A stretch of DNA of 64,000 nucleotides from Draconibacterium mangrovi (GTDB lineage: Bacteria; Bacteroidota; Bacteroidia; Bacteroidales; Prolixibacteraceae). The position numbers and the translations under genes are program-made. The stretch lies in assembly GCF_010586825.1 (NCBI RefSeq), contig NZ_JAAAGB010000004.1, forward strand, positions 186,001-250,000, written 5' to 3'. Each line of letters begins with the position of its first letter. The stretch's first letter is position 1. Below, one piece after another: positions 1-64,000 of the stretch. The notes beneath the pieces were generated by a model. That model made no database searches and was not told the DNA's origin. It saw only the letters and a program-made list of their open reading frames with translations.

Positions 1-1
1 T

Positions 2-631
2 AAACAATATGCTAGTGATCAAAAGTCGCTGAAAATGATCGATTTGAATTGCGATACCGGACGAACAGCTTTTGAATTGTCCGATTCTTTTAAACAGATA
101 ACAGCAATTGATTTTTCGGCACGTTTTATACGAATGGCGATTCATTTGCAGGAGCAGGGTTTTGTTCGCTACATTACAAAAGATGAAGGTGAATTGGTGC
201 ATTATAACGATGTGCAATTGTCAGAACTTGGGTTGAATGCGAAAGATAACCTGCAATTTATGCAGGCTGATGCCAACAATCTAAAACCAATTTACAGTGG
301 CTACGATGTAATTTTAGCCATAAACTTATTGGAAGAATTATATAATCCGAAACATTTTTTGACACGCATTCACGAACGATTAAATGCCGGAGGAATTTTT
401 ATTTTGGGTTCAGGCTACGACTGGGAAAAGAACAATATAAAACGCGAAAACTGGCCGGGAGCGTTTAAGCAGGATGGAGAGCCGGTAACATCCTTTGAAG
501 GCATAAAAGCTTTGCTGCAAGATAATTTTGAATTGGTGAACGAGCCAATTAACCTGACCGCGGCAAAAGCAATATCATCCCGTAATATTGAGATTTCGGT
601 GGTTGAAATCTCAGTTTGGCAGAAGCTATAA
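2..631 (+). CDS. ovoA: OvoA C-terminal-type SAM methyltransferase (partial, 5' end outside window)
   Basis: The frame is open to the left edge, so the ATG at 35 is probably internal and this is the 3' end of a longer gene. The visible part is a Rossmann methyltransferase: a SAM-binding loop (DLNCDTGRTAFEL), then IDFSARFIRMAIHLQEQG, a central acidic motif (FMQADANNLKP) and INLLEELYNP. The wording closely matches the C-terminal methyltransferase domain of 5-histidylcysteine sulfoxide synthase (OvoA), which N-methylates 4-mercaptohistidine in ovothiol synthesis. The N-terminal DinB-like and sulfatase-modifying-factor-type sulfoxide synthase domains would lie upstream and cannot be seen, so a stand-alone methyltransferase is also possible. 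A bidirectional terminator follows at once. Confidence 0.7.
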   Translation, partial: KQYASDQKSLKMIDLNCDTGRTAFELSDSFKQITAIDFSARFIRMAIHLQEQGFVRYITKDEGELVHYNDVQLSELGLNAKDNLQFMQADANNLKPIYSGYDVILAINLLEELYNPKHFLTRIHERLNAGGIFILGSGYDWEKNNIKRENWPGAFKQDGEPVTSFEGIKALLQDNFELVNEPINLTAAKAISSRNIEISVVEISVWQKL

Positions 632-641
632 AGAGTCGGGG

Positions 642-692
642 AAAAGAGAAGCCCGGAGTTGATGTAAATTCAAACTCCGGGCTTCTCTTTTT
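642..692. terminator. Bidirectional intrinsic terminator
   Basis: A long stem of about 17 bp (AAGAGAAGCCCGGAGTT and its complement) with a 12-14 nt loop is flanked by A-rich and T-rich ends. It lies between the convergent ovoA-like gene and the minus-strand C26 peptidase gene and can serve both. Confidence 0.85.
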
Positions 693-727
693 CAGCCAAT
701 CGGCATGTTCGTATTTTGTTGAAACCC

Positions 728-1846
728 TCAACGCAATTTCGACTTTTTTACGTCTTTAAACGATTCGGAAATATGTTTCCAGTAATCTTTATGAAATTTC
801 ACATCTGATTTTCCAAGGATATCATGATAGGTTTTTGGCTCATCATCCGGATGAAAAATCTTTAGTCCCATGTCCTCGTATAAAGCCGATACTTCAGGAT
901 GAAACTGAACGGCAAATACATGTGGGTAAGTGCTGTGCGCAACTCCTTCAATAATTTTACCATCGGTCGATAAACAGGTTACTTCCAAACCTTTTCCCAG
1001 CTTTTCAATGGCCTGGTGGTGACTGCTGTAAATGCGTGGAGTAGCTTTCTTTGACATTTTTATGGTTTCTCCAAAAAACGGGTTGTCAGTAAATTGAATG
1101 GTGTGCAGGTTGATACCCATAAAAAGCGAATCTTCCTCGATTAACTGCCAGTAGTTGCGGTGCATGTTGGCACGGCCTATTGCAACGGTTTCTTCGGGCG
1201 TTTCGGCATTATAAACCTCAGCAGGAATGTCCTGGATCAATGTCCCGCCGGTACCCACATTCATGGTTTGCATGCCCAGGCAAAAACCGGTTACCACATA
1301 ATCCGGCCGCTCGGCAAGGAAGGGTTTAAATGATTCGTTCTGGTAGCCTCCCAACAAGTGAAACATAAAAGTGGCTTCGTAATAATGACGGGCAGGAGTG
1401 AACACATCGGATTTTGTATTTTCCTCGCCATAAATGGCCGGAGGAATATCGGCACCACCAAAAAAGATAATTCCGATCGAATTGTCAAATACCTTTTTTA
1501 GCTGGGCTGTAACATCGTTTTCCTCGTACAAATTTGTCTCGTTAAGCTCGCCCGTAATTTCGTGCAGATAAAAATTATGGAGCCTGTTTTCGTTGATGTA
1601 TTCTTGTGTTTTTGTGTAATCGGTTTTTTGCCCTTCGTAATAAACGCCAACAAATTTCACCTTGTTTTTATTTACCTGCATAATGTTATTATCCGTAAGG
1701 TATTGAATGGTTTTTATACGATTAACCGTGGGGTCGCAAAGAATGATGTATTTCTTGCGGGTATTAAAATCAGTATCGAAAAAATGTTGCGCGAACGAGG
1801 TGCTAACCACCAGGAACGCAATCGTTAGTAAAAGCAGCCTTTTCAT
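728..1846 (-). CDS. Secreted peptidase C26 / gamma-glutamyl hydrolase-like class I amidotransferase
   Basis: A 372-residue protein with a clear N-terminal signal peptide (MKRLLLLTIAFLVVSTSFAQ), so it is exported. The rest is a class I glutamine amidotransferase fold: FFGGADIPPAIYG for the oxyanion region, the nucleophile Cys in GFCLGMQ and the His-Glu pair in FAVQFHPEVS. Family C26 includes gamma-glutamyl hydrolases and gamma-glutamyl-GABA hydrolase (PuuD). Export and the extra C-terminal ~50 residues suggest hydrolysis of gamma-glutamyl peptides in the periplasm; the substrate is unknown. It stands alone and convergent to the ovoA-like gene. Confidence 0.75.
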   Translation of the reverse strand: MKRLLLLTIAFLVVSTSFAQHFFDTDFNTRKKYIILCDPTVNRIKTIQYLTDNNIMQVNKNKVKFVGVYYEGQKTDYTKTQEYINENRLHNFYLHEITGELNETNLYEENDVTAQLKKVFDNSIGIIFFGGADIPPAIYGEENTKSDVFTPARHYYEATFMFHLLGGYQNESFKPFLAERPDYVVTGFCLGMQTMNVGTGGTLIQDIPAEVYNAETPEETVAIGRANMHRNYWQLIEEDSLFMGINLHTIQFTDNPFFGETIKMSKKATPRIYSSHHQAIEKLGKGLEVTCLSTDGKIIEGVAHSTYPHVFAVQFHPEVSALYEDMGLKIFHPDDEPKTYHDILGKSDVKFHKDYWKHISESFKDVKKSKLR

Positions 1847-2011
1847 TTTTTATATTTTCATTTTTTTTTGACCAGAGTTTTCATCATCAAAATTAAAAGA
1901 ATAGCGCTTTCAACAATGCTATCTGCGAAGTATTTAAATAAAACATAATTTAGGCAACACACATTCTATAAACTTTGTACATTTGCCTAATCATATAAAA
2001 GAAAAAAGGTT

Positions 2012-2830
2012 ATGAAGTTCAATTTTAAATCATCTTACCTGGTAGTAGGTGCTGTTGCATTAATTGTTTTGCTGCTTTTTGGCGGCCGCATGTTTAAAAT
2101 ATTAAAGCCTGGTGAAAAGGCAGTAATTTTTAAACCTTACACCACCGGTTTGGATAAGGATAATATTTTTGGGGAAGGATTCCATATTATAGCTCCATGG
2201 AACGAATTGGAAGTGTATAATGTAAGGGAACAACAGCGCGATGAAACAATGGATGTGCTCGACAAAAACGGACTTTCTGTAAATGTGGATGTTACCGTAC
2301 GTTTTAATCCTTCGTATAGTAAAATTGGATTTTTGCACGAACAATTTGGAGTCAACTTTATAAATGTATTGGTTATTCCCGAAGTTCGGTCATCTGTACG
2401 CCAGGTTGCCGGTCGTTATACTGCAGAAGAAATTTATTCTACAAGAAGGGCTGAAGTAGAGCAGACTATAATTACAGAAACAAAAAAAGCATTAAGTGCA
2501 AACTTTATCGATATGCGTGCTTTGTTAATCCGCTCAATTAATCTACCTGCTCAGATAAAAGGTGCAATTGAAAATAAACTGCAGCAGGAACAGGAAGCGT
2601 TAGCTTACGAATTCCGTTTGCAACGTGAAGAGTCGGAAGCAGAGAGACGCAGGATTGAGGCTGAAGGTATTGCCAATTATAACCGCATTATTAATGCGAG
2701 TTTAACCGATGCTATCTTAACTCAACGCGGTATTGAGGCAACAACATCGCTGGCAGAGTCGCCCAATTCGAAAGTTATTGTAATTGGTGGTGGCAAAGAT
2801 GGACTACCTATTATTTTAGGAAATAATTAG
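2012..2830 (+). CDS. Prohibitin-family SPFH/Band 7 membrane protein
   Basis: 272 residues. One N-terminal transmembrane segment (about residues 9-28, LVVGAVALIVLLLFGG) is followed by a Band 7/SPFH domain (about 30-200) with the prohibitin-like sequences GFHIIAPW, SVNVDVTVRF and EVRSSVRQVAGRYTAEE. Next comes an Ala/Glu/Arg-rich coiled coil (EEAEAERRRIEAEG type, about 200-230) and a Gly-rich tail. Such proteins form large ring assemblies on membranes and often protect or hold membrane proteases; the partner here is not visible. A TACATTTG box at 1978-1985 fits a Bacteroidota -7 element, 27 nt before the ATG. Confidence 0.85.
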   Translation: MKFNFKSSYLVVGAVALIVLLLFGGRMFKILKPGEKAVIFKPYTTGLDKDNIFGEGFHIIAPWNELEVYNVREQQRDETMDVLDKNGLSVNVDVTVRFNPSYSKIGFLHEQFGVNFINVLVIPEVRSSVRQVAGRYTAEEIYSTRRAEVEQTIITETKKALSANFIDMRALLIRSINLPAQIKGAIENKLQQEQEALAYEFRLQREESEAERRRIEAEGIANYNRIINASLTDAILTQRGIEATTSLAESPNSKVIVIGGGKDGLPIILGNN

Positions 2831-2851
2831 AAGATTAATATAGTTGGATAA

Positions 2852-2878
2852 GCGAGCTGGTTTATACCGGCTCGTTTT
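2852..2878 (+). terminator. Intrinsic terminator after the prohibitin-like gene
   Basis: Stem CGAGCTGG / CCGGCTCG with a TTTATA loop, followed by TTTT, 22 nt after the stop codon. Confidence 0.7.
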
Positions 2879-2912
2879 GGTTAAGGAAATTTTATCACAA
2901 CTAACTTGTTAA

Positions 2913-2986
2913 CCCCTATCGTAACTTCGTTCCGATTGTCTCCGTCAGCTGACGGAGGACAGGAGCGCCGAAGAAGCGACAGGGGG
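2913..2986. repeat. Imperfect palindromic intergenic repeat (REP-like)
   Basis: A 74-bp, GC-rich hairpin in an AT-rich gap. The ends (CCCCTATCG and CGACAGGGGG) and the centre (TCCGTCAGCTGACGGA, a perfect palindrome) pair; the arms between them are imperfect. It has no open frame and no T-run. The core TCCGT(C/T)AGCTGACGGA recurs in the terminator at 58721-58756, so the sequence may be dispersed in this genome. Confidence 0.6.
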
Positions 2987-3014
2987 TGAGCTTACAAATG
3001 TTAATTTATTAAGC

Positions 3015-3497
3015 ATGAAAAAAATCAAAAATCCCTGGAAAGATCCTAAGAACATTGGTGAATACAATTGCTTTGCATGTTCGCCTTACAACAGTGCGGG
3101 CCTTCAGCTCGAATTCTGGGAAGATGGTGGCGAGATTATCACAAAATGGGAGCCGGAGCGTAGTTACGAAGGTTGGATAGGTGTTTTGCATGGCGGAATT
3201 CAGGCCACTTTACTCGACGAAATTGGCGGTTGGGTTGTAATGTTAAAACTAAAAACAGCAGGTGTTACCACTGATATGCAGGTGAGTTATTTAAAACCGG
3301 TGAAAGTTTCAAAAGGTGAAGTAACCATAAAAGGAAAACTGGTATCGCACGAAGGACGTACAGCGAAAATAGACGCATCGCTATACGACGGAAGCGGCGA
3401 GGAGTGTGCAAAAGCAGAACTCTCGTACTTTGTTTTTCCTGAGAAAATAGCCAAAGCACGTTACCAGTACCCCGGTATTGAGGCCTTTTACGATTAA
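3015..3497 (+). CDS. PaaI-type hotdog thioesterase
   Basis: 160 residues, single hotdog fold. The signature is GVLHGGIQATLLDEIGGW (about residues 58-75), in which the HGG turn and the Asp/Glu of LLDE form the thioester site of PaaI/YbgC-like enzymes. A CFACSPYN segment near residue 17 is typical of a subgroup with an N-terminal Cys pair. Expected reaction: hydrolysis of an acyl-CoA thioester in the cytoplasm; the acyl group cannot be told. It stands alone between a repeat element and a minus-strand small gene. Confidence 0.75.
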   Translation: MKKIKNPWKDPKNIGEYNCFACSPYNSAGLQLEFWEDGGEIITKWEPERSYEGWIGVLHGGIQATLLDEIGGWVVMLKLKTAGVTTDMQVSYLKPVKVSKGEVTIKGKLVSHEGRTAKIDASLYDGSGEECAKAELSYFVFPEKIAKARYQYPGIEAFYD

Positions 3498-3548
3498 TTG
3501 ATCTGCAGCCTCTGCTTTGCAGAAAAGATGAAATAATATGGAAAGAGA

Positions 3549-3737
3549 TTATTCTTCGTCGTCGTCGAAATCAGAAGAATATTCTAACATATCGTCATCG
3601 TCATCCTCATCGAATTCGTCGTAAATAGAATATTTATGTTTTGAACTTTTTTCACGGGAACCACCGTGTTTTTTTTGTTTTCGGTCGAATTTGTCCAATT
3701 CCGGGTGTCGGGTTTTGTTCACTTTCTTTTTCATCAC
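3549..3737 (-). CDS. Small two-faced charged protein, function unknown
   Basis: 62 residues (61 if translation starts at the second Met). The N-terminal half is strongly basic (Lys/Arg-rich, residues 1-35) and the C-terminal half strongly acidic, with DEDDDDD and a DFDDDEE end. No overlapping gene competes, and short Bacteroidota proteins of this kind exist, so it is probably real. The charge layout suggests an intrinsically disordered polyampholyte. I do not recognise a function. Confidence 0.5.
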   Translation of the reverse strand: MMKKKVNKTRHPELDKFDRKQKKHGGSREKSSKHKYSIYDEFDEDDDDDMLEYSSDFDDDEE

Positions 3738-3877
3738 GTCAGCAAACCAATGTCATTAATTGTAAAACTGTTATATTAATTAAATTTACGTAGGCAAAAT
3801 AGAAAAAAAATAAATAAAACAAATCATTCGTTTATTATTTTTACCAAATTGTGCTTTTATACGAAAGTAATTGTAAG

Positions 3878-5794
3878 ATGTTAGCAATGAGTAGATTAAA
3901 AAACATTCTATTTTTAGTAATCTGTGGAATGTGCTGGATTGGCACATTGGCACAGGATAATAAGCGTTCAGATAAGCTGTTTGAAGAGGCCAGAAAGTAC
4001 TATGTGGAAGATAGTTATCCGGCAGCAATTGAGGCTGCTGACAAGATTTTACAGAAAGATCCGGAGTACGCACCGGCGCATCTTCTTTTGGCTGAAATTT
4101 ATAAAGATATCGACTCATCGCGGCTGGAAATAAAGCACTTGACAAAAGCCGTGGAGCTGGATGATAACCCGCTTATCGATTTCAGACTTGGAGAAGCTTT
4201 TTACAAACTGGGCATGTATTCTGAAGCACTCAGTTTTTATGAAAAATATACGGAAAATAAAAATATCCCGGAGAAACGACAGTTTCTTTTGGCCTGTAAA
4301 ATAGCCAGTTGTCGTTTTGCCATAAACAGCATCGAGAATCCCGTGGCATTTGAACCCACTAATTTGGGCGATGAAATAAACACCGCCAACGATGAATATT
4401 GGCCTACGCCTTCATTAGATGGAAAACATCTGGTGTTTACCAGATTGATGAAAGACGGTGGCAGGCCACAGGAAGATTTTTTTATGGCTGAGATCGATTC
4501 ATTCAACTGGGACAATGCCGTGCCAATGGGCGATGTAAATACTTCAGATAATGAAGGTGCACAAACATTATCCGCCGATTCAAAAATACTGTTCTTTACC
4601 GCCTGTAACCGCGAAGACGGATTGGGAAGCTGCGATATTTATTTCTCGCGTTTGGTTGAAGGCAAATGGACTGTGCCGCAAAATGCAGGAGCGCCGTTAA
4701 ATACTTCGTCGTGGGAAGGACAACCTTCGTTGTCGTCGGATAACCGTTACCTGTATTTCTCAAGTAACCGGACAGGGGGAAAAGGACAAAAAGACATTTG
4801 GCGAATTGCTTTTAACGGATTTTCAGCCGAAGGAAAACCGCAGTGGGGAATGCCAGAAAACATGGAGGCGCTGAATACTTCAGGCGATGAGATTTCACCG
4901 TTTATTCATGCCAATAACCATAACTTTTACTTTGCTTCCGATACACATGTTGGTATGGGAGGACTTGATTTGTTTACCGCCGAAATAAACGAAAACGGCA
5001 AGGTGGAGAACATGAAAAATATGGGCTACCCGATAAACACCTACAAAGATGATATGGGCCTGACCATTAGTTCGATTGGCGATATTGCCTATTTTTCGTC
5101 GGCAAGAGAATCGGATAACGGGCTTGATATTTTTTCGTTTAACCTCGATCGTGGTTTGCAGCCGCGACCTGTAACTTATATCAAGGCAAAAGTGACAAAT
5201 AAGACAAGCAAACAGCCGGTTATGGCCGATATCGAACTGCTTAACCTGAATTCTGCCGTAAGTGAGCCGCGCATCGAAAAGGCCGATGAAAATGGCCAGA
5301 TTATGCTGGCATTGCCCGTTGGCCGTAATTATGCATTTAATGTTTCGGAAGATGGGTTTATGTTTTACTCACAATCCATGCGTTTGGCGGATGAGAATTC
5401 CTTAACTGATCCGTTTATTCTGAACATTGAATTGGAGCCGATAGAAGTTGGAGCCGAAATGGATCTTCACAATATCTATTATGAAACCGATTCGTTTGCT
5501 ATTCTTTCCGAGTCAGAGCCGGAACTTCAGAAACTGGTTGACTTTTTGAAAAACAACAGTGGTTTAAAAGTCGAGATTCAGGGACATACCGATAGTTCGG
5601 GTAATCCGGAAAGTAACCTTGAACTTTCGAAATTAAGGGCAAAATCGGTAGTTGACTACCTCGTTGAAAATGGTATTCCAGGCGGTCGTTTGCAATCGGA
5701 AGGATATGGCGATACAAAACCTGTAGCTACCAACGAAACGGTTGAAGGACGCAGGTTAAACCGTAGAACAACGATTAAAATTATTGCAAAATAA
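3878..5794 (+). CDS. PorE-like TPR / beta-propeller / CRD / OmpA-C outer membrane protein
   Basis: I prefer the ATG at 3878 (or 3887) over the GTG at 3851 because it gives a clean signal peptide ending TLAQ. Order along about 638 residues: TPR repeats (about 25-130), a beta-propeller of PD40/WD40-like blades (about 165-425, repeats of the SLSSDNRYLYFSSNR and ISSIGDIAYFSS kind), a carboxypeptidase-regulatory-like domain (about 430-525) and an OmpA peptidoglycan-binding domain (about 530-638; VEIQGHTDSSG, LSKLRAKSVVDYL, EGRRLNRRTTI). This is the layout of PorE, the peptidoglycan-linked part of the type IX secretion system. PorE is a lipoprotein and this protein shows no lipobox, so it may be a paralogue. 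No other secretion genes are near. Confidence 0.75.
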   Translation: MLAMSRLKNILFLVICGMCWIGTLAQDNKRSDKLFEEARKYYVEDSYPAAIEAADKILQKDPEYAPAHLLLAEIYKDIDSSRLEIKHLTKAVELDDNPLIDFRLGEAFYKLGMYSEALSFYEKYTENKNIPEKRQFLLACKIASCRFAINSIENPVAFEPTNLGDEINTANDEYWPTPSLDGKHLVFTRLMKDGGRPQEDFFMAEIDSFNWDNAVPMGDVNTSDNEGAQTLSADSKILFFTACNREDGLGSCDIYFSRLVEGKWTVPQNAGAPLNTSSWEGQPSLSSDNRYLYFSSNRTGGKGQKDIWRIAFNGFSAEGKPQWGMPENMEALNTSGDEISPFIHANNHNFYFASDTHVGMGGLDLFTAEINENGKVENMKNMGYPINTYKDDMGLTISSIGDIAYFSSARESDNGLDIFSFNLDRGLQPRPVTYIKAKVTNKTSKQPVMADIELLNLNSAVSEPRIEKADENGQIMLALPVGRNYAFNVSEDGFMFYSQSMRLADENSLTDPFILNIELEPIEVGAEMDLHNIYYETDSFAILSESEPELQKLVDFLKNNSGLKVEIQGHTDSSGNPESNLELSKLRAKSVVDYLVENGIPGGRLQSEGYGDTKPVATNETVEGRRLNRRTTIKIIAK

Positions 5795-5866
5795 AGTTTT
5801 TTGGATACCACCTTTGTTAGTTGTTTCATTTGTCTAATTTTATGATGTATACCAAAAAACTGATAA

Positions 5867-7216
5867 ATGAAACAACTACTTTGTACCGCATTCTTATTGG
5901 TGTGTATTGTTTTCACCGCTTCTTCGCAAGAAAATTATCTCAATCAATGGCCATCGTTTCGGGGGCCGTTTGCCAAAGGTTTTGTTGAAAATGCAAAAAC
6001 AGTTAGTAGCTGGAATGTTGAAACCGGAGATAACGTTCTCTGGATAACTCCAATACCGGGACTGGGACATTCAAGCCCAATAATTTGGGACGATAAAATT
6101 TTTATTTCCACAGCAATAAGCAGTTCCGGCGATAATGAAGTAAAGATCGGATTATATGGCGATGGCGATGCTGTGGAAGACGAGTCGGTTCATGACTTTA
6201 AATTGTATTGCCTCGATAAAAACACGGGCGAAATAGTTTGGGAAAAGCTGGCCACCAAACGCGTTCCCAAAGTAAAACGTCATACAAAAGCATCGCACGC
6301 CGATGGTTCACCTGCAACCGATGGAAAACACGTGGTTGTGTTCTTTGGCTCAAACGGGCTTTTCTGTTACAGCATGGATGGTGAGCTGGCCTGGCAAAAG
6401 GAATTCGATAAAATGAATGCAGGACCTTACAATGCTCCCGAACTGGAATGGGGATTTTCAAGTTCTCCAATAATTCACAACGATAAAGTCATCGTTCAAT
6501 GCGATTATTTAGGCGATTGTTTTTTGGCTGCCTACGATGTAAATACCGGGGAAGAAAAATGGAAAACACCCCGTGAGGAAGTTTCAACCTGGAGCTCTCC
6601 AACGGTGTTTGAGAAAGATGGAAAAACACAGGTGGTGGTAAACGGCTGGAAACATATGGGAGGGTATGATTTTGAAACCGGAGAAGAAATTTGGAAAATG
6701 AGCGGTGGGGGCGATGTTCCTACACCAACACCGGTAATTGTGAACGATTTGATATTTATTAATAATGCACATGGCCGCTATTCGCCAATTTATGCCGTTA
6801 AAACCGATGCAACCGGCGACATAACACTCGGGGATAATGAAACAGAGAACGAAAGCATAGTCTGGAGTATAAAACGTGGTGGCGCGTATATGCAAACTCC
6901 TCTTATTTATAACGGCTATTTATATAATCTGCAGGGAAACGGATCACTAAGTGTGTTTAAAGCAAGCACCGGTGAGTTGATGTATAAAGAGAGCCTTGGA
7001 TCGGTTGGTGGTTTTACGGCTTCGGGTGTGGCCGCTAACGGGCAGGTGTATTTGTGTTCCGAACAGGGTGATGTATTTGTTGTTAAGGCTGGCCCTGAGT
7101 TTGAAATTTTGGAGCACAATAAAATGAATGATGTGGTTATGGCTTCACCTGCAATAAATGGTGATGTTTTGTATTTCAGAACACAAAAGTCGGTGATCGC
7201 CATAGGAAATGATTAG
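5867..7216 (+). CDS. Secreted PQQ-type beta-propeller protein
   Basis: 449 residues with a signal peptide (MKQLLCTAFLLVCIVFTASSQ). After it come repeated propeller blades of the PQQ/BamB kind: LYCLDKNTGEIVWEK, LAAYDVNTGEEKWK, GYDFETGEEIWKMSGG. WPSFRGPFAKG near the start is typical of PQQ-like proteins in Bacteroidota and Planctomycetes. No dehydrogenase active site is evident, so a scaffold or binding role is likelier than PQQ catalysis. Expected in the periplasm or outer membrane. 72 bp after the PorE-like gene, possibly co-transcribed. Confidence 0.7.
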   Translation: MKQLLCTAFLLVCIVFTASSQENYLNQWPSFRGPFAKGFVENAKTVSSWNVETGDNVLWITPIPGLGHSSPIIWDDKIFISTAISSSGDNEVKIGLYGDGDAVEDESVHDFKLYCLDKNTGEIVWEKLATKRVPKVKRHTKASHADGSPATDGKHVVVFFGSNGLFCYSMDGELAWQKEFDKMNAGPYNAPELEWGFSSSPIIHNDKVIVQCDYLGDCFLAAYDVNTGEEKWKTPREEVSTWSSPTVFEKDGKTQVVVNGWKHMGGYDFETGEEIWKMSGGGDVPTPTPVIVNDLIFINNAHGRYSPIYAVKTDATGDITLGDNETENESIVWSIKRGGAYMQTPLIYNGYLYNLQGNGSLSVFKASTGELMYKESLGSVGGFTASGVAANGQVYLCSEQGDVFVVKAGPEFEILEHNKMNDVVMASPAINGDVLYFRTQKSVIAIGND

Positions 7217-7240
7217 CTGCGATTTCTTCTGCGAAATAGT

Positions 7241-9328
7241 TTAAGGTGTGTTATTTCCGATGAGACCAATTAATATACTGATATAGAAATTTCGCGGATT
7301 TCCGGGATAGTAATAGCGGGGTGGATTGCCGCCAAACGATGGGGCATTAACGGCCAGCATTGAGGTATAATGAATATCAAATATATTTTGAATGCCTCCG
7401 CGTATATCAAATTTAAAGTTATCCTTTTTCCCTTCGTACCTGATTTCTGCATTGGTTAATCCAAATGCATCGGAGAAAGTGGAATTGGCATCGTCAGCAG
7501 GCATTTTGCCGTTATGGCGATACCAACCGTTTATTGATATATTTTTGATCGGTATAAAAGTGGAGCCAACAGTAAAGGTTTCTTTTGCCGTTCCTGGAAG
7601 AAGATTGCCGGAATAATCGTTTCCCAAATTCACAAAATCGTTAAAATGATAGTTGGCCAATGTGGCGCTACCGTATAGGGTTAGCAATGGATTTCGTTTG
7701 TGCGTAATGGTTACCCAGGTAAATTCGGTTTCAAAACCCGGATGCACTGATTGCCCTGCATTAACACCCACATAAGCATCTTCGCCGGTGCGGTGCGCCA
7801 CAAGCAGGTTGTCGATATAAATGCGGTAGTAGCTTGCTGAAAGTTTAAAACGGTTGGTAATTTGGGTTCTGAATCCCGTTTCAAAACTCCATCCCGATTC
7901 CGGTTTGATGTCGGGGTTAATACTGCCTTCAGGCATCAAAGTTTCTTCGAATGAAGGCGTTGAAAATCCATGGCTGATATTTCCATAAATAGAATTCTCG
8001 TGATTCAAAAGAAAATTAACACCCAAACGCGGCGACAAAACCGGTTTGTAATTTCGGTTGCCCGACTGGTCGCCGTTTTCGGTAAAATGATCGGTGTATT
8101 TAAAACGCGTGAGGTTCCCGTTTAATCCGGCAGAGATAAATACGCGCTCTTTAATGTTCGATTCCAACTGAACAAAGAGATTCTCGTATTGGCGTTTTTC
8201 ATTGTTGTCCGAAAGAAGTTGGTCGTTATCATTGTCAAAAGTTTGCCAGTCGTAGGTTTCGCGGAACATTTCAGCTCCGGTTGTCATTACCAGACGAAAC
8301 TCTTCGGTGGCAATAACTTTTTGAATGTAAGCGCGCCAGCCGATATAGTCTGATGATTCTTTCAGTCGGTTAAAAGGGCGCAGTTCATCCAACTCGCGGA
8401 TGCTTCCGAAAACGCCAACTGATATTTTCCCGTCGTTAAGTGTAAAACGGTTAAACGAAGCACCAAACTGCGAGTTCGTATATTCTTCAAATCCCCTTAC
8501 CGAAGCCCAGTTTTGTGCGGCACTTTCCGGATTATTTTCATAGGTATCCAAATCGAGCGAACTCGGTATATAACCTTTCATTTTTGTGGCTTTTAGCAAA
8601 AACTGAAGGTTCGATTTTTCTGAGAAATTGTAAATCGAATTAATAAGCAGATTACCCCGGGTGGTCGAATTATTTTCGCGGTAACCATCGCTCGATAGCA
8701 ATGCCCCAAGCGTGTAAATCTGTAATTTATTGGCAGTAACTCCGGCCGACAGCGTGTTTTTAAACGTTCCAAACGAAGCCACTGTAGTTTTGTTTTGAAC
8801 AAAATCCTTCACCACCGTTTTTGGATGAAAGAGCAATACGCCGGCAAGTCCGGCACCGTATAAGCTCGATGATGGCCCTTTGATAATTTCAACGCGTTGG
8901 ATAGCCGAGTTTTCAAGATCTTCCAGAACCGTTTCGCCATCGCCTGTAGTTAATGGAATTTCTCCAAAATAAGCCTTGATTTTGTTGGTGCCGTACGGTG
9001 TGCGCGAGCCAATTCCGCGAATGGTTAAACGGTTGGTGTTAAATGTTCCGTGGTGCATCAAAATGCCGGGAATGCGGTTCAGCGCATCGATGGGAGTGAG
9101 CGCATCGCCCGATTCCAGTTGCTCGGGCTGCAGCAAATTTACCGGTGCCGGCGTATTAAAAATGTTGTACGGCGAACGAAATGCGGTAATGGTAATTTCT
9201 TCTATCTGATCACTTAGCGGCGTTGTATCCTGGCGCGTTACCGGTAACTGGGCAAACAACACACCGGAAGGAATAAACCCGGAAATGAGCAGAAAGATCA
9301 GAAATGTACACCACCTCGTTTTCATCAC
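7241..9328 (-). CDS. TonB-dependent outer membrane receptor
   Basis: 695 residues with a signal peptide (to about residue 26, ending LFAQ). A plug domain (about 45-165) contains DALNRIPGILMHHG, LTIRGIGSRTPYG and VEIIKGPSSSLYGAG; a 22-strand barrel follows with typical NISHGFSTPSFEETLMPEG and IKPESGWSFETGFR segments. There is no carboxypeptidase-like or STN extension, so this is a classic FecA/siderophore-type receptor and not SusC. The ligand cannot be told from the sequence; there is no adjacent partner. Convergent with the propeller gene, 24 bp apart, with no obvious terminator between. Confidence 0.85.
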   Translation of the reverse strand: MMKTRWCTFLIFLLISGFIPSGVLFAQLPVTRQDTTPLSDQIEEITITAFRSPYNIFNTPAPVNLLQPEQLESGDALTPIDALNRIPGILMHHGTFNTNRLTIRGIGSRTPYGTNKIKAYFGEIPLTTGDGETVLEDLENSAIQRVEIIKGPSSSLYGAGLAGVLLFHPKTVVKDFVQNKTTVASFGTFKNTLSAGVTANKLQIYTLGALLSSDGYRENNSTTRGNLLINSIYNFSEKSNLQFLLKATKMKGYIPSSLDLDTYENNPESAAQNWASVRGFEEYTNSQFGASFNRFTLNDGKISVGVFGSIRELDELRPFNRLKESSDYIGWRAYIQKVIATEEFRLVMTTGAEMFRETYDWQTFDNDNDQLLSDNNEKRQYENLFVQLESNIKERVFISAGLNGNLTRFKYTDHFTENGDQSGNRNYKPVLSPRLGVNFLLNHENSIYGNISHGFSTPSFEETLMPEGSINPDIKPESGWSFETGFRTQITNRFKLSASYYRIYIDNLLVAHRTGEDAYVGVNAGQSVHPGFETEFTWVTITHKRNPLLTLYGSATLANYHFNDFVNLGNDYSGNLLPGTAKETFTVGSTFIPIKNISINGWYRHNGKMPADDANSTFSDAFGLTNAEIRYEGKKDNFKFDIRGGIQNIFDIHYTSMLAVNAPSFGGNPPRYYYPGNPRNFYISILIGLIGNNTP

Positions 9329-9442
9329 ACGCTTTTTTTGTTCTCAAACCAAAGTTAACAAAAAGTAAGCAATATTTTAGGCCGTAATAATGTGTGAAAA
9401 CGAAATGGCGATATTTGCGTCTTTTCTGGTTATTCGCTTCGT

Positions 9443-10552
9443 TTAAACGCTTATCTTTTTTAATCCCATTAGAAAATCTTCTTTAATGCTGGCGCCCAGT
9501 CCAGGTGTTTCGGTAATGGTAATTTTACCTTTCTCGCCATAAAGAATACCTCCATTAACCGGATCTTCTTCCATCATTAACGGTGTATCAAAATCGTAAT
9601 AAACAATATTCTTTGACGAAAGAGCAAAATGGGCTGCTGCCGTAAATCCCAAACGCGTTTCCAGAAAACCGCCAACCTGGATTTCCATTTTTGCAGCCTT
9701 GGCGTGTTGGACAATCTTCATCGCTTTAAAAATACCGCCCGATTTACTCAGTTTAATATTGATCAGGTCGCAGGCATACAAATCGATCAGTCTTTTTGCA
9801 TCGATATGGTCGCAGCAGGTTTCGTCGGCCATAATAGGAATAGGGCTGAATCGTCTGATTTCAGGCAGGGCCATGTAGTCCCAACGCGGAATAGGCTCCT
9901 CGCAATGTTGTATTTTATAAGGTGTGAGTGCTTTTAAAATATCGAGTGCTTCTTCGGTTTTCCATCCCTGGTTGGCATCTAAACGTATCGGAATTTTCGG
10001 ACCAATTGTTTCGCGTATTTTTTTTATGCTTTCCACATCCTGTTCTTTCGAGTGGCCAAGCTTTACTTTTATAATCTCAAAACCGTTATCAACAATGCGT
10101 TTGGCATCGGCAGCCATTTTTTCCGGATTGGTAAGACTTACTGTGTAATCAATTTGCATTTCCTTGTTGTTTTGTCCTCCAAGGAATTGATAAAGTGGCA
10201 CACCGGCCTTTTGTGCTGAGATGTCATACAACGCCATATCAAAAGCACTTTTTATGCTCGAATTACCATAAATAGTTTTGTCCATTGCGTGCGTGCAAGC
10301 CTCAATGTCTTCCGGGTTTTTCCCTTTTAAAACCTGGGCGAGATACTGACCAACAATAAAACAGGTTTCCATGCTTTCTCCGTTAATGGTCATAAACGGA
10401 CTGCATTCGCCAAAGCCTGTAATGCCTTGGTTTGTGTGAATAACAACGATCACATTTTGGGCGTGATACATGGGGCCTAATGAAATAACAAAAGGTTCTT
10501 TTAATTTGATGGGAGATTGGTAGATATCAATCTTGTCGATTAGATGTTTCAT
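9443..10552 (-). CDS. Dipeptide epimerase, enolase superfamily
   Basis: 369 residues. N-terminal capping domain, then the (beta/alpha)7-beta barrel with all ligands of the muconate-lactonizing-enzyme group: the KVKLG lysine, the metal ligands in RLDANQGW, HCEEP and ADETC, and the second catalytic lysine in NIKLSKSGG. The DFDTP segment near the C-terminus matches the D-x-D motif by which dipeptide epimerases bind the substrate amino group. It should invert one residue of a dipeptide, with Mg2+; the exact dipeptide is unknown. A second family member (32882-33895) sits in the muropeptide regulon, so this copy may have a different specificity. Confidence 0.75.
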   Translation of the reverse strand: MKHLIDKIDIYQSPIKLKEPFVISLGPMYHAQNVIVVIHTNQGITGFGECSPFMTINGESMETCFIVGQYLAQVLKGKNPEDIEACTHAMDKTIYGNSSIKSAFDMALYDISAQKAGVPLYQFLGGQNNKEMQIDYTVSLTNPEKMAADAKRIVDNGFEIIKVKLGHSKEQDVESIKKIRETIGPKIPIRLDANQGWKTEEALDILKALTPYKIQHCEEPIPRWDYMALPEIRRFSPIPIMADETCCDHIDAKRLIDLYACDLINIKLSKSGGIFKAMKIVQHAKAAKMEIQVGGFLETRLGFTAAAHFALSSKNIVYYDFDTPLMMEEDPVNGGILYGEKGKITITETPGLGASIKEDFLMGLKKISV

Positions 10553-10883
10553 TGTAAAAGTGCAGTTTTTTACAAAGTTGATAAATCTTTTTAAGGAATT
10601 TGTATGACAAATGATATAATTGTGGTGCTTAACAAAAGAATTAAGATTGGATTATTTTATGGTTGAAGTGAAATACAGATCACTTTTCTCGATTTGTTGC
10701 GAGATACAAACAGGAATAGAGTTGATGTTTTGATTTCGATTTAGCTTAGTAGGAACATTGAAATTGAAAATCCAAATTGATTTCGCACGGAGAGGAAATG
10801 AAAATTGAAAGTTGGAATTAATTTCCCGTGACGGGAAAATGCACTCAAATAAAAATTCTCTCGTTTGCCTGTTAAATATAAAT
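10553..10883. other. Intergenic region, AT-rich, no gene seen
   Basis: About 330 bp between the epimerase start and the ilv terminator. It holds short AAATTGAAA-type direct repeats and one perfect small hairpin (TTTCCCG-TGA-CGGGAAA, 10822-10838). I see no credible ORF or RNA gene. Confidence 0.5.
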
Positions 10884-10884
10884 G

Positions 10885-10916
10885 AAAAAAAAAGCCCGTC
10901 AGAAAAGCTGACGGGC
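10885..10916 (-). terminator. Intrinsic terminator of the ilv operon
   Basis: On the minus strand a 9-bp stem (GCCCGTCAG / CTGACGGGC) is followed by a run of nine or more T, 25 nt after the ilvN stop codon. The operon therefore ends at ilvN. Confidence 0.9.
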
Positions 10917-10940
10917 AGGTAGTTTTGGACTATAGATTTT

Positions 10941-11483
10941 TTAATCTAAACTTGTTAAAAACGCATCGCGCTCTTTCAGGAATTCGGACAAACGCTCAAT
11001 TGGGTCGCGTGTTATCGCAACTCTTCCCGAGCGGATAAACTGCATTACCTTAAACTGGTTTAATTCTTCGAACAGCGCTTGTGTATCTTCCTTATGACCG
11101 GTCTTTTCAATTACCACATAGTCTTTGGTAATTTCAAGAATACGGGCGCCTGCTTTACGCACGATCTTTTCAATGGTATCACTCTCGTAAATCGGCTCTA
11201 TTGGAACTTTATACAGAGCAATTTCCTGGAAGATCATTTCATCATTGGTGTGATAGAAAGCTTTTAATACATCGATTTGCTTTTCAATCTGGCTAACCAG
11301 TTTTATCGCCATAGCATCGGTACAGTGTATCACTATTGTAAATTTAAAAATGCCATGCAATGCCGACTCTGATACGGTAAGACTATCGATATTTGTTTTT
11401 CTGCGTGTGAAAACGTTTGTGATCCTGGTTAAAAGACCAATGTGGTTTTCAGAATAAACTGTAAGGATATATTCTTTTTTCAT
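10941..11483 (-). CDS. ilvN: Acetolactate synthase small (regulatory) subunit
   Basis: 180 residues. An N-terminal ACT domain (about 3-75) carries ENHIGLLTRITNVFTRR and NIDSLTVSES, the valine-binding region of IlvN/IlvH; a C-terminal ALS_ss domain follows (about 85-165). It stimulates and gives feedback control to the catalytic subunit IlvB, encoded 34 bp upstream. Length fits IlvN/IlvH (about 160-180). Last gene of ilvD-ilvB-ilvN. Confidence 0.92.
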   Translation of the reverse strand: MKKEYILTVYSENHIGLLTRITNVFTRRKTNIDSLTVSESALHGIFKFTIVIHCTDAMAIKLVSQIEKQIDVLKAFYHTNDEMIFQEIALYKVPIEPIYESDTIEKIVRKAGARILEITKDYVVIEKTGHKEDTQALFEELNQFKVMQFIRSGRVAITRDPIERLSEFLKERDAFLTSLD

Positions 11484-11517
11484 TTTTTTACTTTTTTTCG
11501 TTATTCAGGTTACGAAT

Positions 11518-13215
11518 TTAAGGCTCTAAAATTACGTCGGAAACTGATGCGCCCGTTGGAACCATCGGGAACACATTGTCTTCTTTCTCAATTTTTACCT
11601 CAAGTAAATAAGGACCATCATGGTCGAGCATTTTTTGAATACTTGCATCCAGATCCTCGCGTTTGTCAACGGTGTGGCCGTCAATACCAAATCCTTTACC
11701 TATAAGGATAAAATCAGGATTATGCAGTTCGGTAAACGAATAGCGTTTGTCGAAGAATAGTTGTTGCCATTGCCTTACCATTCCCAGGAAGTTGTTATTC
11801 AGCAACATGATTTTTACCGGCAACTTGTTCTGCGCAATTGTGCCCAGTTCCTGAATGGTCATCTGAAAACCACCGTCGCCAACCACTCCAACAACAGTAC
11901 GTTCTGGTGCTCCAAGTTGCGCTCCCATGGCAGCGGGCAAACAAAATCCCATTGTTCCCAAACCCCCGGAGGTTACGTTGCTTCGTGATTTTTTAAATCC
12001 GAAATAACGCTGAGCGATCATTTGGTGCTGACCAACATCGGTAACAAGAATAGCTTCGTTATTAGTTTTTTCAGAAACTATTCTGATGGCTTCTCCCATT
12101 GTTAAACCCGGTTTTGTTGGGTAAAGGTCTTTCTGAATAACCTTTTCGTTTTCAATGGCATCGCATTTTTTAAATTCGTTGTGCCAGCTTTCATGCGTGT
12201 TGGGATGTACATTGCCGATAAGCATTTTTAATGCTTTTTTGGCATCGCCCAATACGGCCACGTCTGTTTTAACGATCTTATCAATTTCAGCCGGATCTAT
12301 CTCAATGTGGATGATCTTGGCCTTTTTGGCGTATTCGCTAACCTTGCCGGTAACACGATCGTCAAAACGCATTCCCACAGCAATAATCAGGTCGGCTTCG
12401 TTGGTGAGTTTATTTGGTCCATAGTTTCCGTGCATACCCAACATACCAACATTTAGTCGATGGTTGGTTGGCAGTGCAGAAAGTCCTAATAAGGTCCAGG
12501 CTGCAGGAATTCCTGTTTTTTCGATAAAAGCTTTTACTTCTTCTTCAGCACTGCTGAGAATAATTCCCTGGCCAACAAACAGTAATGGTTTTTTAGCTTC
12601 GTTTATTAAATCAGCAGCGGCTTTAATCTGGTGCGGATCAATATTGGTTTCCGGCACATAACTGCGGATTTTTTTACATTTCTCGTATTTATATTCCAGT
12701 ACACCAAATTGTGCATCTTTAGTTACATCAATTAAAACCGGACCCGGACGGCCTGTTGTGGCAATATAAAATGCCTGTGCCATTACTTCAGGAATTTCTT
12801 CTGGAGTAGTTATCTGGTAATTCCATTTGGTAACCGGTATCGACATACCCACAATGTCCGATTCCTGGAAAGCATCGGTTCCCAGAAGTGGCGCGGCTAC
12901 TTGTCCGGTAATACATACAAGCGGAGTTGAATCTATCATTGCATCTGCAATTCCTGTCATCAGGTTAGTGGCACCAGGGCCTGAGGTTGCAAAAACAATT
13001 CCAGGTTTGCCGGTGACGCGGGCATAGCCCTGGGCTCCATGAATGGCTCCCTGTTCGTGGCGGGTTAAAATATGTTTTACCTCTTTGTCAAAATCATACA
13101 ACGCATCGTAAACGGGCATAATTGCACCGCCTGGATACCCAAAAATGGTATCCACCCCTTCTTCCATAAGCGACAGGATCAATGCTTGTGAACCGGTAAC
13201 TTTTTTTGCTGTCAT
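11518..13215 (-). CDS. ilvB: Acetolactate synthase large (catalytic) subunit
   Basis: 565 residues, the usual length. Three ThDP-enzyme domains: an N-terminal pyrimidine-binding domain with the catalytic Glu in RHEQGAIHGAQGYAR, the FAD-binding middle domain (VGMLGMHGNYGPN, AVGMRFDDRVTG), and the C-terminal pyrophosphate domain with GDGGFQMTIQEL and the NNN metal-binding end. It condenses two pyruvates to 2-acetolactate, or pyruvate with 2-ketobutyrate, for valine/leucine and isoleucine. It lies 71 bp after ilvD; a small GC hairpin (GCCGG...CCGGC) sits in that gap. Confidence 0.95.
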   Translation of the reverse strand: MTAKKVTGSQALILSLMEEGVDTIFGYPGGAIMPVYDALYDFDKEVKHILTRHEQGAIHGAQGYARVTGKPGIVFATSGPGATNLMTGIADAMIDSTPLVCITGQVAAPLLGTDAFQESDIVGMSIPVTKWNYQITTPEEIPEVMAQAFYIATTGRPGPVLIDVTKDAQFGVLEYKYEKCKKIRSYVPETNIDPHQIKAAADLINEAKKPLLFVGQGIILSSAEEEVKAFIEKTGIPAAWTLLGLSALPTNHRLNVGMLGMHGNYGPNKLTNEADLIIAVGMRFDDRVTGKVSEYAKKAKIIHIEIDPAEIDKIVKTDVAVLGDAKKALKMLIGNVHPNTHESWHNEFKKCDAIENEKVIQKDLYPTKPGLTMGEAIRIVSEKTNNEAILVTDVGQHQMIAQRYFGFKKSRSNVTSGGLGTMGFCLPAAMGAQLGAPERTVVGVVGDGGFQMTIQELGTIAQNKLPVKIMLLNNNFLGMVRQWQQLFFDKRYSFTELHNPDFILIGKGFGIDGHTVDKREDLDASIQKMLDHDGPYLLEVKIEKEDNVFPMVPTGASVSDVILEP

Positions 13216-13286
13216 ATTGTTTACTTTTTAAGGCCGGCGCTGTTAACCGGCTATCTGTTTGTTCTTTGTTTTATTCTTTTTCTCAA

Positions 13287-15116
13287 TTAGTCTATTAATC
13301 TCACGGCTCCCATATCGGCCGATGAAACAAGGCTTGCATAAGCTTTTAGCGCTTTCGATACATTACGGACCCGATTTGCAGGTTTCCATGCTTTTGCTCC
13401 TTTGGCTTCTTCTTCGTCGCGGCGTTTTTGCAATTCTTCATCAGAAATTACCAGGTTAATAGAACGCTCGGTAATATCGATCGCAATTTTGTCGTTGTTG
13501 CGAATCAGTCCGATTGCGCCGCCACCTGCTGCTTCAGGTGAAACGTGCCCGATAGACAATCCCGATGTTCCACCTGAGAAACGTCCGTCGGTAATCAGTG
13601 CACAGTGTTTATCCAGTTGCATTGATTTCAGGTACGAAGTAGGGTAGAGCATTTCCTGCATGCCCGGGCCTCCTTTTGGTCCTTCGAAACGAATAATGAT
13701 TACATCACCTTTTTGAACTTCATCACCAAGAATGCCGTTAACTGCATCATCCTGCGAATCGAAAACTTTTGCTGTTCCCGTGAATTTAAAGATCGACGGA
13801 TCAACACCTGCAGTTTTTACAATACATCCTTTTTCGGCGATGTTACCAAACAGAACAGCTAATCCGCCGTCTTTGTTGTAAGCATTTTCAAAATCGCGTA
13901 TACAGCCGTTGGCACGGTCATCGTCCAGTTCTTTGTAAAAGCTTTGTTGCGATCCCATAACCAGGTTTCTACCTCCGCCCGGTGCCGATTTGAATCGGTT
14001 AATAGCATCTTCGGTAACGGTATCGCGTTTGATATCGTATTCGGCAATGGCTTCGCCCAAAGTCCTTCCATCGATGCGCGAAACGTTGGTTTCCATTAAA
14101 CCGCCGCGTTCCAGTTCTCCTAAAATGGAAAGGATTCCGCCGGCACGGTTTACATCCTGAATATGATAATGACCGTTTGGCGCCACTTTACACAAGTTAG
14201 GTGTAATACGCGAAAGCTCGTTAATGTCGTTCATGGTAAAGCTTACTTCGGCTTCGTGCGCAATGGCCAGCAGGTGAAGCACCGTGTTGGTTGATCCACC
14301 CATGGCAATATCGAGTTTCATGGCATTTAAAAAGGCATCGCGCGAACCGATACTTCTTGGAAGTACCGAATCGTCGCCTTCGAAATAATAGGCTTTTGTT
14401 GCTGCTATAATCTTTTGTGCAGCTTCTTCAAAAAGTTTCTTTCTGTTGGCGTGAGTGGCTACAATTGTTCCGTTTCCGGGAAGTGCCAAACCAATCGCTT
14501 CGGCCAGACAGTTCATCGAGTTTGCAGTGAACATTCCCGAGCACGATCCGCAGGTAGGACAAGCATTTTCTTCCACCTTTTGAACATACGAATCTTCAAT
14601 TGTTGTATCGGCAGCCATAACCATGGCGTCAACAAGGTCAAGGAATTTATCGTCAACTTCGCCGGCTTCCATTGGTCCGCCCGAAACAAATACTGCCGGA
14701 ATATTCAGTCGCATAGCGGCCATCATCATTCCCGGAGTAATTTTATCGCAGTTCGAGATACAAACCATTGCATCCACTTTGTGTGCATTACACATATATT
14801 CAACACTGTCGGCAATCACATCGCGCGAGGGAAGCGAATATAACATCCCATCGTGGCCCATTGCGATACCATCGTCGATGGCAATGGTGTTAAATTCAGC
14901 AGCAAAATAGCCTTCTTTTTCAATTAAACTTTTTACATACTGGCCAATTTCGTGTAAATGAACATGGCCCGGAACAAACTGCGTGAACGAGTTAACAATT
15001 GCGATCAACGGTTTCCCAAAGTGTTCTTCTTTCATTCCGTTAGCTCTCCAAAGGCTGCGTGCCCCGGCCATTCTTCGGCCCTGCGTGGTTGTGTTGCTTC
15101 GTAATGTGTTATGCAT
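13287..15116 (-). CDS. ilvD: Dihydroxy-acid dehydratase
   Basis: 609 residues, typical IlvD length. Cluster ligands are visible in [10 protein letters not shown] and [28 protein letters not shown] and the C-terminal [15 protein letters not shown] are family signatures. It dehydrates 2,3-dihydroxy acids to the 2-keto acids of valine and isoleucine, in the cytoplasm. First structural gene of the operon; its start codon is 30 nt after the attenuator terminator, so expression depends on read-through there. Confidence 0.96.
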
Positions 15117-15146
15117 ACTTTTTTGTCTTTTTCTGTCTGTAATAAC

Positions 15147-15180
15147 ATTAAAAAAGCCTTTCTCTGTTTTGAGAAAGGCT
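15147..15180 (-). terminator. ilv attenuator terminator
   Basis: Minus-strand stem AGCCTTTCTC / GAGAAAGGCT (10 bp, loop AAAACA), followed by TTTTTTAA, between the leader peptide and ilvD. The 5' arm can instead pair with GAGAAAGGC inside the leader peptide gene (15214-15222), which gives a competing antiterminator. This is the classic attenuator layout. Confidence 0.9.
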
Positions 15181-15207
15181 TATAAATATCTTTAGTATCT
15201 ATACAAA

Positions 15208-15279
15208 TTAATGGCCTTTCTCAGTATTTCCAAGAATGACAACGAGTAGGACAATAACATTGATAGATAAAATTCTCAT
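15208..15279 (-). CDS. ilv leader peptide (attenuation)
   Basis: A 23-codon ORF starting 14-15 nt after the predicted transcription start and ending 28 nt before the terminator stem. Twelve of its 23 residues are branched-chain: four Ile, four Leu and four Val, most of them in one block (VIVLLVVIL, residues 8-16). The last codons (Thr-Glu-Lys-Gly) themselves form the antiterminator arm. Known logic of such leaders: when charged tRNAs for Ile, Leu or Val are short, the ribosome stalls in the block and the terminator does not form; when they are plentiful, transcription stops before ilvD. The equal use of all three amino acids fits an operon needed for all three. Confidence 0.9.
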   Translation of the reverse strand: MRILSINVIVLLVVILGNTEKGH

Positions 15280-15299
15280 TTGCTTTTGTAATGTAGAAG

Positions 15300-15329
15300 C
15301 AAATGTAAAAATTATAATTTATTATCAAA
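15300..15329 (-). promoter_or_regulatory. Bacteroidota-type promoter of the ilv leader
   Basis: On the minus strand TTTG (15326-15329), an 18-nt spacer and TACATTTG (15300-15307) match the Bacteroidota -33/-7 consensus. The start of transcription would fall near 15293, just before the leader peptide. Confidence 0.75.
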
Positions 15330-15508
15330 ACGAATTGAAATCAAAATCTCGTATTTTGAACGAATTTTAAAGATATTTGAAGATTTACTTCTGAATTGTA
15401 ATTGTTTTCGTTGTAAATCTATCAATTTTTCCCGATAATTTAAGAAGTGTAGTTTGAATGATTTTATTAATTTCAGGCTTTGCAATAAACGCGATCATAA
15501 AACTAACA

Positions 15509-16975
15509 ATGAGCCTACGGTACCATTTAATATACTTTGTCGGTTTGCTATTTCTATTCTCCTGTGTGTCAAAACCCAATGGGGAATTTTCAAAGAATAA
15601 TAATCCGGTAAAAATATATCCCGACTACACTGAAGTTATTATTCCGGTTAATATTGCTCCTCTGAATTTTTTAGTAGAAGAAGCGGGAGATGCTTATTAT
15701 CTGTCTATTTCTGGAGAAAAGGCAGGGAGTATAGCCGTTTCATCGCGGGATGGTCAATTTCGATTTTCAGAAAAGAAATGGAAAAAACTTCTTGGAGAAA
15801 ACCTGGGAGCAAAAATCAGCTATCAAATTTCAGTAAAAAAGGAGGGCAAGTGGATTCAGTATCCTGCTTTCAACAATACCGTTTCTTCCGAAAAAGTTGA
15901 TCCGTTTTTGTACTACCGTTTGTTATATCCGGGGTATGAAAGCTGGACCGAACTGAGCATAGTACAACGAAGCCTCGAGAATTTTAAGGAAAAGACGGTG
16001 ATTCAAAATAACGTTGTGGGGCAAAACTGCGTCAACTGCCATGCTTTTAATAACCGAAATGCGGATGATTTTATGTTCCACATGCGTGGTAATTTGGGTG
16101 GTACTTATTTTGTTGAAGATGGAGATTTGAAAAAAGTGAACCTGAAAACCAAGGAAATGAATAACGGGGCAGTATATCCGCGCTGGCATCCGTCGGGGAA
16201 ATATGTTGCTTTTTCATCCAATAAAGTGGTTCAGCAGTTTCATGCCAAGGAAAACAAAAAAATCGAAGTTTCAGATTTGAACTCTTCACTGGTACTGTAC
16301 GATGTTGATGAAAATGAAATAATGCAGGTGCCTGTTGATTCGGAAAAACAATTTATGGATACTTATCCGGAATGGTCGGCTGATGGCCGGTTTCTGTATT
16401 TCTGTCGGGCTGCTCAAATTGCCGAGAATTACGATTACCGGGATATAAAGTATGATTTGTATCGGGTGGCGTTTGATCCTGAACAACGAAAATTTTCGGA
16501 CCCTGAGTTGGTTTTCAACGCTGCAACTTTGGGGAAGAGCGTTTCTTTTCCACGGATAGCACCGGCCGGAAACGTGTTGATCTTTACCTTACACGACTAT
16601 GGTTGTTTTTCGATCTGGCACAAAGAGGCTGATCTGTATTCGATTGATTTGTGGAATTTACAGGTGAATAAATGTGGAAATAACAGCGATTTTACCGAGA
16701 GTTACCACAGCTGGTCGTCGAATAGTAAATGGTTGGTATTTAGCAGTAAACGTGGCGATGGTCTTACAGCCCGCCCGTATATTTCGTTTGTTGATGAAAA
16801 CGGTGTGACAAGCAAACCTTTTGTGTTGCCGCAGAAAGATCCCGGATTTTACAGGGAATTTGTAAAAACATTTAATATCCCTGAATTTGCTATAAAAGAT
16901 GTTGATCTTGCTCCGGGAGAAATAAGAGAAACTGCAGGAAAAGAAGCCATACAAGCGCAATGGGCAACTAACTAA
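15509..16975 (+). CDS. TolB-like beta-propeller lipoprotein with a CxxCH motif
   Basis: The ATG at 15509 is preferred over 15458: it gives a short lipoprotein signal ending LLFLFSC. The mature protein (about 470 residues) has an N-terminal beta-rich domain, then a single haem c-type motif CVNCH followed by AFNNRNADDFMFH (about residues 178-195), then PD40/TolB-like propeller blades (YPRWHPSGKYVAFSSNK, YPEWSADGRFLYFCR, FPRIAPAGNVLIF, YHSWSSNSKWLVFSSKRGDG). It should sit on the periplasmic side of a membrane. The next gene starts 10 bp later and is probably co-transcribed. Its function is unknown; redox or haem binding is suggested only by the motif. Confidence 0.65.
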   Translation: MSLRYHLIYFVGLLFLFSCVSKPNGEFSKNNNPVKIYPDYTEVIIPVNIAPLNFLVEEAGDAYYLSISGEKAGSIAVSSRDGQFRFSEKKWKKLLGENLGAKISYQISVKKEGKWIQYPAFNNTVSSEKVDPFLYYRLLYPGYESWTELSIVQRSLENFKEKTVIQNNVVGQNCVNCHAFNNRNADDFMFHMRGNLGGTYFVEDGDLKKVNLKTKEMNNGAVYPRWHPSGKYVAFSSNKVVQQFHAKENKKIEVSDLNSSLVLYDVDENEIMQVPVDSEKQFMDTYPEWSADGRFLYFCRAAQIAENYDYRDIKYDLYRVAFDPEQRKFSDPELVFNAATLGKSVSFPRIAPAGNVLIFTLHDYGCFSIWHKEADLYSIDLWNLQVNKCGNNSDFTESYHSWSSNSKWLVFSSKRGDGLTARPYISFVDENGVTSKPFVLPQKDPGFYREFVKTFNIPEFAIKDVDLAPGEIRETAGKEAIQAQWATN

Positions 16976-16985
16976 ACCAATTGAA

Positions 16986-18746
16986 ATGAATTCAGTTCCA
17001 AAAAAAACCAAAGCAATTACCCGCTTTTTTCCTGCAGTGTTACTATTTCTGTTCGCCACAGTATTTCTGTACCGTTTTACCGACTATATTTTCTTTTACC
17101 AGGAGAAATCATCCTTATTTCAAACCGGTTTTTCTTTCCTGCAACAGCATTTAGAGAGGCCGGGCGGTTTTCTGGAATATCTGGGGAAGTTGCAAATTGC
17201 ATTCTATTATTACCCTTTGGTTGGAGCATTGATTGTGAGCACGCAGATATTACTAATTGTTTGGTTAATCTCCGGAATAGGAAAAAAATTGGGAGCAGAA
17301 AATTTTCTGTTTGCGGCATTTTTAATGGGAGCTCTATTGTTTTATCTGCAAACCAATTACCAGTATCAGGCAATAAATAATCTGGGAATTTTAGTTCAGC
17401 TACTTTTATTTGTTGGATTAATTCAGAGCAAACCCAAATCTGAGTGGAGGGTGGTAATTCTGCTTCCCGTTATATACTTTCTGTTTGGTAGTTTCTCTAT
17501 TCTGCTCCTCGGTATTACAACTGTATACTTTCTGTTACAAAAAAGTTGGGTGAAGCCGGCATTGAGTTGGTTCTGTTTTGCGGTTTTCTTTTGGATCGGC
17601 AAGGAATTCTTGTTTTTCTATACCACTGAGTCACTTCTGGTGTTTCCGTTTTCGGTTACCACTATCGGGGGACAGGTAGTTCTATTCGGTTTGGTGATTT
17701 TATTATTGCTGTTCGTACCTGTATTTGTCAGATTCAGAATTAATCTAATCGAGCGGATAAAAATCAGACAATTAAAATTGGCCATGTTTTCTCCGTATTT
17801 GATTTTGGCTTTGCTCGCTGTGGTTGCTTTTCAGAATATTGATGAAAAGAGTAAACACTACTTTCATGCTGAGAAATTATTTTACGAGCAGAAATATGAT
17901 GAGCTGATTCGTTATAATTATGACGATCCCACCAACAATAAGCTGACGCTGTTTTTAAATAATGTGGCTTTGGCCGAAACCGGACGTTTAGCGGATTCAT
18001 TTTTTAAATTCAGGCAGAGTGACGATGGCAGTACACTGTTTTTAAAGTGGCAAAATGTTAATCAGTTTATACGATTAGGCGGATATTACTATTATGCCAT
18101 TGGTGTGATAAACGAGGCGCAGCGTTGGGCATACGAATACAAGGTAATATATGGCTACACGCCCGAAACACTAAAAATGCTGATTAAAACCGAACTGATC
18201 AAAGGAAATTACCGAACGGCGGAAAAATACATAACGATTCTCGACCGATCGTTGTTTTATAAGGAGGATGCACGCAATTTCAGGAAATTCCTTAACGATG
18301 ATGCTGCCGTTTGGAGCGACGAGGAATTGGGAAAAAAGAAGCAACAGGATAGTAAACTCGATTTTTTTGTAAAAAGCGATATGCCCTGGTTAAACCTGCT
18401 GCCTGTATTAGATGCTGATTCGAATAATCCGATGGCCTTGCAATACGAACTGTCTTGGCTGATGCTGCAGAAAGATATGAAAGGAATTGTTGAATTGTTG
18501 CCGGCCTTGGAAAATGCAGGGCTAAAAAAGATTCCTAAAAATGTTGAAGAAGCTGTTGTTACCTACAAATTATTGCGGGTGGGAGAGATGCCTGAGCTTA
18601 AACAGTTGCAAATTGACCCTGAAACCGAACAGCGATTTCAACGGTATTACCAAATATATCAGCAAACCCGGTCGAACAAAAGAAAAGCTCAAATTGCGCT
18701 TCGTGAGTTTGCTGATACTTACTGGTATTATGTCTTTTTTAATTAA
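16986..18746 (+). CDS. Multi-pass membrane protein with helical repeat tail (DUF6057-like)
   Basis: 586 residues. About ten hydrophobic segments lie in residues 12-285 (starting FFPAVLLFLFATVFLYRF and ending YLILALLAVVAF), followed by a soluble, TPR-like alpha-helical part (about 290-580: HYFHAEKLFYEQKYDELIR, AQRWAYEYKVIYGYTPETL). It resembles Bacteroidota proteins filed under DUF6057, from memory. It lies 10 bp after the CxxCH lipoprotein gene, so the two probably act together at the cytoplasmic membrane. Role unknown. Confidence 0.55.
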   Translation: MNSVPKKTKAITRFFPAVLLFLFATVFLYRFTDYIFFYQEKSSLFQTGFSFLQQHLERPGGFLEYLGKLQIAFYYYPLVGALIVSTQILLIVWLISGIGKKLGAENFLFAAFLMGALLFYLQTNYQYQAINNLGILVQLLLFVGLIQSKPKSEWRVVILLPVIYFLFGSFSILLLGITTVYFLLQKSWVKPALSWFCFAVFFWIGKEFLFFYTTESLLVFPFSVTTIGGQVVLFGLVILLLLFVPVFVRFRINLIERIKIRQLKLAMFSPYLILALLAVVAFQNIDEKSKHYFHAEKLFYEQKYDELIRYNYDDPTNNKLTLFLNNVALAETGRLADSFFKFRQSDDGSTLFLKWQNVNQFIRLGGYYYYAIGVINEAQRWAYEYKVIYGYTPETLKMLIKTELIKGNYRTAEKYITILDRSLFYKEDARNFRKFLNDDAAVWSDEELGKKKQQDSKLDFFVKSDMPWLNLLPVLDADSNNPMALQYELSWLMLQKDMKGIVELLPALENAGLKKIPKNVEEAVVTYKLLRVGEMPELKQLQIDPETEQRFQRYYQIYQQTRSNKRKAQIALREFADTYWYYVFFN

Positions 18747-18785
18747 CGGTTTGCCTTGCTGAATTTTATTGAATCTTGCTTGATA

Positions 18786-19982
18786 TTATTGCGATTTTAA
18801 AAGCTCATCGTTGTTTTTAAATAACAACATAAATGCGACCACCAAAACCACTGAACTTAGCGTGGATATTCCCCAAATTGCATTCCAGTTATAGCCTGCA
18901 TCGCTTTTAAAATTGGCTATTAATTCGCTGCAAATAAAGTTTCCAACCAAAAGACCGGCACCAAAAGTTACCAGGAAAATAAAACCTTGTGCTTGTGATC
19001 TTAATTCGGCAGGTGCTTTTTTATCGATGTAAATCTGGCCGCCAACATAAAAGAAACCAAATATTAATCCGTGAATCAATATTCCGATATAATACATCCA
19101 GCTTTGGTTGATAATACCGCCTGCATAAAACGAAAAGTAGCGTACGGTTAAGGCAAGCAAACCAAAGATCATCACTTTTCGTAAGCCAAACTTTTTAATG
19201 GCCGGCGGAACCAGTAGTAAAAATCCCATTTCGGCCAGCACGCCCCAGTTCATTGTAACTGAAATGTATTTTGTATTAATGTTCAACAAAAACTCGGAAA
19301 AGAACGAGTAATACATCGCAAAGGGAATTAGCGACAGGAAAGAGAAAATGATAAATAGGGCAAAATTCTTATCGCGCATTAATTCAACTGTTCGCAAGCC
19401 AAAAGCATCAATTATCGAACCTTTTTTCCCTTTGGCCGGAGGAGGGGTATTTGGCAATGTAAGGTTAATAAATACGGCTATTATACTTACTGCAGCACCG
19501 CAATAAAACGGTATGTTTGTTCCGTCGAAATCAAGGCCTAAAAAGCGAATAAAAATTACACTAAAAATGCCGGATGCTACCCATCCAATTGAACCAAACA
19601 CCCTGATCTTTGGGAATTGTTCAGACGGAAGGTGCGCCATTGCAATAGAACTGGTTAAACTCCAGCTGGGCATGTAACCCAACATGGCAATAAGCAGAAA
19701 AATAAATAGTAAATCGGGTTGGTTTGTAGTTCCGGCAAGCAATAACATTACAGCATTCAGCAAGTTTAAGGAGGCCAATACTTTTTGTCCGGGGAAAAAA
19801 CGATCGGCCAGCATGCCAATAACCGGCGATACGAGGCAGCCAATAGCCATTGAACTTAAAATCATCGATTTTTCGAAACTGCTAACGTCGAGGTTGGTTA
19901 AATAAGCAGCAAGAGGAACCCACCAAACAGCATACATCATGTATTGGAGGAGCATCATCAGGGACAGTTTTATTCTAATCAT
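18786..19982 (-). CDS. MFS transporter, nucleoside:H+ symporter type
   Basis: 398 residues, about 12 transmembrane segments. YMMYAVWWVPLAAYL near the start, ADRFFPGQKVL between TM2 and TM3, KIRVFGSIGWVASG and IYIDKKAPAELRSQAQGF are features of the NupG/XapB nucleoside-symporter family. It should import nucleosides, or related small glycosides, with protons. Upstream, towards SusD, is a 249-bp gap with a terminator, so it has its own promoter. Confidence 0.75.
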   Translation of the reverse strand: MIRIKLSLMMLLQYMMYAVWWVPLAAYLTNLDVSSFEKSMILSSMAIGCLVSPVIGMLADRFFPGQKVLASLNLLNAVMLLLAGTTNQPDLLFIFLLIAMLGYMPSWSLTSSIAMAHLPSEQFPKIRVFGSIGWVASGIFSVIFIRFLGLDFDGTNIPFYCGAAVSIIAVFINLTLPNTPPPAKGKKGSIIDAFGLRTVELMRDKNFALFIIFSFLSLIPFAMYYSFFSEFLLNINTKYISVTMNWGVLAEMGFLLLVPPAIKKFGLRKVMIFGLLALTVRYFSFYAGGIINQSWMYYIGILIHGLIFGFFYVGGQIYIDKKAPAELRSQAQGFIFLVTFGAGLLVGNFICSELIANFKSDAGYNWNAIWGISTLSSVVLVVAFMLLFKNNDELLKSQ

Positions 19983-20179
19983 GACAATAGGATTTTAGGC
20001 AATGGGCAAATACCAGTGCATAGATTTAAGCAATACTATTAATTTGAGAACCGTTAACCTCTTCAGGTTCAGATAAGGTTAAGTGAATGTTTGGAAAATT
20101 CAGATAGTATTTTTCTGAATTTCAGTTATTGAAATTTGTCTTTCTTACTGTGAAAAATACGAAATGAATAGGTTGATAT

Positions 20180-20210
20180 AAAAAGACCGGCAACTTGAGC
20201 CGGTCTTTTA
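20180..20210 (-). terminator. Intrinsic terminator after susD
   Basis: Stem AAAAGACCGGC / GCCGGTCTTTT with a 7-nt loop, 20 nt after the SusD stop codon on the minus strand, with T-rich flank on both strands. Confidence 0.85.
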
Positions 20211-20231
20211 TATACTAACTAAACTAAACGA

Positions 20232-22103
20232 CTAGTTGTAACCGGGATTCTGTTGCAACTGTGGAGCTTTGTTTATTTCTGTACGTGAAATTGGTAACCA
20301 GTAGTTGGCATCATTCCACGATCTTGCATCAGCATCTGATGAAGTGTCGTAGAACCATTCGTGGCTACCATCTGCGTAATGATAGATTTTTATTGGATGA
20401 ACGGTTTTAATGACGTCTTCTGCAATCATCCATTTACGAATCATATACCAGCGGTCGCCTTCACCAAAGAACTCTACCATTCTTTCGTGACGATACCATT
20501 CTCTGGCTTCTGCCTGGTCAGTTGTCATTTTATCAGGTAATCCTGCACGGTTACGAATCATATTCAGTGCATCCATACCTTTTTCAACTTCATTCAATTC
20601 AATACATGCTTCTGCATAGTCCAGAACAACTTCAGCGAACCTCATTTCTATCCAGGCATTTTCGTTGTTAAAATATTGTCCAACGGTTGCCGGATCCTGG
20701 TATTTTTTGATGTAGTAACCGTTTTTAGTACCGTTCCATGCTTCGATTGGTCCCTGGCGGGTATCAACTCCGGCAGTTTGTGTACCATCGGCTGCAATAT
20801 AATAACCGGTTTGAACACGATTGTCCGGGTCGAATGCTACTGCATCGGTTGGGCGTTGGATCCATGCTGCGCCATCAAAAAGAACAGTTGCATAAAAGCG
20901 TGGTTCCCTTCCAACGTATGGATTAATTTGTGGATCAGCTGCCAGTTCAGCAGCTGTTGCTTCGCGTACTTCTTCATCGCCCGGATTGTATTTGTCCCAA
21001 ACGAAAGAACTACCATCGGCCATTTCGAATTCGCGAACTGCAAGTTCGTTCGGACCGTTGTTTCCCCAGTTGTGGTAACCATTCGGTCCCCACCATCTGT
21101 TTTGAGTAGTTCGGTTACCCTGCGACTGCAAGTGTTGCACACCCCAGATAGCTTCATCATTCCATTCGCCTTTTTGCGTAAAAATGCTAAAGAAGTTTTC
21201 AGAATAAGCATCAATATCAGCATCAGTTAATGGAGAAGGAGGATCGTCAGTTCCACCTGTTAATGAGTAATCTCCATAGTCTCCGTCCATAATTCCTTTG
21301 GCAATGGTTTGCGCCTGAGTGAGTAAAGACGTTCTGCTATGCGACTGGAACGAAACCAGCGGATCATCAGAATAAGCTCCATGCATTAATTCACCAGCAC
21401 TCCAGCTTAAAATACGCGATTTTAACGCTGCAGCAGCACCTTTTGTAGCGCGGCCCTGATCCATACCATCTTTGGTTGGAAGTCCGGCAATTGCTTTATC
21501 AAGGTCGGCAATAATAAAATCAAGTGTTGCATCTAGCGAAGATCTGTTAATAGATAAGAAATCTTCACCCAGTTCGAATGGCTGGTCAACCAGTACCAGA
21601 CCACCGTACGAGCGCATTAAGTTTACATAGTCGAAAGCACGGATAAAATAAGCTTCGGCAATGTATCTTGCCAGATCTTCTGCGTCTTTTGATTCTGGGG
21701 TAGGCACGTTTGGCGCATTTGCAAGAAATACGTTTACGTTTTTAATATTGCTGTATAGCCCCCACGTAATCCAGTTGAAACGCCAGTTTCCAAAGTGTCC
21801 CAATTCATCGGGGCTCATATTACCCTTTACAAACGGGTAACCTGCCGGACGGTGTATACACATTAATTCATCGGTAGCTCCAGCCAGTAGGTCTTCTCTT
21901 AATCCTAATAACATATTGTTATCAACGCCAATATAGTCGTAACATCTGCCCAAATATGCTTTTGTTAGGTTTAAGTCTTCAAAAACAGATTCCTCGTTAA
22001 AAGCATCAACCGCCTTTTGGTCGAGAATATCGTCGCATGATGTCGTTGCAATAATCAGCGTCAACACCAGTATCGAACCTAATATTTTTTTCATATTCTT
22101 CAT
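20232..22103 (-). CDS. SusD/RagB nutrient-binding outer membrane lipoprotein
   Basis: 623 residues with a lipoprotein signal (ATTSCDDILDQKAVDAF; Cys at about 23). TPR-like SusD fold: YIAEAYFIRAFDYVNLMRSYGGLVLV, ATKGAAAALKSRILSWSA, FAEVVLDYAEACIELNEVEK, MIRNRAGLP and the YRHERMVEFFGEGDRWYMIRKW region are family marks. It caps the SusC channel and captures the ligand at the cell surface. It is 20 bp downstream of susC. Ligand not deducible. Confidence 0.92.
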   Translation of the reverse strand: MKNMKKILGSILVLTLIIATTSCDDILDQKAVDAFNEESVFEDLNLTKAYLGRCYDYIGVDNNMLLGLREDLLAGATDELMCIHRPAGYPFVKGNMSPDELGHFGNWRFNWITWGLYSNIKNVNVFLANAPNVPTPESKDAEDLARYIAEAYFIRAFDYVNLMRSYGGLVLVDQPFELGEDFLSINRSSLDATLDFIIADLDKAIAGLPTKDGMDQGRATKGAAAALKSRILSWSAGELMHGAYSDDPLVSFQSHSRTSLLTQAQTIAKGIMDGDYGDYSLTGGTDDPPSPLTDADIDAYSENFFSIFTQKGEWNDEAIWGVQHLQSQGNRTTQNRWWGPNGYHNWGNNGPNELAVREFEMADGSSFVWDKYNPGDEEVREATAAELAADPQINPYVGREPRFYATVLFDGAAWIQRPTDAVAFDPDNRVQTGYYIAADGTQTAGVDTRQGPIEAWNGTKNGYYIKKYQDPATVGQYFNNENAWIEMRFAEVVLDYAEACIELNEVEKGMDALNMIRNRAGLPDKMTTDQAEAREWYRHERMVEFFGEGDRWYMIRKWMIAEDVIKTVHPIKIYHYADGSHEWFYDTSSDADARSWNDANYWLPISRTEINKAPQLQQNPGYN

Positions 22104-22123
22104 TTTTCAAAATTCATTAATTA

Positions 22124-25100
22124 CTAAAATGTAACTTTAACACCAAGAGCCATAGTTCTTACAGCAGGATATTGCATAGGAGCTCCAATTTCCGGATCGA
22201 AGTTCTTTTGAGCAGCATAGAGCAGGAACAGGTTGTTTCCTGCAAAATATACCTGAGCTCGTGAGATTCCCAAATCGCCAAATACAGTATTTGGAATGGT
22301 GTAAGTAAGAACGGCATTTTTCAATCGGCAATAAGCCATATTATCCAGGTGGTAAGTACTCATATGGTTATCAAACGACCAGTATAAGTCATCGCGGTTG
22401 TATGCTCTTGCTACATCAGTATTGGTGTTTTCAGGTGTCCAACGGTTGTCGAAACTCCACTGGAAATAGTTACCTGCTTCACCACGACGTCCATCCGAAA
22501 TGTTCATGCGGTAATATTTACCCTGACCTTGTGCCAGTACTGATAAGTGCCAGTTTTTGTAGTCTACGTCGATAGATAAACCGTAACTTACTTCAGGCAT
22601 ATCGGTTTGGTCGATAAGAATCTGGTCATCGCTGGTAATTGATCCGTCACCATCCACATCGCGGAATATAACATCACCTGGTTTTGCATTATCCCAGTGA
22701 GGATAAGCATCAACAGCTGCCTGATCCGCAAATACGCCAATAGCATCGTACATTAACCAGGCTCCGTAGGGGTGTCCGGTGCGTTGTTGCCATGGTTCTG
22801 CTCTTTCTGGCTCATCCATAAATACCACTTCGTTGTGATTGTATGAGAATTGACCGGTAAGGTCAAGACGAAGGTCGGAAGTAATATTTTTATGGTATCC
22901 GGCTTCCAACTCAAAACCACGGTTATCAACTTCAGCAATATTTTCATCAGGTAATGCCAATCCTGTAAATCCCGGAACTGAAGCATCTCTTGACGCTAGG
23001 ATATCAGAACGTTTGCTGTAGAAAACATCTGCATCGAAAGAGATTAAGTTATCAAGAATTTGCGATTCGAAACCCAAGTTGTAAGTAGTTTGTTTTTCCC
23101 AGGTAATGTTTGGGTTAGCTACAACTGATTGTTGAACAACAGTTTCAACCTGTTTTCCTGAGCCCATGGTTAAACCGGTTCCCAGTCCATATTTATTCAT
23201 GTATTGGAATGGATCACCCGGGTCCATACCCATTTTACCATATGATGCCTTCAGTTTGAAGTAGTTGATAGCCGATAGATTATTTTGCCAGAAACTTTCT
23301 TCAGAAGCTCTCCATCCCAACATTAAACCAGGGAAATTACCCCAACGGCTATCAGGTGGAAATTTTAACGAACCATCGCGACGGAACAGTGCTTCAACTA
23401 AATATTTTCCTGCATAACTATAGTTGGCACGACCAATAATTGATTTACGTGCGTAAATATACATTGATCCCCAGTTGTCTTTATCGGTATCGGAACCGGC
23501 GTCAATAGTTTGTACAACGTCAGAGATGTAGTATTTACGGAATGCTCCCATTTCATTTCTATTTTGTTCTATCTGTTCGTAGGCTCCGAAAATAGAGAAT
23601 GAATGCTCGCCAAAGTCGCGTGCATAGTTGAAGTTGAAGTTTGCTAATTTCCTGATATTTCTGCGATAGGTTTCAGCAAGTTCAGGAGAAGAGTATCCAC
23701 GTTTAGCGGGAGTCAGATCCATATCAATAATATAGCCTTCTGAATCATAAGTAGCAGAATCCCAGTTTTCAGTGTATAATGTCCATGGTTTACGGAATTC
23801 TTTTCTGTACCAGTTTGATATATCGTATGAATAATATCCGCTAAGAGTTAAGCCTTTAACCATTGGAGGTGTAATGGTTGCCTTAAAAGTTAACTGGTTG
23901 ATGTAGTCTTTCTGGTCGTTATAACCACCTTCAAAAGTAGAAGTTACAACAGGGTTATCACCATATTCAATATCCGGTCCCGGTAATCCGTTTGGCCAGA
24001 ATGACCAACGGGTAGGAAGCAAACGGGTTGACTGGCCATAAATAGCACCTGCACCTTTTGTTGGGTACAATTTGTTATTTAAGAAACCCGCGTAATCAAT
24101 CGATGTGGTTAACCAATCAGTAATAGGAAGTTCCAGCTTTGCACGCAGGTTGTATTGCTTGTAATTGGTTGATTCCTGTTTGTAAATTGCTTCTTCGTTT
24201 TTGTAACCCAACGATACGTAGTAATACATTCCGTTAGTACCACCATCGATACTAAAGTTATGTTTGCTGGTAGTTGTCCATTTGTCTACTAAGTCGCCAA
24301 CCCAGTCACTATTTGGGTGTACCCATGGGTCTCGGCCACTGTAAAACAATGCAATCTCATCGTCAGAATAAGTACGCTCTTTGTTTTCGTAGTCCTGGTA
24401 TTCACTCAACATCGTGGCATAGTCGCCGGCGTTGGTTACTTTAGGAAGAATAGTTGGAGTCATAAAACCCTGGTAAAACTGGTAGTTTAATCTTGGTTTT
24501 CCTGATTTTCCTTTTTTGGTAGTTACAAGGATAACACCGTTTGCTGCAGTTGAACCGTAAATAGCAGCCGACGCATCTTTTAGTACCGATACGCTTTCAA
24601 TATCAACCGGGTCAACATCGCTTAGCGAACGACCTGGGATTCCATCAATAACTACAAGAGGAGCAGTTAATTCCGGGTGGTCATCACGATCACCAAGTGT
24701 AGTACGTCCACGTACCAACAGAGTAGCATCACTCTGTCCCGGTTCACCTGTAGTTTGAATACCGGTAACACCACTCATACGACCCGATAGTGTGTTGGTA
24801 ACGTCGGCAGCAGGGATAGCTTCAATTTGCTCTCCGCTAACAGTTGCAACCGAACCTACCACATTTGCTTTTTTCTGAGAAGCATAACCTACGGCAATTA
24901 CTTCTTCAAGACCAATTGCCTCAGCCTCGAGGGTAATGTTGATGGTTGTTTTGTTGCCAATGTTTACTTCCTGGGTTTTCATCCCTACGAATGAAAAAAC
25001 AATCACTTTGGCATCAGCCGGAATACCGGTTAAATTGTAATTACCGTCAACATTGGTTACAATACCAACGGTTGTTCCTTTAACGATTACCGATACACCC

Positions 25101-25555
25101 GGAAGAGGCATACCTTCTTCGTCGACAACAGTACCTGAAATTGATTTTTCCTGAGGATTGTCCGAACTGCTAACAGATGTTGCTTTGCTGGCTTCAGGAT
25201 AAACAATAACTTGTCGGTCAATTACCTGGTAAGCTAGATGGTGTTGTGGTAAAATTTCATCTAAAATTTCTTCAACACGTGCATCTTCAGTCGTTACCGA
25301 CACTTTTTGATTGTCGTTTACAACATCGTTGTTGTAAACAAATTTGAACTCGCTTTGATCAGCGATGGTTTGAAATACCTCTTTCAGGCTGGCCTTTTTC
25401 ATTTTTAAATCGAACTTAACCGATTCAGAATACGTGCTGGCCTGTACACTAACAGCAATCGCCAGTAACAATGCCATAGTGACACCTGCTACGCGACGAA
25501 ATTTTGTTAGCCATCCCGATGAACAGGAAAGCTTAGCATTAATGCATTTTTCCAT
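22124..25555 (-). CDS. SusC/RagA TonB-linked outer membrane transporter with STN domain
   Basis: I place the start at 25555, which gives MEKCINAKLS and a plausible long signal (to about residue 40); an upstream ATG exists at 25582. Order over about 1143 residues: signal, STN/secretin-N domain (about 45-110, FKFVYNNDVV), carboxypeptidase-like domain (about 140-215, SISGTVVDEEGMPLPGVSV), plug with the SusC marks (SVLKDASAAIYGSTAANGVILV) and barrel to the C-terminal VKVTF. The STN domain is the part that signals to a FecR protein, and fecR and sigma genes lie directly upstream. Confidence 0.93.
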   Translation of the reverse strand: MEKCINAKLSCSSGWLTKFRRVAGVTMALLLAIAVSVQASTYSESVKFDLKMKKASLKEVFQTIADQSEFKFVYNNDVVNDNQKVSVTTEDARVEEILDEILPQHHLAYQVIDRQVIVYPEASKATSVSSSDNPQEKSISGTVVDEEGMPLPGVSVIVKGTTVGIVTNVDGNYNLTGIPADAKVIVFSFVGMKTQEVNIGNKTTINITLEAEAIGLEEVIAVGYASQKKANVVGSVATVSGEQIEAIPAADVTNTLSGRMSGVTGIQTTGEPGQSDATLLVRGRTTLGDRDDHPELTAPLVVIDGIPGRSLSDVDPVDIESVSVLKDASAAIYGSTAANGVILVTTKKGKSGKPRLNYQFYQGFMTPTILPKVTNAGDYATMLSEYQDYENKERTYSDDEIALFYSGRDPWVHPNSDWVGDLVDKWTTTSKHNFSIDGGTNGMYYYVSLGYKNEEAIYKQESTNYKQYNLRAKLELPITDWLTTSIDYAGFLNNKLYPTKGAGAIYGQSTRLLPTRWSFWPNGLPGPDIEYGDNPVVTSTFEGGYNDQKDYINQLTFKATITPPMVKGLTLSGYYSYDISNWYRKEFRKPWTLYTENWDSATYDSEGYIIDMDLTPAKRGYSSPELAETYRRNIRKLANFNFNYARDFGEHSFSIFGAYEQIEQNRNEMGAFRKYYISDVVQTIDAGSDTDKDNWGSMYIYARKSIIGRANYSYAGKYLVEALFRRDGSLKFPPDSRWGNFPGLMLGWRASEESFWQNNLSAINYFKLKASYGKMGMDPGDPFQYMNKYGLGTGLTMGSGKQVETVVQQSVVANPNITWEKQTTYNLGFESQILDNLISFDADVFYSKRSDILASRDASVPGFTGLALPDENIAEVDNRGFELEAGYHKNITSDLRLDLTGQFSYNHNEVVFMDEPERAEPWQQRTGHPYGAWLMYDAIGVFADQAAVDAYPHWDNAKPGDVIFRDVDGDGSITSDDQILIDQTDMPEVSYGLSIDVDYKNWHLSVLAQGQGKYYRMNISDGRRGEAGNYFQWSFDNRWTPENTNTDVARAYNRDDLYWSFDNHMSTYHLDNMAYCRLKNAVLTYTIPNTVFGDLGISRAQVYFAGNNLFLLYAAQKNFDPEIGAPMQYPAVRTMALGVKVTF

Positions 25556-25603
25556 ACAATAATAGTTTAGTTTGTTAAACAATAAAATTTAGTTCATTTA
25601 AAT

Positions 25604-25639
25604 CTCCCGTATTAAAGAGTTGATCAGACTCACGGGAAG
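25604..25639 (-). other. Hairpin in the susC leader
   Basis: A stem of CTTCCCGT / ACGGGAG with an inner GAGT/ACTC pair lies about 50-85 nt before the susC start on the minus strand. It has no T-run, so it may be an mRNA leader structure rather than a terminator. Confidence 0.4.
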
Positions 25640-25689
25640 ATTTTCTGTTTTGTTCTTAATTCATCATTTTTAATCGTGTCTTTTTTTAT

Positions 25690-26658
25690 TTATTCTATAA
25701 TTATTCCATTAGTATTTATTTTGTATTCAAATGTTTTGGCCACGCTCAGTAATTCGAGTATTCGTTCCAGCGATTCTTCTTCAAACTCTCCAGAATATTT
25801 CAGTTTGCCTGTAACTGAGTCGGAAACAAAAATCCTTGTTTCAAAATGGCGCTCCAGTTTTTTCGAAATGCTAAACAAATCTTCATCATAAAACCGCAAT
25901 ATTCCATCTCGCCATTGAGCCGGTTTTCCCAGATCAGTATGCAATAGTTTCATTTTTCCGGTGTTGGTGTTGTAATAAGCACGATCTCCCGGATTCAAAA
26001 TGGCAGTATTGTTATTCGTGTTCGGATTTAGCTGAACCTTGCCTTCGTATAACGAAATCTCATGAATATCGTCGGTGGGGTAGGCTACTACATTAAAATG
26101 TGTTCCCAAAACTTTTGTTTTAAGGTTCGAGGTTTCAATAATAAAAGGCTTCTCTGCATCCGGAGCAACCTCAAAATAAGCTTCGCCAAACAGTGTAACT
26201 TCTCTTTTATCGCCAATAAATGGTTCGCTGGCAATTAACAACGACGAGGAGTTTAACCATACTTTGGTTCCATCGCTTAAGGTAACAGTCTTAATTTCTT
26301 TGGCTTTGCAACTGTACTGGTTTAATGTAGGTGCCTGCTTTTTTTCTATGATATAGTTTATTGAAAATGCCATTGATACTATTAATAATACAGAGGCTGC
26401 AATTCCGATCCATTTCCAGTTATTAGTTTTCGGACTTTGGTGATATGTGAATCCAAGCTTTTTTTCAGTTTGCTGTATTATAGCGTGTTTTTTTGCTTTT
26501 GGGAAATAGTTCCTCCAGAAGGTATTAATTAGGGAATAACTTCGGGCAGTGGATTTATTTTCGTCCAGCTCGTTGTTAAGAAGTCCATCTTCTTCCTCGC
26601 TAATGGATTCTGTTAGCTTTTTAACAATGAGCTCGTAGGTATTGTCTTTGTTCGTCAT
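25690..26658 (-). CDS. FecR-family anti-sigma factor
   Basis: 322 residues. A cytoplasmic N-terminal part (1-80) is followed by one transmembrane segment (about 83-103, WIGIAASVLLIVSMAFSI), a periplasmic FecR domain (about 118-215, VTLSDGTKVWLNSSS and GEAYFEVAPDAEKPFII) and a C-terminal DUF4974-like domain (about 245-320, GILRFYDEDLFSISKKLE). It should hold the ECF sigma factor at the membrane and release it on a signal from the STN domain of the neighbouring SusC. Confidence 0.92.
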   Translation of the reverse strand: MTNKDNTYELIVKKLTESISEEEDGLLNNELDENKSTARSYSLINTFWRNYFPKAKKHAIIQQTEKKLGFTYHQSPKTNNWKWIGIAASVLLIVSMAFSINYIIEKKQAPTLNQYSCKAKEIKTVTLSDGTKVWLNSSSLLIASEPFIGDKREVTLFGEAYFEVAPDAEKPFIIETSNLKTKVLGTHFNVVAYPTDDIHEISLYEGKVQLNPNTNNNTAILNPGDRAYYNTNTGKMKLLHTDLGKPAQWRDGILRFYDEDLFSISKKLERHFETRIFVSDSVTGKLKYSGEFEEESLERILELLSVAKTFEYKINTNGIIIE

Positions 26659-26786
26659 CTTTTGTCTTTCTACCTAAAAAGACGTTTGTATTTTGTACTA
26701 TACCTAATTCAACAATAAAAAAAATAATAAATATTAGTTGTTAATGAAAATGGAAGGGGATGACAGTTATAACGTAGAGCGTTTTT

Positions 26787-27386
26787 TTACCAGATGAAAG
26801 AGAATAAACTGGCTTGTTTTAATGGCGAATTTTTTGCTTTCTTTTTCTTATCAATGCCAAGCGCTTCCGTTATTTTTTTAAGTGCAGTTACTAGGTGGTT
26901 ATTTACCGTTTTTTCTGATATGTTCATTATTACGGCAATTTCGCGGTGTTTGAAGCCATTTATTTTTGCAAGAGAAAAAGCTTCTCGGCATTTAGGAGGC
27001 AGCTCACCAATGGCTTCGTAAATTTTATTTAGCATTTCTTTTTCCAGCGTCTCCTCATCATTGCTTTCTACTGCGGGGAATAAAAAATCATTGTATTCAT
27101 CGATGAATACAATTTTTTCATTTTTCATTTTCCGGAGATGTGACAGACAGCCATTCTTTACTGCAATAAAAAGGTAGGACCTGATATTTTGGATAGTGGG
27201 GAGTTCTGATCTTTTATGCCATATTTTAACATAAACATCGCTTACAAGTTCTTCTGCAATTTCCTGATTGCGTACAAAACTTAACGCGTACTGAAGTAAT
27301 TCATCAGAGGTGACTTCCATTAATAATTGAAAGCTTCTGGTATTTCCTTCGGCAATTAACAGTTTCGTTCTTTGATCGTTTAGCAT
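26787..27386 (-). CDS. ECF RNA polymerase sigma-70 factor
   Basis: 199 residues. Region 2 (about 25-90, with YALSFVRNQEIAEELVSDVYVKIW) and region 4 (about 125-175, GELPPKCREAFSLAKINGFKHREIA and MNISEKTVNNHLVTALKKI) match the Bacteroidota ECF group paired with FecR and SusC/SusD. It should direct transcription of the susC-susD pair downstream. 128 bp separate it from fecR. Confidence 0.92.
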   Translation of the reverse strand: MLNDQRTKLLIAEGNTRSFQLLMEVTSDELLQYALSFVRNQEIAEELVSDVYVKIWHKRSELPTIQNIRSYLFIAVKNGCLSHLRKMKNEKIVFIDEYNDFLFPAVESNDEETLEKEMLNKIYEAIGELPPKCREAFSLAKINGFKHREIAVIMNISEKTVNNHLVTALKKITEALGIDKKKKAKNSPLKQASLFSFIW

Positions 27387-27505
27387 CTAGTATAAGCAAG
27401 TTGTGCAGCTCATTTATTAAAGAGATACACTTTAGTTTAGTTTAATGAAAATAAAAGTAGTGAACCTTAATGTAAAAAAAAAGGATTTTGTAAAAAATGA
27501 TTTTG

Positions 27506-29161
27506 CTAGTTTGTTGAAATTGTTCTGTAGTTCCCATAAATAGTAGCTTTTGGATGTTTCGCAACCGTTCGGTACTGGTAGGTAATTTTTTTGTTCTTAA
27601 TCGGAAGCCTGAACATAAAGAAGTTATCCTCGATTTCCAGATTTTTTGTTTCGATCCATTCATTAGAATTTAGCTCATTAATAAAGTCGGGACGCGGGCG
27701 ATATTGAAAGCAAACTTTAAGATTTTCCGGATCGCCTTGTTCAATTATTTTTCCGTTGAATTGTATGTAACTCGTGGCGCCGGATAGTATAATTTCGGCT
27801 TCTTCGGTAGCTACAACGGGTGGAATAAATGCAGGTTCAGCATTGGTAATTTTTAAAACAAGCGGATTGTTCCACTTATGATTATTGTATAAACGTTGTG
27901 CACGCACACAGGAAATATGTAAACCATCTTCTTCCTGTTTAAAAAATGTAGTTGCATTAATGTCAGGCATGTATTCAACGCGTTTTCCCGATTGCCCTAA
28001 TACTTCAACGTTGGTATTTTCGGTAGTGTTAACCGATTTCAAAACAAACTCGCGACGTTCGCCACGTGGCCACTCCGCTTGTTTGGTAAGAATTGCATAA
28101 AGTGTTTTTTCTTCCGGTTTCCAGGTAAACCATATATTTTCTTCGTTCGGTATAATCCAGGGTTTTGTAGCTTCAATAGCTTCGCCGTTAACATAGTTCC
28201 AGGCCGCAATTTCACGCAACAGATTTTCCTGTTCTTCGGGAATATCACCATTTGGTTTTGGCCCGATATTAAGCAGTTGGTTACCTCCTTTTGCACGTGA
28301 TTCAACCAGTATTTCAATTAATCGGGTACCGGTTTTATACACTTCATTGGCAGGTTTGTAGGCCCATTGTGTTCCCATGGTTAAACACGCTTCCCAAGGA
28401 TCGGAAAGCGTGGTGCCTGGCACGGTTTGTTCCGGTGTTTCCATAGCACCGCGTGTTATTACCACGTCGGGGTGAAGTTCCCAAGCTACTTGTTTACATT
28501 TTTCAAGCAAAGGTCCTTCGCCTCCATCGTAAAAAAGAATATCAATATCGCCGTATTTAGCCATTAATTCAATGGTTTGCAATTCATTCAATTCTACATA
28601 TTTCTTCATTAAATGTGGTGGAATGTCGTTAATGTTTGTGCGGCGAATCTCAAGTCCGTTTTCATGCAGAAAATGAAAATCCTCAGGCGAAAAATAGAAT
28701 CCAACTGCCAACCCTGCTTCGCGTGTAGCTTCAACATATTCTTCTAACATGTCTTTTTTATAAGGAGTATTGGTGATGTTAAAGTCGGTGGTTTCGGTGT
28801 CCCACATGCAAAAACCCGAGTGGTGTTTTGTGGTGAACACAATGTATTTCATTCCAGCAAGTTTGGCAAGAGTAGCAATTTCGTTTGCATCAAAATCTTT
28901 CGGATTAAACGTTTTTGGAAGCTCGTTAATGTAGCGGTTCAGGTAATCTTCGGACGCACCTACCATCGAGTGGCTGATTACAATTCCCAACTGGCTGTCG
29001 AAACTAAAATGGATGAATAGTCCAAAACCAAGATCACGGAACCATTCAACACGCTCGGGTTTGTTCAGGTTTAAAGTTTCGGTGTTGGTTGTTTCTGACG
29101 ATTGTGCCCACAGAATTACTGAAAATATTACTAACAGAAATGTTATACCTGACTTTATCAT
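27506..29161 (-). CDS. Secreted GH29 alpha-L-fucosidase
   Basis: 551 residues with a signal peptide (to about 19, ILWAQ). GH29 features: WFRDLGFGLFIHFSFDSQLG, AKLAGMKYIVFTTKHHSGFCMWDT, and IDILFYDGGEG, whose Asp is in the place of the catalytic nucleophile; GGNQLLNIGPKPNG closes the barrel. A C-terminal beta-sandwich follows (about 340-551). It removes alpha-linked L-fucose from glycans in the periplasm or at the surface. It lies upstream of the sigma/FecR/SusCD cluster on the same strand and is divergent from the FadR-type regulator, so it could belong to either neighbour or to neither. Confidence 0.88.
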   Translation of the reverse strand: MIKSGITFLLVIFSVILWAQSSETTNTETLNLNKPERVEWFRDLGFGLFIHFSFDSQLGIVISHSMVGASEDYLNRYINELPKTFNPKDFDANEIATLAKLAGMKYIVFTTKHHSGFCMWDTETTDFNITNTPYKKDMLEEYVEATREAGLAVGFYFSPEDFHFLHENGLEIRRTNINDIPPHLMKKYVELNELQTIELMAKYGDIDILFYDGGEGPLLEKCKQVAWELHPDVVITRGAMETPEQTVPGTTLSDPWEACLTMGTQWAYKPANEVYKTGTRLIEILVESRAKGGNQLLNIGPKPNGDIPEEQENLLREIAAWNYVNGEAIEATKPWIIPNEENIWFTWKPEEKTLYAILTKQAEWPRGERREFVLKSVNTTENTNVEVLGQSGKRVEYMPDINATTFFKQEEDGLHISCVRAQRLYNNHKWNNPLVLKITNAEPAFIPPVVATEEAEIILSGATSYIQFNGKIIEQGDPENLKVCFQYRPRPDFINELNSNEWIETKNLEIEDNFFMFRLPIKNKKITYQYRTVAKHPKATIYGNYRTISTN

Positions 29162-29342
29162 AGCAAGAAAGATTGATGTTTTAAGGACTGTTAAAGTACT
29201 AAAAAATTATTGGGGCACAAGTTGTAAAAATGGTCATATTTTTACAGTAAATGCAATGTTTTACTAATCAGAGGTATACGATTTTTGTGTATTGAAATTC
29301 AACCAATATGATTGTATAAATATGTATATTCTATTAAAATGC

Positions 29343-29365
29343 TACATTTGTAATATGTAGTACAA
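29343..29365 (+). promoter_or_regulatory. Promoter -7 box with overlapping 18-bp palindromic operator (copy 1)
   Basis: TACATTTG (29343-29350) overlaps the palindrome TTGTAATATGTAGTACAA (29348-29365), 36 nt before the regulator's ATG. The dyad is TTGTA-n-TA-nn-TA-n-TACAA. Two further copies lie at 31646 and 35702, all at promoters of the muropeptide genes. This is the expected operator size for a FadR-type dimer; autoregulation is likely. Confidence 0.8.
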
Positions 29366-29401
29366 TTAAACGTATTTACCACTTGACCAAAATTTACGAA
29401 A

Positions 29402-30127
29402 ATGGATGAAATCTTTAGAAAAATTGGAAGTAAGCTAACTTTGAGCCAAAAAATTGAGCGAAGGATAGAAGCTGCTATCAGGGAAAAAAAACTACCTGTA
29501 GGCTCCAGGCTTCCAACAGAACGGGAGTTGTGTGAATCATTCGGAGTTAGCCGAACAGCATTGCGCGAAGCTTTGCGTAGGTTAAGTGCACGCGGATTGG
29601 TAGAAATAACAAAAGGTAGCGGAATGACGGTTACCGGGTTAAGGATTGATGATGCCATTGAAAATCTGAATTTGTATTATGACATGCAGTTCGATCATAA
29701 CCTGATTGCTCAAATTATTGAAGTACGCAGGTTATTCGAACCTGAGATTGCCGGCCTGGCAGCCAAACAGCGAACACAAAACGACTTAAGCGATATTCAG
29801 GATAATATTGAAGCTTTTAAGGCTTGCAATCCCGATAATATTCAAATGGAAGCCGACCTTGATAATAAATTCCATTTGCTGATCGCCAAGGCAACGCATA
29901 ACCCGATCGTGCAGATTTCGATGGAGCCAATTTATTCGCTTCTGCCACGCATGCGAAATCTGATTTATGCAAATGTGGAGGGTGAAAAGGACATTACGCT
30001 CGAATATCACCTGAAAATATTTGATGTAATAAACAAGCAAAAAAGCGACGAGGCAGCTGAGCTGATGAAAGTGCATTTACGTCGTACAATGGAAATCTAC
30101 CAGAAATACCTCCACAATTCTTATTAG
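29402..30127 (+). CDS. FadR/GntR-family regulator with FCD domain
   Basis: 241 residues. N-terminal winged helix (about 18-85: GSRLPTERELCESFGVSRT, ALREALRRLSARGLVEI) and C-terminal all-helical FCD domain (about 100-235). The FCD metal ligands are visible: Asp and His in DLDNKFHLL, His in LEYHLKIFD and His in MKVHLRRTM, so it probably binds a small carboxylate through a metal ion. Its gene starts a 17-kb block of peptidoglycan-salvage genes and the same 18-bp palindrome stands before it and before two other units, so I infer it controls them. The ligand might be a muropeptide breakdown product; this is not shown. Confidence 0.85.
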   Translation: MDEIFRKIGSKLTLSQKIERRIEAAIREKKLPVGSRLPTERELCESFGVSRTALREALRRLSARGLVEITKGSGMTVTGLRIDDAIENLNLYYDMQFDHNLIAQIIEVRRLFEPEIAGLAAKQRTQNDLSDIQDNIEAFKACNPDNIQMEADLDNKFHLLIAKATHNPIVQISMEPIYSLLPRMRNLIYANVEGEKDITLEYHLKIFDVINKQKSDEAAELMKVHLRRTMEIYQKYLHNSY

Positions 30128-30141
30128 TGTACAACGGTTTT

Positions 30142-31575
30142 ATGAAACTTTTAAAAGGCGTATTTTTTATTGGTTTGGCATTGCTTGTTTTTGCATGTCA
30201 AAGTAGGAAAGAGGAAGTGTTCAACTATCAAAATTATTTATCGCAGGGAAAATTCAAAGAAGCTGAAAGCAGGTTGAGTGAGCAACTTTCTGATGATCCT
30301 CAGAATAACCAGTTGATTATTCAGTTGGAAACTATTCGGCGTATACGAAAAGAGTTTCCTTACACGCGGGCCGATGTAAAAGAACAGTTGCACGAATATT
30401 TTCCTGATTTAACAGATGAAGATCTGACCCAATGGGAAAATGCCAGGCAGCTGGAAATGCGCGTTATCGATGGTGAAAAGCGCTATTTTTCAAGGGCAGT
30501 CAGCAATTTCTTTCGTTTAAACGAAACAGCCGGAAAGATTAGGGAAGAAAAGAAGGGGAAAGCTTACGATGGTGTGGAAGATTTTCAACAGACCGTTATT
30601 CCGCAGTGGTTTGAAAAAGCTATTGAGCCGCGAAAGCCTTTTAATCCGCAACGCATAAAAGTAAATTATACGATTACGCTCGACGCCAACGCAGTGCCGG
30701 CAGGCGAATTGGTAAGATGTTGGTTGCCTTATCCGCGAACCGGATCGCAGCGTTTGCCAAAGGTCGAATTTTTGGAGGCCAGCCAAGAGGATTATACAAT
30801 TGCTCCGAATGAAACGATACAGCGAACCGTTTATATGGAGAAAAAAGCGGTGGAAGGTGAGAAGACGGTTTTTCAAATCTCCTATATCTTTGAAACTGCA
30901 GCTCAGTGGTTCAATATTAAACCGGAAGATGTAAAGGTTTACGATAAAAACTCGGAGCTTTATAAAAAATACACCGCCGAGCGTTTGCCACATATTGTGT
31001 TTAACGACCAGATAAAATCATTAGCTAAAAATATTGTTGGCAACGAAAAAAATCCGGTTAAGCAGGTCGAAATGTTGTATTATTGGATAAACGATAACAT
31101 TCCGTGGGCCGGTGCGCTCGAATATTCGGTTATGCCTTGTATTCCGTGTTATGTGCTCGAAAATATGCACGGCGATTGCGGTATGCAAACTTTTTTGTTT
31201 TTGAGTATGGCTCGTAGTCTCGATATTCCGTGTAAATGGCAAAGCGGCTGGTATTTGTTGCCGCAAACCAAAAACCTGCACGACTGGGCCGAGGTGTATT
31301 ACGAAGGAGTGGGGTGGGTGCCTGTTGATCCCTCGTTTAAGTTGATCGATTCGGAAGACCAGCGTATAAAAGAGTTTTACCTGAACGGGCTGGATTGTTA
31401 CCGACTGGTGGTAAACGATGATTTTGCCTGCGAACTGGTTCCGCCTAAAAAGTTTTATCGAAGCGAACCTTTTGATTTTCAGAGGGGAGAGCTGGAATGG
31501 GAGGGTGGTAACCTGTATTTTGATACATGGGATTATCATCTCGAATTAGAATATTTGCCGGCTACCGAAAACTAA
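30142..31575 (+). CDS. Transglutaminase-like lipoprotein
   Basis: The ATG at 30142 is chosen over a GTG at 30127 because it begins a lipoprotein signal (MKLLKGVFFIGLALLVFAC). Mature protein of about 458 residues with a C-terminal transglutaminase-like core: catalytic Cys in MHGDCGMQTFLFLSMARSL (about 342), His in LHDWAEVYY (about 378) and Asp in WVPVDPSFK (about 394). Proteins of this fold are Cys peptidases or amidases. It lies 14 bp after the regulator gene, and the neighbouring NlpC/P60 and epimerase genes suggest it cuts peptides from the cell wall in the periplasm; this is inference. Confidence 0.8.
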   Translation: MKLLKGVFFIGLALLVFACQSRKEEVFNYQNYLSQGKFKEAESRLSEQLSDDPQNNQLIIQLETIRRIRKEFPYTRADVKEQLHEYFPDLTDEDLTQWENARQLEMRVIDGEKRYFSRAVSNFFRLNETAGKIREEKKGKAYDGVEDFQQTVIPQWFEKAIEPRKPFNPQRIKVNYTITLDANAVPAGELVRCWLPYPRTGSQRLPKVEFLEASQEDYTIAPNETIQRTVYMEKKAVEGEKTVFQISYIFETAAQWFNIKPEDVKVYDKNSELYKKYTAERLPHIVFNDQIKSLAKNIVGNEKNPVKQVEMLYYWINDNIPWAGALEYSVMPCIPCYVLENMHGDCGMQTFLFLSMARSLDIPCKWQSGWYLLPQTKNLHDWAEVYYEGVGWVPVDPSFKLIDSEDQRIKEFYLNGLDCYRLVVNDDFACELVPPKKFYRSEPFDFQRGELEWEGGNLYFDTWDYHLELEYLPATEN

Positions 31576-31640
31576 TTGTATCTTGATGTTAAGTATGAAT
31601 TTTTCGAGTGATAATTCTTCGGAAAAATCACTTTAAAATT

Positions 31641-31663
31641 TATATTTGTAATATGTAATACAA
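31641..31663 (+). promoter_or_regulatory. Promoter -7 box with overlapping 18-bp palindromic operator (copy 2)
   Basis: TATATTTG (31641-31648) overlaps TTGTAATATGTAATACAA (31646-31663), ending 12 nt before the NlpC/P60 start codon. The bound regulator would cover the transcription start. A weak hairpin at about 31607-31634 may end the preceding transcript. Confidence 0.82.
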
Positions 31664-31675
31664 ATTTGACAAGGC

Positions 31676-32863
31676 ATGAAATTTACTCACATTATTTTTC
31701 TATTCTTTTTGGTTATGGCATCTTGTACGCAACAACAACAATCATCTGACATTGAACAGCAAATTGATCAGTTGATCGATCAGCAGATTAAAGATAAACG
31801 CGTAGATTATTGTAAGATAAGTGTTTCGTTTAACGAAGGACAGCCGGCAATAACCGGAGCCACAGTTTCGAAAACTACTTTTGATGCCTTAAGAACGTTT
31901 GCATCTGAAAAGGGATGTGATTTTTCTGTAGACCTGTTACCTGATGGCGCTTTCAGCGAAAATCCATGGGGCATTGTTACAATTTCAGTTTGTAATATTC
32001 GGAGTAACTCAAGGCATTCGGCCGAGATGTTGACGCAGGCCATTATGGGAACTCCCGTTAAGGTATACCGTAAAGAGGATGGCTGGTATTTAATTCAAAC
32101 GCCCGACCGTTATTTTGGCTGGGTTGATGGCGCCGGAATTGCCGTAAAAAGCAATAACGAAATGGCCGAATGGAAAACGTTTAAGAAAGTACTTTATAAA
32201 AATCAATATGGTTTTGCCTATACCGAAGCGGATGCTAAATCAAACATTTCAACCGACCTGGTACTTGATAATCTGCTAAGTGTGGTGGATGAAACAGCTG
32301 GATTTTATAAAACAGTTTTTGCAGACGGTCGTGAAACTTTTGTGAAAAAGGACGAATGTATGGGCCTTGATAATTGGTACAATAAAAGTGTTGTCGCAAA
32401 AGATGTGCCGGCAACCGCCGAAAAATTTATGGGCGTTCCGTATTTGTGGGGCGGTACCTCGGCGAAAATGGTTGATTGCAGCGGTTTTGTAAAATCGGCT
32501 TATTACCATTATGGAGTAATTCTGCAACGCGATGCATCGCAGCAAACATTATACGGAGAGTTGGTTCACACAGACAACGGATACGAAACCTTGGAAGCAG
32601 GAGATTTGGTGTTTTTCGGACGAAAAGCTACCGAAGACCAACGCGAAAGAGTAACGCATGTTGGGTTGTGTTTGGGCGATCAGGAGTTTATCCATGCATC
32701 GGGGAAAGTGCGTATAAACAGCTTGAACCGCAACAGCGAAAAATATACCGAACATTACGAAAAAGGTTTTGTACGTGCCCGCCGAATTATCGGTAACGTT
32801 GATGGAGACGGAATTGAGTGGGTAGTTGACAACGCTTTTTTCAAACAGGTTTTACCGGAATAA
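31676..32863 (+). CDS. NlpC/P60 lipoprotein with SH3-like domains (muropeptide endopeptidase)
   Basis: 395 residues; lipoprotein signal MKFTHIIFLFFLVMASC. SH3b-like domains (about 95-240) come before the NlpC/P60 domain (about 245-365): catalytic Cys in MVDCSGFVKSAYY (about 267), His in THVGLCLG (about 327) and the third polar residue in FIHASGKV (about 340). This layout is that of YkfC-type gamma-D-glutamyl-L-diamino acid endopeptidases, which release L-Ala-D-Glu from wall tripeptides. The epimerase that uses this dipeptide is the next gene, 18 bp on. Confidence 0.88.
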   Translation: MKFTHIIFLFFLVMASCTQQQQSSDIEQQIDQLIDQQIKDKRVDYCKISVSFNEGQPAITGATVSKTTFDALRTFASEKGCDFSVDLLPDGAFSENPWGIVTISVCNIRSNSRHSAEMLTQAIMGTPVKVYRKEDGWYLIQTPDRYFGWVDGAGIAVKSNNEMAEWKTFKKVLYKNQYGFAYTEADAKSNISTDLVLDNLLSVVDETAGFYKTVFADGRETFVKKDECMGLDNWYNKSVVAKDVPATAEKFMGVPYLWGGTSAKMVDCSGFVKSAYYHYGVILQRDASQQTLYGELVHTDNGYETLEAGDLVFFGRKATEDQRERVTHVGLCLGDQEFIHASGKVRINSLNRNSEKYTEHYEKGFVRARRIIGNVDGDGIEWVVDNAFFKQVLPE

Positions 32864-32881
32864 CATCAAGAATCAGAACAC

Positions 32882-33895
32882 ATGCAATTACGTTTTAAAC
32901 CTTTTGAACTTCAGTTAAAACATACTTTTACGCTGGCTACAAGTTCGCGAACAACCACGCCTGTAATGTTGGTTGAATTGGAGCACGACGGGCTAATTGG
33001 ATATGGAGAAGCTTCCATGCCGCCTTATTTGGGCGAATCGCACGAAACAGTTGCCCGCTTTTTGAATAAAGTGAACTTGTCGAGATATAACGATCTGTTC
33101 CGTATGGATGAAATTCTGGAATATGTGGATCAGCTGGAGCCGGGAAACCGCGCAGCAAAAGCCTGTATTGATATCGCTTTGCACGATTTGGTGGGTAAAA
33201 TATTGGGGCAACCCTGGTATAAAATCTGGGGATTAAAACCTGAAAATACACCATACACAACCTACACCATTGGTATTGACACTCGCGAAGTGGTAATCGA
33301 AAAAACCAAAGAGGCCGCTGAGTTTAAAATGCTAAAGGTAAAAATGGGGCGCGATAACGACAAAGAGCTGATTGAAACCATTCGTTCGGTTACCGATGTG
33401 CCTTTGTGTGTGGATGTAAACCAGGGTTGGAAGGATAAACACGAAGCACTCGACATGATTCACTGGATGGATGAAAAAGGGATTGTTTTTGTGGAGCAGC
33501 CAATGCCCAAAGAACAACTGGACGATATGGCCTGGCTAACGGCGCACAGCCCGCTGCCAACTATTGCCGACGAAGCTTTTCAACGCATTCACGATATTCC
33601 GAAATTTAAAGATGTTTACTCGGGAATAAACATTAAGCTGATGAAAAGCACCGGTATGCGCGAGGCAAAGAAAATGATTGATGTAGCACGTGCTCTGGAT
33701 ATGAAGGTTATGATCGGGTGTATGACCGAAACCTCGTGTGCTATTTCAGCAGCTTCGCAGTTGTCGCCACTTTGCGACTGGGCCGACCTTGACGGCGCTT
33801 TGCTAATTACCAACGATGTTTTTGATGGTATGAAAGTGATTGACGGGAAAGTTACACTGAATGATCTTCCCGGAATTGGCGTAGTTAAGCGCTAA
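32882..33895 (+). CDS. L-Ala-D/L-Glu epimerase
   Basis: 337 residues, enolase superfamily. The barrel carries LKVKMG (catalytic Lys, about 152), metal ligands in CVDVNQGW, FVEQP and IADEAF, and the second Lys in NIKLMKSTG (about 253). The DLDGALL segment has the D-x-D motif that marks dipeptide epimerases. It converts L-Ala-D-Glu from peptidoglycan to L-Ala-L-Glu for ordinary peptidases, in the cytoplasm. Pairing with the NlpC/P60 gene matches the ykfB-ykfC and Bacteroides arrangements. Confidence 0.9.
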   Translation: MQLRFKPFELQLKHTFTLATSSRTTTPVMLVELEHDGLIGYGEASMPPYLGESHETVARFLNKVNLSRYNDLFRMDEILEYVDQLEPGNRAAKACIDIALHDLVGKILGQPWYKIWGLKPENTPYTTYTIGIDTREVVIEKTKEAAEFKMLKVKMGRDNDKELIETIRSVTDVPLCVDVNQGWKDKHEALDMIHWMDEKGIVFVEQPMPKEQLDDMAWLTAHSPLPTIADEAFQRIHDIPKFKDVYSGINIKLMKSTGMREAKKMIDVARALDMKVMIGCMTETSCAISAASQLSPLCDWADLDGALLITNDVFDGMKVIDGKVTLNDLPGIGVVKR

Positions 33896-33904
33896 GCGCA
33901 TATA

Positions 33905-33952
33905 AAAAAAAGAACCGAAAAACTGATGACTCAGTTATTATCGATTCTTTTC
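33905..33952. terminator. Bidirectional terminator between epimerase and murQ
   Basis: A long stem with a few mismatches (AAAGAAnCGAnAAACTGA and its complement, loop TGAC), with A-run before and T-run after, between two convergent genes. Confidence 0.8.
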
Positions 33953-33975
33953 TTTCGCATAGATTGTAATCTGTC

Positions 33976-34797
33976 CTAAACAGATTTCTGTCCTGATTTT
34001 TTGTAATTATCGAGTACGGCCCGAACTGATCCGTGTAAGAGTAACAGGCGTTTGGCTTCTTCAAACTCAATGCCCAGTTCATCAACGATCATTTTCGATC
34101 CGCGTTCAACCAGCTTTTTGTTGGTAAGCTGCATGTCAACCATTTTGTTGCCTTTTACGCGGCCCAGTTTTATCATCAGCGAGGTGGTGATCATATTCAG
34201 TACCATTTTCTGGGCTGTTCCGGCTTTCATTCTGGTACTGCCGGTTACAAACTCGGGGCCTACAATTGGTTCGATGGCAATTTTTGCCACCTTGGCAATT
34301 TCCGAGTCCGGATTACAGGTGATACAAGCGGTAAGTAATCCGTTGTTATTGCCATCTTGCAAAGCACCAATAACATATGGTGTGCCTCCAGAAGCTGCGA
34401 TTCCAACAATGGTGTCGCGCTCGTTTACTTGAAACTTCTGCAGGTCTTCCCAACCTCCATGAATATTGTCTTCTGCGGCTTCAACAGCCTTGCGAATGGC
34501 ACGGTCGCCACCGGCAATAAGACCGATTACAACGCCATCAGGCATACCATACGTTGGCGGTATTTCCGACGCGTCAAGAATTCCCAGTCGCCCGCTGGTT
34601 CCTGCGCCCAAATAAAACAAGCGACCGCCTGATTTAATGCGCTCAACAAGTTGAGTGACTAATTTCTCTATCTGTGGAATTTCTTTTTGTACGGCAACAT
34701 GAATTTTTGCATCCTCGTTGTTAATTCCGGTTAACAGTTCTTCAACTGTCATCTGGTCGAGGTTGTCGTATAAAGATGATGATTCTGTGACCCTCAT
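33976..34797 (-). CDS. murQ: N-acetylmuramic acid 6-phosphate etherase
   Basis: 273 residues with a SIS domain; LGAGTSGRLGILDASEIPPT is the MurQ signature, and ASGGTPYVIGAL and TGSTRMKAGTAQK are also typical. It removes D-lactate from MurNAc-6-phosphate to give GlcNAc-6-phosphate in the cytoplasm. The kinase gene upstream ends 8 bp before it, so they form an operon on the minus strand. Confidence 0.96.
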   Translation of the reverse strand: MRVTESSSLYDNLDQMTVEELLTGINNEDAKIHVAVQKEIPQIEKLVTQLVERIKSGGRLFYLGAGTSGRLGILDASEIPPTYGMPDGVVIGLIAGGDRAIRKAVEAAEDNIHGGWEDLQKFQVNERDTIVGIAASGGTPYVIGALQDGNNNGLLTACITCNPDSEIAKVAKIAIEPIVGPEFVTGSTRMKAGTAQKMVLNMITTSLMIKLGRVKGNKMVDMQLTNKKLVERGSKMIVDELGIEFEEAKRLLLLHGSVRAVLDNYKKSGQKSV

Positions 34798-34805
34798 TTT
34801 TCTTC

Positions 34806-35639
34806 TTAATTGGTGTGGAACTTTTTAAGTCCGTTTATAGGTTTATCAATAATATTTCCGATCTCTATCTTTCGGTTGAACGCAACTTCCTTAAGTAAAT
34901 CTGAATAGTGGTACGCAATCGAACCCACAAAGTTTACCGTGTAGTTTTGATAGTCGTTATAGCGCTCAATATTCCTAAAAAAGAAATCGGTAAAACTTCT
35001 TTTTATCAGATTCTGAACGTAAATATGATTTTTATTTTTGCTCAAAAATTCTGAAAATTTAGCAAGGTAGCGACTCGGGTATTCCTGGCGATAAACTGCG
35101 TTTAAAACATCTACCATCTCCAGGTGCAGATCGCTTTCCATTTTGTGTTTCAGGTCTTCGGGAACGGCGCGTTTAAAATAGTCGTTCAACAGAAGTTTTC
35201 CAAGGTAAGCACCGCTTCCTTCGTCGCCCAGAATGAAACCCAGCGTTGGCACTTTGTCAATAATTTCCGATCCGTTGTAAAGGCACGAATTGGTTCCGGT
35301 GCCCAAAATGCAGGCAATTCCCGATGATTTTCCCAACAGTGCGCGTGCCGCTCCTGTAATATCGTCTTCAACAGTTATCGATGCTTTTGGAAATACTCTT
35401 TTCAGCGCATCCGAAACAACATGGTCGGTTTTGCCCTTTATGCATCCCGCACCATAATAATGTACTTCGCTTACCTCTTCTTTTTGATCGTTTGTAAATG
35501 TGCTTGAAAGAGTGGCAAAAATTTCGTCGGTTTGCTGGAAAAAAGGATTAATTCCAGGTGTGTTAATTATAAATTCTTTTTCAGGACTAATAAATAACCA
35601 ATCGGTTTTTGATGAGCCGCTGTCTGCTATTACAATCAT
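34806..35639 (-). CDS. BadF/BadG-type sugar kinase, probable MurNAc/GlcNAc kinase
   Basis: 277 residues, ASKHA fold: phosphate-1 loop ADSGSSKTDWLF at the N-terminus, phosphate-2 loop CILGTGTNSCLYNG (about 115-128) and GDEGSGAYLGKLLL (about 140-153). This family contains human GlcNAc kinase and the clostridial MurNAc/GlcNAc kinase MurK. With murQ directly downstream, the expected reaction is ATP-dependent 6-phosphorylation of MurNAc. The name murK would fit but is not proved by sequence alone. Confidence 0.8.
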   Translation of the reverse strand: MIVIADSGSSKTDWLFISPEKEFIINTPGINPFFQQTDEIFATLSSTFTNDQKEEVSEVHYYGAGCIKGKTDHVVSDALKRVFPKASITVEDDITGAARALLGKSSGIACILGTGTNSCLYNGSEIIDKVPTLGFILGDEGSGAYLGKLLLNDYFKRAVPEDLKHKMESDLHLEMVDVLNAVYRQEYPSRYLAKFSEFLSKNKNHIYVQNLIKRSFTDFFFRNIERYNDYQNYTVNFVGSIAYHYSDLLKEVAFNRKIEIGNIIDKPINGLKKFHTN

Positions 35640-35677
35640 TCTGATACTATTGGTTTATTTTCAGAAATTTTCTGTCG

Positions 35678-35735
35678 CAAATGTACAAAATCTTTTTTAA
35701 TTGGTAATATGTAATACAAATTTTGCATACATTTG
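35678..35735. promoter_or_regulatory. Divergent promoter region with 18-bp operator (copy 3)
   Basis: A -7 box on the minus strand (TACATTTG, 35678-35685) serves the kinase-murQ pair; one on the plus strand (TACATTTG, 35728-35735) serves the amidase operon. Between them lies TGGTAATATGTAATACAA (35702-35719), one base away from the dyad seen at 29348 and 31646. One operator could thus control both directions. Confidence 0.78.
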
Positions 35736-35856
35736 TTGCCATTATCTTAGTCGGAAAACTATGAAATGAGCATGTTTATGGATTCGTGCCATACAAAATG
35801 ACTAAATTTAAATTGCGAATTCCATACGATGCTAATCGAGTAAACAATTTTGTCGT

Positions 35857-38829
35857 ATGAAAAATTTAAACCTGACTAAATCACAAATCCTTAAAGTAAG
35901 CAAGAAAATGGCAAAATTTCTGTTTTTCTTGGTCCTAATTCTCGTTGCTACTTCTGTAAGCGCTCAGCAAAAAGAATCGCTGAAAGAGCAATTGAATAAA
36001 GTGCTGAAGCAAAAAAGCAGTGCCGCATTCTACGTGGGTAACGAAAATTACATTAACGGAAAAAGGGTGGCGCTTGACACTGCCTACTTCTCGCCAGGTA
36101 ACGATACATTGTATCTTTATTTTAACAAAGCGCTGGCAGAAATGCCTTTTCGGGAAAACAGTTTGTCGGCAGTTCGCGATTCGATTCAAAATATTTTACC
36201 CGATTCTTTAAAAGAGATCTCTTTAAAAATAAGGGCCAACCAGTTGGCATTAGAAGAACTGGTGCCTAATTATTACAGAAACGAAATTTCTGTTGATAAA
36301 AACAGGTTGACTCCGGTGAGTAGAAACCGCAAAAATGTGGTTCAAAAGGTACGTCCGTATTCGATTTCTGAAGGTTTGGACGGCGCAAATATTGCCTTAT
36401 GGAACAGTCACGGCTGGTATTACGAACCTGCCCGCGACCGATGGGAATGGCAACGCGCACGTTTGTTTTCCAACCTTGAAGATATTTCGCCCAGTTCGTT
36501 TGTAATCCCGTTTATTATTCCGATGCTGGAAAATGCAGGAGCCAATGTTTTTAATGCACGCGAACGCGACTGGCAGATCAATGAAGTGGTTGTTGACAAT
36601 AATAAATCAACTGGTAAAAGCAAATTCAAAAAACCACGAAAACGGAATGCTGACGAAAAAGGATTTGCTTACGCTGAATTGATTCAGGGAACCACAAATC
36701 CTTTTCAGGAAGGAACGGCAGTCCGATTCGAAAGCCGGAATAAACCAAATGTTGCCACCTATATTCCTGATTTCCCCGAAGAGGGTGAATACGGTGTTTA
36801 TGTTTCGTATGCAAAAGGAGACGGGCCGGTGACTTATCGCGTAACGCATTCAGGAGGAGTAAGCGATTTTTTGGTTGACCAACGAATGGGCTATGGAACC
36901 TGGATTTATCTCGATAAGTTCTATTTCAATGCCGGAAAAGATAAAGAGGCCGCCAAAGTAGAGTTGATTGTACCCGAAGGCGAGGGAAAACATTTCTCGG
37001 CTGATGCTGTACGTTTTGGCGGAGGTATGGGAAACATAGTCCGCAATGGGAGACCTGGCGGGTTAGCCCGTTTTTATGAAGGAGCCCGATACAACCTGCA
37101 ATATTCCGGAGCACCCGATACGCTCGTGTGGAACCTGTTCAACGGCGAAGACGACTACAAAGATGATTATATGAGTCGTGGGGAATGGGTTGACTGGTTG
37201 ATGGGAGCGCCTTTTGGCCCGACGAAAAACCGCATGGCTCAGGGGCTGGAAATTCCAATCGACCTGGCTTTTGCATTTCATACTGATGCCGGAATTCTGC
37301 CCGACAACCAGATTGTAGGAACGCTTGGGATTTATTCGACCGACCGGGATACTTCCGTTTTTCCTGACGGACAATCGAAATATGCCTCACGCGATTTAAC
37401 TGATTTAATACAGACGCAGATTGTAAGCGACATAAATGCCGTGTATAAAAGCAACTGGACACGCCGCGGAATGTGGAACTCGCAATACAGCGAAGCTTAT
37501 CGTCCGCAGGTACCAACCATGTTGCTGGAGTTATTGTCGCACCAAAACCTGGAGGATGTAAAATATGTGCTGAATCCAAAATTTCGTTTTGATGTTTCGC
37601 GTGCCATTTATAAAGGAATGTTACGTTTTATTACATCGCAAAACGGGCAGGATTATGTGGTGCAGCCTTTGCCGGTTGATCATTTAAATGCCCGGTTTAT
37701 CAACCAACAGGAGGTGAAATTATCATGGAAACCGGTGATTGACGAATTGGAACCAAGCGCAGTACCTGATCAATATTTGGTTTATAAACGGGTTGGCGAT
37801 AACGGTTTTGATAACGGTACCCTGGTAACTGAACCAGAAATTATATTGACCGGTTTGGAGCCCGGAAAAGTCTATGGATTTCGGGTTACTGCTGTAAACG
37901 CCGGTGGCGAAAGTTTTCCTTCGGAAACGCTGGCAGTTGGAATGGCCGAAAACAGCAAAGGCGAAGTTCTGATCGTAAATGGTTTCGACCGTATTGACGG
38001 ACCTGCTATTTTTGAAACCGATTCGCTGGCGGGCGTTTGGCGATTTCTCGATCATGGTGTGGCTTATGGATATGAAATGTCGACTACAGGCGATCAGTAC
38101 GATTTCGAACGCAAATCTAACTGGTTGGATGACGATAGTCCGGGATTTGGAGCCAGCTATGCCGATCTGGAAACAACCATTTTCAGAGGTAATACTTTTG
38201 ATTTTTCGCTGGTTCATGGAAAAAGTCTGTTGGCCAATGGCTATAGTTTTGTAACGTCGAGCGATGAAGCGGTGGAAGAAGGTTTGGCTGATCTTGAAAC
38301 CTACAAACTGATTGATCTGCTTTACGGTGAAGAGAAACAAACTTTTCTGCCGGGTAAGGATTCTGTTCCTTATTTCGAAATCTACACTGACAAAATGATA
38401 AATGTGCTTTCTGAATATGCAGAAAATGGCGGAAACATTTTTATGTCGGGTGCGTATGTTGGTACGGAAATTCCAAAAGATAAAACGCAAAAAGAACGCA
38501 TTGGTATGCTGTTTGGATTTAAATGGCGAACCGATCATGCGGTAAAAAACGGGTTGTTTTATTCCGCGAATACAAATAGTACCTTTACAGGAGCGTTCAA
38601 TACCGATTACACCTTGGAGCAATACCCGGTTGAAGCGCCCGATGGAATAGAAGCGTACAATGAAAATGCGAAAACGATTTTTCGATATGCTGAAAATGGA
38701 ATTAGTGCAGGCGTTTTTTATGAAAATAAACACAAGTCGCTGGTGTTGGGATTTCCTTTTGAAAGTGTAAAAAGCCAGAATGAACGTGATGAGTTGATGC
38801 GCGAAATACTGAAAATGTTAAATTATTAA
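35857..38829 (+). CDS. Large secreted N-acetylmuramoyl-L-alanine amidase with inserted domain and FnIII
   Basis: 990 residues; signal peptide ending VSAQ (start 35857, or 35908 for a shorter n-region). An Amidase_3 fold is visible in two parts: zinc ligands in WNSHGWYYE (about 179) and the Glu of LENAGANVF (about 224), then AFHTDAGI (about 472) and the catalytic Glu of MLLELLSHQN (about 556). Between them is an inserted beta-rich, golvesin-like domain (about 270-390). A fibronectin III domain (about 620-700) and an unknown C-terminal domain (about 705-990) follow. It should cut the MurNAc-L-Ala bond outside the cytoplasm. First gene of the long operon that ends with the AmpG-like gene. Confidence 0.8.
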   Translation: MKNLNLTKSQILKVSKKMAKFLFFLVLILVATSVSAQQKESLKEQLNKVLKQKSSAAFYVGNENYINGKRVALDTAYFSPGNDTLYLYFNKALAEMPFRENSLSAVRDSIQNILPDSLKEISLKIRANQLALEELVPNYYRNEISVDKNRLTPVSRNRKNVVQKVRPYSISEGLDGANIALWNSHGWYYEPARDRWEWQRARLFSNLEDISPSSFVIPFIIPMLENAGANVFNARERDWQINEVVVDNNKSTGKSKFKKPRKRNADEKGFAYAELIQGTTNPFQEGTAVRFESRNKPNVATYIPDFPEEGEYGVYVSYAKGDGPVTYRVTHSGGVSDFLVDQRMGYGTWIYLDKFYFNAGKDKEAAKVELIVPEGEGKHFSADAVRFGGGMGNIVRNGRPGGLARFYEGARYNLQYSGAPDTLVWNLFNGEDDYKDDYMSRGEWVDWLMGAPFGPTKNRMAQGLEIPIDLAFAFHTDAGILPDNQIVGTLGIYSTDRDTSVFPDGQSKYASRDLTDLIQTQIVSDINAVYKSNWTRRGMWNSQYSEAYRPQVPTMLLELLSHQNLEDVKYVLNPKFRFDVSRAIYKGMLRFITSQNGQDYVVQPLPVDHLNARFINQQEVKLSWKPVIDELEPSAVPDQYLVYKRVGDNGFDNGTLVTEPEIILTGLEPGKVYGFRVTAVNAGGESFPSETLAVGMAENSKGEVLIVNGFDRIDGPAIFETDSLAGVWRFLDHGVAYGYEMSTTGDQYDFERKSNWLDDDSPGFGASYADLETTIFRGNTFDFSLVHGKSLLANGYSFVTSSDEAVEEGLADLETYKLIDLLYGEEKQTFLPGKDSVPYFEIYTDKMINVLSEYAENGGNIFMSGAYVGTEIPKDKTQKERIGMLFGFKWRTDHAVKNGLFYSANTNSTFTGAFNTDYTLEQYPVEAPDGIEAYNENAKTIFRYAENGISAGVFYENKHKSLVLGFPFESVKSQNERDELMREILKMLNY

Positions 38830-38848
38830 GAGAATAAAACAAGAGATA

Positions 38849-40309
38849 ATGACTAAAATTAACTGTTTCGTACCCGCTACGGCCTGGTCGCAAGTGGCGG
38901 AAATGATTGGCGAATTACAGGCCAATCCTTCAGTAAATAAAATATTTTTACCCGAAAATGTGGCTAAAGAAGCCGGCGAAAAGGCAGAAGCTTTTTCGTT
39001 TGATACGTTAACTTCAACTGTAACGGTAAAACAAATGGCTGCTTTGGCAGAAGACATGGATTACGTATTGTTGCTGACTAAAGTGACAGCTGTAAAACTG
39101 GGGCAGTTTGCCATCGAGCGATTGGTGGACACTGCTGAATTAACCGGCGCTGTAAAAGTGTATTCCGATTACTACGAGGTGAAAGAAGGCAAGTTGACAA
39201 CGCATCCGGTAATCGATTACCAGGAAGGCAGTTTGCGCGACGACTTTAATTTTGGGTCGCTGGTATTGTACAAAGCCGATACATTTCAAACGGCGGTTAA
39301 AAACATGACGCAGGATTTCGAACATGCCGGAATGTATTACCTGCGTTTAAAAGTGGCGCAGCAAGGCGAGTTGTTCCGCATTCCTGAGTTTTTATATACC
39401 ATCGACGAGACTGACAACCGCAAAAGCGGTCAGAAAATATTCGATTACGTAGATCCGAAAAACCGTCAGGTGCAGGTTGAAATGGAACAGGCAGCAACCG
39501 AACATTTAAAAGATGTGGGTGCGTGGATTAGTCCTGATTTTACTTCGGTTGAAATGGATGAAAAGGCTTTTGCGAAAAAAGCGTCGGTGATCATTCCGGT
39601 ACGTAACCGCGAAAAAACCATTGCCGATGCAATCGAGTCGGTGCTGATGCAAAAAACGGATTTCGATTTTAATCTGATCGTTATCGACAATCACTCTACA
39701 GATAAAACCACTTCCATTATCAACTCATTTGCTGAAAAAGATGATCGTGTGGTACATATTATTCCTGTACGCGAGGATCTTGGAATTGGCGGATGCTGGA
39801 ACCTTGGAGTTCATGATTTGCGATGTGGAATGATTGCTATGCAGCTCGATAGCGACGATATTTACAAAGATGAAAATACTTTGCAAAAGGTGGTTGATGT
39901 TTTTGAGACGGAAAAATGTGCCATGGTTGTAGGCACTTACCAGTTGGTGAATTTCGATTTGGAAGAAATTCCTCCGGGTATTATCGACCACAAAGAATGG
40001 ACGCCCGATAACGGAAAAAACAATGCATTGCGCATTAACGGTTTGGGGGCTCCGCGTGCGTTCTATACGCCGGTTTTGCGCGAAGTAAAAATCCCGAATA
40101 CCAGTTATGGTGAAGATTATGCAGTTGGTTTGGCGATTTCAAGAGATTATCAGATTGGCCGTATTTACGATAATTTGTACCTCTGCCGTCGTTGGGATGA
40201 TAACTCGGATGCCGCGCTGGATATTGTGAAAATGAATGCACACAATACCTACAAAGACCGGATTCGTACCATCGAGTTAAAAGCTCGTCAAAGAAAGAAC
40301 AGAGGGTAG
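38849..40309 (+). CDS. Tandem GT-A family 2 glycosyltransferase, soluble
   Basis: 486 residues, no signal or membrane segment. The C-terminal half (about 245-486) is a plain GT2 domain: ASVIIPVRNREKTIADAIES, VIDNHSTDKT and MQLDSDDIY (DxD motif). The N-terminal half (about 1-235) has a weaker GT-A-like pattern (FVPATAW, VYSDYYE, SLRDDFNFGSLVLYKA), so the protein may be a fused pair of transferase domains with one degenerate. A cytoplasmic sugar transferase inside a wall-salvage operon is unexpected; donor and acceptor are unknown. Confidence 0.75.
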   Translation: MTKINCFVPATAWSQVAEMIGELQANPSVNKIFLPENVAKEAGEKAEAFSFDTLTSTVTVKQMAALAEDMDYVLLLTKVTAVKLGQFAIERLVDTAELTGAVKVYSDYYEVKEGKLTTHPVIDYQEGSLRDDFNFGSLVLYKADTFQTAVKNMTQDFEHAGMYYLRLKVAQQGELFRIPEFLYTIDETDNRKSGQKIFDYVDPKNRQVQVEMEQAATEHLKDVGAWISPDFTSVEMDEKAFAKKASVIIPVRNREKTIADAIESVLMQKTDFDFNLIVIDNHSTDKTTSIINSFAEKDDRVVHIIPVREDLGIGGCWNLGVHDLRCGMIAMQLDSDDIYKDENTLQKVVDVFETEKCAMVVGTYQLVNFDLEEIPPGIIDHKEWTPDNGKNNALRINGLGAPRAFYTPVLREVKIPNTSYGEDYAVGLAISRDYQIGRIYDNLYLCRRWDDNSDAALDIVKMNAHNTYKDRIRTIELKARQRKNRG

Positions 40310-40317
40310 AATTTAAG

Positions 40318-40417
40318 TTTCACGCAAAGGAAGAAAGAAGCGCAAAGTGCGCTAAGTTTTGTTTCTAGTCTTGATCCTTTGTGGTCTTTGCGATAATCTT
40401 AGCGAACTCTGCGTGAA
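40318..40417. repeat. Dispersed-type inverted repeat (TTTGCG family) inside the operon
   Basis: A 100-bp gap whose ends pair: TTTCACGCAAAG at the left with CTCTGCGTGAAC at the right, and CGCAAAG / GCGCTAAG inside with CTTTGCG / CTTAGCG. The CTTTGCG-type palindrome is common between genes in many bacteria. It lies between the transferase and DUF4922 genes and could form a strong mRNA hairpin. Confidence 0.6.
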
Positions 40418-40425
40418 CAAAAAAA

Positions 40426-41364
40426 ATGAAATCAATTTCAACAGAAATAAAACAACTGCTTGCCGACCAGAAAACAGAATGGGAACTGGCGGGAAAAAAC
40501 TTTGCCGGACTGGAAAATGTGCAGGTGCGCGAATTTCAGTTTGACGGATTTACGGTAAAAGTTCAGTTTAATCCCGGCCGAATTATTTCGTCGGCAGCTA
40601 AAGTGGATAAAAAGTCGATTGAAGCACGCCCGTGTTTTTTGTGTGCGGTAAACCGTCCGGCTCAGCAACGTGGTGTAACTTTTGACGATTACGAGGTGTT
40701 GGTAAATCCGTTCCCGATATTTCCCGAGCATTTTACCATTCCGGCTTTTGCACACACACCGCAGCAGATAAAAGGAAACTTTGGCAATATGCTTGATCTG
40801 GCACAGGCGATGGAAGGTTTTTCCTTGTTTTACAACGGACCAAAATGTGGCGCATCGGCACCCGATCATTTTCATTTTCAGGCAGGGAATGCAGGTTTTA
40901 TGCCCCTGGATGAAGAAACAGCCGCATTAAAAGAAAAATACGGTGATAACTGGGAAAAAGAGGTAGTGAATTACTACGCCATAAAAGATGGCCTTCGCAA
41001 CTTTATCGTACTGGAATCGGCTGATAAAATGGCTTTGATTAATGCGTTTACACACATTTATACAGAGCTTGAAGATCAAAAAAGCGATGAGGAGCCGATG
41101 CTGAATATTCTTACCCGTTATGACGATGGAGGCTGGCGAATTCTGATTTTTCCTCGTGCCTTGCACCGGCCGTCGCAGTATTTTGCTGAAGGAGAGGAAA
41201 ATATTTTGATCAGTCCGGCTTCTGTTGATATGGGCGGCGTTTTGATCACACCTCAGGAAAAGGATTTTTTGAAGATCACCAAAACCGATATTGAAAGTAT
41301 AATGAAACAGGTTTTATGGCCTGACAACCAATTCGATAAACTAACTACAAAACTTAAACAATGA
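40426..41364 (+). CDS. DUF4922 protein, HIT/GalT-like nucleotidyltransferase or phosphorylase fold
   Basis: 312 residues, no signal peptide. RPCFLCAVNRPAQQRG (about 66-81) resembles the C-x-x-C zinc site of GalT-type enzymes, and CGASAPDHFHFQAG (about 143-156) has the His-x-His active-site pattern of the HIT/GalT superfamily. The family is known as DUF4922 in Bacteroidota; I know of no assigned reaction. By analogy it could move a nucleotidyl group to or from a sugar phosphate, perhaps one produced by the nearby kinase; this is inference. Confidence 0.7.
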   Translation: MKSISTEIKQLLADQKTEWELAGKNFAGLENVQVREFQFDGFTVKVQFNPGRIISSAAKVDKKSIEARPCFLCAVNRPAQQRGVTFDDYEVLVNPFPIFPEHFTIPAFAHTPQQIKGNFGNMLDLAQAMEGFSLFYNGPKCGASAPDHFHFQAGNAGFMPLDEETAALKEKYGDNWEKEVVNYYAIKDGLRNFIVLESADKMALINAFTHIYTELEDQKSDEEPMLNILTRYDDGGWRILIFPRALHRPSQYFAEGEENILISPASVDMGGVLITPQEKDFLKITKTDIESIMKQVLWPDNQFDKLTTKLKQ

Positions 41365-42692
41365 GCAGTCCAAATATTCACGTAGGCATAATGAGTGCCG
41401 ATAAAATCGATTTTAAACTTCACGGCGAATACCAGCTGGTGGGGACAAAACATACTTTTTCGGGCGATGGATCAGTGCGTTTCGAAAATGGGAACCTGCA
41501 GCTTGCCGACTCCAAAATCAGCGGCGATAAATTGTATTTTATGCCGCTTGACAAGGAAAACTCGGAGTTCGAATTAAAAGATGTTACCATCGGTGTAAAT
41601 TTTCACTGGGAGCAAAAGGAAGATCAGAAATTTCAGGGAGCCTTAAAGTTTATAATCGAAGAGGGACAAATTACAGCCGTAAATATTTTGTCGATTGAAG
41701 ATTACCTGATCAGCGTAATTTCGTCGGAAATGAGTGCCAAAAGTTCGCTCGATCTGCTGAAAGCTCACGCCATTATTTCGCGCAGCTGGTTAATTGCACA
41801 AACTGAAAAGCAGGATAAACTGACCGATGCCGGAGAATCCTACGAAAGTTCGTTTGAAACCGACGACGAATATATAAAGTGGTATGATCGCGAAGATCAC
41901 ACGAATTTTCATGTTTGTGCCGACGATCATTGTCAGCGCTACCAGGGAACAACGCGTTCGCATAATCCGAATGTGGTGAAGGCGGTAAACGAAACGGCCG
42001 GCGTGGTACTTGCGTACAAAGGCGTGATTTGTGATGCACGTTTCTCGAAATGTTGCGGTGGTATTGCCGAGCTTTTCGAGAATTGCTGGGAACCGGTAAA
42101 TCATCCGTACTTAACTGCAGTGATTGACAATCCGACTGCGCCAAAAGGTTTTGAAACTGATCTTACTGTAGAAGAAAATGCAGTTCCGTGGTTAAAAAAT
42201 GCACCGGAAGCCTTTTGTAATACCGATGATGAAGAGGTATTGAAACAGGTGCTGAACGAGTACGACTGGACAGCAAAAGATTTTTACCGTTGGACCGTTG
42301 AATACAAACAAGACGAGCTTTCTGCGTTGATACTGAAACGCTCGGGACATGATTTTGGAAAGATTCTGGATATGATTCCGGTTGAGCGCGGTGTTTCAGG
42401 GCGATTAATAAAACTAAAGATCGTTGGCTCGAAAAAGACCTTGACAGTTGGTAAAGAGCTGGAAATCCGCAGATGGTTGAGTGAGTCACATTTATACAGC
42501 TCAGCATTTCTGGTTGAAAAAGAGGATATTGTTGATGGTGTGCCCGGTCAAATTATTTTGCAGGGAGCCGGCTGGGGACATGGTGTGGGATTGTGCCAGA
42601 TTGGTGCCGCCGTAATGGGGCACAAAGGCTATAAATACGATGAAATTCTGAATCATTATTTTAAGAATATAGATCTCGAAAAACGATACTAA
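41361..42692 (+). CDS. SpoIID/LytB-domain protein without signal peptide
   Basis: 443 residues; overlaps the DUF4922 gene by 4 bp (ATGA), so translation is coupled. The SpoIID pattern is clear: IEDYLISVISSEMSAK with the key Glu, LLKAHAIISRSWLI, VICDARFSKCCGG and the C-terminal GWGHGVGLCQIGA. SpoIID of spore formers is a lytic transglycosylase on peptide-free glycan strands. Here neither the N-terminus nor the next start shows a signal or membrane segment, so the enzyme seems cytoplasmic, unlike the usual exported forms. Confidence 0.85.
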   Translation: MSSPNIHVGIMSADKIDFKLHGEYQLVGTKHTFSGDGSVRFENGNLQLADSKISGDKLYFMPLDKENSEFELKDVTIGVNFHWEQKEDQKFQGALKFIIEEGQITAVNILSIEDYLISVISSEMSAKSSLDLLKAHAIISRSWLIAQTEKQDKLTDAGESYESSFETDDEYIKWYDREDHTNFHVCADDHCQRYQGTTRSHNPNVVKAVNETAGVVLAYKGVICDARFSKCCGGIAELFENCWEPVNHPYLTAVIDNPTAPKGFETDLTVEENAVPWLKNAPEAFCNTDDEEVLKQVLNEYDWTAKDFYRWTVEYKQDELSALILKRSGHDFGKILDMIPVERGVSGRLIKLKIVGSKKTLTVGKELEIRRWLSESHLYSSAFLVEKEDIVDGVPGQIILQGAGWGHGVGLCQIGAAVMGHKGYKYDEILNHYFKNIDLEKRY

Positions 42693-42693
42693 C

Positions 42694-45147
42694 ATGACCA
42701 AACGGGCGTTTCTCTCATTTGTTCTGGTGATTGTTGCTGCATGTGTTTTTGCGCAGCAGAAAGTTATTCGTGTCAATCAATTGGGCTACTTGCCGCAGTC
42801 GGTAAAGGTTGCTGTTTTTCTTTCAACAGAAACGGAAAACGCCGAACAGTTTCAGATGTTTGATGCTTTGAACGATAAGCTTGTTTATGAGGAAAAAGTA
42901 ATACCGGTTGATGGCACCGATTGGGGAATGAAGACCGCTTTTCGTCTTGATTTTTCCGCGTTGACAAATCCGGGTGGTTATTACCTTAAATTGGGCGAAA
43001 CCCGTTCTCCGGCTTTTCAAATCGCTTCGGATGTGTATGAAGGAACAGCAGATTACCTTTTGAATTACATGCGCCAGCAGCGGTGTGGCTACAATCCGTA
43101 TTTGCAGGATTCCTGTCACCTTCACGATGGAATTATTGTGGATCATCCAACCAAAACAGGACAGAAAATCGATGTGACCGGCGGCTGGCACGATGCCTCG
43201 GATTACCTGCAATACCTTACAACTTCGGCTAATGCTACTTATCAGTTGATGTATGCCTACGAGCAAAATCCGGCCGTATTTAAAGATGAATACCGGGAGA
43301 ATGGTGAGTCGGGAGCAAACGGAATTCCCGATATTCTGGATGAAGCAAAATGGGGCCTCGACTGGATGGTAAAAATGAATCCCTCGACAGGGGAGATGTA
43401 CAACCAGATTGCCGACGACAGAGATCACCGCGGTTATCGTTTGCCTAATAAAGACACGGTTAGTTACGGTTTGGAAGGAACTTACCGACCGGTGTATTTT
43501 ATTACCGGAAAACCACAGGGGCTGGCTGAGCATAAAAACCGCACCACAGGTGTTTCATCGAGTGCAGCAAAATACGCATCATCATTTGCTTTGGGAGCTT
43601 TAATGATTAACGAGTATTACCCGGAGTTCGCTAAACAAATAGCAGAGAAAGCTATCGAAGCCTATTCTTTTGCTTTGAGCGATCTGGGGGCTTGTCAAAC
43701 AGCGTGTAACGTGTCTCCGTATTTTTACGAGGAAGCCAATTATGTGGATGACCTGGAACTGGCAGCTACAACTCTGTACCAGCTTACCGGTGATGCTTAT
43801 TATTTGACCGAAGCCAAAAAATGGGGAAGTGTTGAAAACGTTACACACTGGATGTCGGCAGGTTTTGCGCGTCATTACCAGTTTTATCCTTTTGTGAACT
43901 TGGGGCATGTAAAGCTGGCCGAAAAGGACGAAAACTTTGCAACTTATCTGAAACAGGGATTAGCGCATCTGTACGATCGGGGAAAGGATGATCCTTTTAT
44001 GAATGGTATTCCGTTTATCTGGTGTTCGAATAATTTGGTGGCGGCAGCGATTACGCAGGCCCGCGCTTACGAAGAAATTACCGGCGACCGCTCGTTTGCC
44101 GAAATGGAAGCAGCCTTGCGCGACTGGCTATTTGGCTGTAATCCGTGGGGAACAAGTATGGTCTGTGGATTACCTGCCGGAGGTGATAATCCGCAAATAC
44201 CACATTCATCCATCACAAAAATTCTGGGAGAAACCACTTATGGTGGTTTGGTTGACGGGCCGGTTTATAATTCAATTTTTTCCGGGCTTATTGGTATTGA
44301 AATCCAGCAACCCGATCCGTTTGACGCTTTTAACAAAGGCAAAGCGGTTTATCACGATGATCTGGGTGATTACTCATCAAACGAACCCACCATGGACGGC
44401 ACGGCAAGTTTGAGTTACTATTTGTCGTCGATGGAAAAAATGGGGGCTGCACAGCAAAACGCGTATGAAAAAGATACACAGGGAGCTATCCGGCGCATTC
44501 AGCCTTCGGAAAATACTATTTACCTGGTGTTTTCGGCACACGACAAAGCCGAAGGTGCAGCGCATATTTTAAAAGTGCTTGATAAAAAAGATGGTAAAGC
44601 ATCGTTCTTTTTTACCGGCGACCTTTTACGCGACAAACAATTTCAACCGATCATAAAACAAGTAATAAAAGACGGGCATTATTTGGGGGCACATTCCGAT
44701 AAACACCTCTTATATTGCGATTGGTCGAAACGGGATTCGTTGCTGGTTGACCGAACTACTTTTGAGCAGGATTTGAAAGAAAACTACAAGGCTTTACAGC
44801 AACACGGTATCAACAGCGAAAATGCAAACTGGTTTCTGCCGCCGTACGAATGGTACAATTCAGCAACGGTAAACTGGGCTTCAGCAATGGGATTAGGCAC
44901 CATCAGTTTTACGCCCGGAATAAGAAGCAATGCCGATTATACAACGCCCGATATGGCGAATTATATGTCTTCCGATAAAATCTTTAAAAGCATTTTACAG
45001 GTAGAGGAGGAACAAGGCTTAAACGGGGCAATTATGCTGATTCATCCCGGAACGGAAGAAAAAAGAACAGATAAATTTTATCTTCGTTTGGAAGAATTGA
45101 TAGAAACATTACAGGCAAAAGGATATCGTTTTGAACGATTGCCGTAG
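42694..45147 (+). CDS. Secreted GH9 hydrolase fused to a CE4/NodB deacetylase-like domain
   Basis: 817 residues; signal peptide MTKRAFLSFVLVIVAACVFAQ. Ig-like N-domain of GH9 (about 22-105; VIRVNQLGYLP), GH9 barrel (about 110-580) with the catalytic Asp region GGWHDASDY (about 163) and the acid Glu in SSNEPTMDG (about 562), then a polysaccharide deacetylase fold (about 598-817). In the latter the zinc motif HSDKH is kept, but the usual TFDDG is replaced by VFSAHDK, so deacetylase activity is uncertain. GH9 is known for cellulases and for exo-glucosaminidases. Its place 1 bp after the SpoIID-like gene points to an amino-sugar glycan rather than cellulose. Confidence 0.82.
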   Translation: MTKRAFLSFVLVIVAACVFAQQKVIRVNQLGYLPQSVKVAVFLSTETENAEQFQMFDALNDKLVYEEKVIPVDGTDWGMKTAFRLDFSALTNPGGYYLKLGETRSPAFQIASDVYEGTADYLLNYMRQQRCGYNPYLQDSCHLHDGIIVDHPTKTGQKIDVTGGWHDASDYLQYLTTSANATYQLMYAYEQNPAVFKDEYRENGESGANGIPDILDEAKWGLDWMVKMNPSTGEMYNQIADDRDHRGYRLPNKDTVSYGLEGTYRPVYFITGKPQGLAEHKNRTTGVSSSAAKYASSFALGALMINEYYPEFAKQIAEKAIEAYSFALSDLGACQTACNVSPYFYEEANYVDDLELAATTLYQLTGDAYYLTEAKKWGSVENVTHWMSAGFARHYQFYPFVNLGHVKLAEKDENFATYLKQGLAHLYDRGKDDPFMNGIPFIWCSNNLVAAAITQARAYEEITGDRSFAEMEAALRDWLFGCNPWGTSMVCGLPAGGDNPQIPHSSITKILGETTYGGLVDGPVYNSIFSGLIGIEIQQPDPFDAFNKGKAVYHDDLGDYSSNEPTMDGTASLSYYLSSMEKMGAAQQNAYEKDTQGAIRRIQPSENTIYLVFSAHDKAEGAAHILKVLDKKDGKASFFFTGDLLRDKQFQPIIKQVIKDGHYLGAHSDKHLLYCDWSKRDSLLVDRTTFEQDLKENYKALQQHGINSENANWFLPPYEWYNSATVNWASAMGLGTISFTPGIRSNADYTTPDMANYMSSDKIFKSILQVEEEQGLNGAIMLIHPGTEEKRTDKFYLRLEELIETLQAKGYRFERLP

Positions 45148-45176
45148 AACTCAAAAAATAAAACCGATCAACTAAA

Positions 45177-47018
45177 ATGGCTAAAACAAAAACTCAACGC
45201 AATCCCTGGTTTTGGATTCCCACACTCTATTTTGCAGAAGGATTACCCTACGTAATTGTAATGACCCTCTCGGTGATTATGTACAAACGACTGGGTATTT
45301 CAAACACCGACATTGCTTTATACACCAGCTGGCTGTATTTGCCATGGGTGATAAAACCGCTGTGGAGTCCGATTGTGGATTTGCTGAAAACCAAACGTTT
45401 TTGGATTGTGATCATGCAATTGGTGGTTGGCGTTGGGCTGGCCGGTGTGGCATTTACCATTCCTGTCAGTAATTTTTTTCAGTATACTTTGGCGTTTTTC
45501 TGGTTGCTGGCTTTTAGTTCGGCAACGCACGATATTGCCGCCGATGGTTTTTATATGCTGGGCTTGTCGCAGGGCGATCAGTCGTTTTTTGTGGGCATCA
45601 GAAGCACCTTCTACCGCTTTGCCATGCTTACAGGGCAGGGGCTTTTGGTAATTGTTGCAGGAGCTTTGGAAACTGCAACAGGTTTGGAACCGCTGGAGGT
45701 AAATGTTACCGCCCAGAATATTCCGGTTCAGGAAATTTCGTTTAATCCTGAAAGTTATCAGCAACTGCACGAAGCTGGCGATATTTATTTTGTGTCGGAG
45801 AATGAGGTGAAAGTGCCTATTGGTCTGCTAACAAAAGAGCAGGCGGCTGACATTAAAAGCAAGGTGGACGAATGGAACATCAATAATAACTTTTATGCCA
45901 GCGAAACTCCGGTAGCTACAAAAGATGCCGGTTGGTGGACACGAAAAGTGTCAACTCCATTAAAAGAGACGTTAAAAGAGAAATTCAATAAAGAAACGGT
46001 TGACCGGAGTTCGGAGGTAGGTAACCTTGCAATCATTCCAATTCAGCTTTCAACAATACCTGCAGCCGGCGAAGAGGTAGTGCTGAATTTTGGTTACGAA
46101 AAAGGTGACGCCAGTATAAAACTGGTACAGACTTATCGTTATGTGTTTAACGATACGAACTGGGATAAACCTGCTTTTGCCGTTGTTCAACTCGATCCGA
46201 AACTGAAAAAAGCCACGCAGGCTACTTTTGTGGGGCGCTCGGGGAATATCCGCTTTTCCTGGTTGGTGGTTATGGTTTGTATTGCCGTTTTGTTTGTGGC
46301 GTTTTCGCTGTATCACCGTTTTGCTTTGCCATATCCGGCAAGCGATGTATCCAACAAAACCGTAGGCAAAAGTGTAATGGGCGAGTTCTTCGAAACCTTT
46401 GCTGCTTTTTTCCGCAAAAAAGAAATTGTGTCGATAATGCTGTTCCTGTTATTGTACCGACTGGCCGAATCGCAGCTGGTAAAAATGGCCTCGCCGTTTT
46501 TGCTCGATGCCCGCGAAGCAGGTGGACTGGGACTTACAACCGGAGATTTGGGATTGGTGTACGGAACAGCCGGAATGATCGCACTCACCATTGGCGGAAT
46601 TTTAGGCGGTATTGTAGCCTCGCGCAAAGGACTAAAACACTGGCTGTGGTGGATGGCACTGGCCATTAACCTGCCTAACCTTTGTTATTTGCTGCTGTCG
46701 TTTTTAAACCCCACATCGTTGTGGTGGATTTCAGCGGCAGTCGTTATCGAGCAGTTTGGTTACGGTTTTGGATTTACGGCTTATATGCTCTTCTCCATCT
46801 ACGTTTCGGAAGGGAAACATAAAACTGCACATTACGCTATTACAACCGGTTTTATGGCACTGGGAATGATGATTCCAGGAATGCTGAGTGGCTGGTTGCA
46901 GGAAATAATCGGCTACCAGAGTTTCTTTGTTTGGGTGATGATCTGCACCATCCCGATTTTCCTAGTACTGCCGTTTATTAAAGTCGATCCTAAGTTTGGG
47001 ATTAAGGAGAAGGATTAA
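45177..47018 (+). CDS. AmpG-like MFS muropeptide transporter with a large inserted domain
   Basis: 613 residues, inner membrane. The N-terminal six-helix half (PTLYFAEGLPYVIV, TSWLYLPWVIKPLWSPIVD, SATHDIAADGFYM, RSTFYRFAMLTGQG) is AmpG-like, and six more helices follow after about residue 360. Between them is a soluble insert of about 190 residues (about 170-360) containing a Lys/Glu-rich helical part and a beta-rich part. AmpG (E. coli, 491 residues) has no such insert. It imports GlcNAc-anhydroMurNAc(-peptides). Last gene of the operon; 29 bp after the GH9 gene. Confidence 0.82.
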   Translation: MAKTKTQRNPWFWIPTLYFAEGLPYVIVMTLSVIMYKRLGISNTDIALYTSWLYLPWVIKPLWSPIVDLLKTKRFWIVIMQLVVGVGLAGVAFTIPVSNFFQYTLAFFWLLAFSSATHDIAADGFYMLGLSQGDQSFFVGIRSTFYRFAMLTGQGLLVIVAGALETATGLEPLEVNVTAQNIPVQEISFNPESYQQLHEAGDIYFVSENEVKVPIGLLTKEQAADIKSKVDEWNINNNFYASETPVATKDAGWWTRKVSTPLKETLKEKFNKETVDRSSEVGNLAIIPIQLSTIPAAGEEVVLNFGYEKGDASIKLVQTYRYVFNDTNWDKPAFAVVQLDPKLKKATQATFVGRSGNIRFSWLVVMVCIAVLFVAFSLYHRFALPYPASDVSNKTVGKSVMGEFFETFAAFFRKKEIVSIMLFLLLYRLAESQLVKMASPFLLDAREAGGLGLTTGDLGLVYGTAGMIALTIGGILGGIVASRKGLKHWLWWMALAINLPNLCYLLLSFLNPTSLWWISAAVVIEQFGYGFGFTAYMLFSIYVSEGKHKTAHYAITTGFMALGMMIPGMLSGWLQEIIGYQSFFVWVMICTIPIFLVLPFIKVDPKFGIKEKD

Positions 47019-47036
47019 TTTCCCTGTTTTTTATAG

Positions 47037-47134
47037 GCGCTAAACGGTTTAAAACCGCTAAGCGCATGGTTTGCAGAACAGAAGTTTCGTAAGGGATGTC
47101 ATCTCTCTGAGTTTTATTTAGAAAGATGACATCC
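47037..47134. repeat. Two inverted repeats after the AmpG-like gene
   Basis: First, an imperfect palindrome GCGCTAAACGG-TTTAAAA-CCGCTAAGCGC (47037-47065). Second, a hairpin with arms GGATGTCATCT / AGATGACATCC (47094-47104, 47124-47134) and a 19-nt loop. Either may end transcription of the muropeptide operon, but neither has a good T-run. Confidence 0.55.
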
Positions 47135-47186
47135 TTGTTTGCGCCAGAAATGGTGAGTTTTGTCCTGAAAGGAAAGCTAATTTGAG

Positions 47187-47264
47187 CCCAGGGCATCGCC
47201 CTGGGGATATTCGAGAAGTGATATCGGGCTGAAAGCCCGGCTTATTAATTTGCCCTTTCAGGGC
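47187..47264. repeat. Cluster of three REP-like palindromes
   Basis: CCCAGGGCATCGCCCTGGG (47187-47205), CGGGCTGAAAGCCCG (47225-47239) and GCCCTTTCAGGGC (47252-47264). Short GGGCNNNNGCCC palindromes of this style are common REP-type elements in Bacteroidota. No gene is present. Confidence 0.6.
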
Positions 47265-47394
47265 GATGGGAAAACAGGCTGTCGGTTTCACAAGGCGTCC
47301 CATTCGCTTTGCCGTTGGGTTCAACTAAATTGAGCTTTCAGCCCGCAGTGTTTCTGTATAAGTTTTTTAAGAGAGATGGCATTCTTTCTTTCCT

Positions 47395-47654
47395 TCCTGT
47401 AAGGATTTTGCTAATCCTGCAGACTTTCTACCCATCCTGTAGGTTATTTATCCACCCTGCAAGGTTCAAAGTCGTCCTGCAAGGGGGTGCCCCTTTCCTG
47501 CGGCGCAGGACAGCGAAATAATGTTGCAGGACGCCCAAAAGTGCTGCAGGATTTCGAAAAACCATCGCAGGACGCCTGGATATGTCGCAGGATTCTGCAA
47601 AAGTGGTGCAGGACGATAGTAAAAGTTAGCAGGACGGGAAATAATCCCGCAGGC
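47395..47654. repeat. Head-to-head array of TCCTGC / GCAGGA boxes at 20-21 bp spacing
   Basis: On the plus strand, six boxes of the form (T/C)CCTG(C/T) start at 47395, 47415, 47435, 47455, 47475 and 47496; then eight boxes GCAGG(A/C) start at 47505, 47526, 47546, 47567, 47587, 47608, 47629 and 47649. Spacing is 20 or 21 bp throughout, close to two turns of DNA. The two sets meet at a perfect central hairpin, TCCTGC-GGC-GCAGGA (47496-47510). Sequence between boxes is not conserved, though often A-rich. Mixed 20/21 spacing rules out a coding repeat. A T6 run follows at about 47660. It lies between the AmpG-like gene and the TPR gene. I know of no described element of this form. Confidence 0.8.
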
Positions 47655-47765
47655 CGCCCTTTTTTGAAACTTTGTCAGCCCCAAAGCCCGTTTTACGCCA
47701 AATCCGCCGATAACAATTCTTGGAAAGCTTTTTGATTATCTATGGTCTTTGTAACTTTGATAAGC

Positions 47766-49988
47766 ATGAACGACAAAGATCTTAAAATAAAATACGATAC
47801 TATCTGTCAGTATTTGGCTGAGCGGAAATTAAAACCTGCTTTCGATCTGCTGGAAAATCTGATCCGTGAAAGTGGTTTGCTCATTCACCTCGATGAATGG
47901 CGCAACCTGGAGCAGAACTACAGCTACATGTTAAAATATACGGTTGAAGGAATTCAGGATCCGGAGCGTCAAAAAGTATATCGGAAGCTGATTGTTTCGG
48001 TTTTTGAGCTGTGCGACAAAATTTACGATGAGCTGAGATTGAAAATGTCGTCGTCGGTTACTTACGAGAAAAAACGCGGATTTAAAACAACACTTCAGTT
48101 TCATACGCTATTAGATGAGCTGGAAGATTTTTACCTGCAGGAGCAACTTGTTTCGCTGGTTGACGATGCCGAGGTACAACGATCATCGAAGCGAATCAGT
48201 GCGCGCGACCATCAGCAAAAAATGGTGACTTTGTTTTATTTCGTATGGTTTCAGAATGAATTAAATGATGAGCACCGTACATTTTTAAAGTCCTTTTTAA
48301 ACAGCGATCTGATTGAAAAATCATACAAGTCGTTTATCGTTTCAGCGCTGCTGATGAGTTTGTTGCGATATTTCGATGAGGCCAAATTTTCGGTGCTTTT
48401 TGATGCCTACGAACACGAAATGCCTGAAATCAATCAGCGGGCAATTGTAGGATTGCTCATCGGCTTTTACCGTTACGACAGTCGTTTGGGGTATTACCCG
48501 TCGATTACCGGCCGGCTGACATTGCTGAACGAAAATCCCGAATTCAAACAAAATCTGGAGCAGGTGATTATTCAGCTCATCAGAAGTAAGGAGACGGAAA
48601 AAATTCAGAAGAAGATCACCGACGAGATTATGCCGGAAATGATAAAGATAAGTCCGAATCTGAAGGACAAAATCAATCTTGACAGTTTGATGGATGATTC
48701 GCTAGGCGACGATGAAAATCCGGAGTGGGAAAAGATTTTTGAGGATTCGCCGGGTCTGATGAATAAAATGGAGGAGTTCTCGGAACTTCAGATGGAAGGA
48801 GCCGATGTGTTTATGAGTTCGTTTGCCATGCTGAAAATGTTCCCGTTTTTTAGCGAATTTACCAATTGGTTTATGCCATTCTATATCAAAAATCCGGAGA
48901 TCGATTTTGTAGTAAATCGCGCCGATTCGGCTACCGATCAGTTTCTGAAAGCCATTGCTACGGCTCCGGTGTTGTGTAATTCGGATAAATATTCGTTCTG
49001 CTTTAGTTTACAAAATATCCCGGCTGAAAACCGCGAGTTTATGGCTGAAGGACTAAAAGCTGAAATGCAGCAGTTTGATGAACTGCAAAGCGATGAGGTG
49101 TTGACTGATCCGGGTAAAAAGGCGGCTTATATTTCAAATCTGTACATTCAGGATTTGTATCGCTTTTTTAAATTACATCCGCGCAAAACCGATTTTGAAG
49201 ATATTTTCAACTGGCGTTTCGATTTTCATAACAAACAAGTGCTTGGCGAAACGCTGAAAGAAGATGCAAACATTGTTCGGAATATTGCTGAATACTATTT
49301 CTTGAAAAACTATTATAACGAGGCCGCCGAAGTTTTTAATTACCTGCTGAGTGAGGAGAAAAGCGGGGAGTTGTTCCAAAAACTGGGTTACTGCTTCCAA
49401 AAGCTGGGCGATTTTGAACTAGCGTTGAAAGCGTATAAAAGTGCCGAGTTGTTTGAGCTTAATAAGAAGTGGAACCTGAATAAAATTGCATTGTGTTACC
49501 GCAATTTAAAACAGCCGAAAAAAGCCCTGGAGTACTACCGCGAGGTGGAACTGCTGGATGAGGAGAATTTAAATGTTCAGCTGAATATTGGCCATTGTTT
49601 GCTGGAGCTGGATCGTTTTGAGGAGGCTTTAAAAACCTATTTTAAAGTGGAATACCTGATGCCGGATAACAAAAAGGTTTGGAAGCCTATTGGCTGGTGT
49701 TCATTGGTGTCCGGTAAGTTTGAGCAGGCAGAGAAATACTTTGCAAAACTGATTGACGACAGTCCAAACAAACACGACCTCATGAATATGGGACATGTGC
49801 AGTGGTGTTTGGGCAAACGAAAAGAGGCGCTGGATTATTACAAGCAGTCGATTGTAAAGACTGAATTTACCGAGAGCGAGTTTTTCGAGGTTTTCCACGA
49901 AGATTTACATTATTTAATTGGATTGGGAATTGATAAGGATGATGTACCAATCATGCTTGATCAGCTGCGGTATTTTGTTGAAGAATAG
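47766..49988 (+). CDS. Large cytoplasmic TPR protein
   Basis: I take the ATG at 47766 (MNDKDLKIKYD); an in-frame start at 47742 is less likely. About 740 residues, all helical, no signal. The C-terminal third (about 500-715) has regular TPR units: LFQKLGYCFQKLGDFELALK, KIALCYRNLKQPKKALEYYR, QLNIGHCLLELDRFEEALKT, GWCSLVSGKFEQAEKYFAK. The N-terminal part is not recognised. TPRs bind proteins, so a scaffold role is likely, but no partner is suggested by the context. The unusual box array lies directly upstream. Confidence 0.75.
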   Translation: MNDKDLKIKYDTICQYLAERKLKPAFDLLENLIRESGLLIHLDEWRNLEQNYSYMLKYTVEGIQDPERQKVYRKLIVSVFELCDKIYDELRLKMSSSVTYEKKRGFKTTLQFHTLLDELEDFYLQEQLVSLVDDAEVQRSSKRISARDHQQKMVTLFYFVWFQNELNDEHRTFLKSFLNSDLIEKSYKSFIVSALLMSLLRYFDEAKFSVLFDAYEHEMPEINQRAIVGLLIGFYRYDSRLGYYPSITGRLTLLNENPEFKQNLEQVIIQLIRSKETEKIQKKITDEIMPEMIKISPNLKDKINLDSLMDDSLGDDENPEWEKIFEDSPGLMNKMEEFSELQMEGADVFMSSFAMLKMFPFFSEFTNWFMPFYIKNPEIDFVVNRADSATDQFLKAIATAPVLCNSDKYSFCFSLQNIPAENREFMAEGLKAEMQQFDELQSDEVLTDPGKKAAYISNLYIQDLYRFFKLHPRKTDFEDIFNWRFDFHNKQVLGETLKEDANIVRNIAEYYFLKNYYNEAAEVFNYLLSEEKSGELFQKLGYCFQKLGDFELALKAYKSAELFELNKKWNLNKIALCYRNLKQPKKALEYYREVELLDEENLNVQLNIGHCLLELDRFEEALKTYFKVEYLMPDNKKVWKPIGWCSLVSGKFEQAEKYFAKLIDDSPNKHDLMNMGHVQWCLGKRKEALDYYKQSIVKTEFTESEFFEVFHEDLHYLIGLGIDKDDVPIMLDQLRYFVEE

Positions 49989-50000
49989 GGGAGAATATAG

Positions 50001-50098
50001 AATGATGATTAACGAATGCTGATTTTAGATTTAAGAGAAAGACCGTTCGTATTTCTCAATCGTCAATCGCCATTCGTTAATCGAAAATTCATCATTCA
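50001..50098. repeat. Imperfect inverted repeat between convergent genes
   Basis: GAATGATGATTAACGAATG (50001-50019) pairs with the segment at 50072-50098, which has an 8-bp insertion in the middle of the arm. It fills the gap between the TPR gene and the minus-strand acyl-CoA ligase gene. Confidence 0.55.
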
Positions 50099-50100
50099 AT

Positions 50101-52005
50101 TTATTTCATCCAGTTTTTCATCGCCTCAATATTCATCTCGTTAACGATGTTTTTTGCCCCGGATGTGTACAGAAATTCCAACTCTTTGGCAAAGTGTGCT
50201 GTTACTTTATCACGAACCATTTTCATGGTGGCGTTCAGCATTTTATTTTCGGTTGTAAATGCTTCGGGTAAAATAGCAACTGTTGCCGGTAGCCAGCGCT
50301 CGGGGAACTCTCCCTGGTACTTACCGCCTTTTTTGTATTCGTTAATTTCTTTCTGAATAATTTCTATTGCTGCAGTTGCCGCGTCATAGCTTCCTTTTTC
50401 AATGCCATGGCGTTTAAGTTCGCGGTTTATGGCTTCCATTTCTGGCACAATCATTCCAACAGTATATGGATTTTGGTTGTTGTAAAGCATTACCTGCTGA
50501 ATATATGGCGATTGGTCAACCAGTGCTTCTTCTATGCCTTCCGGGCTGTATTTTTCACCATCGTTACCAATCAGCAAACTTTTAAAACGCCCCAGAACAT
50601 AAAGAAAGTCGTCTTTGCCCATGTAACCCATATCTCCGGTGTGCAACCAACCGTCTTTCAGACTTTCAGCAGTGGCGGTAGGGTTATTCCAGTAACCTTT
50701 CATAACGTTGTCGCCTTTAATCACAATTTCGCCTTTTTCGCCAGCCGGAAGTTCGTTACCGTTATCGTCAAGAATTTTTATTTCGAGATTTTTCACAAGT
50801 TTACCCGATGAGCCAAAAACTACGTCGTGCGGAACGTTCGACGAAATAACCGGAGCTGCTTCGGTAAGACCATAACCCTGACAAATGGGAAGCCCCACAG
50901 CATAGAAAAAGCGTTGCAATTCAACGTCGAGCAGGGCACCTCCGCCGATAAAGAATTTCAGGTTTCCACCAAAACCATCGCGTACTTTGGCAAACAGAAT
51001 CTCGTCGAATAGCCAATACAGCGGTTTCAGGAAAAATCGCCAGCCTTTGCCACGGTTGTTGCCATAGCCATTGTGTGCATACGCAACTTTAAGGGCAAAC
51101 TGAAAAACTTTATACAGGAATTCTCCTTTTTTGCGAATACCCGCTTCAATATTTTTTCTGAACGTTTTTGAATAAGCTGGTACGCTCATCATTAGCGTTG
51201 GCTTAATCTCCTGAATGTTTTTTGGAATATTTCGAAGCGTTTCCATTGGCGAGTTGCCAATTTCAACCGATGCAATACTGGCACCTTTGTACATAAACAC
51301 ATACAAACAGGTGGTGTGTGCAAATGCGTGATCCCATGGCAAAATGGCTAATGTAATCCATTCGGATTGTAAATCGAGAAGTGAATTGGATTGTACCACG
51401 TTGGCCGCATAATTCAAGTGGGTAAGCATAATTCCTTTCGGATCGGCCGTGGTTCCGGAGGTGTATGAGATGTTTGCCACATCATCAGGCTCAATTCCTT
51501 TCCAAACCTGTTCTGTCAGCTCGGTATTTTCTTTTCTGAATTTTGCTCCGGCAGCCAATAATTCCTTGTAATCAATATCATTTTCCCCCGGGTTCTCTTT
51601 GCCGTCGATGTAAACTACTTTCTCCAGTTCCGGCAATTCATCGCGAATCTCCTCTACTTTTGCAGCATGTAGTTTTGAAACAAATATGTACTTACTTCCA
51701 CTGTGTTTTATACGGAAAGCCAGCTCGTTGTTTTGCAAACGAATAGAAAGCGGAACGTTAATACCACCAGCGTAAAGCATACCCAGTTCGCTGATGATCC
51801 AATCGTTGCGGCCATCGGCGATTAATGCAGCACGGTCACCTTTTTTAAAACCCAATTGAATTAATCCTGCTGCCAGGTCTAGCACCTTCTCGCGGGTTTG
51901 TTTGTATGTAGTGGGCTGGTATTCGCCATTTGTCTTTTCCCAGAGATATGGATTATCAGGGTAGTTAGCAACAGCGGTTTCAAATAACGCAACAATGGTT
52001 TTCAT
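50101..52005 (-). CDS. Long-chain acyl-CoA synthetase (AMP-forming)
   Basis: 634 residues. AMP-binding enzyme marks: phosphate-binding loop ISYTSGTTADPKGIMLTH (about 175-192), GYGLTEAAPVIS, the hinge region HTGDMGYMGKDDFLYVLGR and a C-terminal catalytic-lysine region (ENKMLNATMK). It activates fatty acids to acyl-CoA. Length and the eukaryote-like form fit Bacteroidota FadD-type ligases. The gene is alone on the minus strand. Confidence 0.88.
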   Translation of the reverse strand: MKTIVALFETAVANYPDNPYLWEKTNGEYQPTTYKQTREKVLDLAAGLIQLGFKKGDRAALIADGRNDWIISELGMLYAGGINVPLSIRLQNNELAFRIKHSGSKYIFVSKLHAAKVEEIRDELPELEKVVYIDGKENPGENDIDYKELLAAGAKFRKENTELTEQVWKGIEPDDVANISYTSGTTADPKGIMLTHLNYAANVVQSNSLLDLQSEWITLAILPWDHAFAHTTCLYVFMYKGASIASVEIGNSPMETLRNIPKNIQEIKPTLMMSVPAYSKTFRKNIEAGIRKKGEFLYKVFQFALKVAYAHNGYGNNRGKGWRFFLKPLYWLFDEILFAKVRDGFGGNLKFFIGGGALLDVELQRFFYAVGLPICQGYGLTEAAPVISSNVPHDVVFGSSGKLVKNLEIKILDDNGNELPAGEKGEIVIKGDNVMKGYWNNPTATAESLKDGWLHTGDMGYMGKDDFLYVLGRFKSLLIGNDGEKYSPEGIEEALVDQSPYIQQVMLYNNQNPYTVGMIVPEMEAINRELKRHGIEKGSYDAATAAIEIIQKEINEYKKGGKYQGEFPERWLPATVAILPEAFTTENKMLNATMKMVRDKVTAHFAKELEFLYTSGAKNIVNEMNIEAMKNWMK

Positions 52006-52093
52006 AAGTTAATAATTGTATTAAAAAGATCCCGGTCAGACCTTCTATTCATATTCACACAAAATGTTCTTATTCAAAAATAGAAAAAATACC

Positions 52094-52262
52094 GTTATAC
52101 CAAATTTGTTTCAAGGTGAGCCTTAAATTGTTTTGAATATTTTGTGCTTAAGCAAGGCGAAAAATTGAGCCATAGCCTTAGTTACGGCGATATTTTTCAA
52201 CGAAGCATAAGCGCAAAAGAACGAAAGAATACGATTTGCATTGAGATAATTTTGGTAATAAG
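52094..52262. repeat. Roughly 170-bp imperfect palindrome (MITE-like element)
   Basis: The left end (GTTATACCAAATTTGTTTCA) and right end (ATTGAGATAATTTTGGTAAT) are inverted relative to each other, and the pairing continues through most of the element (left TTTTGTGCTTAAGCAAGGCG with right CGAAGCATAAGCGCAAAAGA) to a centre at about 52176 with GCCATAGCC / GTTACGGCG. No ORF is inside. The size and structure are those of a non-autonomous miniature element or a long hairpin RNA. Confidence 0.65.
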
Positions 52263-52283
52263 TGGTTTTATTCGGTGCAGATC

Positions 52284-52309
52284 AAAAAAAAATGCCCTTT
52301 CGGGCATTT
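52284..52309 (-). terminator. Intrinsic terminator after galM
   Basis: Minus strand: AAATGCCC-GAAA-GGGCATTT followed by a T-run, 3-20 nt after the galM stop codon. Confidence 0.88.
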
Positions 52310-52312
52310 CCT

Positions 52313-53350
52313 TTATTCGGTAATAAATTTATAAATCGTTTTCTGATCGTAAAGTTCTCCCGGCTTTAAAAATGTAGTTGGAAATTTTGGGTGATGTACC
52401 GAGTCGGGGTAGTGTTGCGTTTCCAATGCAATGCCCGAGAAGCTGCCGAACTTCTTTTTACCCTCGATGGTAAACTCCGGAATCCAATAGCCGGTATAAA
52501 CCTGCATTCCCGGTTGGGTGGTATATACTTCTACTTTGCGTCCGCTTTTTGCTTCGCTAAGTGTTCCTGCCATAATCAGATCGCCATCTTCGTTGTCAAA
52601 AACAAAGTTGTCGTCGTAACCCATTTCCAGCCCGCCGGCATTAATCTTTTTAGGCGAGGTAAAATCGAAAGCAGTTCCAACCACCGGAAGAATCTTTCCG
52701 GTTGGAATTTGCTCTACCATATCAGTTATTTTTGTAGCGCTTAACTCCAACTCGTGGTTCAGAATGTTCTCTTTTCCACCGGTTAAGTTGAAATAAGTGT
52801 GGTTTGTCAGGTTAACCACGGTTGTTTTGTCTGTTTCGGCGTAATACTGAATGGCCAGGTCATTTTCTTCGTTCAGTGTATAAATACAGGTCACTTTTAA
52901 ATTGCCCGGGTAGTTTTCTTCCCCGTCAACACTCAGGTAGCTCAATTTTACGCCAACTTCGTTTTCCGATTCAATAACCTCGGCATCAAATAATTTTTTG
53001 TCAAATCCTTCCAATCCTCCATGCAAATGGTTGGGGCCATTGTTAATCGCCATTTCGTAGGTTTTGCCTTCAATTTCAAGGTGCCCTTTGGCAATGCGGT
53101 TTCCGAACCTGCCAATAATGGCTCCGAAATACGGATAGCCTGCCAGGTATTCGTCACTTTGGTAGGTTTCCAGTTTGTCGAAACCACACACAATATTATC
53201 TATCGAACCATTTTTATTTGGCATATCAATAGCTGTAATAATTGCCCCGTAGTTGGTTATTTTAATTTTAATGTTATCGTTGCTAAGCGTAAAAAGCTGG
53301 GCTTCGCGTCCGTCTTTTAACGTTCCGAATGGTGTTGCAGTTATTTTCAT
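52313..53350 (-). CDS. galM: Aldose 1-epimerase (galactose mutarotase)
   Basis: 345 residues. Substrate and catalytic residues: NHLHGGLEGFDKKLF (His), VVNLTNHTYFNLTGG (catalytic His), GYDDNFVF and the base Glu in ALETQHYPDS. No signal peptide. It interconverts alpha and beta galactose so that galactokinase can use it. It is divergent from the GntR-type regulator gene, with 343 bp between. Confidence 0.93.
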   Translation of the reverse strand: MKITATPFGTLKDGREAQLFTLSNDNIKIKITNYGAIITAIDMPNKNGSIDNIVCGFDKLETYQSDEYLAGYPYFGAIIGRFGNRIAKGHLEIEGKTYEMAINNGPNHLHGGLEGFDKKLFDAEVIESENEVGVKLSYLSVDGEENYPGNLKVTCIYTLNEENDLAIQYYAETDKTTVVNLTNHTYFNLTGGKENILNHELELSATKITDMVEQIPTGKILPVVGTAFDFTSPKKINAGGLEMGYDDNFVFDNEDGDLIMAGTLSEAKSGRKVEVYTTQPGMQVYTGYWIPEFTIEGKKKFGSFSGIALETQHYPDSVHHPKFPTTFLKPGELYDQKTIYKFITE

Positions 53351-53693
53351 TTTAATATTTTATTTTTTTTGAGAAGCCGGTAATCTCCGGTCTTCATATT
53401 TTGATTTTATCCTACTAAATTAGTTAGTGCTATTTTACTCTTTTTTCCTGAATTTTCAATCAAAGTTAGTAAAGCCAGACATTATATTTTAGTTTTGGTT
53501 AAAATAGTGGTTTTAATGTCTGTAAACAATTGTAGCGTGATATACGCGTGCTTAGTATACAGACCTACTTCTATCGGAAAATTTTGAAAGGACAAAAATG
53601 CAAAAATCAACAATTTAACTGGTAGGTACTGGTGGTGTTTTAAAACATCATTTTGTAATAAAAAACTACTATTTTTGTGAAAAGCTTAACTAA
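53351..53693. other. Intergenic region between galM and its regulator gene
   Basis: AT-rich. It holds a small hairpin in the galM leader (GAAG-n-CCGG / CCGG-n-CTTC, about 53370-53393), the operator at 53618-53633 and a TATTTTTG box (53670-53677) that may be the -7 element of the regulator gene. No ORF. Confidence 0.5.
53618..53633 (+). promoter_or_regulatory. Putative gal operator, copy 1
   Basis: ACTGGTAGGTACTGGT, which contains ACTGGT twice, 10 bp apart start to start. The same 16 bp occurs in reverse orientation before galK (54771-54786), and both copies extend as A(ACTGGT...)GG. It lies 60 nt before the regulator's start codon. Confidence 0.78.
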
Positions 53694-54701
53694 ATGCCAA
53701 GAAGAAGAGTAATTTCGATTAACGCCAAATCATCGGTGCCGAAATATCGCCAGATAATAGATTCGGTGCTAAATTCAATTGAAAAACGACATTTAAAGAA
53801 GGGAGATAAAGTTCCGTCGATAAATCAGATATGTTCAGAATTTAATCTTAGTCGCGATACGGTGATGTTTGCCTTTAACGAGCTAAAAGCGAAAGGCATA
53901 TTAAAAAGTCAACCCGGAAAAGGGTATTATATAGCCAGTACCGAGATAAAAGTTGAAGAGCGTGTTTTTGTATTGTTCGATGAGCTGAATGCATTTAAAG
54001 AAGACCTGTATAATTCGTTGATCAATTCACTAAGAGGCAAGGCTACGGTTGAGGTGTATTTTCACCATTTTAACTACAAGGTATTTAAAAACCTGATCAC
54101 GGAAAGTATCGGGAATTATACATCGTATTTAATTATGCCGGCTACTTTCGATAATACGGGGCATTTATTATCGAAACTGCCGCAAGACCGAGTTTATATT
54201 ATCGACCGCTTAAAGCCCGAATTATCAAAATACCCGGTGGTTTACCAGGATTTTGAACAGGATTTTTACGACGCTCTGGTAGAAGGGAAGGAGATGATTG
54301 AGAAATATCGAAAACTGGTGTTTGTAAACCCGGGAGGGAAAGAACCTGCTGAACGATCGGAAGGATTTCGCAGGTTTTGCGAGGAAAATAATATTAGGTA
54401 CGAGATCGTAAAATCGCTTATCGGCGTAAAACCTTCGTTATGGGAAGCTTACTTTCTGATATCAGACCGCGACCTGGTGGAAATGGTGAAGATTGCCAAA
54501 TACTGCAAGTTTAAACTGGGAAAAAAATTTGGTGTAGTTTCCTTTAACGATACCATGTTAAAAGAAGTGGTTTCAGGGGGGATTACAACCATTTCGACGG
54601 ACTTTACTGAAATGGGAAAAATGCTTGCCAATATGGTTGTAATGCGCGACAAATCGCAGGTTCGAAACAAAGCTCGAATGATTGTCAGAAATAGTTTATA
54701 A
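53694..54701 (+). CDS. GntR-family regulator with LacI-like sugar-binding domain
   Basis: 335 residues. N-terminal GntR winged helix (about 10-80: YRQIIDSVLNSIEKRHLKKG, VPSINQICSEFNLSRDTV, KSQPGKGYYI) and a C-terminal periplasmic-binding-protein-like fold (about 90-325: RVYIIDRL, KFGVVSFNDTMLKEVVSGG). This domain pair is used in Bacteroidota for control of sugar genes. The position between galM and galK and the shared operator suggest a galactose or galactose-phosphate sensor; activator or repressor cannot be told. Confidence 0.85.
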   Translation: MPRRRVISINAKSSVPKYRQIIDSVLNSIEKRHLKKGDKVPSINQICSEFNLSRDTVMFAFNELKAKGILKSQPGKGYYIASTEIKVEERVFVLFDELNAFKEDLYNSLINSLRGKATVEVYFHHFNYKVFKNLITESIGNYTSYLIMPATFDNTGHLLSKLPQDRVYIIDRLKPELSKYPVVYQDFEQDFYDALVEGKEMIEKYRKLVFVNPGGKEPAERSEGFRRFCEENNIRYEIVKSLIGVKPSLWEAYFLISDRDLVEMVKIAKYCKFKLGKKFGVVSFNDTMLKEVVSGGITTISTDFTEMGKMLANMVVMRDKSQVRNKARMIVRNSL

Positions 54702-54736
54702 ATGTTAAATCTGTTGTGCAACATCTTTTTGAGGTG

Positions 54737-54786
54737 TTTGTAGGCGGCTTTAAAAACTATATTTGTACCCACCAGTACCTACCAGT
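54737..54786 (+). promoter_or_regulatory. galK promoter with gal operator, copy 2
   Basis: TTTG (54737-54740), a 17-nt spacer and TATATTTG (54758-54765) form a promoter; ACCAGTACCTACCAGT (54771-54786) lies directly after it, over the transcription start. This placing fits repression. Confidence 0.8.
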
Positions 54787-54826
54787 TGAAAAATAGAAAT
54801 TAAAGTATATAAATCAATAACAGATT

Positions 54827-56116
54827 ATGACTAAGATTAGCACATTAAATGAGAAAATTAACGGAGGAGATAATCCGTTATTCAAGGAGTTATACGGCAG
54901 TGATGTTGCCGAATTAAAAGTTCAGGCAGATCGTTATGCCGAGCTGATGGGGGAGTTTGAAAAAACTTTTGGAACTGATGATGTTTCATTATATAGTTCT
55001 CCGGGGCGTACAGAAATTGGCGGAAACCACACCGACCATAACTACGGACGTGTTTTAGCAGGTGCCGTAAACCTCGATAATATTGCAGTAGCAGCGCAAA
55101 ACGGAACAAATACCGTACGTATTAAGTCGGCCGGTTATCCTCAATTTGAAGTAGAGTTGAGCGATTTTCAACCCAACGAAGATGAGTTCTATACATCAAC
55201 TTCGCTGGTGAAAGGTATTGCTGCCAAAATGAAAGAGAACGGTTACGAGATTGGTGGTTTCGATGCCTGTATTGAAGGGCGTGTACCAAAAGGATCGGGT
55301 TTGAGTTCATCTGCATCATTTGAAGTGTTGATCGGGGCTATTTTTAACCAACTTTTCAACGACGGGAAAATGGATGCTGTTGAAAATGCAATCATCGGTC
55401 AGTGGAGCGAAAACAACTATTTCGGAAAACCATGTGGTTTAATGGATCAAACAGCATGTTCGGTTGGGGGATTGATTACTATAGATTTTAAAGATCCGGC
55501 CAATCCAATTGTTAAAGAAGTTGATTTTGATTTTGTGTCAACCGGCTTTTCATTGGTAATTACCGATGTTGGTGGTGGCCACGACGATCCTGCTTCTCAG
55601 GCTGAATATGCATCACTTCCAACTGAAATGAAATCGGTTGCTGCTGAGTTAGGTGCAAATGTTCTTCGCGAAGTTACTTTGGAGCAGATCGTAGAAAAAA
55701 TTCCTGAAATCAGGGAAAAAACAGGTGATCGTGCAATTCTTCGTGCTTACCACTTCCAGGGCGACAATGCACGTGTTGTAAAACAGGTTGAGGCTTTGGA
55801 GAACAATGATTTTAAAGCTTTCCTTGAAATGGTTGTTGAGTCGGGTTACAGCTCGTACATGTACAACCAGAATATTTTTGATGTCGTTCATAAAGACGAA
55901 CAAGTGGTTTCGCTCGGACTTGCATTAAGTGAAATGGTGCTGAAAGGCAGCGGAGCATGGCGTGTTCACGGTGGTGGATTTGGTGGAACTATTCAGGCAT
56001 TTGTACCACAAGAAAAACTGGATGAATACGTAGAAGTTTTAGAACATGTTTACGGAAAAGGCACTTGTCATAAATTGTTTATTCGCTCTAAAGGTTCGAT
56101 TAAGCTTGACTTGTAG
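54827..56116 (+). CDS. galK: Galactokinase
   Basis: 429 residues, GHMP kinase. Motif 1 SPGRTEIGGNHTDHNYGRV (about 65-83), motif 2 GSGLSSSASFEVL (about 159-171) and motif 3 HGGGFGGTIQAFV (about 383-395). About 45 residues longer than E. coli GalK because of an N-terminal extension. Reaction: galactose + ATP to galactose 1-phosphate. First gene of the galK-galT-transporter run. Confidence 0.93.
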   Translation: MTKISTLNEKINGGDNPLFKELYGSDVAELKVQADRYAELMGEFEKTFGTDDVSLYSSPGRTEIGGNHTDHNYGRVLAGAVNLDNIAVAAQNGTNTVRIKSAGYPQFEVELSDFQPNEDEFYTSTSLVKGIAAKMKENGYEIGGFDACIEGRVPKGSGLSSSASFEVLIGAIFNQLFNDGKMDAVENAIIGQWSENNYFGKPCGLMDQTACSVGGLITIDFKDPANPIVKEVDFDFVSTGFSLVITDVGGGHDDPASQAEYASLPTEMKSVAAELGANVLREVTLEQIVEKIPEIREKTGDRAILRAYHFQGDNARVVKQVEALENNDFKAFLEMVVESGYSSYMYNQNIFDVVHKDEQVVSLGLALSEMVLKGSGAWRVHGGGFGGTIQAFVPQEKLDEYVEVLEHVYGKGTCHKLFIRSKGSIKLDL

Positions 56117-56218
56117 GCTATCCTGCTAAGTAGATTATGACAAAAAGATAGTGCGAAAAAAAACAGCTTAATTGTGCACTATTTCAATTGATATTTTAAC
56201 TTTGAGGCCGAATATTTG

Positions 56219-56256
56219 ACTTATCCCGATTCTTGAGTCGGGATAAGTTAGTTTTT
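56219..56256 (+). terminator. Hairpin between galK and galT
   Basis: Perfect 10-bp stem CTTATCCCGA / TCGGGATAAG with an 8-nt loop, followed by TTAGTTTTT. It may be a partial terminator that lowers galT-transporter expression, or a processing or stability element, since galT follows on the same strand. Confidence 0.6.
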
Positions 56257-56288
56257 CGACCTAAATTATAACTGACATAATAAATCAG

Positions 56289-57332
56289 ATGAGTTTTAAC
56301 ATAGAAGACCATCCGCATAAAAGATATAACCCATTAAATGGCGATTGGATTCTTGTGTCGCCACACAGGGCCAAAAGGCCCTGGCAGGGACAGGTTGAAA
56401 AACCGGTTGTTGAAGAACGACCAAAGTACGATCCGAATTGTTACCTCTGCGCAGGTAACGAAAGAGCCGGAGGAAAAGTTAATCCCGATTATAAAGGAAC
56501 CTTTGTTTTTACCAACGATTTTAGTGCTTTACTTACCAATACTCCAGAGGGAGGTATTGATGATGGCGAACTGTTTCAGGCGCAAAGCGAAAGTGGCATT
56601 TGTAAAGTAATTTGCTTTAGCGAAGATCACAGCCTTACTATTCCAGAAATGGAAGTTGTTGATATTCGCAATGTGGTTGATTTATGGTGTGAGCAATATG
56701 CTGAACTGGGTGAAAATCCAAATATCAACTATGTGCAGATATTTGAGAATAAAGGCGCCATTATGGGATGTTCAAATCCGCATCCGCACGGGCAGATCTG
56801 GTCATCGAAAGGCATTCCTACCGAACCGGCAAAAGAAAGTAAAACACAAAAAGCATATTTCGATAAACATGGAAAAACCATGTTGGTCGATTATGTAAAT
56901 GCAGAACTGGAAAAGAAAGAGCGTGTGCTCGATCAGAATGATTCGTTTGTGGCATTAATTCCGTTTTGGGCAGTTTGGCCGTTCGAGGCCATGATTATCA
57001 GTAAACGTCCGGTTAAGAATATTTTGGAACTGACGGAAGCTGAGCGCACCGATTTGGCAGATATTTACAAAAAGCTAACCGTAATGTACGATAACCTTTT
57101 TGAAACATCGTTTGCTTATTCGGCTGGTTTGCACCAGGCACCAACCGATGGCGAAGACCATCCGGAATGGCATTTACACATGCATTTTTACCCACCTTTA
57201 TTGCGCTCGGCGAGCGTTAAAAAGTTTATGGTTGGTTACGAAATGCTTGGAACTCCGCAACGCGATATCACTGCGGAAGGAGCAGCCAAAAGATTGCGTG
57301 ATTTGCCTAAAACTCACTTTAAAAAGAATTAA
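56289..57332 (+). CDS. galT: Galactose-1-phosphate uridylyltransferase
   Basis: 347 residues. Zinc site [12 protein letters not shown] (about 51-62) and active-site [14 protein letters not shown] (about 160-173) with the HPH nucleophile; [13 protein letters not shown] gives further ligands. It exchanges UDP-glucose and galactose 1-phosphate (Leloir pathway). 172 bp after galK, with a hairpin in the gap. Confidence 0.95.
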
Positions 57333-57362
57333 TTATTAATTACTTAAATCAATAAAATTATT

Positions 57363-58664
57363 ATGGAAGCTAAAAAACAAAATTACACAGTGCCTATTAT
57401 CATGATGATCCTGCTGTTTGGTATGATTGCATTCGTTACCAACCTTGCAGCTCCAATGGGTGTTGTGCTTAAGTCTCAATTCGGTGCAAGTAACTTTCAG
57501 GGAATGTTGGGTAATGCCGCAAACTTTATTGCTTATGCAGTAATGGGAATTCCCGGTGGTCTTTTGCTTCAGCGAATTGGATATAAAAAGACTGCTTTAA
57601 TTGCAATTGCAGTTGGATTTGTTGGTGTTGGAATTCAATATTTATCGGGTCATGCAAGTGAATCAATGGCATTTACTGTGTACCTGATCGGTGCATTCGT
57701 AGCAGGTTTCTCAATGACTTTGTTAAACACTGTTGTAAACCCAATGCTTAATACCCTTGGTGGTGAAGGTAATAAAGGAAACCAGTTAATTCAGGTTGGA
57801 GGTTCATTCAACTCAGTAATGGCGACTTTTACTCCTGCCTTTGTAGGTATTTTAATTGGATCTCAGGTAGCTAGTGCCCGTATAACCGACATTTTCCCGG
57901 TGATGTACATCGCACTTGGTATTTTTGCTTTGGCTTTCTTTGTTCTAATGGCAGTTAACATTCCTGAGCCTCACGTTAGTGCTGCATCAGAATCAATAAA
58001 AAGTCTGATGGCAGGCGCTATGCAATTCCGTCACTTCATTTTCGGTGCTATCGGAATTTTTGTTTACGTAGGTGTTGAAGTAGGAGTACCGGGAACACTT
58101 ATTTTCTGGTTGACTGATCCGGGTGCCGCTTTTGGTATGGATGCAGGTACCGCAGGTTCTGTGGCTGGTACTTATTGGTTACTAATGCTTGTCGGCCGAT
58201 TGATCGGTGCATCTATTGGTAGCAAAGTGTCGAGTAAAACGATGTTAACGTTTGCTTCATTCGTGGGTATGATTTTAGTTCTTTTAGCTATTCTTCTGCC
58301 TACATCTACTGTGGTAAGTATGCCGGTATTCCAGGTGCAAGGTAGTTCATTGTCATTTGTGTTCGCACAAGTACCAATTAACGCTATGTTACTTGTTCTT
58401 GTAGGTTTGTGTACATCAATTATGTGGGGTGGTATATTTAACCTTGCTGTTGAAGGTTTGGGTAAATATGTTGCAGCAGCAGCAGGTATCTTTATGACAC
58501 TTGTAGTAGGTGGTGGATTGCTTCCTTTGGTACAGAATGCTGTTGCCGACGGAATCGGATTCCAGCCTTCGTTCTGGGTACCATTCTTAGGATTGGCTTA
58601 CTTGTTCTTCTACGCAGTAGTTGGCAGTAAAGTAACTAAACGCGCCGAAAGCGTTAAACTTTAA
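57363..58664 (+). CDS. FHS-type MFS sugar transporter (galactose/glucose)
   Basis: 433 residues, about 12 transmembrane segments. LAAPMGVVLKSQFGASNFQG, AYAVMGIPGGLLLQRIGYKK and NPMLNTLGGEG (end of TM4) are like the fucose/glucose-galactose permease family. 30 bp after galT, so part of the operon; expected to import galactose with protons. Confidence 0.88.
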   Translation: MEAKKQNYTVPIIMMILLFGMIAFVTNLAAPMGVVLKSQFGASNFQGMLGNAANFIAYAVMGIPGGLLLQRIGYKKTALIAIAVGFVGVGIQYLSGHASESMAFTVYLIGAFVAGFSMTLLNTVVNPMLNTLGGEGNKGNQLIQVGGSFNSVMATFTPAFVGILIGSQVASARITDIFPVMYIALGIFALAFFVLMAVNIPEPHVSAASESIKSLMAGAMQFRHFIFGAIGIFVYVGVEVGVPGTLIFWLTDPGAAFGMDAGTAGSVAGTYWLLMLVGRLIGASIGSKVSSKTMLTFASFVGMILVLLAILLPTSTVVSMPVFQVQGSSLSFVFAQVPINAMLLVLVGLCTSIMWGGIFNLAVEGLGKYVAAAAGIFMTLVVGGGLLPLVQNAVADGIGFQPSFWVPFLGLAYLFFYAVVGSKVTKRAESVKL

Positions 58665-58720
58665 AGACTATTAAAACCTCACTTGTTGGGGATTTAAATA
58701 TCAATTCGGGATCATCCCGG

Positions 58721-58756
58721 AAAGCCATCCGTTAGCTGACGGATGGCTTTTTTTAT
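58721..58756 (+). terminator. Intrinsic terminator of the gal operon
   Basis: Stem AAAGCCATCCGTTAGCTGAC-type palindrome (AAGCCATCCGT / ACGGATGGCTT, loop TAGCTG) followed by seven T. Confidence 0.92.
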
Positions 58757-58832
58757 GTCTTGGTAAAAGAAGTTTCGAAAAGTAAGGTGTTGCATGCACT
58801 TTTTTTTATTTTCGCATCACTTAATCACTACT

Positions 58833-59747
58833 ATGTACGACATTATAGGAGATGTTCATGGATATGCAGCCCAGCTAAAAAAGCTACTGACAGAAATGGG
58901 CTACCAGAAAACGAATGGTAGTTATTCGCATCCTACCAGAAAAGCAATTTTTGTGGGCGATTTTATCAACCGAGGGCCTGAGATCAGAAAAACAATTCGA
59001 ATCATTAAGGCGATGGTTGATAACGGCCATGCTTATGCTGTGCTTGGTAATCACGAACTCAATGCTATTATTTATCACCTGAAAGACAAACAGGGAAGAT
59101 CAATTATATCAAAACCGAGTAAATACTTCTTATCGCTTTTTAAAACCATCAACGAGTATTCGTCGGGATCAAAAGAACTGAATGAACAGTTGCGATGGAT
59201 GCGTACTTTGCCACTTTATCTCGATTTGGGCGAAATCAGGGTGGTGCACGCCTGTTGGTGTGAGGATGCTATTAAAGTTGCCGATTCACTGTATGAAGAT
59301 GGCAGAATAAGAAAGAGTGTGTTTCGTAAGGTATATAAGAAATCAAGTTCAGATGAAGCACAAAGTGTGTGGCGGCTTACAAAAGGTGTTTACCTGAAAT
59401 TACCGCCCGATCTAAGGGTGATGAATAATAAAGGTGTTTCGCCCCGTTCGTTCCGAATTCGCTGGTGGGATAATCTGGAAGGAAAAACATTTAAAGACGC
59501 TTCGTTTGAAAGTAAGTTCACGATGCCATCGTATACTATTCCTCCTGAAATTGTTCCGGAGACCTTTCCTTACCCCGATGATGCGCCAATTGTTTTCTTC
59601 GGACACTATTGCCGGGGGGCCGGACCGCACATAATAAAACACAATGTTTGTTGCGTTGATTCGTGTGTTGCGGGTACAAAAACACTTTTGGCCTATCGGT
59701 GGAGTGGTGAAAAGGAGCTATATATGAATCATTTAGTGAAATTATAG
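58833..59747 (+). CDS. Calcineurin-like metallophosphoesterase (PrpE-like)
   Basis: I take the ATG at 58833, because GDVHG then lies at residues 5-9, as usual for this family; the longer form from 58794 adds a stretch with no match. Metal motifs: IGDVHG, GDFINRGP, GNHELN and VVHACW, with GHYC at about 260. Length about 304. Relatives include bis(5'-nucleosyl)-tetraphosphatases and Ser/Thr phosphatases; the substrate is not certain. Cytoplasmic. Confidence 0.8.
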   Translation: MYDIIGDVHGYAAQLKKLLTEMGYQKTNGSYSHPTRKAIFVGDFINRGPEIRKTIRIIKAMVDNGHAYAVLGNHELNAIIYHLKDKQGRSIISKPSKYFLSLFKTINEYSSGSKELNEQLRWMRTLPLYLDLGEIRVVHACWCEDAIKVADSLYEDGRIRKSVFRKVYKKSSSDEAQSVWRLTKGVYLKLPPDLRVMNNKGVSPRSFRIRWWDNLEGKTFKDASFESKFTMPSYTIPPEIVPETFPYPDDAPIVFFGHYCRGAGPHIIKHNVCCVDSCVAGTKTLLAYRWSGEKELYMNHLVKL

Positions 59748-59816
59748 AATTCTATTACTCTGTATCTGGCTGATATTCAGTGAAGTAAAGAAAAAATCAA
59801 AAAATTATTTTTTTGT

Positions 59817-59847
59817 ATTGCAGGTAAAAAAAGAAAGTATATATTTG
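59817..59847 (+). promoter_or_regulatory. Promoter of the tRNA-Asp pair
   Basis: ATTG (59817-59820), a 19-nt spacer and TATATTTG (59840-59847) fit the Bacteroidota promoter pattern, 58 nt before the first tRNA. Confidence 0.55.
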
Positions 59848-59904
59848 CATCACCTTTGCAAAGGGTACCAAGCCCGAAAAAAGGTAAAAGTTCTAAAAAA
59901 AAAC

Positions 59905-59978
59905 GGTGGCGTAGTTCAGTTGGTTAGAATATCGGCCTGTCACGCCGAGGGTCGCGAGTTCGAGTCTCGTCGTCACCG
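59905..59978 (+). tRNA. tRNA-Asp (GTC)
   Basis: 74 nt without CCA. Acceptor stem GGTGGCG / CGTCACC with discriminator G, D-arm AGTTGGTTAG, anticodon GTC in GGCCTGTCACGCC, T-arm GCGAGTTCGAGTCTCGT. CCA is not encoded. Confidence 0.95.
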
Positions 59979-60019
59979 CTTGTTTTTTTTTGACAAAAAA
60001 GTTTAGAACATCAATTTTT

Positions 60020-60093
60020 GGTGGCGTAGTTCAGTTGGTTAGAATATCGGCCTGTCACGCCGAGGGTCGCGAGTTCGAGTCTCGTCGTCACCG
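60020..60093 (+). tRNA. tRNA-Asp (GTC), second copy
   Basis: Identical in sequence to the copy at 59905-59978; 41 nt separate them, so they are probably one transcript. A terminator follows 2 nt later. Confidence 0.95.
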
Positions 60094-60095
60094 CA

Positions 60096-60122
60096 AAAGC
60101 AGCTCATAAGGCTGCTTTTTTT
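60096..60122 (+). terminator. Intrinsic terminator of the tRNA pair
   Basis: Stem AAGCAGC / GCTGCTT with loop TCATAAG, followed by T-run. Confidence 0.88.
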
Positions 60123-60160
60123 GTTATGAAATATACGTCTACATCATCTATTCTCAGGGA

Positions 60161-60418
60161 ATGGATTCAGAGCTCTGGCAGATGGACAATGAGTTGGAGA
60201 TTAAAGTTTCGAATATGATGGCCAATCGTATAATTTGTATGGATAATACAGGTGAGAATTATAAAAAATTCTACAATATAATCTTTGCAGCAAACAAGCG
60301 TGAAAACATTATCGAAGACGGACTTTTTACAGCCGCAAATTGGGATCCGATGATTTCTGGCTTTATGGGGCCCGTTAGTTTAACTCCGGTAATAAAAAAT
60401 GACGTGCAAATCAGATGA
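60161..60418 (+). pseudogene. 3' remnant of a large glycoside hydrolase (GH106/GH2-type end domain)
   Basis: 85 codons. NELEIKVSNMMANRI, ENYKKFYNIIFAANKRE, DGLFTAANWDP and SGFMGPVSLTPV resemble the last beta-sandwich domain of large rhamnosidase- or galactosidase-type enzymes, where the end reads SGLLGPVTL. Nothing of the catalytic part is present upstream, where the tRNA-Asp genes stand. I read it as a truncated gene end left by a deletion or by insertion at the tRNA. A short real gene is possible but unlikely. Confidence 0.5.
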
Positions 60419-60602
60419 CAAATAACTTATTTGCCATTCAAAAATTAAGTTGCGAAGGCAATTCTCAAGATTTGAGATTAACAGAAATAGTTCATAAGTG
60501 GTTCTTTTTTCAATCTCAAAAACTCAATTAATTTCAAACGACATAAAAACTTCGTATGGCTTTTGGGAGTTAGAGGTCATATTCTGGAAAATGTTAATAC
60601 GC

Positions 60603-62657
60603 TTAACACGTTTTTTTCCCATCAATATCTTTAAAATCCACATGGTATTTTTCGTCGTTATTAAGTGTAATTGTTGCTCCAAGTGGCGACATAGTTGCTG
60701 TTATTTCATTTATCTCAATATTTTTAACCGGCATTAATTCTTCTGCTGTCCACTCGCTGTTATCTGTTTTATGCAACAGGGCAGTAATCATCAATTCCAT
60801 GGGTGGATTTTTTTGCAGCCGTTTTTTGTAGGCAAAAATAACGGTACTTTGATCGGCTTCAGCATTCTTGTTTTTATGGGTCATCCAGTCCAGCTTATCC
60901 CATCCCCTGTAGTTAATCATTGCAACCTGCCGGCCATCTATTTTTGCTGTAATTATTTGGTTGCCATTCAATTCAAATGATTTTATCTCCGCTTTTTTAC
61001 CGGCAAGGTGAGGAAGTCCAAAATGGCCCAAAGTTAGTTCGTATTCGAAGGCCAAACGTGATCTGTCAACCCGTATAACGCCACCAGATATGGTAATATC
61101 GGCCAGGTCAATAATGTACCCAACGCCATTGTTAGGAGGACGACGCATAATGGCTTGACGGTATAGAATGTTGTTTTCAACACCATTAAAGAGCATATTC
61201 TGCGAAGTGGTGTATCGTTGGTTTTCTTCTGAATCGTTATCAACCGTTAGTCCGGTTAAATAGAAGTTTACATCATCGCCTCTAAGATCTCTCGGGTCCT
61301 GACTACGGAAACTGTATTCCATAGATGTTCCCCCGTGTGGGTTTTGATCTTCCCAGGGGAAGTGCGTATTGTAAGTAAGTTTTGAATAATTGGGATCATC
61401 GTAATAAACTTTTCCCGGAATAATTTCCGAAGTTCCTGTTTTTCCATGATTTACCAGTACCAGACCGGGGTGCTTAAGAACTACTTTGTTGGATTTGTCG
61501 CCCAATGTTTCCCACATTCCTTCGTTTTCGGTTGCCGTCCAAAACGGCGAATCTTCAGGTAGTGCCAGACAAATAAAAGGTAAGAACATAAGAAACGGAC
61601 TGCCAGAGCAGCTATAATTTTGAACCATATACTCCTTCTGACCATAAAAGCCCAAACTTGGTACATCGTTGCAAAAGAATTCTTCGCGGCTAACAAACTG
61701 TAACAGCGATCCGGAACATAGTCGTCTGGCCCATCCGGCATCAAGTTCGGTTTGTTCTTTTAGCATAAAAGCAACAGGAAAAGCACCGGAAACCCAGGTG
61801 CGATAACAAATGCTTCTCGACCACATATTTATATAACCGTTACGCCCAAAGAAACTGGTAATACATTTCATGAGTTTTTTGGCCGATTCTTCTATAATAG
61901 TCCCAATCTCAGGGTAATAATCGTCACCAAAAGTTCTGTTCCAAATAGTTGTATACACAATGAACAGGCTAATGGAATAGTAATTATAGGTTTGTTCGAG
62001 GTACCAACCATCGCCTGAGTGATAAGAAGCTACCCAAAGCAAATGGCTTTTAAGCAGATCGTCATCGATAGGGTAGCCATGTTTTTTTAAGAAAGAGAGT
62101 GTTACAATATTAAAGATTCGCCAATTGTTTTGCGTCGTTCTGTGGTGGGCCCATTTAGTAATACATTCAAGCATATCATTTTTTTCCGATTCGCTGTATA
62201 GCGACCAAACCGAATCAGGCAAAAGCAGAAGGGTTTTAAATAAACCGCCAAATTCGCAGGTGAACTGATAATTTGAATCGGGCAAATCTTCAGGCAAGGG
62301 TAGCGAATTGGAATTGCCGGAAGTAAAAGTACGATAGAAATGCAACTTATAATAATCACGCAGTTTTATATTATTGATTTCTACCTCAGGATCCACATGA
62401 ATTAGTGGCCCTGCCAATGTGAAAGTTCTTTCCAGTGCTTCAAATTCAGCCGAACGATAACGCCAATCCGGCGCATTAGGCTGGGGGTAAGTTTTTCCGG
62501 GAATTATAGGAAAAGTTAGCGGTGTTTCTATCGAATCAACATATTTGAAAGCCCGGGTCAGCATATATTTGGCTAACTCAATGTAATGCTCTCTGGTCAT
62601 TCCTGTGTAAGGACTCCGGGTAAAATCTGGATTTTCTATTTTAAAGGCGTTAGTCAT
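60603..62657 (-). CDS. DUF2264 family protein, probable glycan-degrading (alpha/alpha)6 enzyme
   Basis: 684 residues, no signal peptide. Marks of the DUF2264 family: SPYTGMTREHYIELAKYML at the start, WRYRSAEFEALERTFTLAGP (about 65-84), NNWRIFNIVTLSFLKKHG and GDGWYLEQTYNYYS (about 200-260) in an all-helical toroid, then a beta-sandwich C-terminal part (about 400-684). From memory, members of this group have been placed in CAZy family GH154 and act on uronic-acid-containing glycans; that link is less certain than the family call. With the SusD gene and the glycosidase remnant it suggests a polysaccharide utilization locus. Confidence 0.7.
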   Translation of the reverse strand: MTNAFKIENPDFTRSPYTGMTREHYIELAKYMLTRAFKYVDSIETPLTFPIIPGKTYPQPNAPDWRYRSAEFEALERTFTLAGPLIHVDPEVEINNIKLRDYYKLHFYRTFTSGNSNSLPLPEDLPDSNYQFTCEFGGLFKTLLLLPDSVWSLYSESEKNDMLECITKWAHHRTTQNNWRIFNIVTLSFLKKHGYPIDDDLLKSHLLWVASYHSGDGWYLEQTYNYYSISLFIVYTTIWNRTFGDDYYPEIGTIIEESAKKLMKCITSFFGRNGYINMWSRSICYRTWVSGAFPVAFMLKEQTELDAGWARRLCSGSLLQFVSREEFFCNDVPSLGFYGQKEYMVQNYSCSGSPFLMFLPFICLALPEDSPFWTATENEGMWETLGDKSNKVVLKHPGLVLVNHGKTGTSEIIPGKVYYDDPNYSKLTYNTHFPWEDQNPHGGTSMEYSFRSQDPRDLRGDDVNFYLTGLTVDNDSEENQRYTTSQNMLFNGVENNILYRQAIMRRPPNNGVGYIIDLADITISGGVIRVDRSRLAFEYELTLGHFGLPHLAGKKAEIKSFELNGNQIITAKIDGRQVAMINYRGWDKLDWMTHKNKNAEADQSTVIFAYKKRLQKNPPMELMITALLHKTDNSEWTAEELMPVKNIEINEITATMSPLGATITLNNDEKYHVDFKDIDGKKTC

Positions 62658-62963
62658 CGAGAGTGATTTTAATTTTTATGAGTTTCAATTCTTTATGCTC
62701 CTGATTAGATATTCATTTCCTTGAATACAAATTAGAATTTTGCATATGCGGCAATATTAGCTGTACAGAGGATATTGTAAATGGTATTGATTAACCTATT
62801 ACAATAAGTTAATTCTTCCATTAATGCGTGTATAAATGAACGATGCGATTAGATTGGATTGGATAGCTTTTTGGGGTAAGCGCCGTCCGTCGGACGACGA
62901 ACAGCGCTTTTAGATTAAATCTAACTAAACTTTCACATTCAATGAATGCAAAATCTACTTTTT
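62658..62963. other. Intergenic region with a GC-rich hairpin
   Basis: 306 bp between the DUF2264 start and the SusD stop, both on the minus strand. A hairpin AAGCGC ... GCGCTT with inner GTCCG/CGGAC stands at 62878-62909 and may end the SusD transcript, though no long T-run follows on the minus strand. Nothing else is seen. Confidence 0.5.
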
Positions 62964-64000
62964 CTATTCAGTTGCATTTGGATCAACAATGATTCCTTCA
63001 CCTTCACCATCTTGCCAGTAAACCGGTTCTCGGTAATTTTCTTCACCAGGGTAACCTTTGTTTTGATTAATTACACCCATAGTGTTTGAATTAATAGCAG
63101 AAGCAGGTATAGGCCAGAGTGCAATCCATGGTGCAGCGCGGTAGGTGTAGTGAGGTGCCACCACATTGTCGCGATAAAAACTATTTTTCTCCATTACACG
63201 GTCATACCAGAAATTGTCCTCTGTAAAATTACTCATGTTGTATGTTTTTCCGTTATAACAGGTTTTACCACTTTCTGCTAACATGAATGCCATACGGGTA
63301 ATTTCAGATTTACGTGGTTCTTCGTAGTACAATTCACGTGCACGCTCATCCAGGATAGTTCCCAAATTTATTTGGTCAGCAGAATAAGGTGCAGCATTGG
63401 CACGTGTACGAACAGCATTTAAATCATCTGCAGCTTTTTGTGATTCTCCTTTCCAGAAATAAGCTTCGGCTCGTAATAAGTAGGTTTCTGCCAATCGGTA
63501 GCAGTACCAGTCTCCATTACCGCCGTCAGGAGTATTGTCAGTTGGATCAGCAACATATAATTTGTAATGAGGCCATCCAAACCACGAACGAATGGTATCA
63601 GTACAAAGGATTCCACCGGCATCGTTATACAACTGTAGGTTCTTTCCATAGTAGTCGTCGTTTTTGTTTTTTAAGTCCGGATTGTTGTATACCATGTCTT
63701 CCATATTCATCCAGTTGCCAGGTGCATGACGATAATCATTCGGATCGTCCCAGTTTCCGGTATGGCTATAAGGCGTTTGGCGACAACGGCCAATTCCACG
63801 ACCGTAAGTTGTAACGTTATCAATTTCAACCAACTGACCACTAACTTTACTACCCAGTGGTTTATCTGACATTCCGTTATTACCATTAGGTGTTTTAATG
63901 TTTTTAGGCCAAAAGGGAACATTCTGGCGCATCATACTTATACGCTCGCTGGCTCCATCTTCAGTTAACTCTTCCCGCGATGTTAACAAATAAATTCTTT
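62964..64000 (-). CDS. SusD/RagB-family protein (partial, N-terminus outside window)
   Basis: The frame stays open to the right edge, so about 345 C-terminal residues are visible. Family marks: [36 protein letters not shown] region, [22 protein letters not shown], and [19 protein letters not shown] near the end. It binds a glycan or other nutrient at the surface for a SusC partner, which should lie just outside the window. Confidence 0.9.

Follow-up and report, generated by a model that had tools for sequence, protein, structure and literature searches.

The phased array of short inverted boxes described here belongs to a widespread and seemingly undescribed kind of bacterial element, in which the gene for an uncharacterised protein of about 250 residues lies beside an array of its own; the present copy lacks the gene. 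The array was found in a 64,000-nucleotide window (the whole stretch of DNA that was analysed) of the 5.9 Mb genome of Draconibacterium mangrovi, whose genus also includes Draconibacterium orientale.

The window array and its orthologues

Direct reading of the window recovered all of the geometry that an earlier note had claimed, namely six boxes on the left and eight on the right, a spacing of 20 or 21 bp throughout and a switch of orientation (Table 1). The central hairpin, TCCTGC-GGC-GCAGGA, is exactly as that note gave it, and both arms point outward from it. The TCCTGC/GCAGGA consensus proposed at the same time is exact in 10 of the 14 boxes and slightly idealised, the other four being one base off. 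The spacers are dissimilar among themselves; in many of those of the right arm, a short run of A lies roughly one helical turn away from the box, a feature that is not general to such arrays (it is absent from L098, for example), and one in the left arm holds the small AAGGGG-GTG-CCCCTT hairpin that had also been reported. Tandem Repeats Finder returned nothing between 47300 and 47750, indicating that only the boxes repeat and agreeing with the view that this is not a tandem repeat. The array is not a CRISPR either, as had likewise been argued, since a CRISPR needs identical repeats of ~25-40 bp and here only ~5-7 bp are conserved, in two orientations. When chains were scored by the best 5-mer together with its reverse complement at steps of 19-22, the window array reached 11, whereas 500 dinucleotide shuffles reached at most 4, as did all 600-bp tiles of the window except the two that overlap the array, so the arrangement exceeds chance. 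An Rfam search of the window returned two tRNAs and no family matching the array, and a DNA-similarity search of the same genome for further copies returned the self match only.

Table 1. Features in and around the array, in window positions.
Feature	Position	Strand	Description
Palindrome GGATGTCATCTCTCTG...AGAAAGATGACATCC	47094-47133		recurrent in the genus
REP-like cluster	47190-47350		small palindromes (GCCCAGGGCATCGCCCTGGGG, GGGCTGAAAGCCC, GCCCTTTCAGGGCGAT)
613-aa ORF	45177-47018	+	upstream neighbour; membrane-transporter-like by eye
Left (short) arm	47395-47501	-	six NCAGGR boxes read outward; steps from centre 21, 20, 20, 20, 20; box starts 47395 (TCCTGT), 47415, 47435 (TCCTGT), 47455 (CCCTGC), 47475, 47496
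Palindrome AAGGGG-GTG-CCCCTT	47481-47495		inside the first left spacer
Centre	47502-47504		3 nt, GGC, between the innermost boxes
Right (long) arm	47505-47654	+	seven GCAGGA and one GCAGGC; steps 21, 20, 21, 20, 21, 21, 20; box starts 47505, 47526, 47546, 47567, 47587, 47608, 47629, 47649 (GCAGGC)
Leader of the next gene (TTTTTTGAAACTTTGTCAG...)	47660-47741	+	conserved, present with or without an array; the array ends against it
748-aa ORF	47742-49988	+	TPR-like by eye; orthologues anchor the locus in other genomes

No gene for the ~250-aa protein lies beside the window array. Of the small palindromes upstream, the REP-like cluster also occurs at the orthologous locus of G030 and is repeated at that of G006, and the GGATGTCATCTCTCTG...AGAAAGATGACATCC palindrome has four copies within 1.5 kb of G006 and two in L079.

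Orthologous loci were found through the 748-aa gene, which gave 30 same-genus loci for 34 matching genomes. The array occupies the same gap at 9 of these 30 loci, window included, the species with a window-type array being G000, G003, G005, G006, G008, G024, G030, G034 and G036. By reading, the array is decayed in G029, reduced to its apparent last unit in G012, and gone from G002 and G013. It abuts the conserved leader in the orthologous loci read except that of G006, where it stands 1.1 kb from the 748-aa-type gene with REP-like repeats between; a palindromic spacer similar to the AAGGGG type is found in the G006 array and in none of the other orthologues read. Arm lengths of the orthologous arrays differ by about one whole unit, with the phase kept. 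In eight of the nine arrays, compared over the first five right-arm boxes, box identity is 0.914 and spacer identity 0.634, with the peak of box identity at offset 0 of the box mask; these eight were picked by a near-consensus centre, a selection that favours conserved boxes, and L168 of G003, nearly identical to the array of G036, was left out, its centre pattern being unmatched. The window array is old at its own place.

Two other accounts can be weighed against this record. The array might regulate the downstream gene locally, as an operator, insulator or roadblock, with the gene-plus-array association a side issue; its position against the leader would fit, but we regard this as very improbable, given that no array was found upstream of the same gene in the close relatives G002, G012 and G013, that it is displaced in G006, and that elsewhere the same architecture follows a different gene. 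Equally improbable would be a functionless satellite produced by unit duplication and slippage. Arrays do lose units and vanish, and some gene-less arrays persist without a close gene, but the spacers within an array are unlike, the boxes are shared and are more alike across species, and the 3-nt centre and the step pattern recur.

The nearest candidate binder of the window array would be the ~250-aa protein encoded at L076, where the adjoining array combines TAACAGG/CCTGTTA boxes with a single GCAGG. Five of the nine array-bearing species (G000, G006, G008, G024 and G030) encode a protein with 86% or more identity to the L076 protein, that in G003 and G036 is 57% identical, G034 keeps the array with paralogues of 48-52% only, and G005 keeps it with no protein match at E 1e-10. 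In G002, G012 and G013, close relatives that lack the array, no paralogue exceeds 50% identity, and six more distant genomes (G007, G009, G010, G031, G032 and G033) encode a protein that is 74-81% identical, split into two pieces in G010, with no array at this place. At most, these distributions are suggestive of a loose link between the cognate gene and a window-type array; the gene was rejected as a simple predictor, since gene without array and array without close gene both occur.

Arrays beside a family of ~250-residue proteins

A search with a three-box pattern gave matches in 25 of 61 genomes (the window's own and related ones), many of which are mirrored arrays and some of which resemble coding repeats. 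The earlier note would have given up its proposal had no related genome held a second example, and the mirrored arrays in related genomes answer that doubt. In 33 stretches read box by box (L036 and L044-L075), the short arm has 4-6 boxes and the long arm 5-8, the first step is mostly 21, and an A run is often present in the spacer; at each of the 15 genus loci with both outward arms chained, the centre measures 3 nt. Among the matches listed, several other genus arrays immediately follow, on its 3' side, a gene that encodes a ~250-aa protein. Three full paralogues of this gene are encoded in the same genome outside the window, and the boxes 3' of them are CCTGTTA, TTTCC and TGCGAGG. The TTTCC array was recognised by reading and has a chain score of only 4 from a scorer that missed one-directional words without their reverse complement.

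Scanning 84,980 species genomes for the ~250-aa protein yielded 47 gene loci, which span Prolixibacteraceae, Aquimarina, Cyclobacteriaceae, and MAGs of KSB1, Aminicenantes and Deltaproteobacteria. Of 46 loci (L126, with 3 bases only downstream, is omitted), 34 have at least six boxes in the 600 bp that follow the gene on its 3' side; no locus of 47 has them in the 600 bp 5' of it, none of 47 further upstream, and neither does any of 920 shuffles. At a threshold of at least five boxes, the corresponding counts are 38/46, 1/47, 0 and 3/920. The 12 loci that miss the six-box threshold include the Deltaproteobacteria locus L122. Gene-linked arrays carry both box orientations in 20 of 31 cases and a single orientation in 11, a count that omits three of the 34 loci, those with a palindromic CCCGG word. 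No widely conserved neighbour gene was found in flanks of up to 3 kb (shorter at contig ends), the commonest other family occurring in 5 of 50 loci.

Two further arrangements were observed. In a different family of the order, L073 (contig C154 of G046, positions 5008-5436) contains GCAGG arrays with a strict 21-bp step that point inward. In addition, the sequence CCTAAAATAGCTTGACAG, in a variant form in L064, lies just past the array or gene in L063 (~5264), L064, L192, L206 and L107 (~2098), and an ORF that looks transposase-like by eye stands near it in L063, as if such sites attract one type of insertion sequence.

The loci L063 and L064 are 98% identical gene-plus-array copies of ~1.1 kb within one genome, and gene copies are frame-broken or truncated in L063, L102, L124 and L125, those of L083 and L108 having open frames. 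Such copies, together with the gene-less arrays found elsewhere, a patchy distribution that reaches the KSB1, Aminicenantes and Deltaproteobacteria MAGs, and the lack of a widely conserved neighbour, are what a mobile element might leave behind, with gene and array behaving like a transposon, boxes acting as recombination sites for the encoded protein and gene-less arrays as non-autonomous copies. We consider this quite unlikely. The proteins have no credible match to a nuclease or recombinase family, no target-site duplication was noticed by eye at the ends of two copy pairs, nine species share the window array as an orthologous element, its absence from G012 resembles a deletion that left the last unit, and the L076 protein has no match in plasmid and phage records.

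The protein set comprises 40 members of the 47 loci (L083, L102, L108 and L123-L126 were left out). Pfam gave no credible match to any of the 40 (best E 0.0055), nor a Y1/HUH transposase at E 0.1, and no toxin family was matched in Pfam or NCBIfam. PADLOC made no anti-phage defence assignment, two families each matching one member of the 40 at E 0.005-0.008, and the PHROGs collection gave a short, weak match of four members to phrog_18511, a family with no assigned function (best E 1.9e-4). Sequence searches found no solved relative; the predicted structure is all-helical (mean pLDDT 91), and a fold search of PDB and viral libraries gave no match at E 0.001. An internal protein repeat was rejected as weak (hhalign probability 35%). 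The pI is below 6 in 33 of the 40 members and 8.6-9.6 in five, and every one of the 40 has a net positive charge over its last 50 residues.

A weak match to the NCBIfam family NF052641 (PQLLE_fam) is found in 33 of the 40 proteins (best E 2.6e-9), although membership was rejected, the rows seen scoring 18-37 bits against a curated cut-off of 80 bits. Beyond this distant match, the two families are alike in that PQLLE genes also adjoin ~21-bp phased arrays. Unlike those described above, the PQLLE arrays are 5' of the gene (9 of 19 loci, against 0 of 19 for the 3' side and 0 of 380 shuffles, counted in the 19 of 22 fetched loci that pass the cut-off, with the partial L145-L147 left out), and eight of the nine have one orientation. 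The PQLLE_fam loci L127-L144 and L156 thus look like a sister system with 5' 21-bp arrays of its own, of which no description was found.

Box types and the protein tail

In the sequences compared, the class of box goes with the protein, though in no simple way. Pairs with the same box class tend to be the more identical in protein sequence (r 0.33 over 44 proteins, a value reached by none of 2000 label shuffles), the 44 being the 31 of 40 members with a class assigned by eye plus 13. Box class is common to 26% of 31 pairs at 80-90% identity, versus 58% of 31 pairs at 70-80%, and L099 and L101, whose proteins are 82% identical, have different classes. In clade 2, seven proteins that are 76-92% identical have TGTAGGA, GGGAGAA, GGTGATA or TGCGGA boxes, with the exceptions that the L203 array is mixed and the L206 gene has no array. 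The type of a clade-2 array occupies its inner 5-8 units. Of 10 walked clade-2 arrays whose type is a different one, 8 have GCGGA-type boxes in outer units, the walk covering 11 of 12 listed arrays (not L217) and leaning towards finding TGCGGA, which was among its target words.

The position at which arrays of different type diverge was followed by sliding DNA identity in 60-bp steps, with L218 included and L223 not. Between L216 and L207, which differ in type, identity is 0.90-0.98 over the gene body, falls from codon ~230 onward to 0.63, 0.55, 0.63, 0.55, 0.60 and 0.55, and is back to 0.78 at an outer unit. The other pairs of different type behave similarly: L216/L215 at 0.77-0.95, then 0.42-0.67 up to +990 and 0.67-0.83 further out; L207/L215 at 0.80-0.95, then 0.50-0.73; and L216/L204 at 0.65-0.92 in the body, 0.67 and 0.75 in the tail, then 0.55-0.62, with 0.93 further out. 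Pairs of the same type keep going (L216/L205 at 0.73-0.90, L207/L220 at 0.75-1.00, L215/L219 at 0.70-0.98 up to +990, and L216/L218 at 0.65-0.87), and stay at 0.75-0.92 through the final ~20 codons and 60 bp beyond them, where different-type pairs drop. Box type, the last ~20 codons and the DNA on into the inner array therefore differ together in clade 2, as block exchange would make them do. A unit-by-unit comparison of L216 with L207 found a kept spacer with a changed box in 2 of 10 units, namely the first unit and one with CGGCTAATAAGCATC/AGC beside different boxes, one unit out of register. Switching of boxes in place was rejected for this pair, the other inner spacers not being alignable, and because only these two units look switched in place, block exchange fits better. 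The link between C-terminal tail and box may reflect DNA linkage rather than specificity. Outside clade 2, the 93% identical proteins of L089 and L211, with CAGG and CGAG box classes, are a candidate case of tail-and-array exchange.

The array as a proposed protein platform and its relation to known systems

Whether DNA or RNA is the functional form of the array can be approached from its position relative to the gene. In 11 of 12 clade-2 loci (one of them L206, which has no array), a terminator-like hairpin lies at most 110 bp past the stop codon and ahead of the array, against 0 of 240 in the control; the wider set has a terminator in 4 of 32, both counts there being made with the scorer that is blind to one-directional words lacking their reverse complement. 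In seven NCAGG-type loci, only 3-6 nt separate the stop codon from the array and no terminator was detected, so that here it may be transcribed with the gene. This would favour an array that acts as RNA, either as a long hairpin with internal loops, formed by pairing of left and right boxes, or through single-stranded boxes that are bound in a sponge-like or 3' UTR RNA. CsrB-type sponges have GGA repeats, which the CAGGA boxes resemble, and as RNA each strand of the window array is more stably folded than dinucleotide shuffles of it (z -3.9 and -4.6), although any inverted boxes would give such a gain. An RNA role is nonetheless rather unlikely. Mirroring leaves half the boxes as complement in any transcript, 11 of 31 arrays are one-directional, the GGTGATA and ACGAGCAA box types lack a GGA core, the window array has no Rfam match, and the clade-2 terminators precede the array. 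The ladder of short stems suggested in the earlier note, examined as pairing between left and right spacers, found no support in the innermost spacers of 12 arrays, whose complementarity (0.394) is no higher than that of random pairings (0.470), though such a ladder may apply to the clade in which the stop codon is followed at once by the array. The terminators, the unpaired spacers and a fold gain expected of any inverted boxes favour recognition as double-stranded DNA.

We therefore put forward, as likely on balance, a reading of these sequences in which the array is a double-stranded DNA platform for the all-helical ~250-aa family protein; where a gene adjoins, the array probably serves as the docking platform of the protein it encodes. 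Each box of ~6-8 bp would be the site of one subunit, and the 20-21 bp step puts the sites on one face of the helix, so that subunits could bind cooperatively, starting at the central inverted pair and spreading outward along both arms. The usual form would be a two-part cassette of gene, sometimes a terminator, and cognate array, and the window copy would be an array without its gene, placed upstream of an unrelated one, to which a paralogue from elsewhere in the genome would bind in trans. The platform could serve to mark or pack a chromosomal site and also for autoregulation or titration of the protein. The cooperative protein spreading from a centre that the earlier note envisaged fits the constant 3-nt centre, the inner and outer box types and the linked gene family, with the binding itself putative. 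The acidic character of most members and the absent fold match count against a platform. A more elaborate version, which we offer tentatively and with some doubt, is a new class of self-recognising chromosomal cassette, made up of a helical protein and its own phased, often mirrored array. Its specificity (C-terminal tail, centre and inner boxes) would be swapped as one block or rebuilt outward from the centre, keeping the paralogues of one genome orthogonal to one another, and gene-less arrays would serve as trans targets that mark or pack chosen sites on the chromosome.

Comparison with known systems sets the element apart from each of them. Phased operator, iteron and parS-type arrays bring numerous short sites together on the same face of the helix, close to the gene of the presumed binder, which is the arrangement seen here, but this element lacks a widely conserved neighbour of the replication or partition kind, is mirrored on a fixed centre and varies in box type between close paralogues; the adjacent Par ATPase or Rep gene expected of a partition or iteron system was not found in flanks of up to 3 kb, where the commonest other family occurs in 5 of 50 loci. 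REP/BIME sequences and their RAYT transposases likewise link a solitary gene to short inverted sequences that diverge with the gene. Membership of that group was rejected on the absence of a Y1/HUH transposase, and the element differs from it in lacking a transposase domain and in being a phased multi-box array instead of hairpins. A type III toxin-antitoxin system was also rejected, since no toxin matched, the arrays are 3' and not 5' of the gene, and 20 of 31 have both orientations. The BrickBuilt MITE of Porphyromonas gingivalis, as set out in an excerpt of its description, is also intergenic, repeated and from Bacteroidota, but is a 23-nt head-to-tail repeat without spacers, whereas here only the box is conserved (PMC4596501). 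TAACTGA heptamers are short direct intergenic repeats, some in Bacteroidetes, for which neither a 20-21 bp step nor a centre nor a linked family of proteins is reported in the excerpted text (PMC4679880). Searches of open-licence papers on phased repeats, Bacteroidetes repeats and PQLLE found no published description of such an element, in agreement with the earlier remark that none was known; given that coverage, the absence is not proof.

If the platform reading is true, these arrays and their genes would be a new kind of protein-DNA element of Bacteroidota and beyond, with an unassigned protein fold. The box types (NCAGGA, TGTAGGA, GGGAGAA, GGTGATA, TGCGGA, TGCGAGG, CCCGGG and others) would form a natural specificity series, some of it on nearly one protein body, so that DNA recognition, the cooperative spread of a protein and its co-evolution with numerous sites could be tested directly. 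The same reading would give meaning to an unannotated gene family and to its linked PQLLE relatives.
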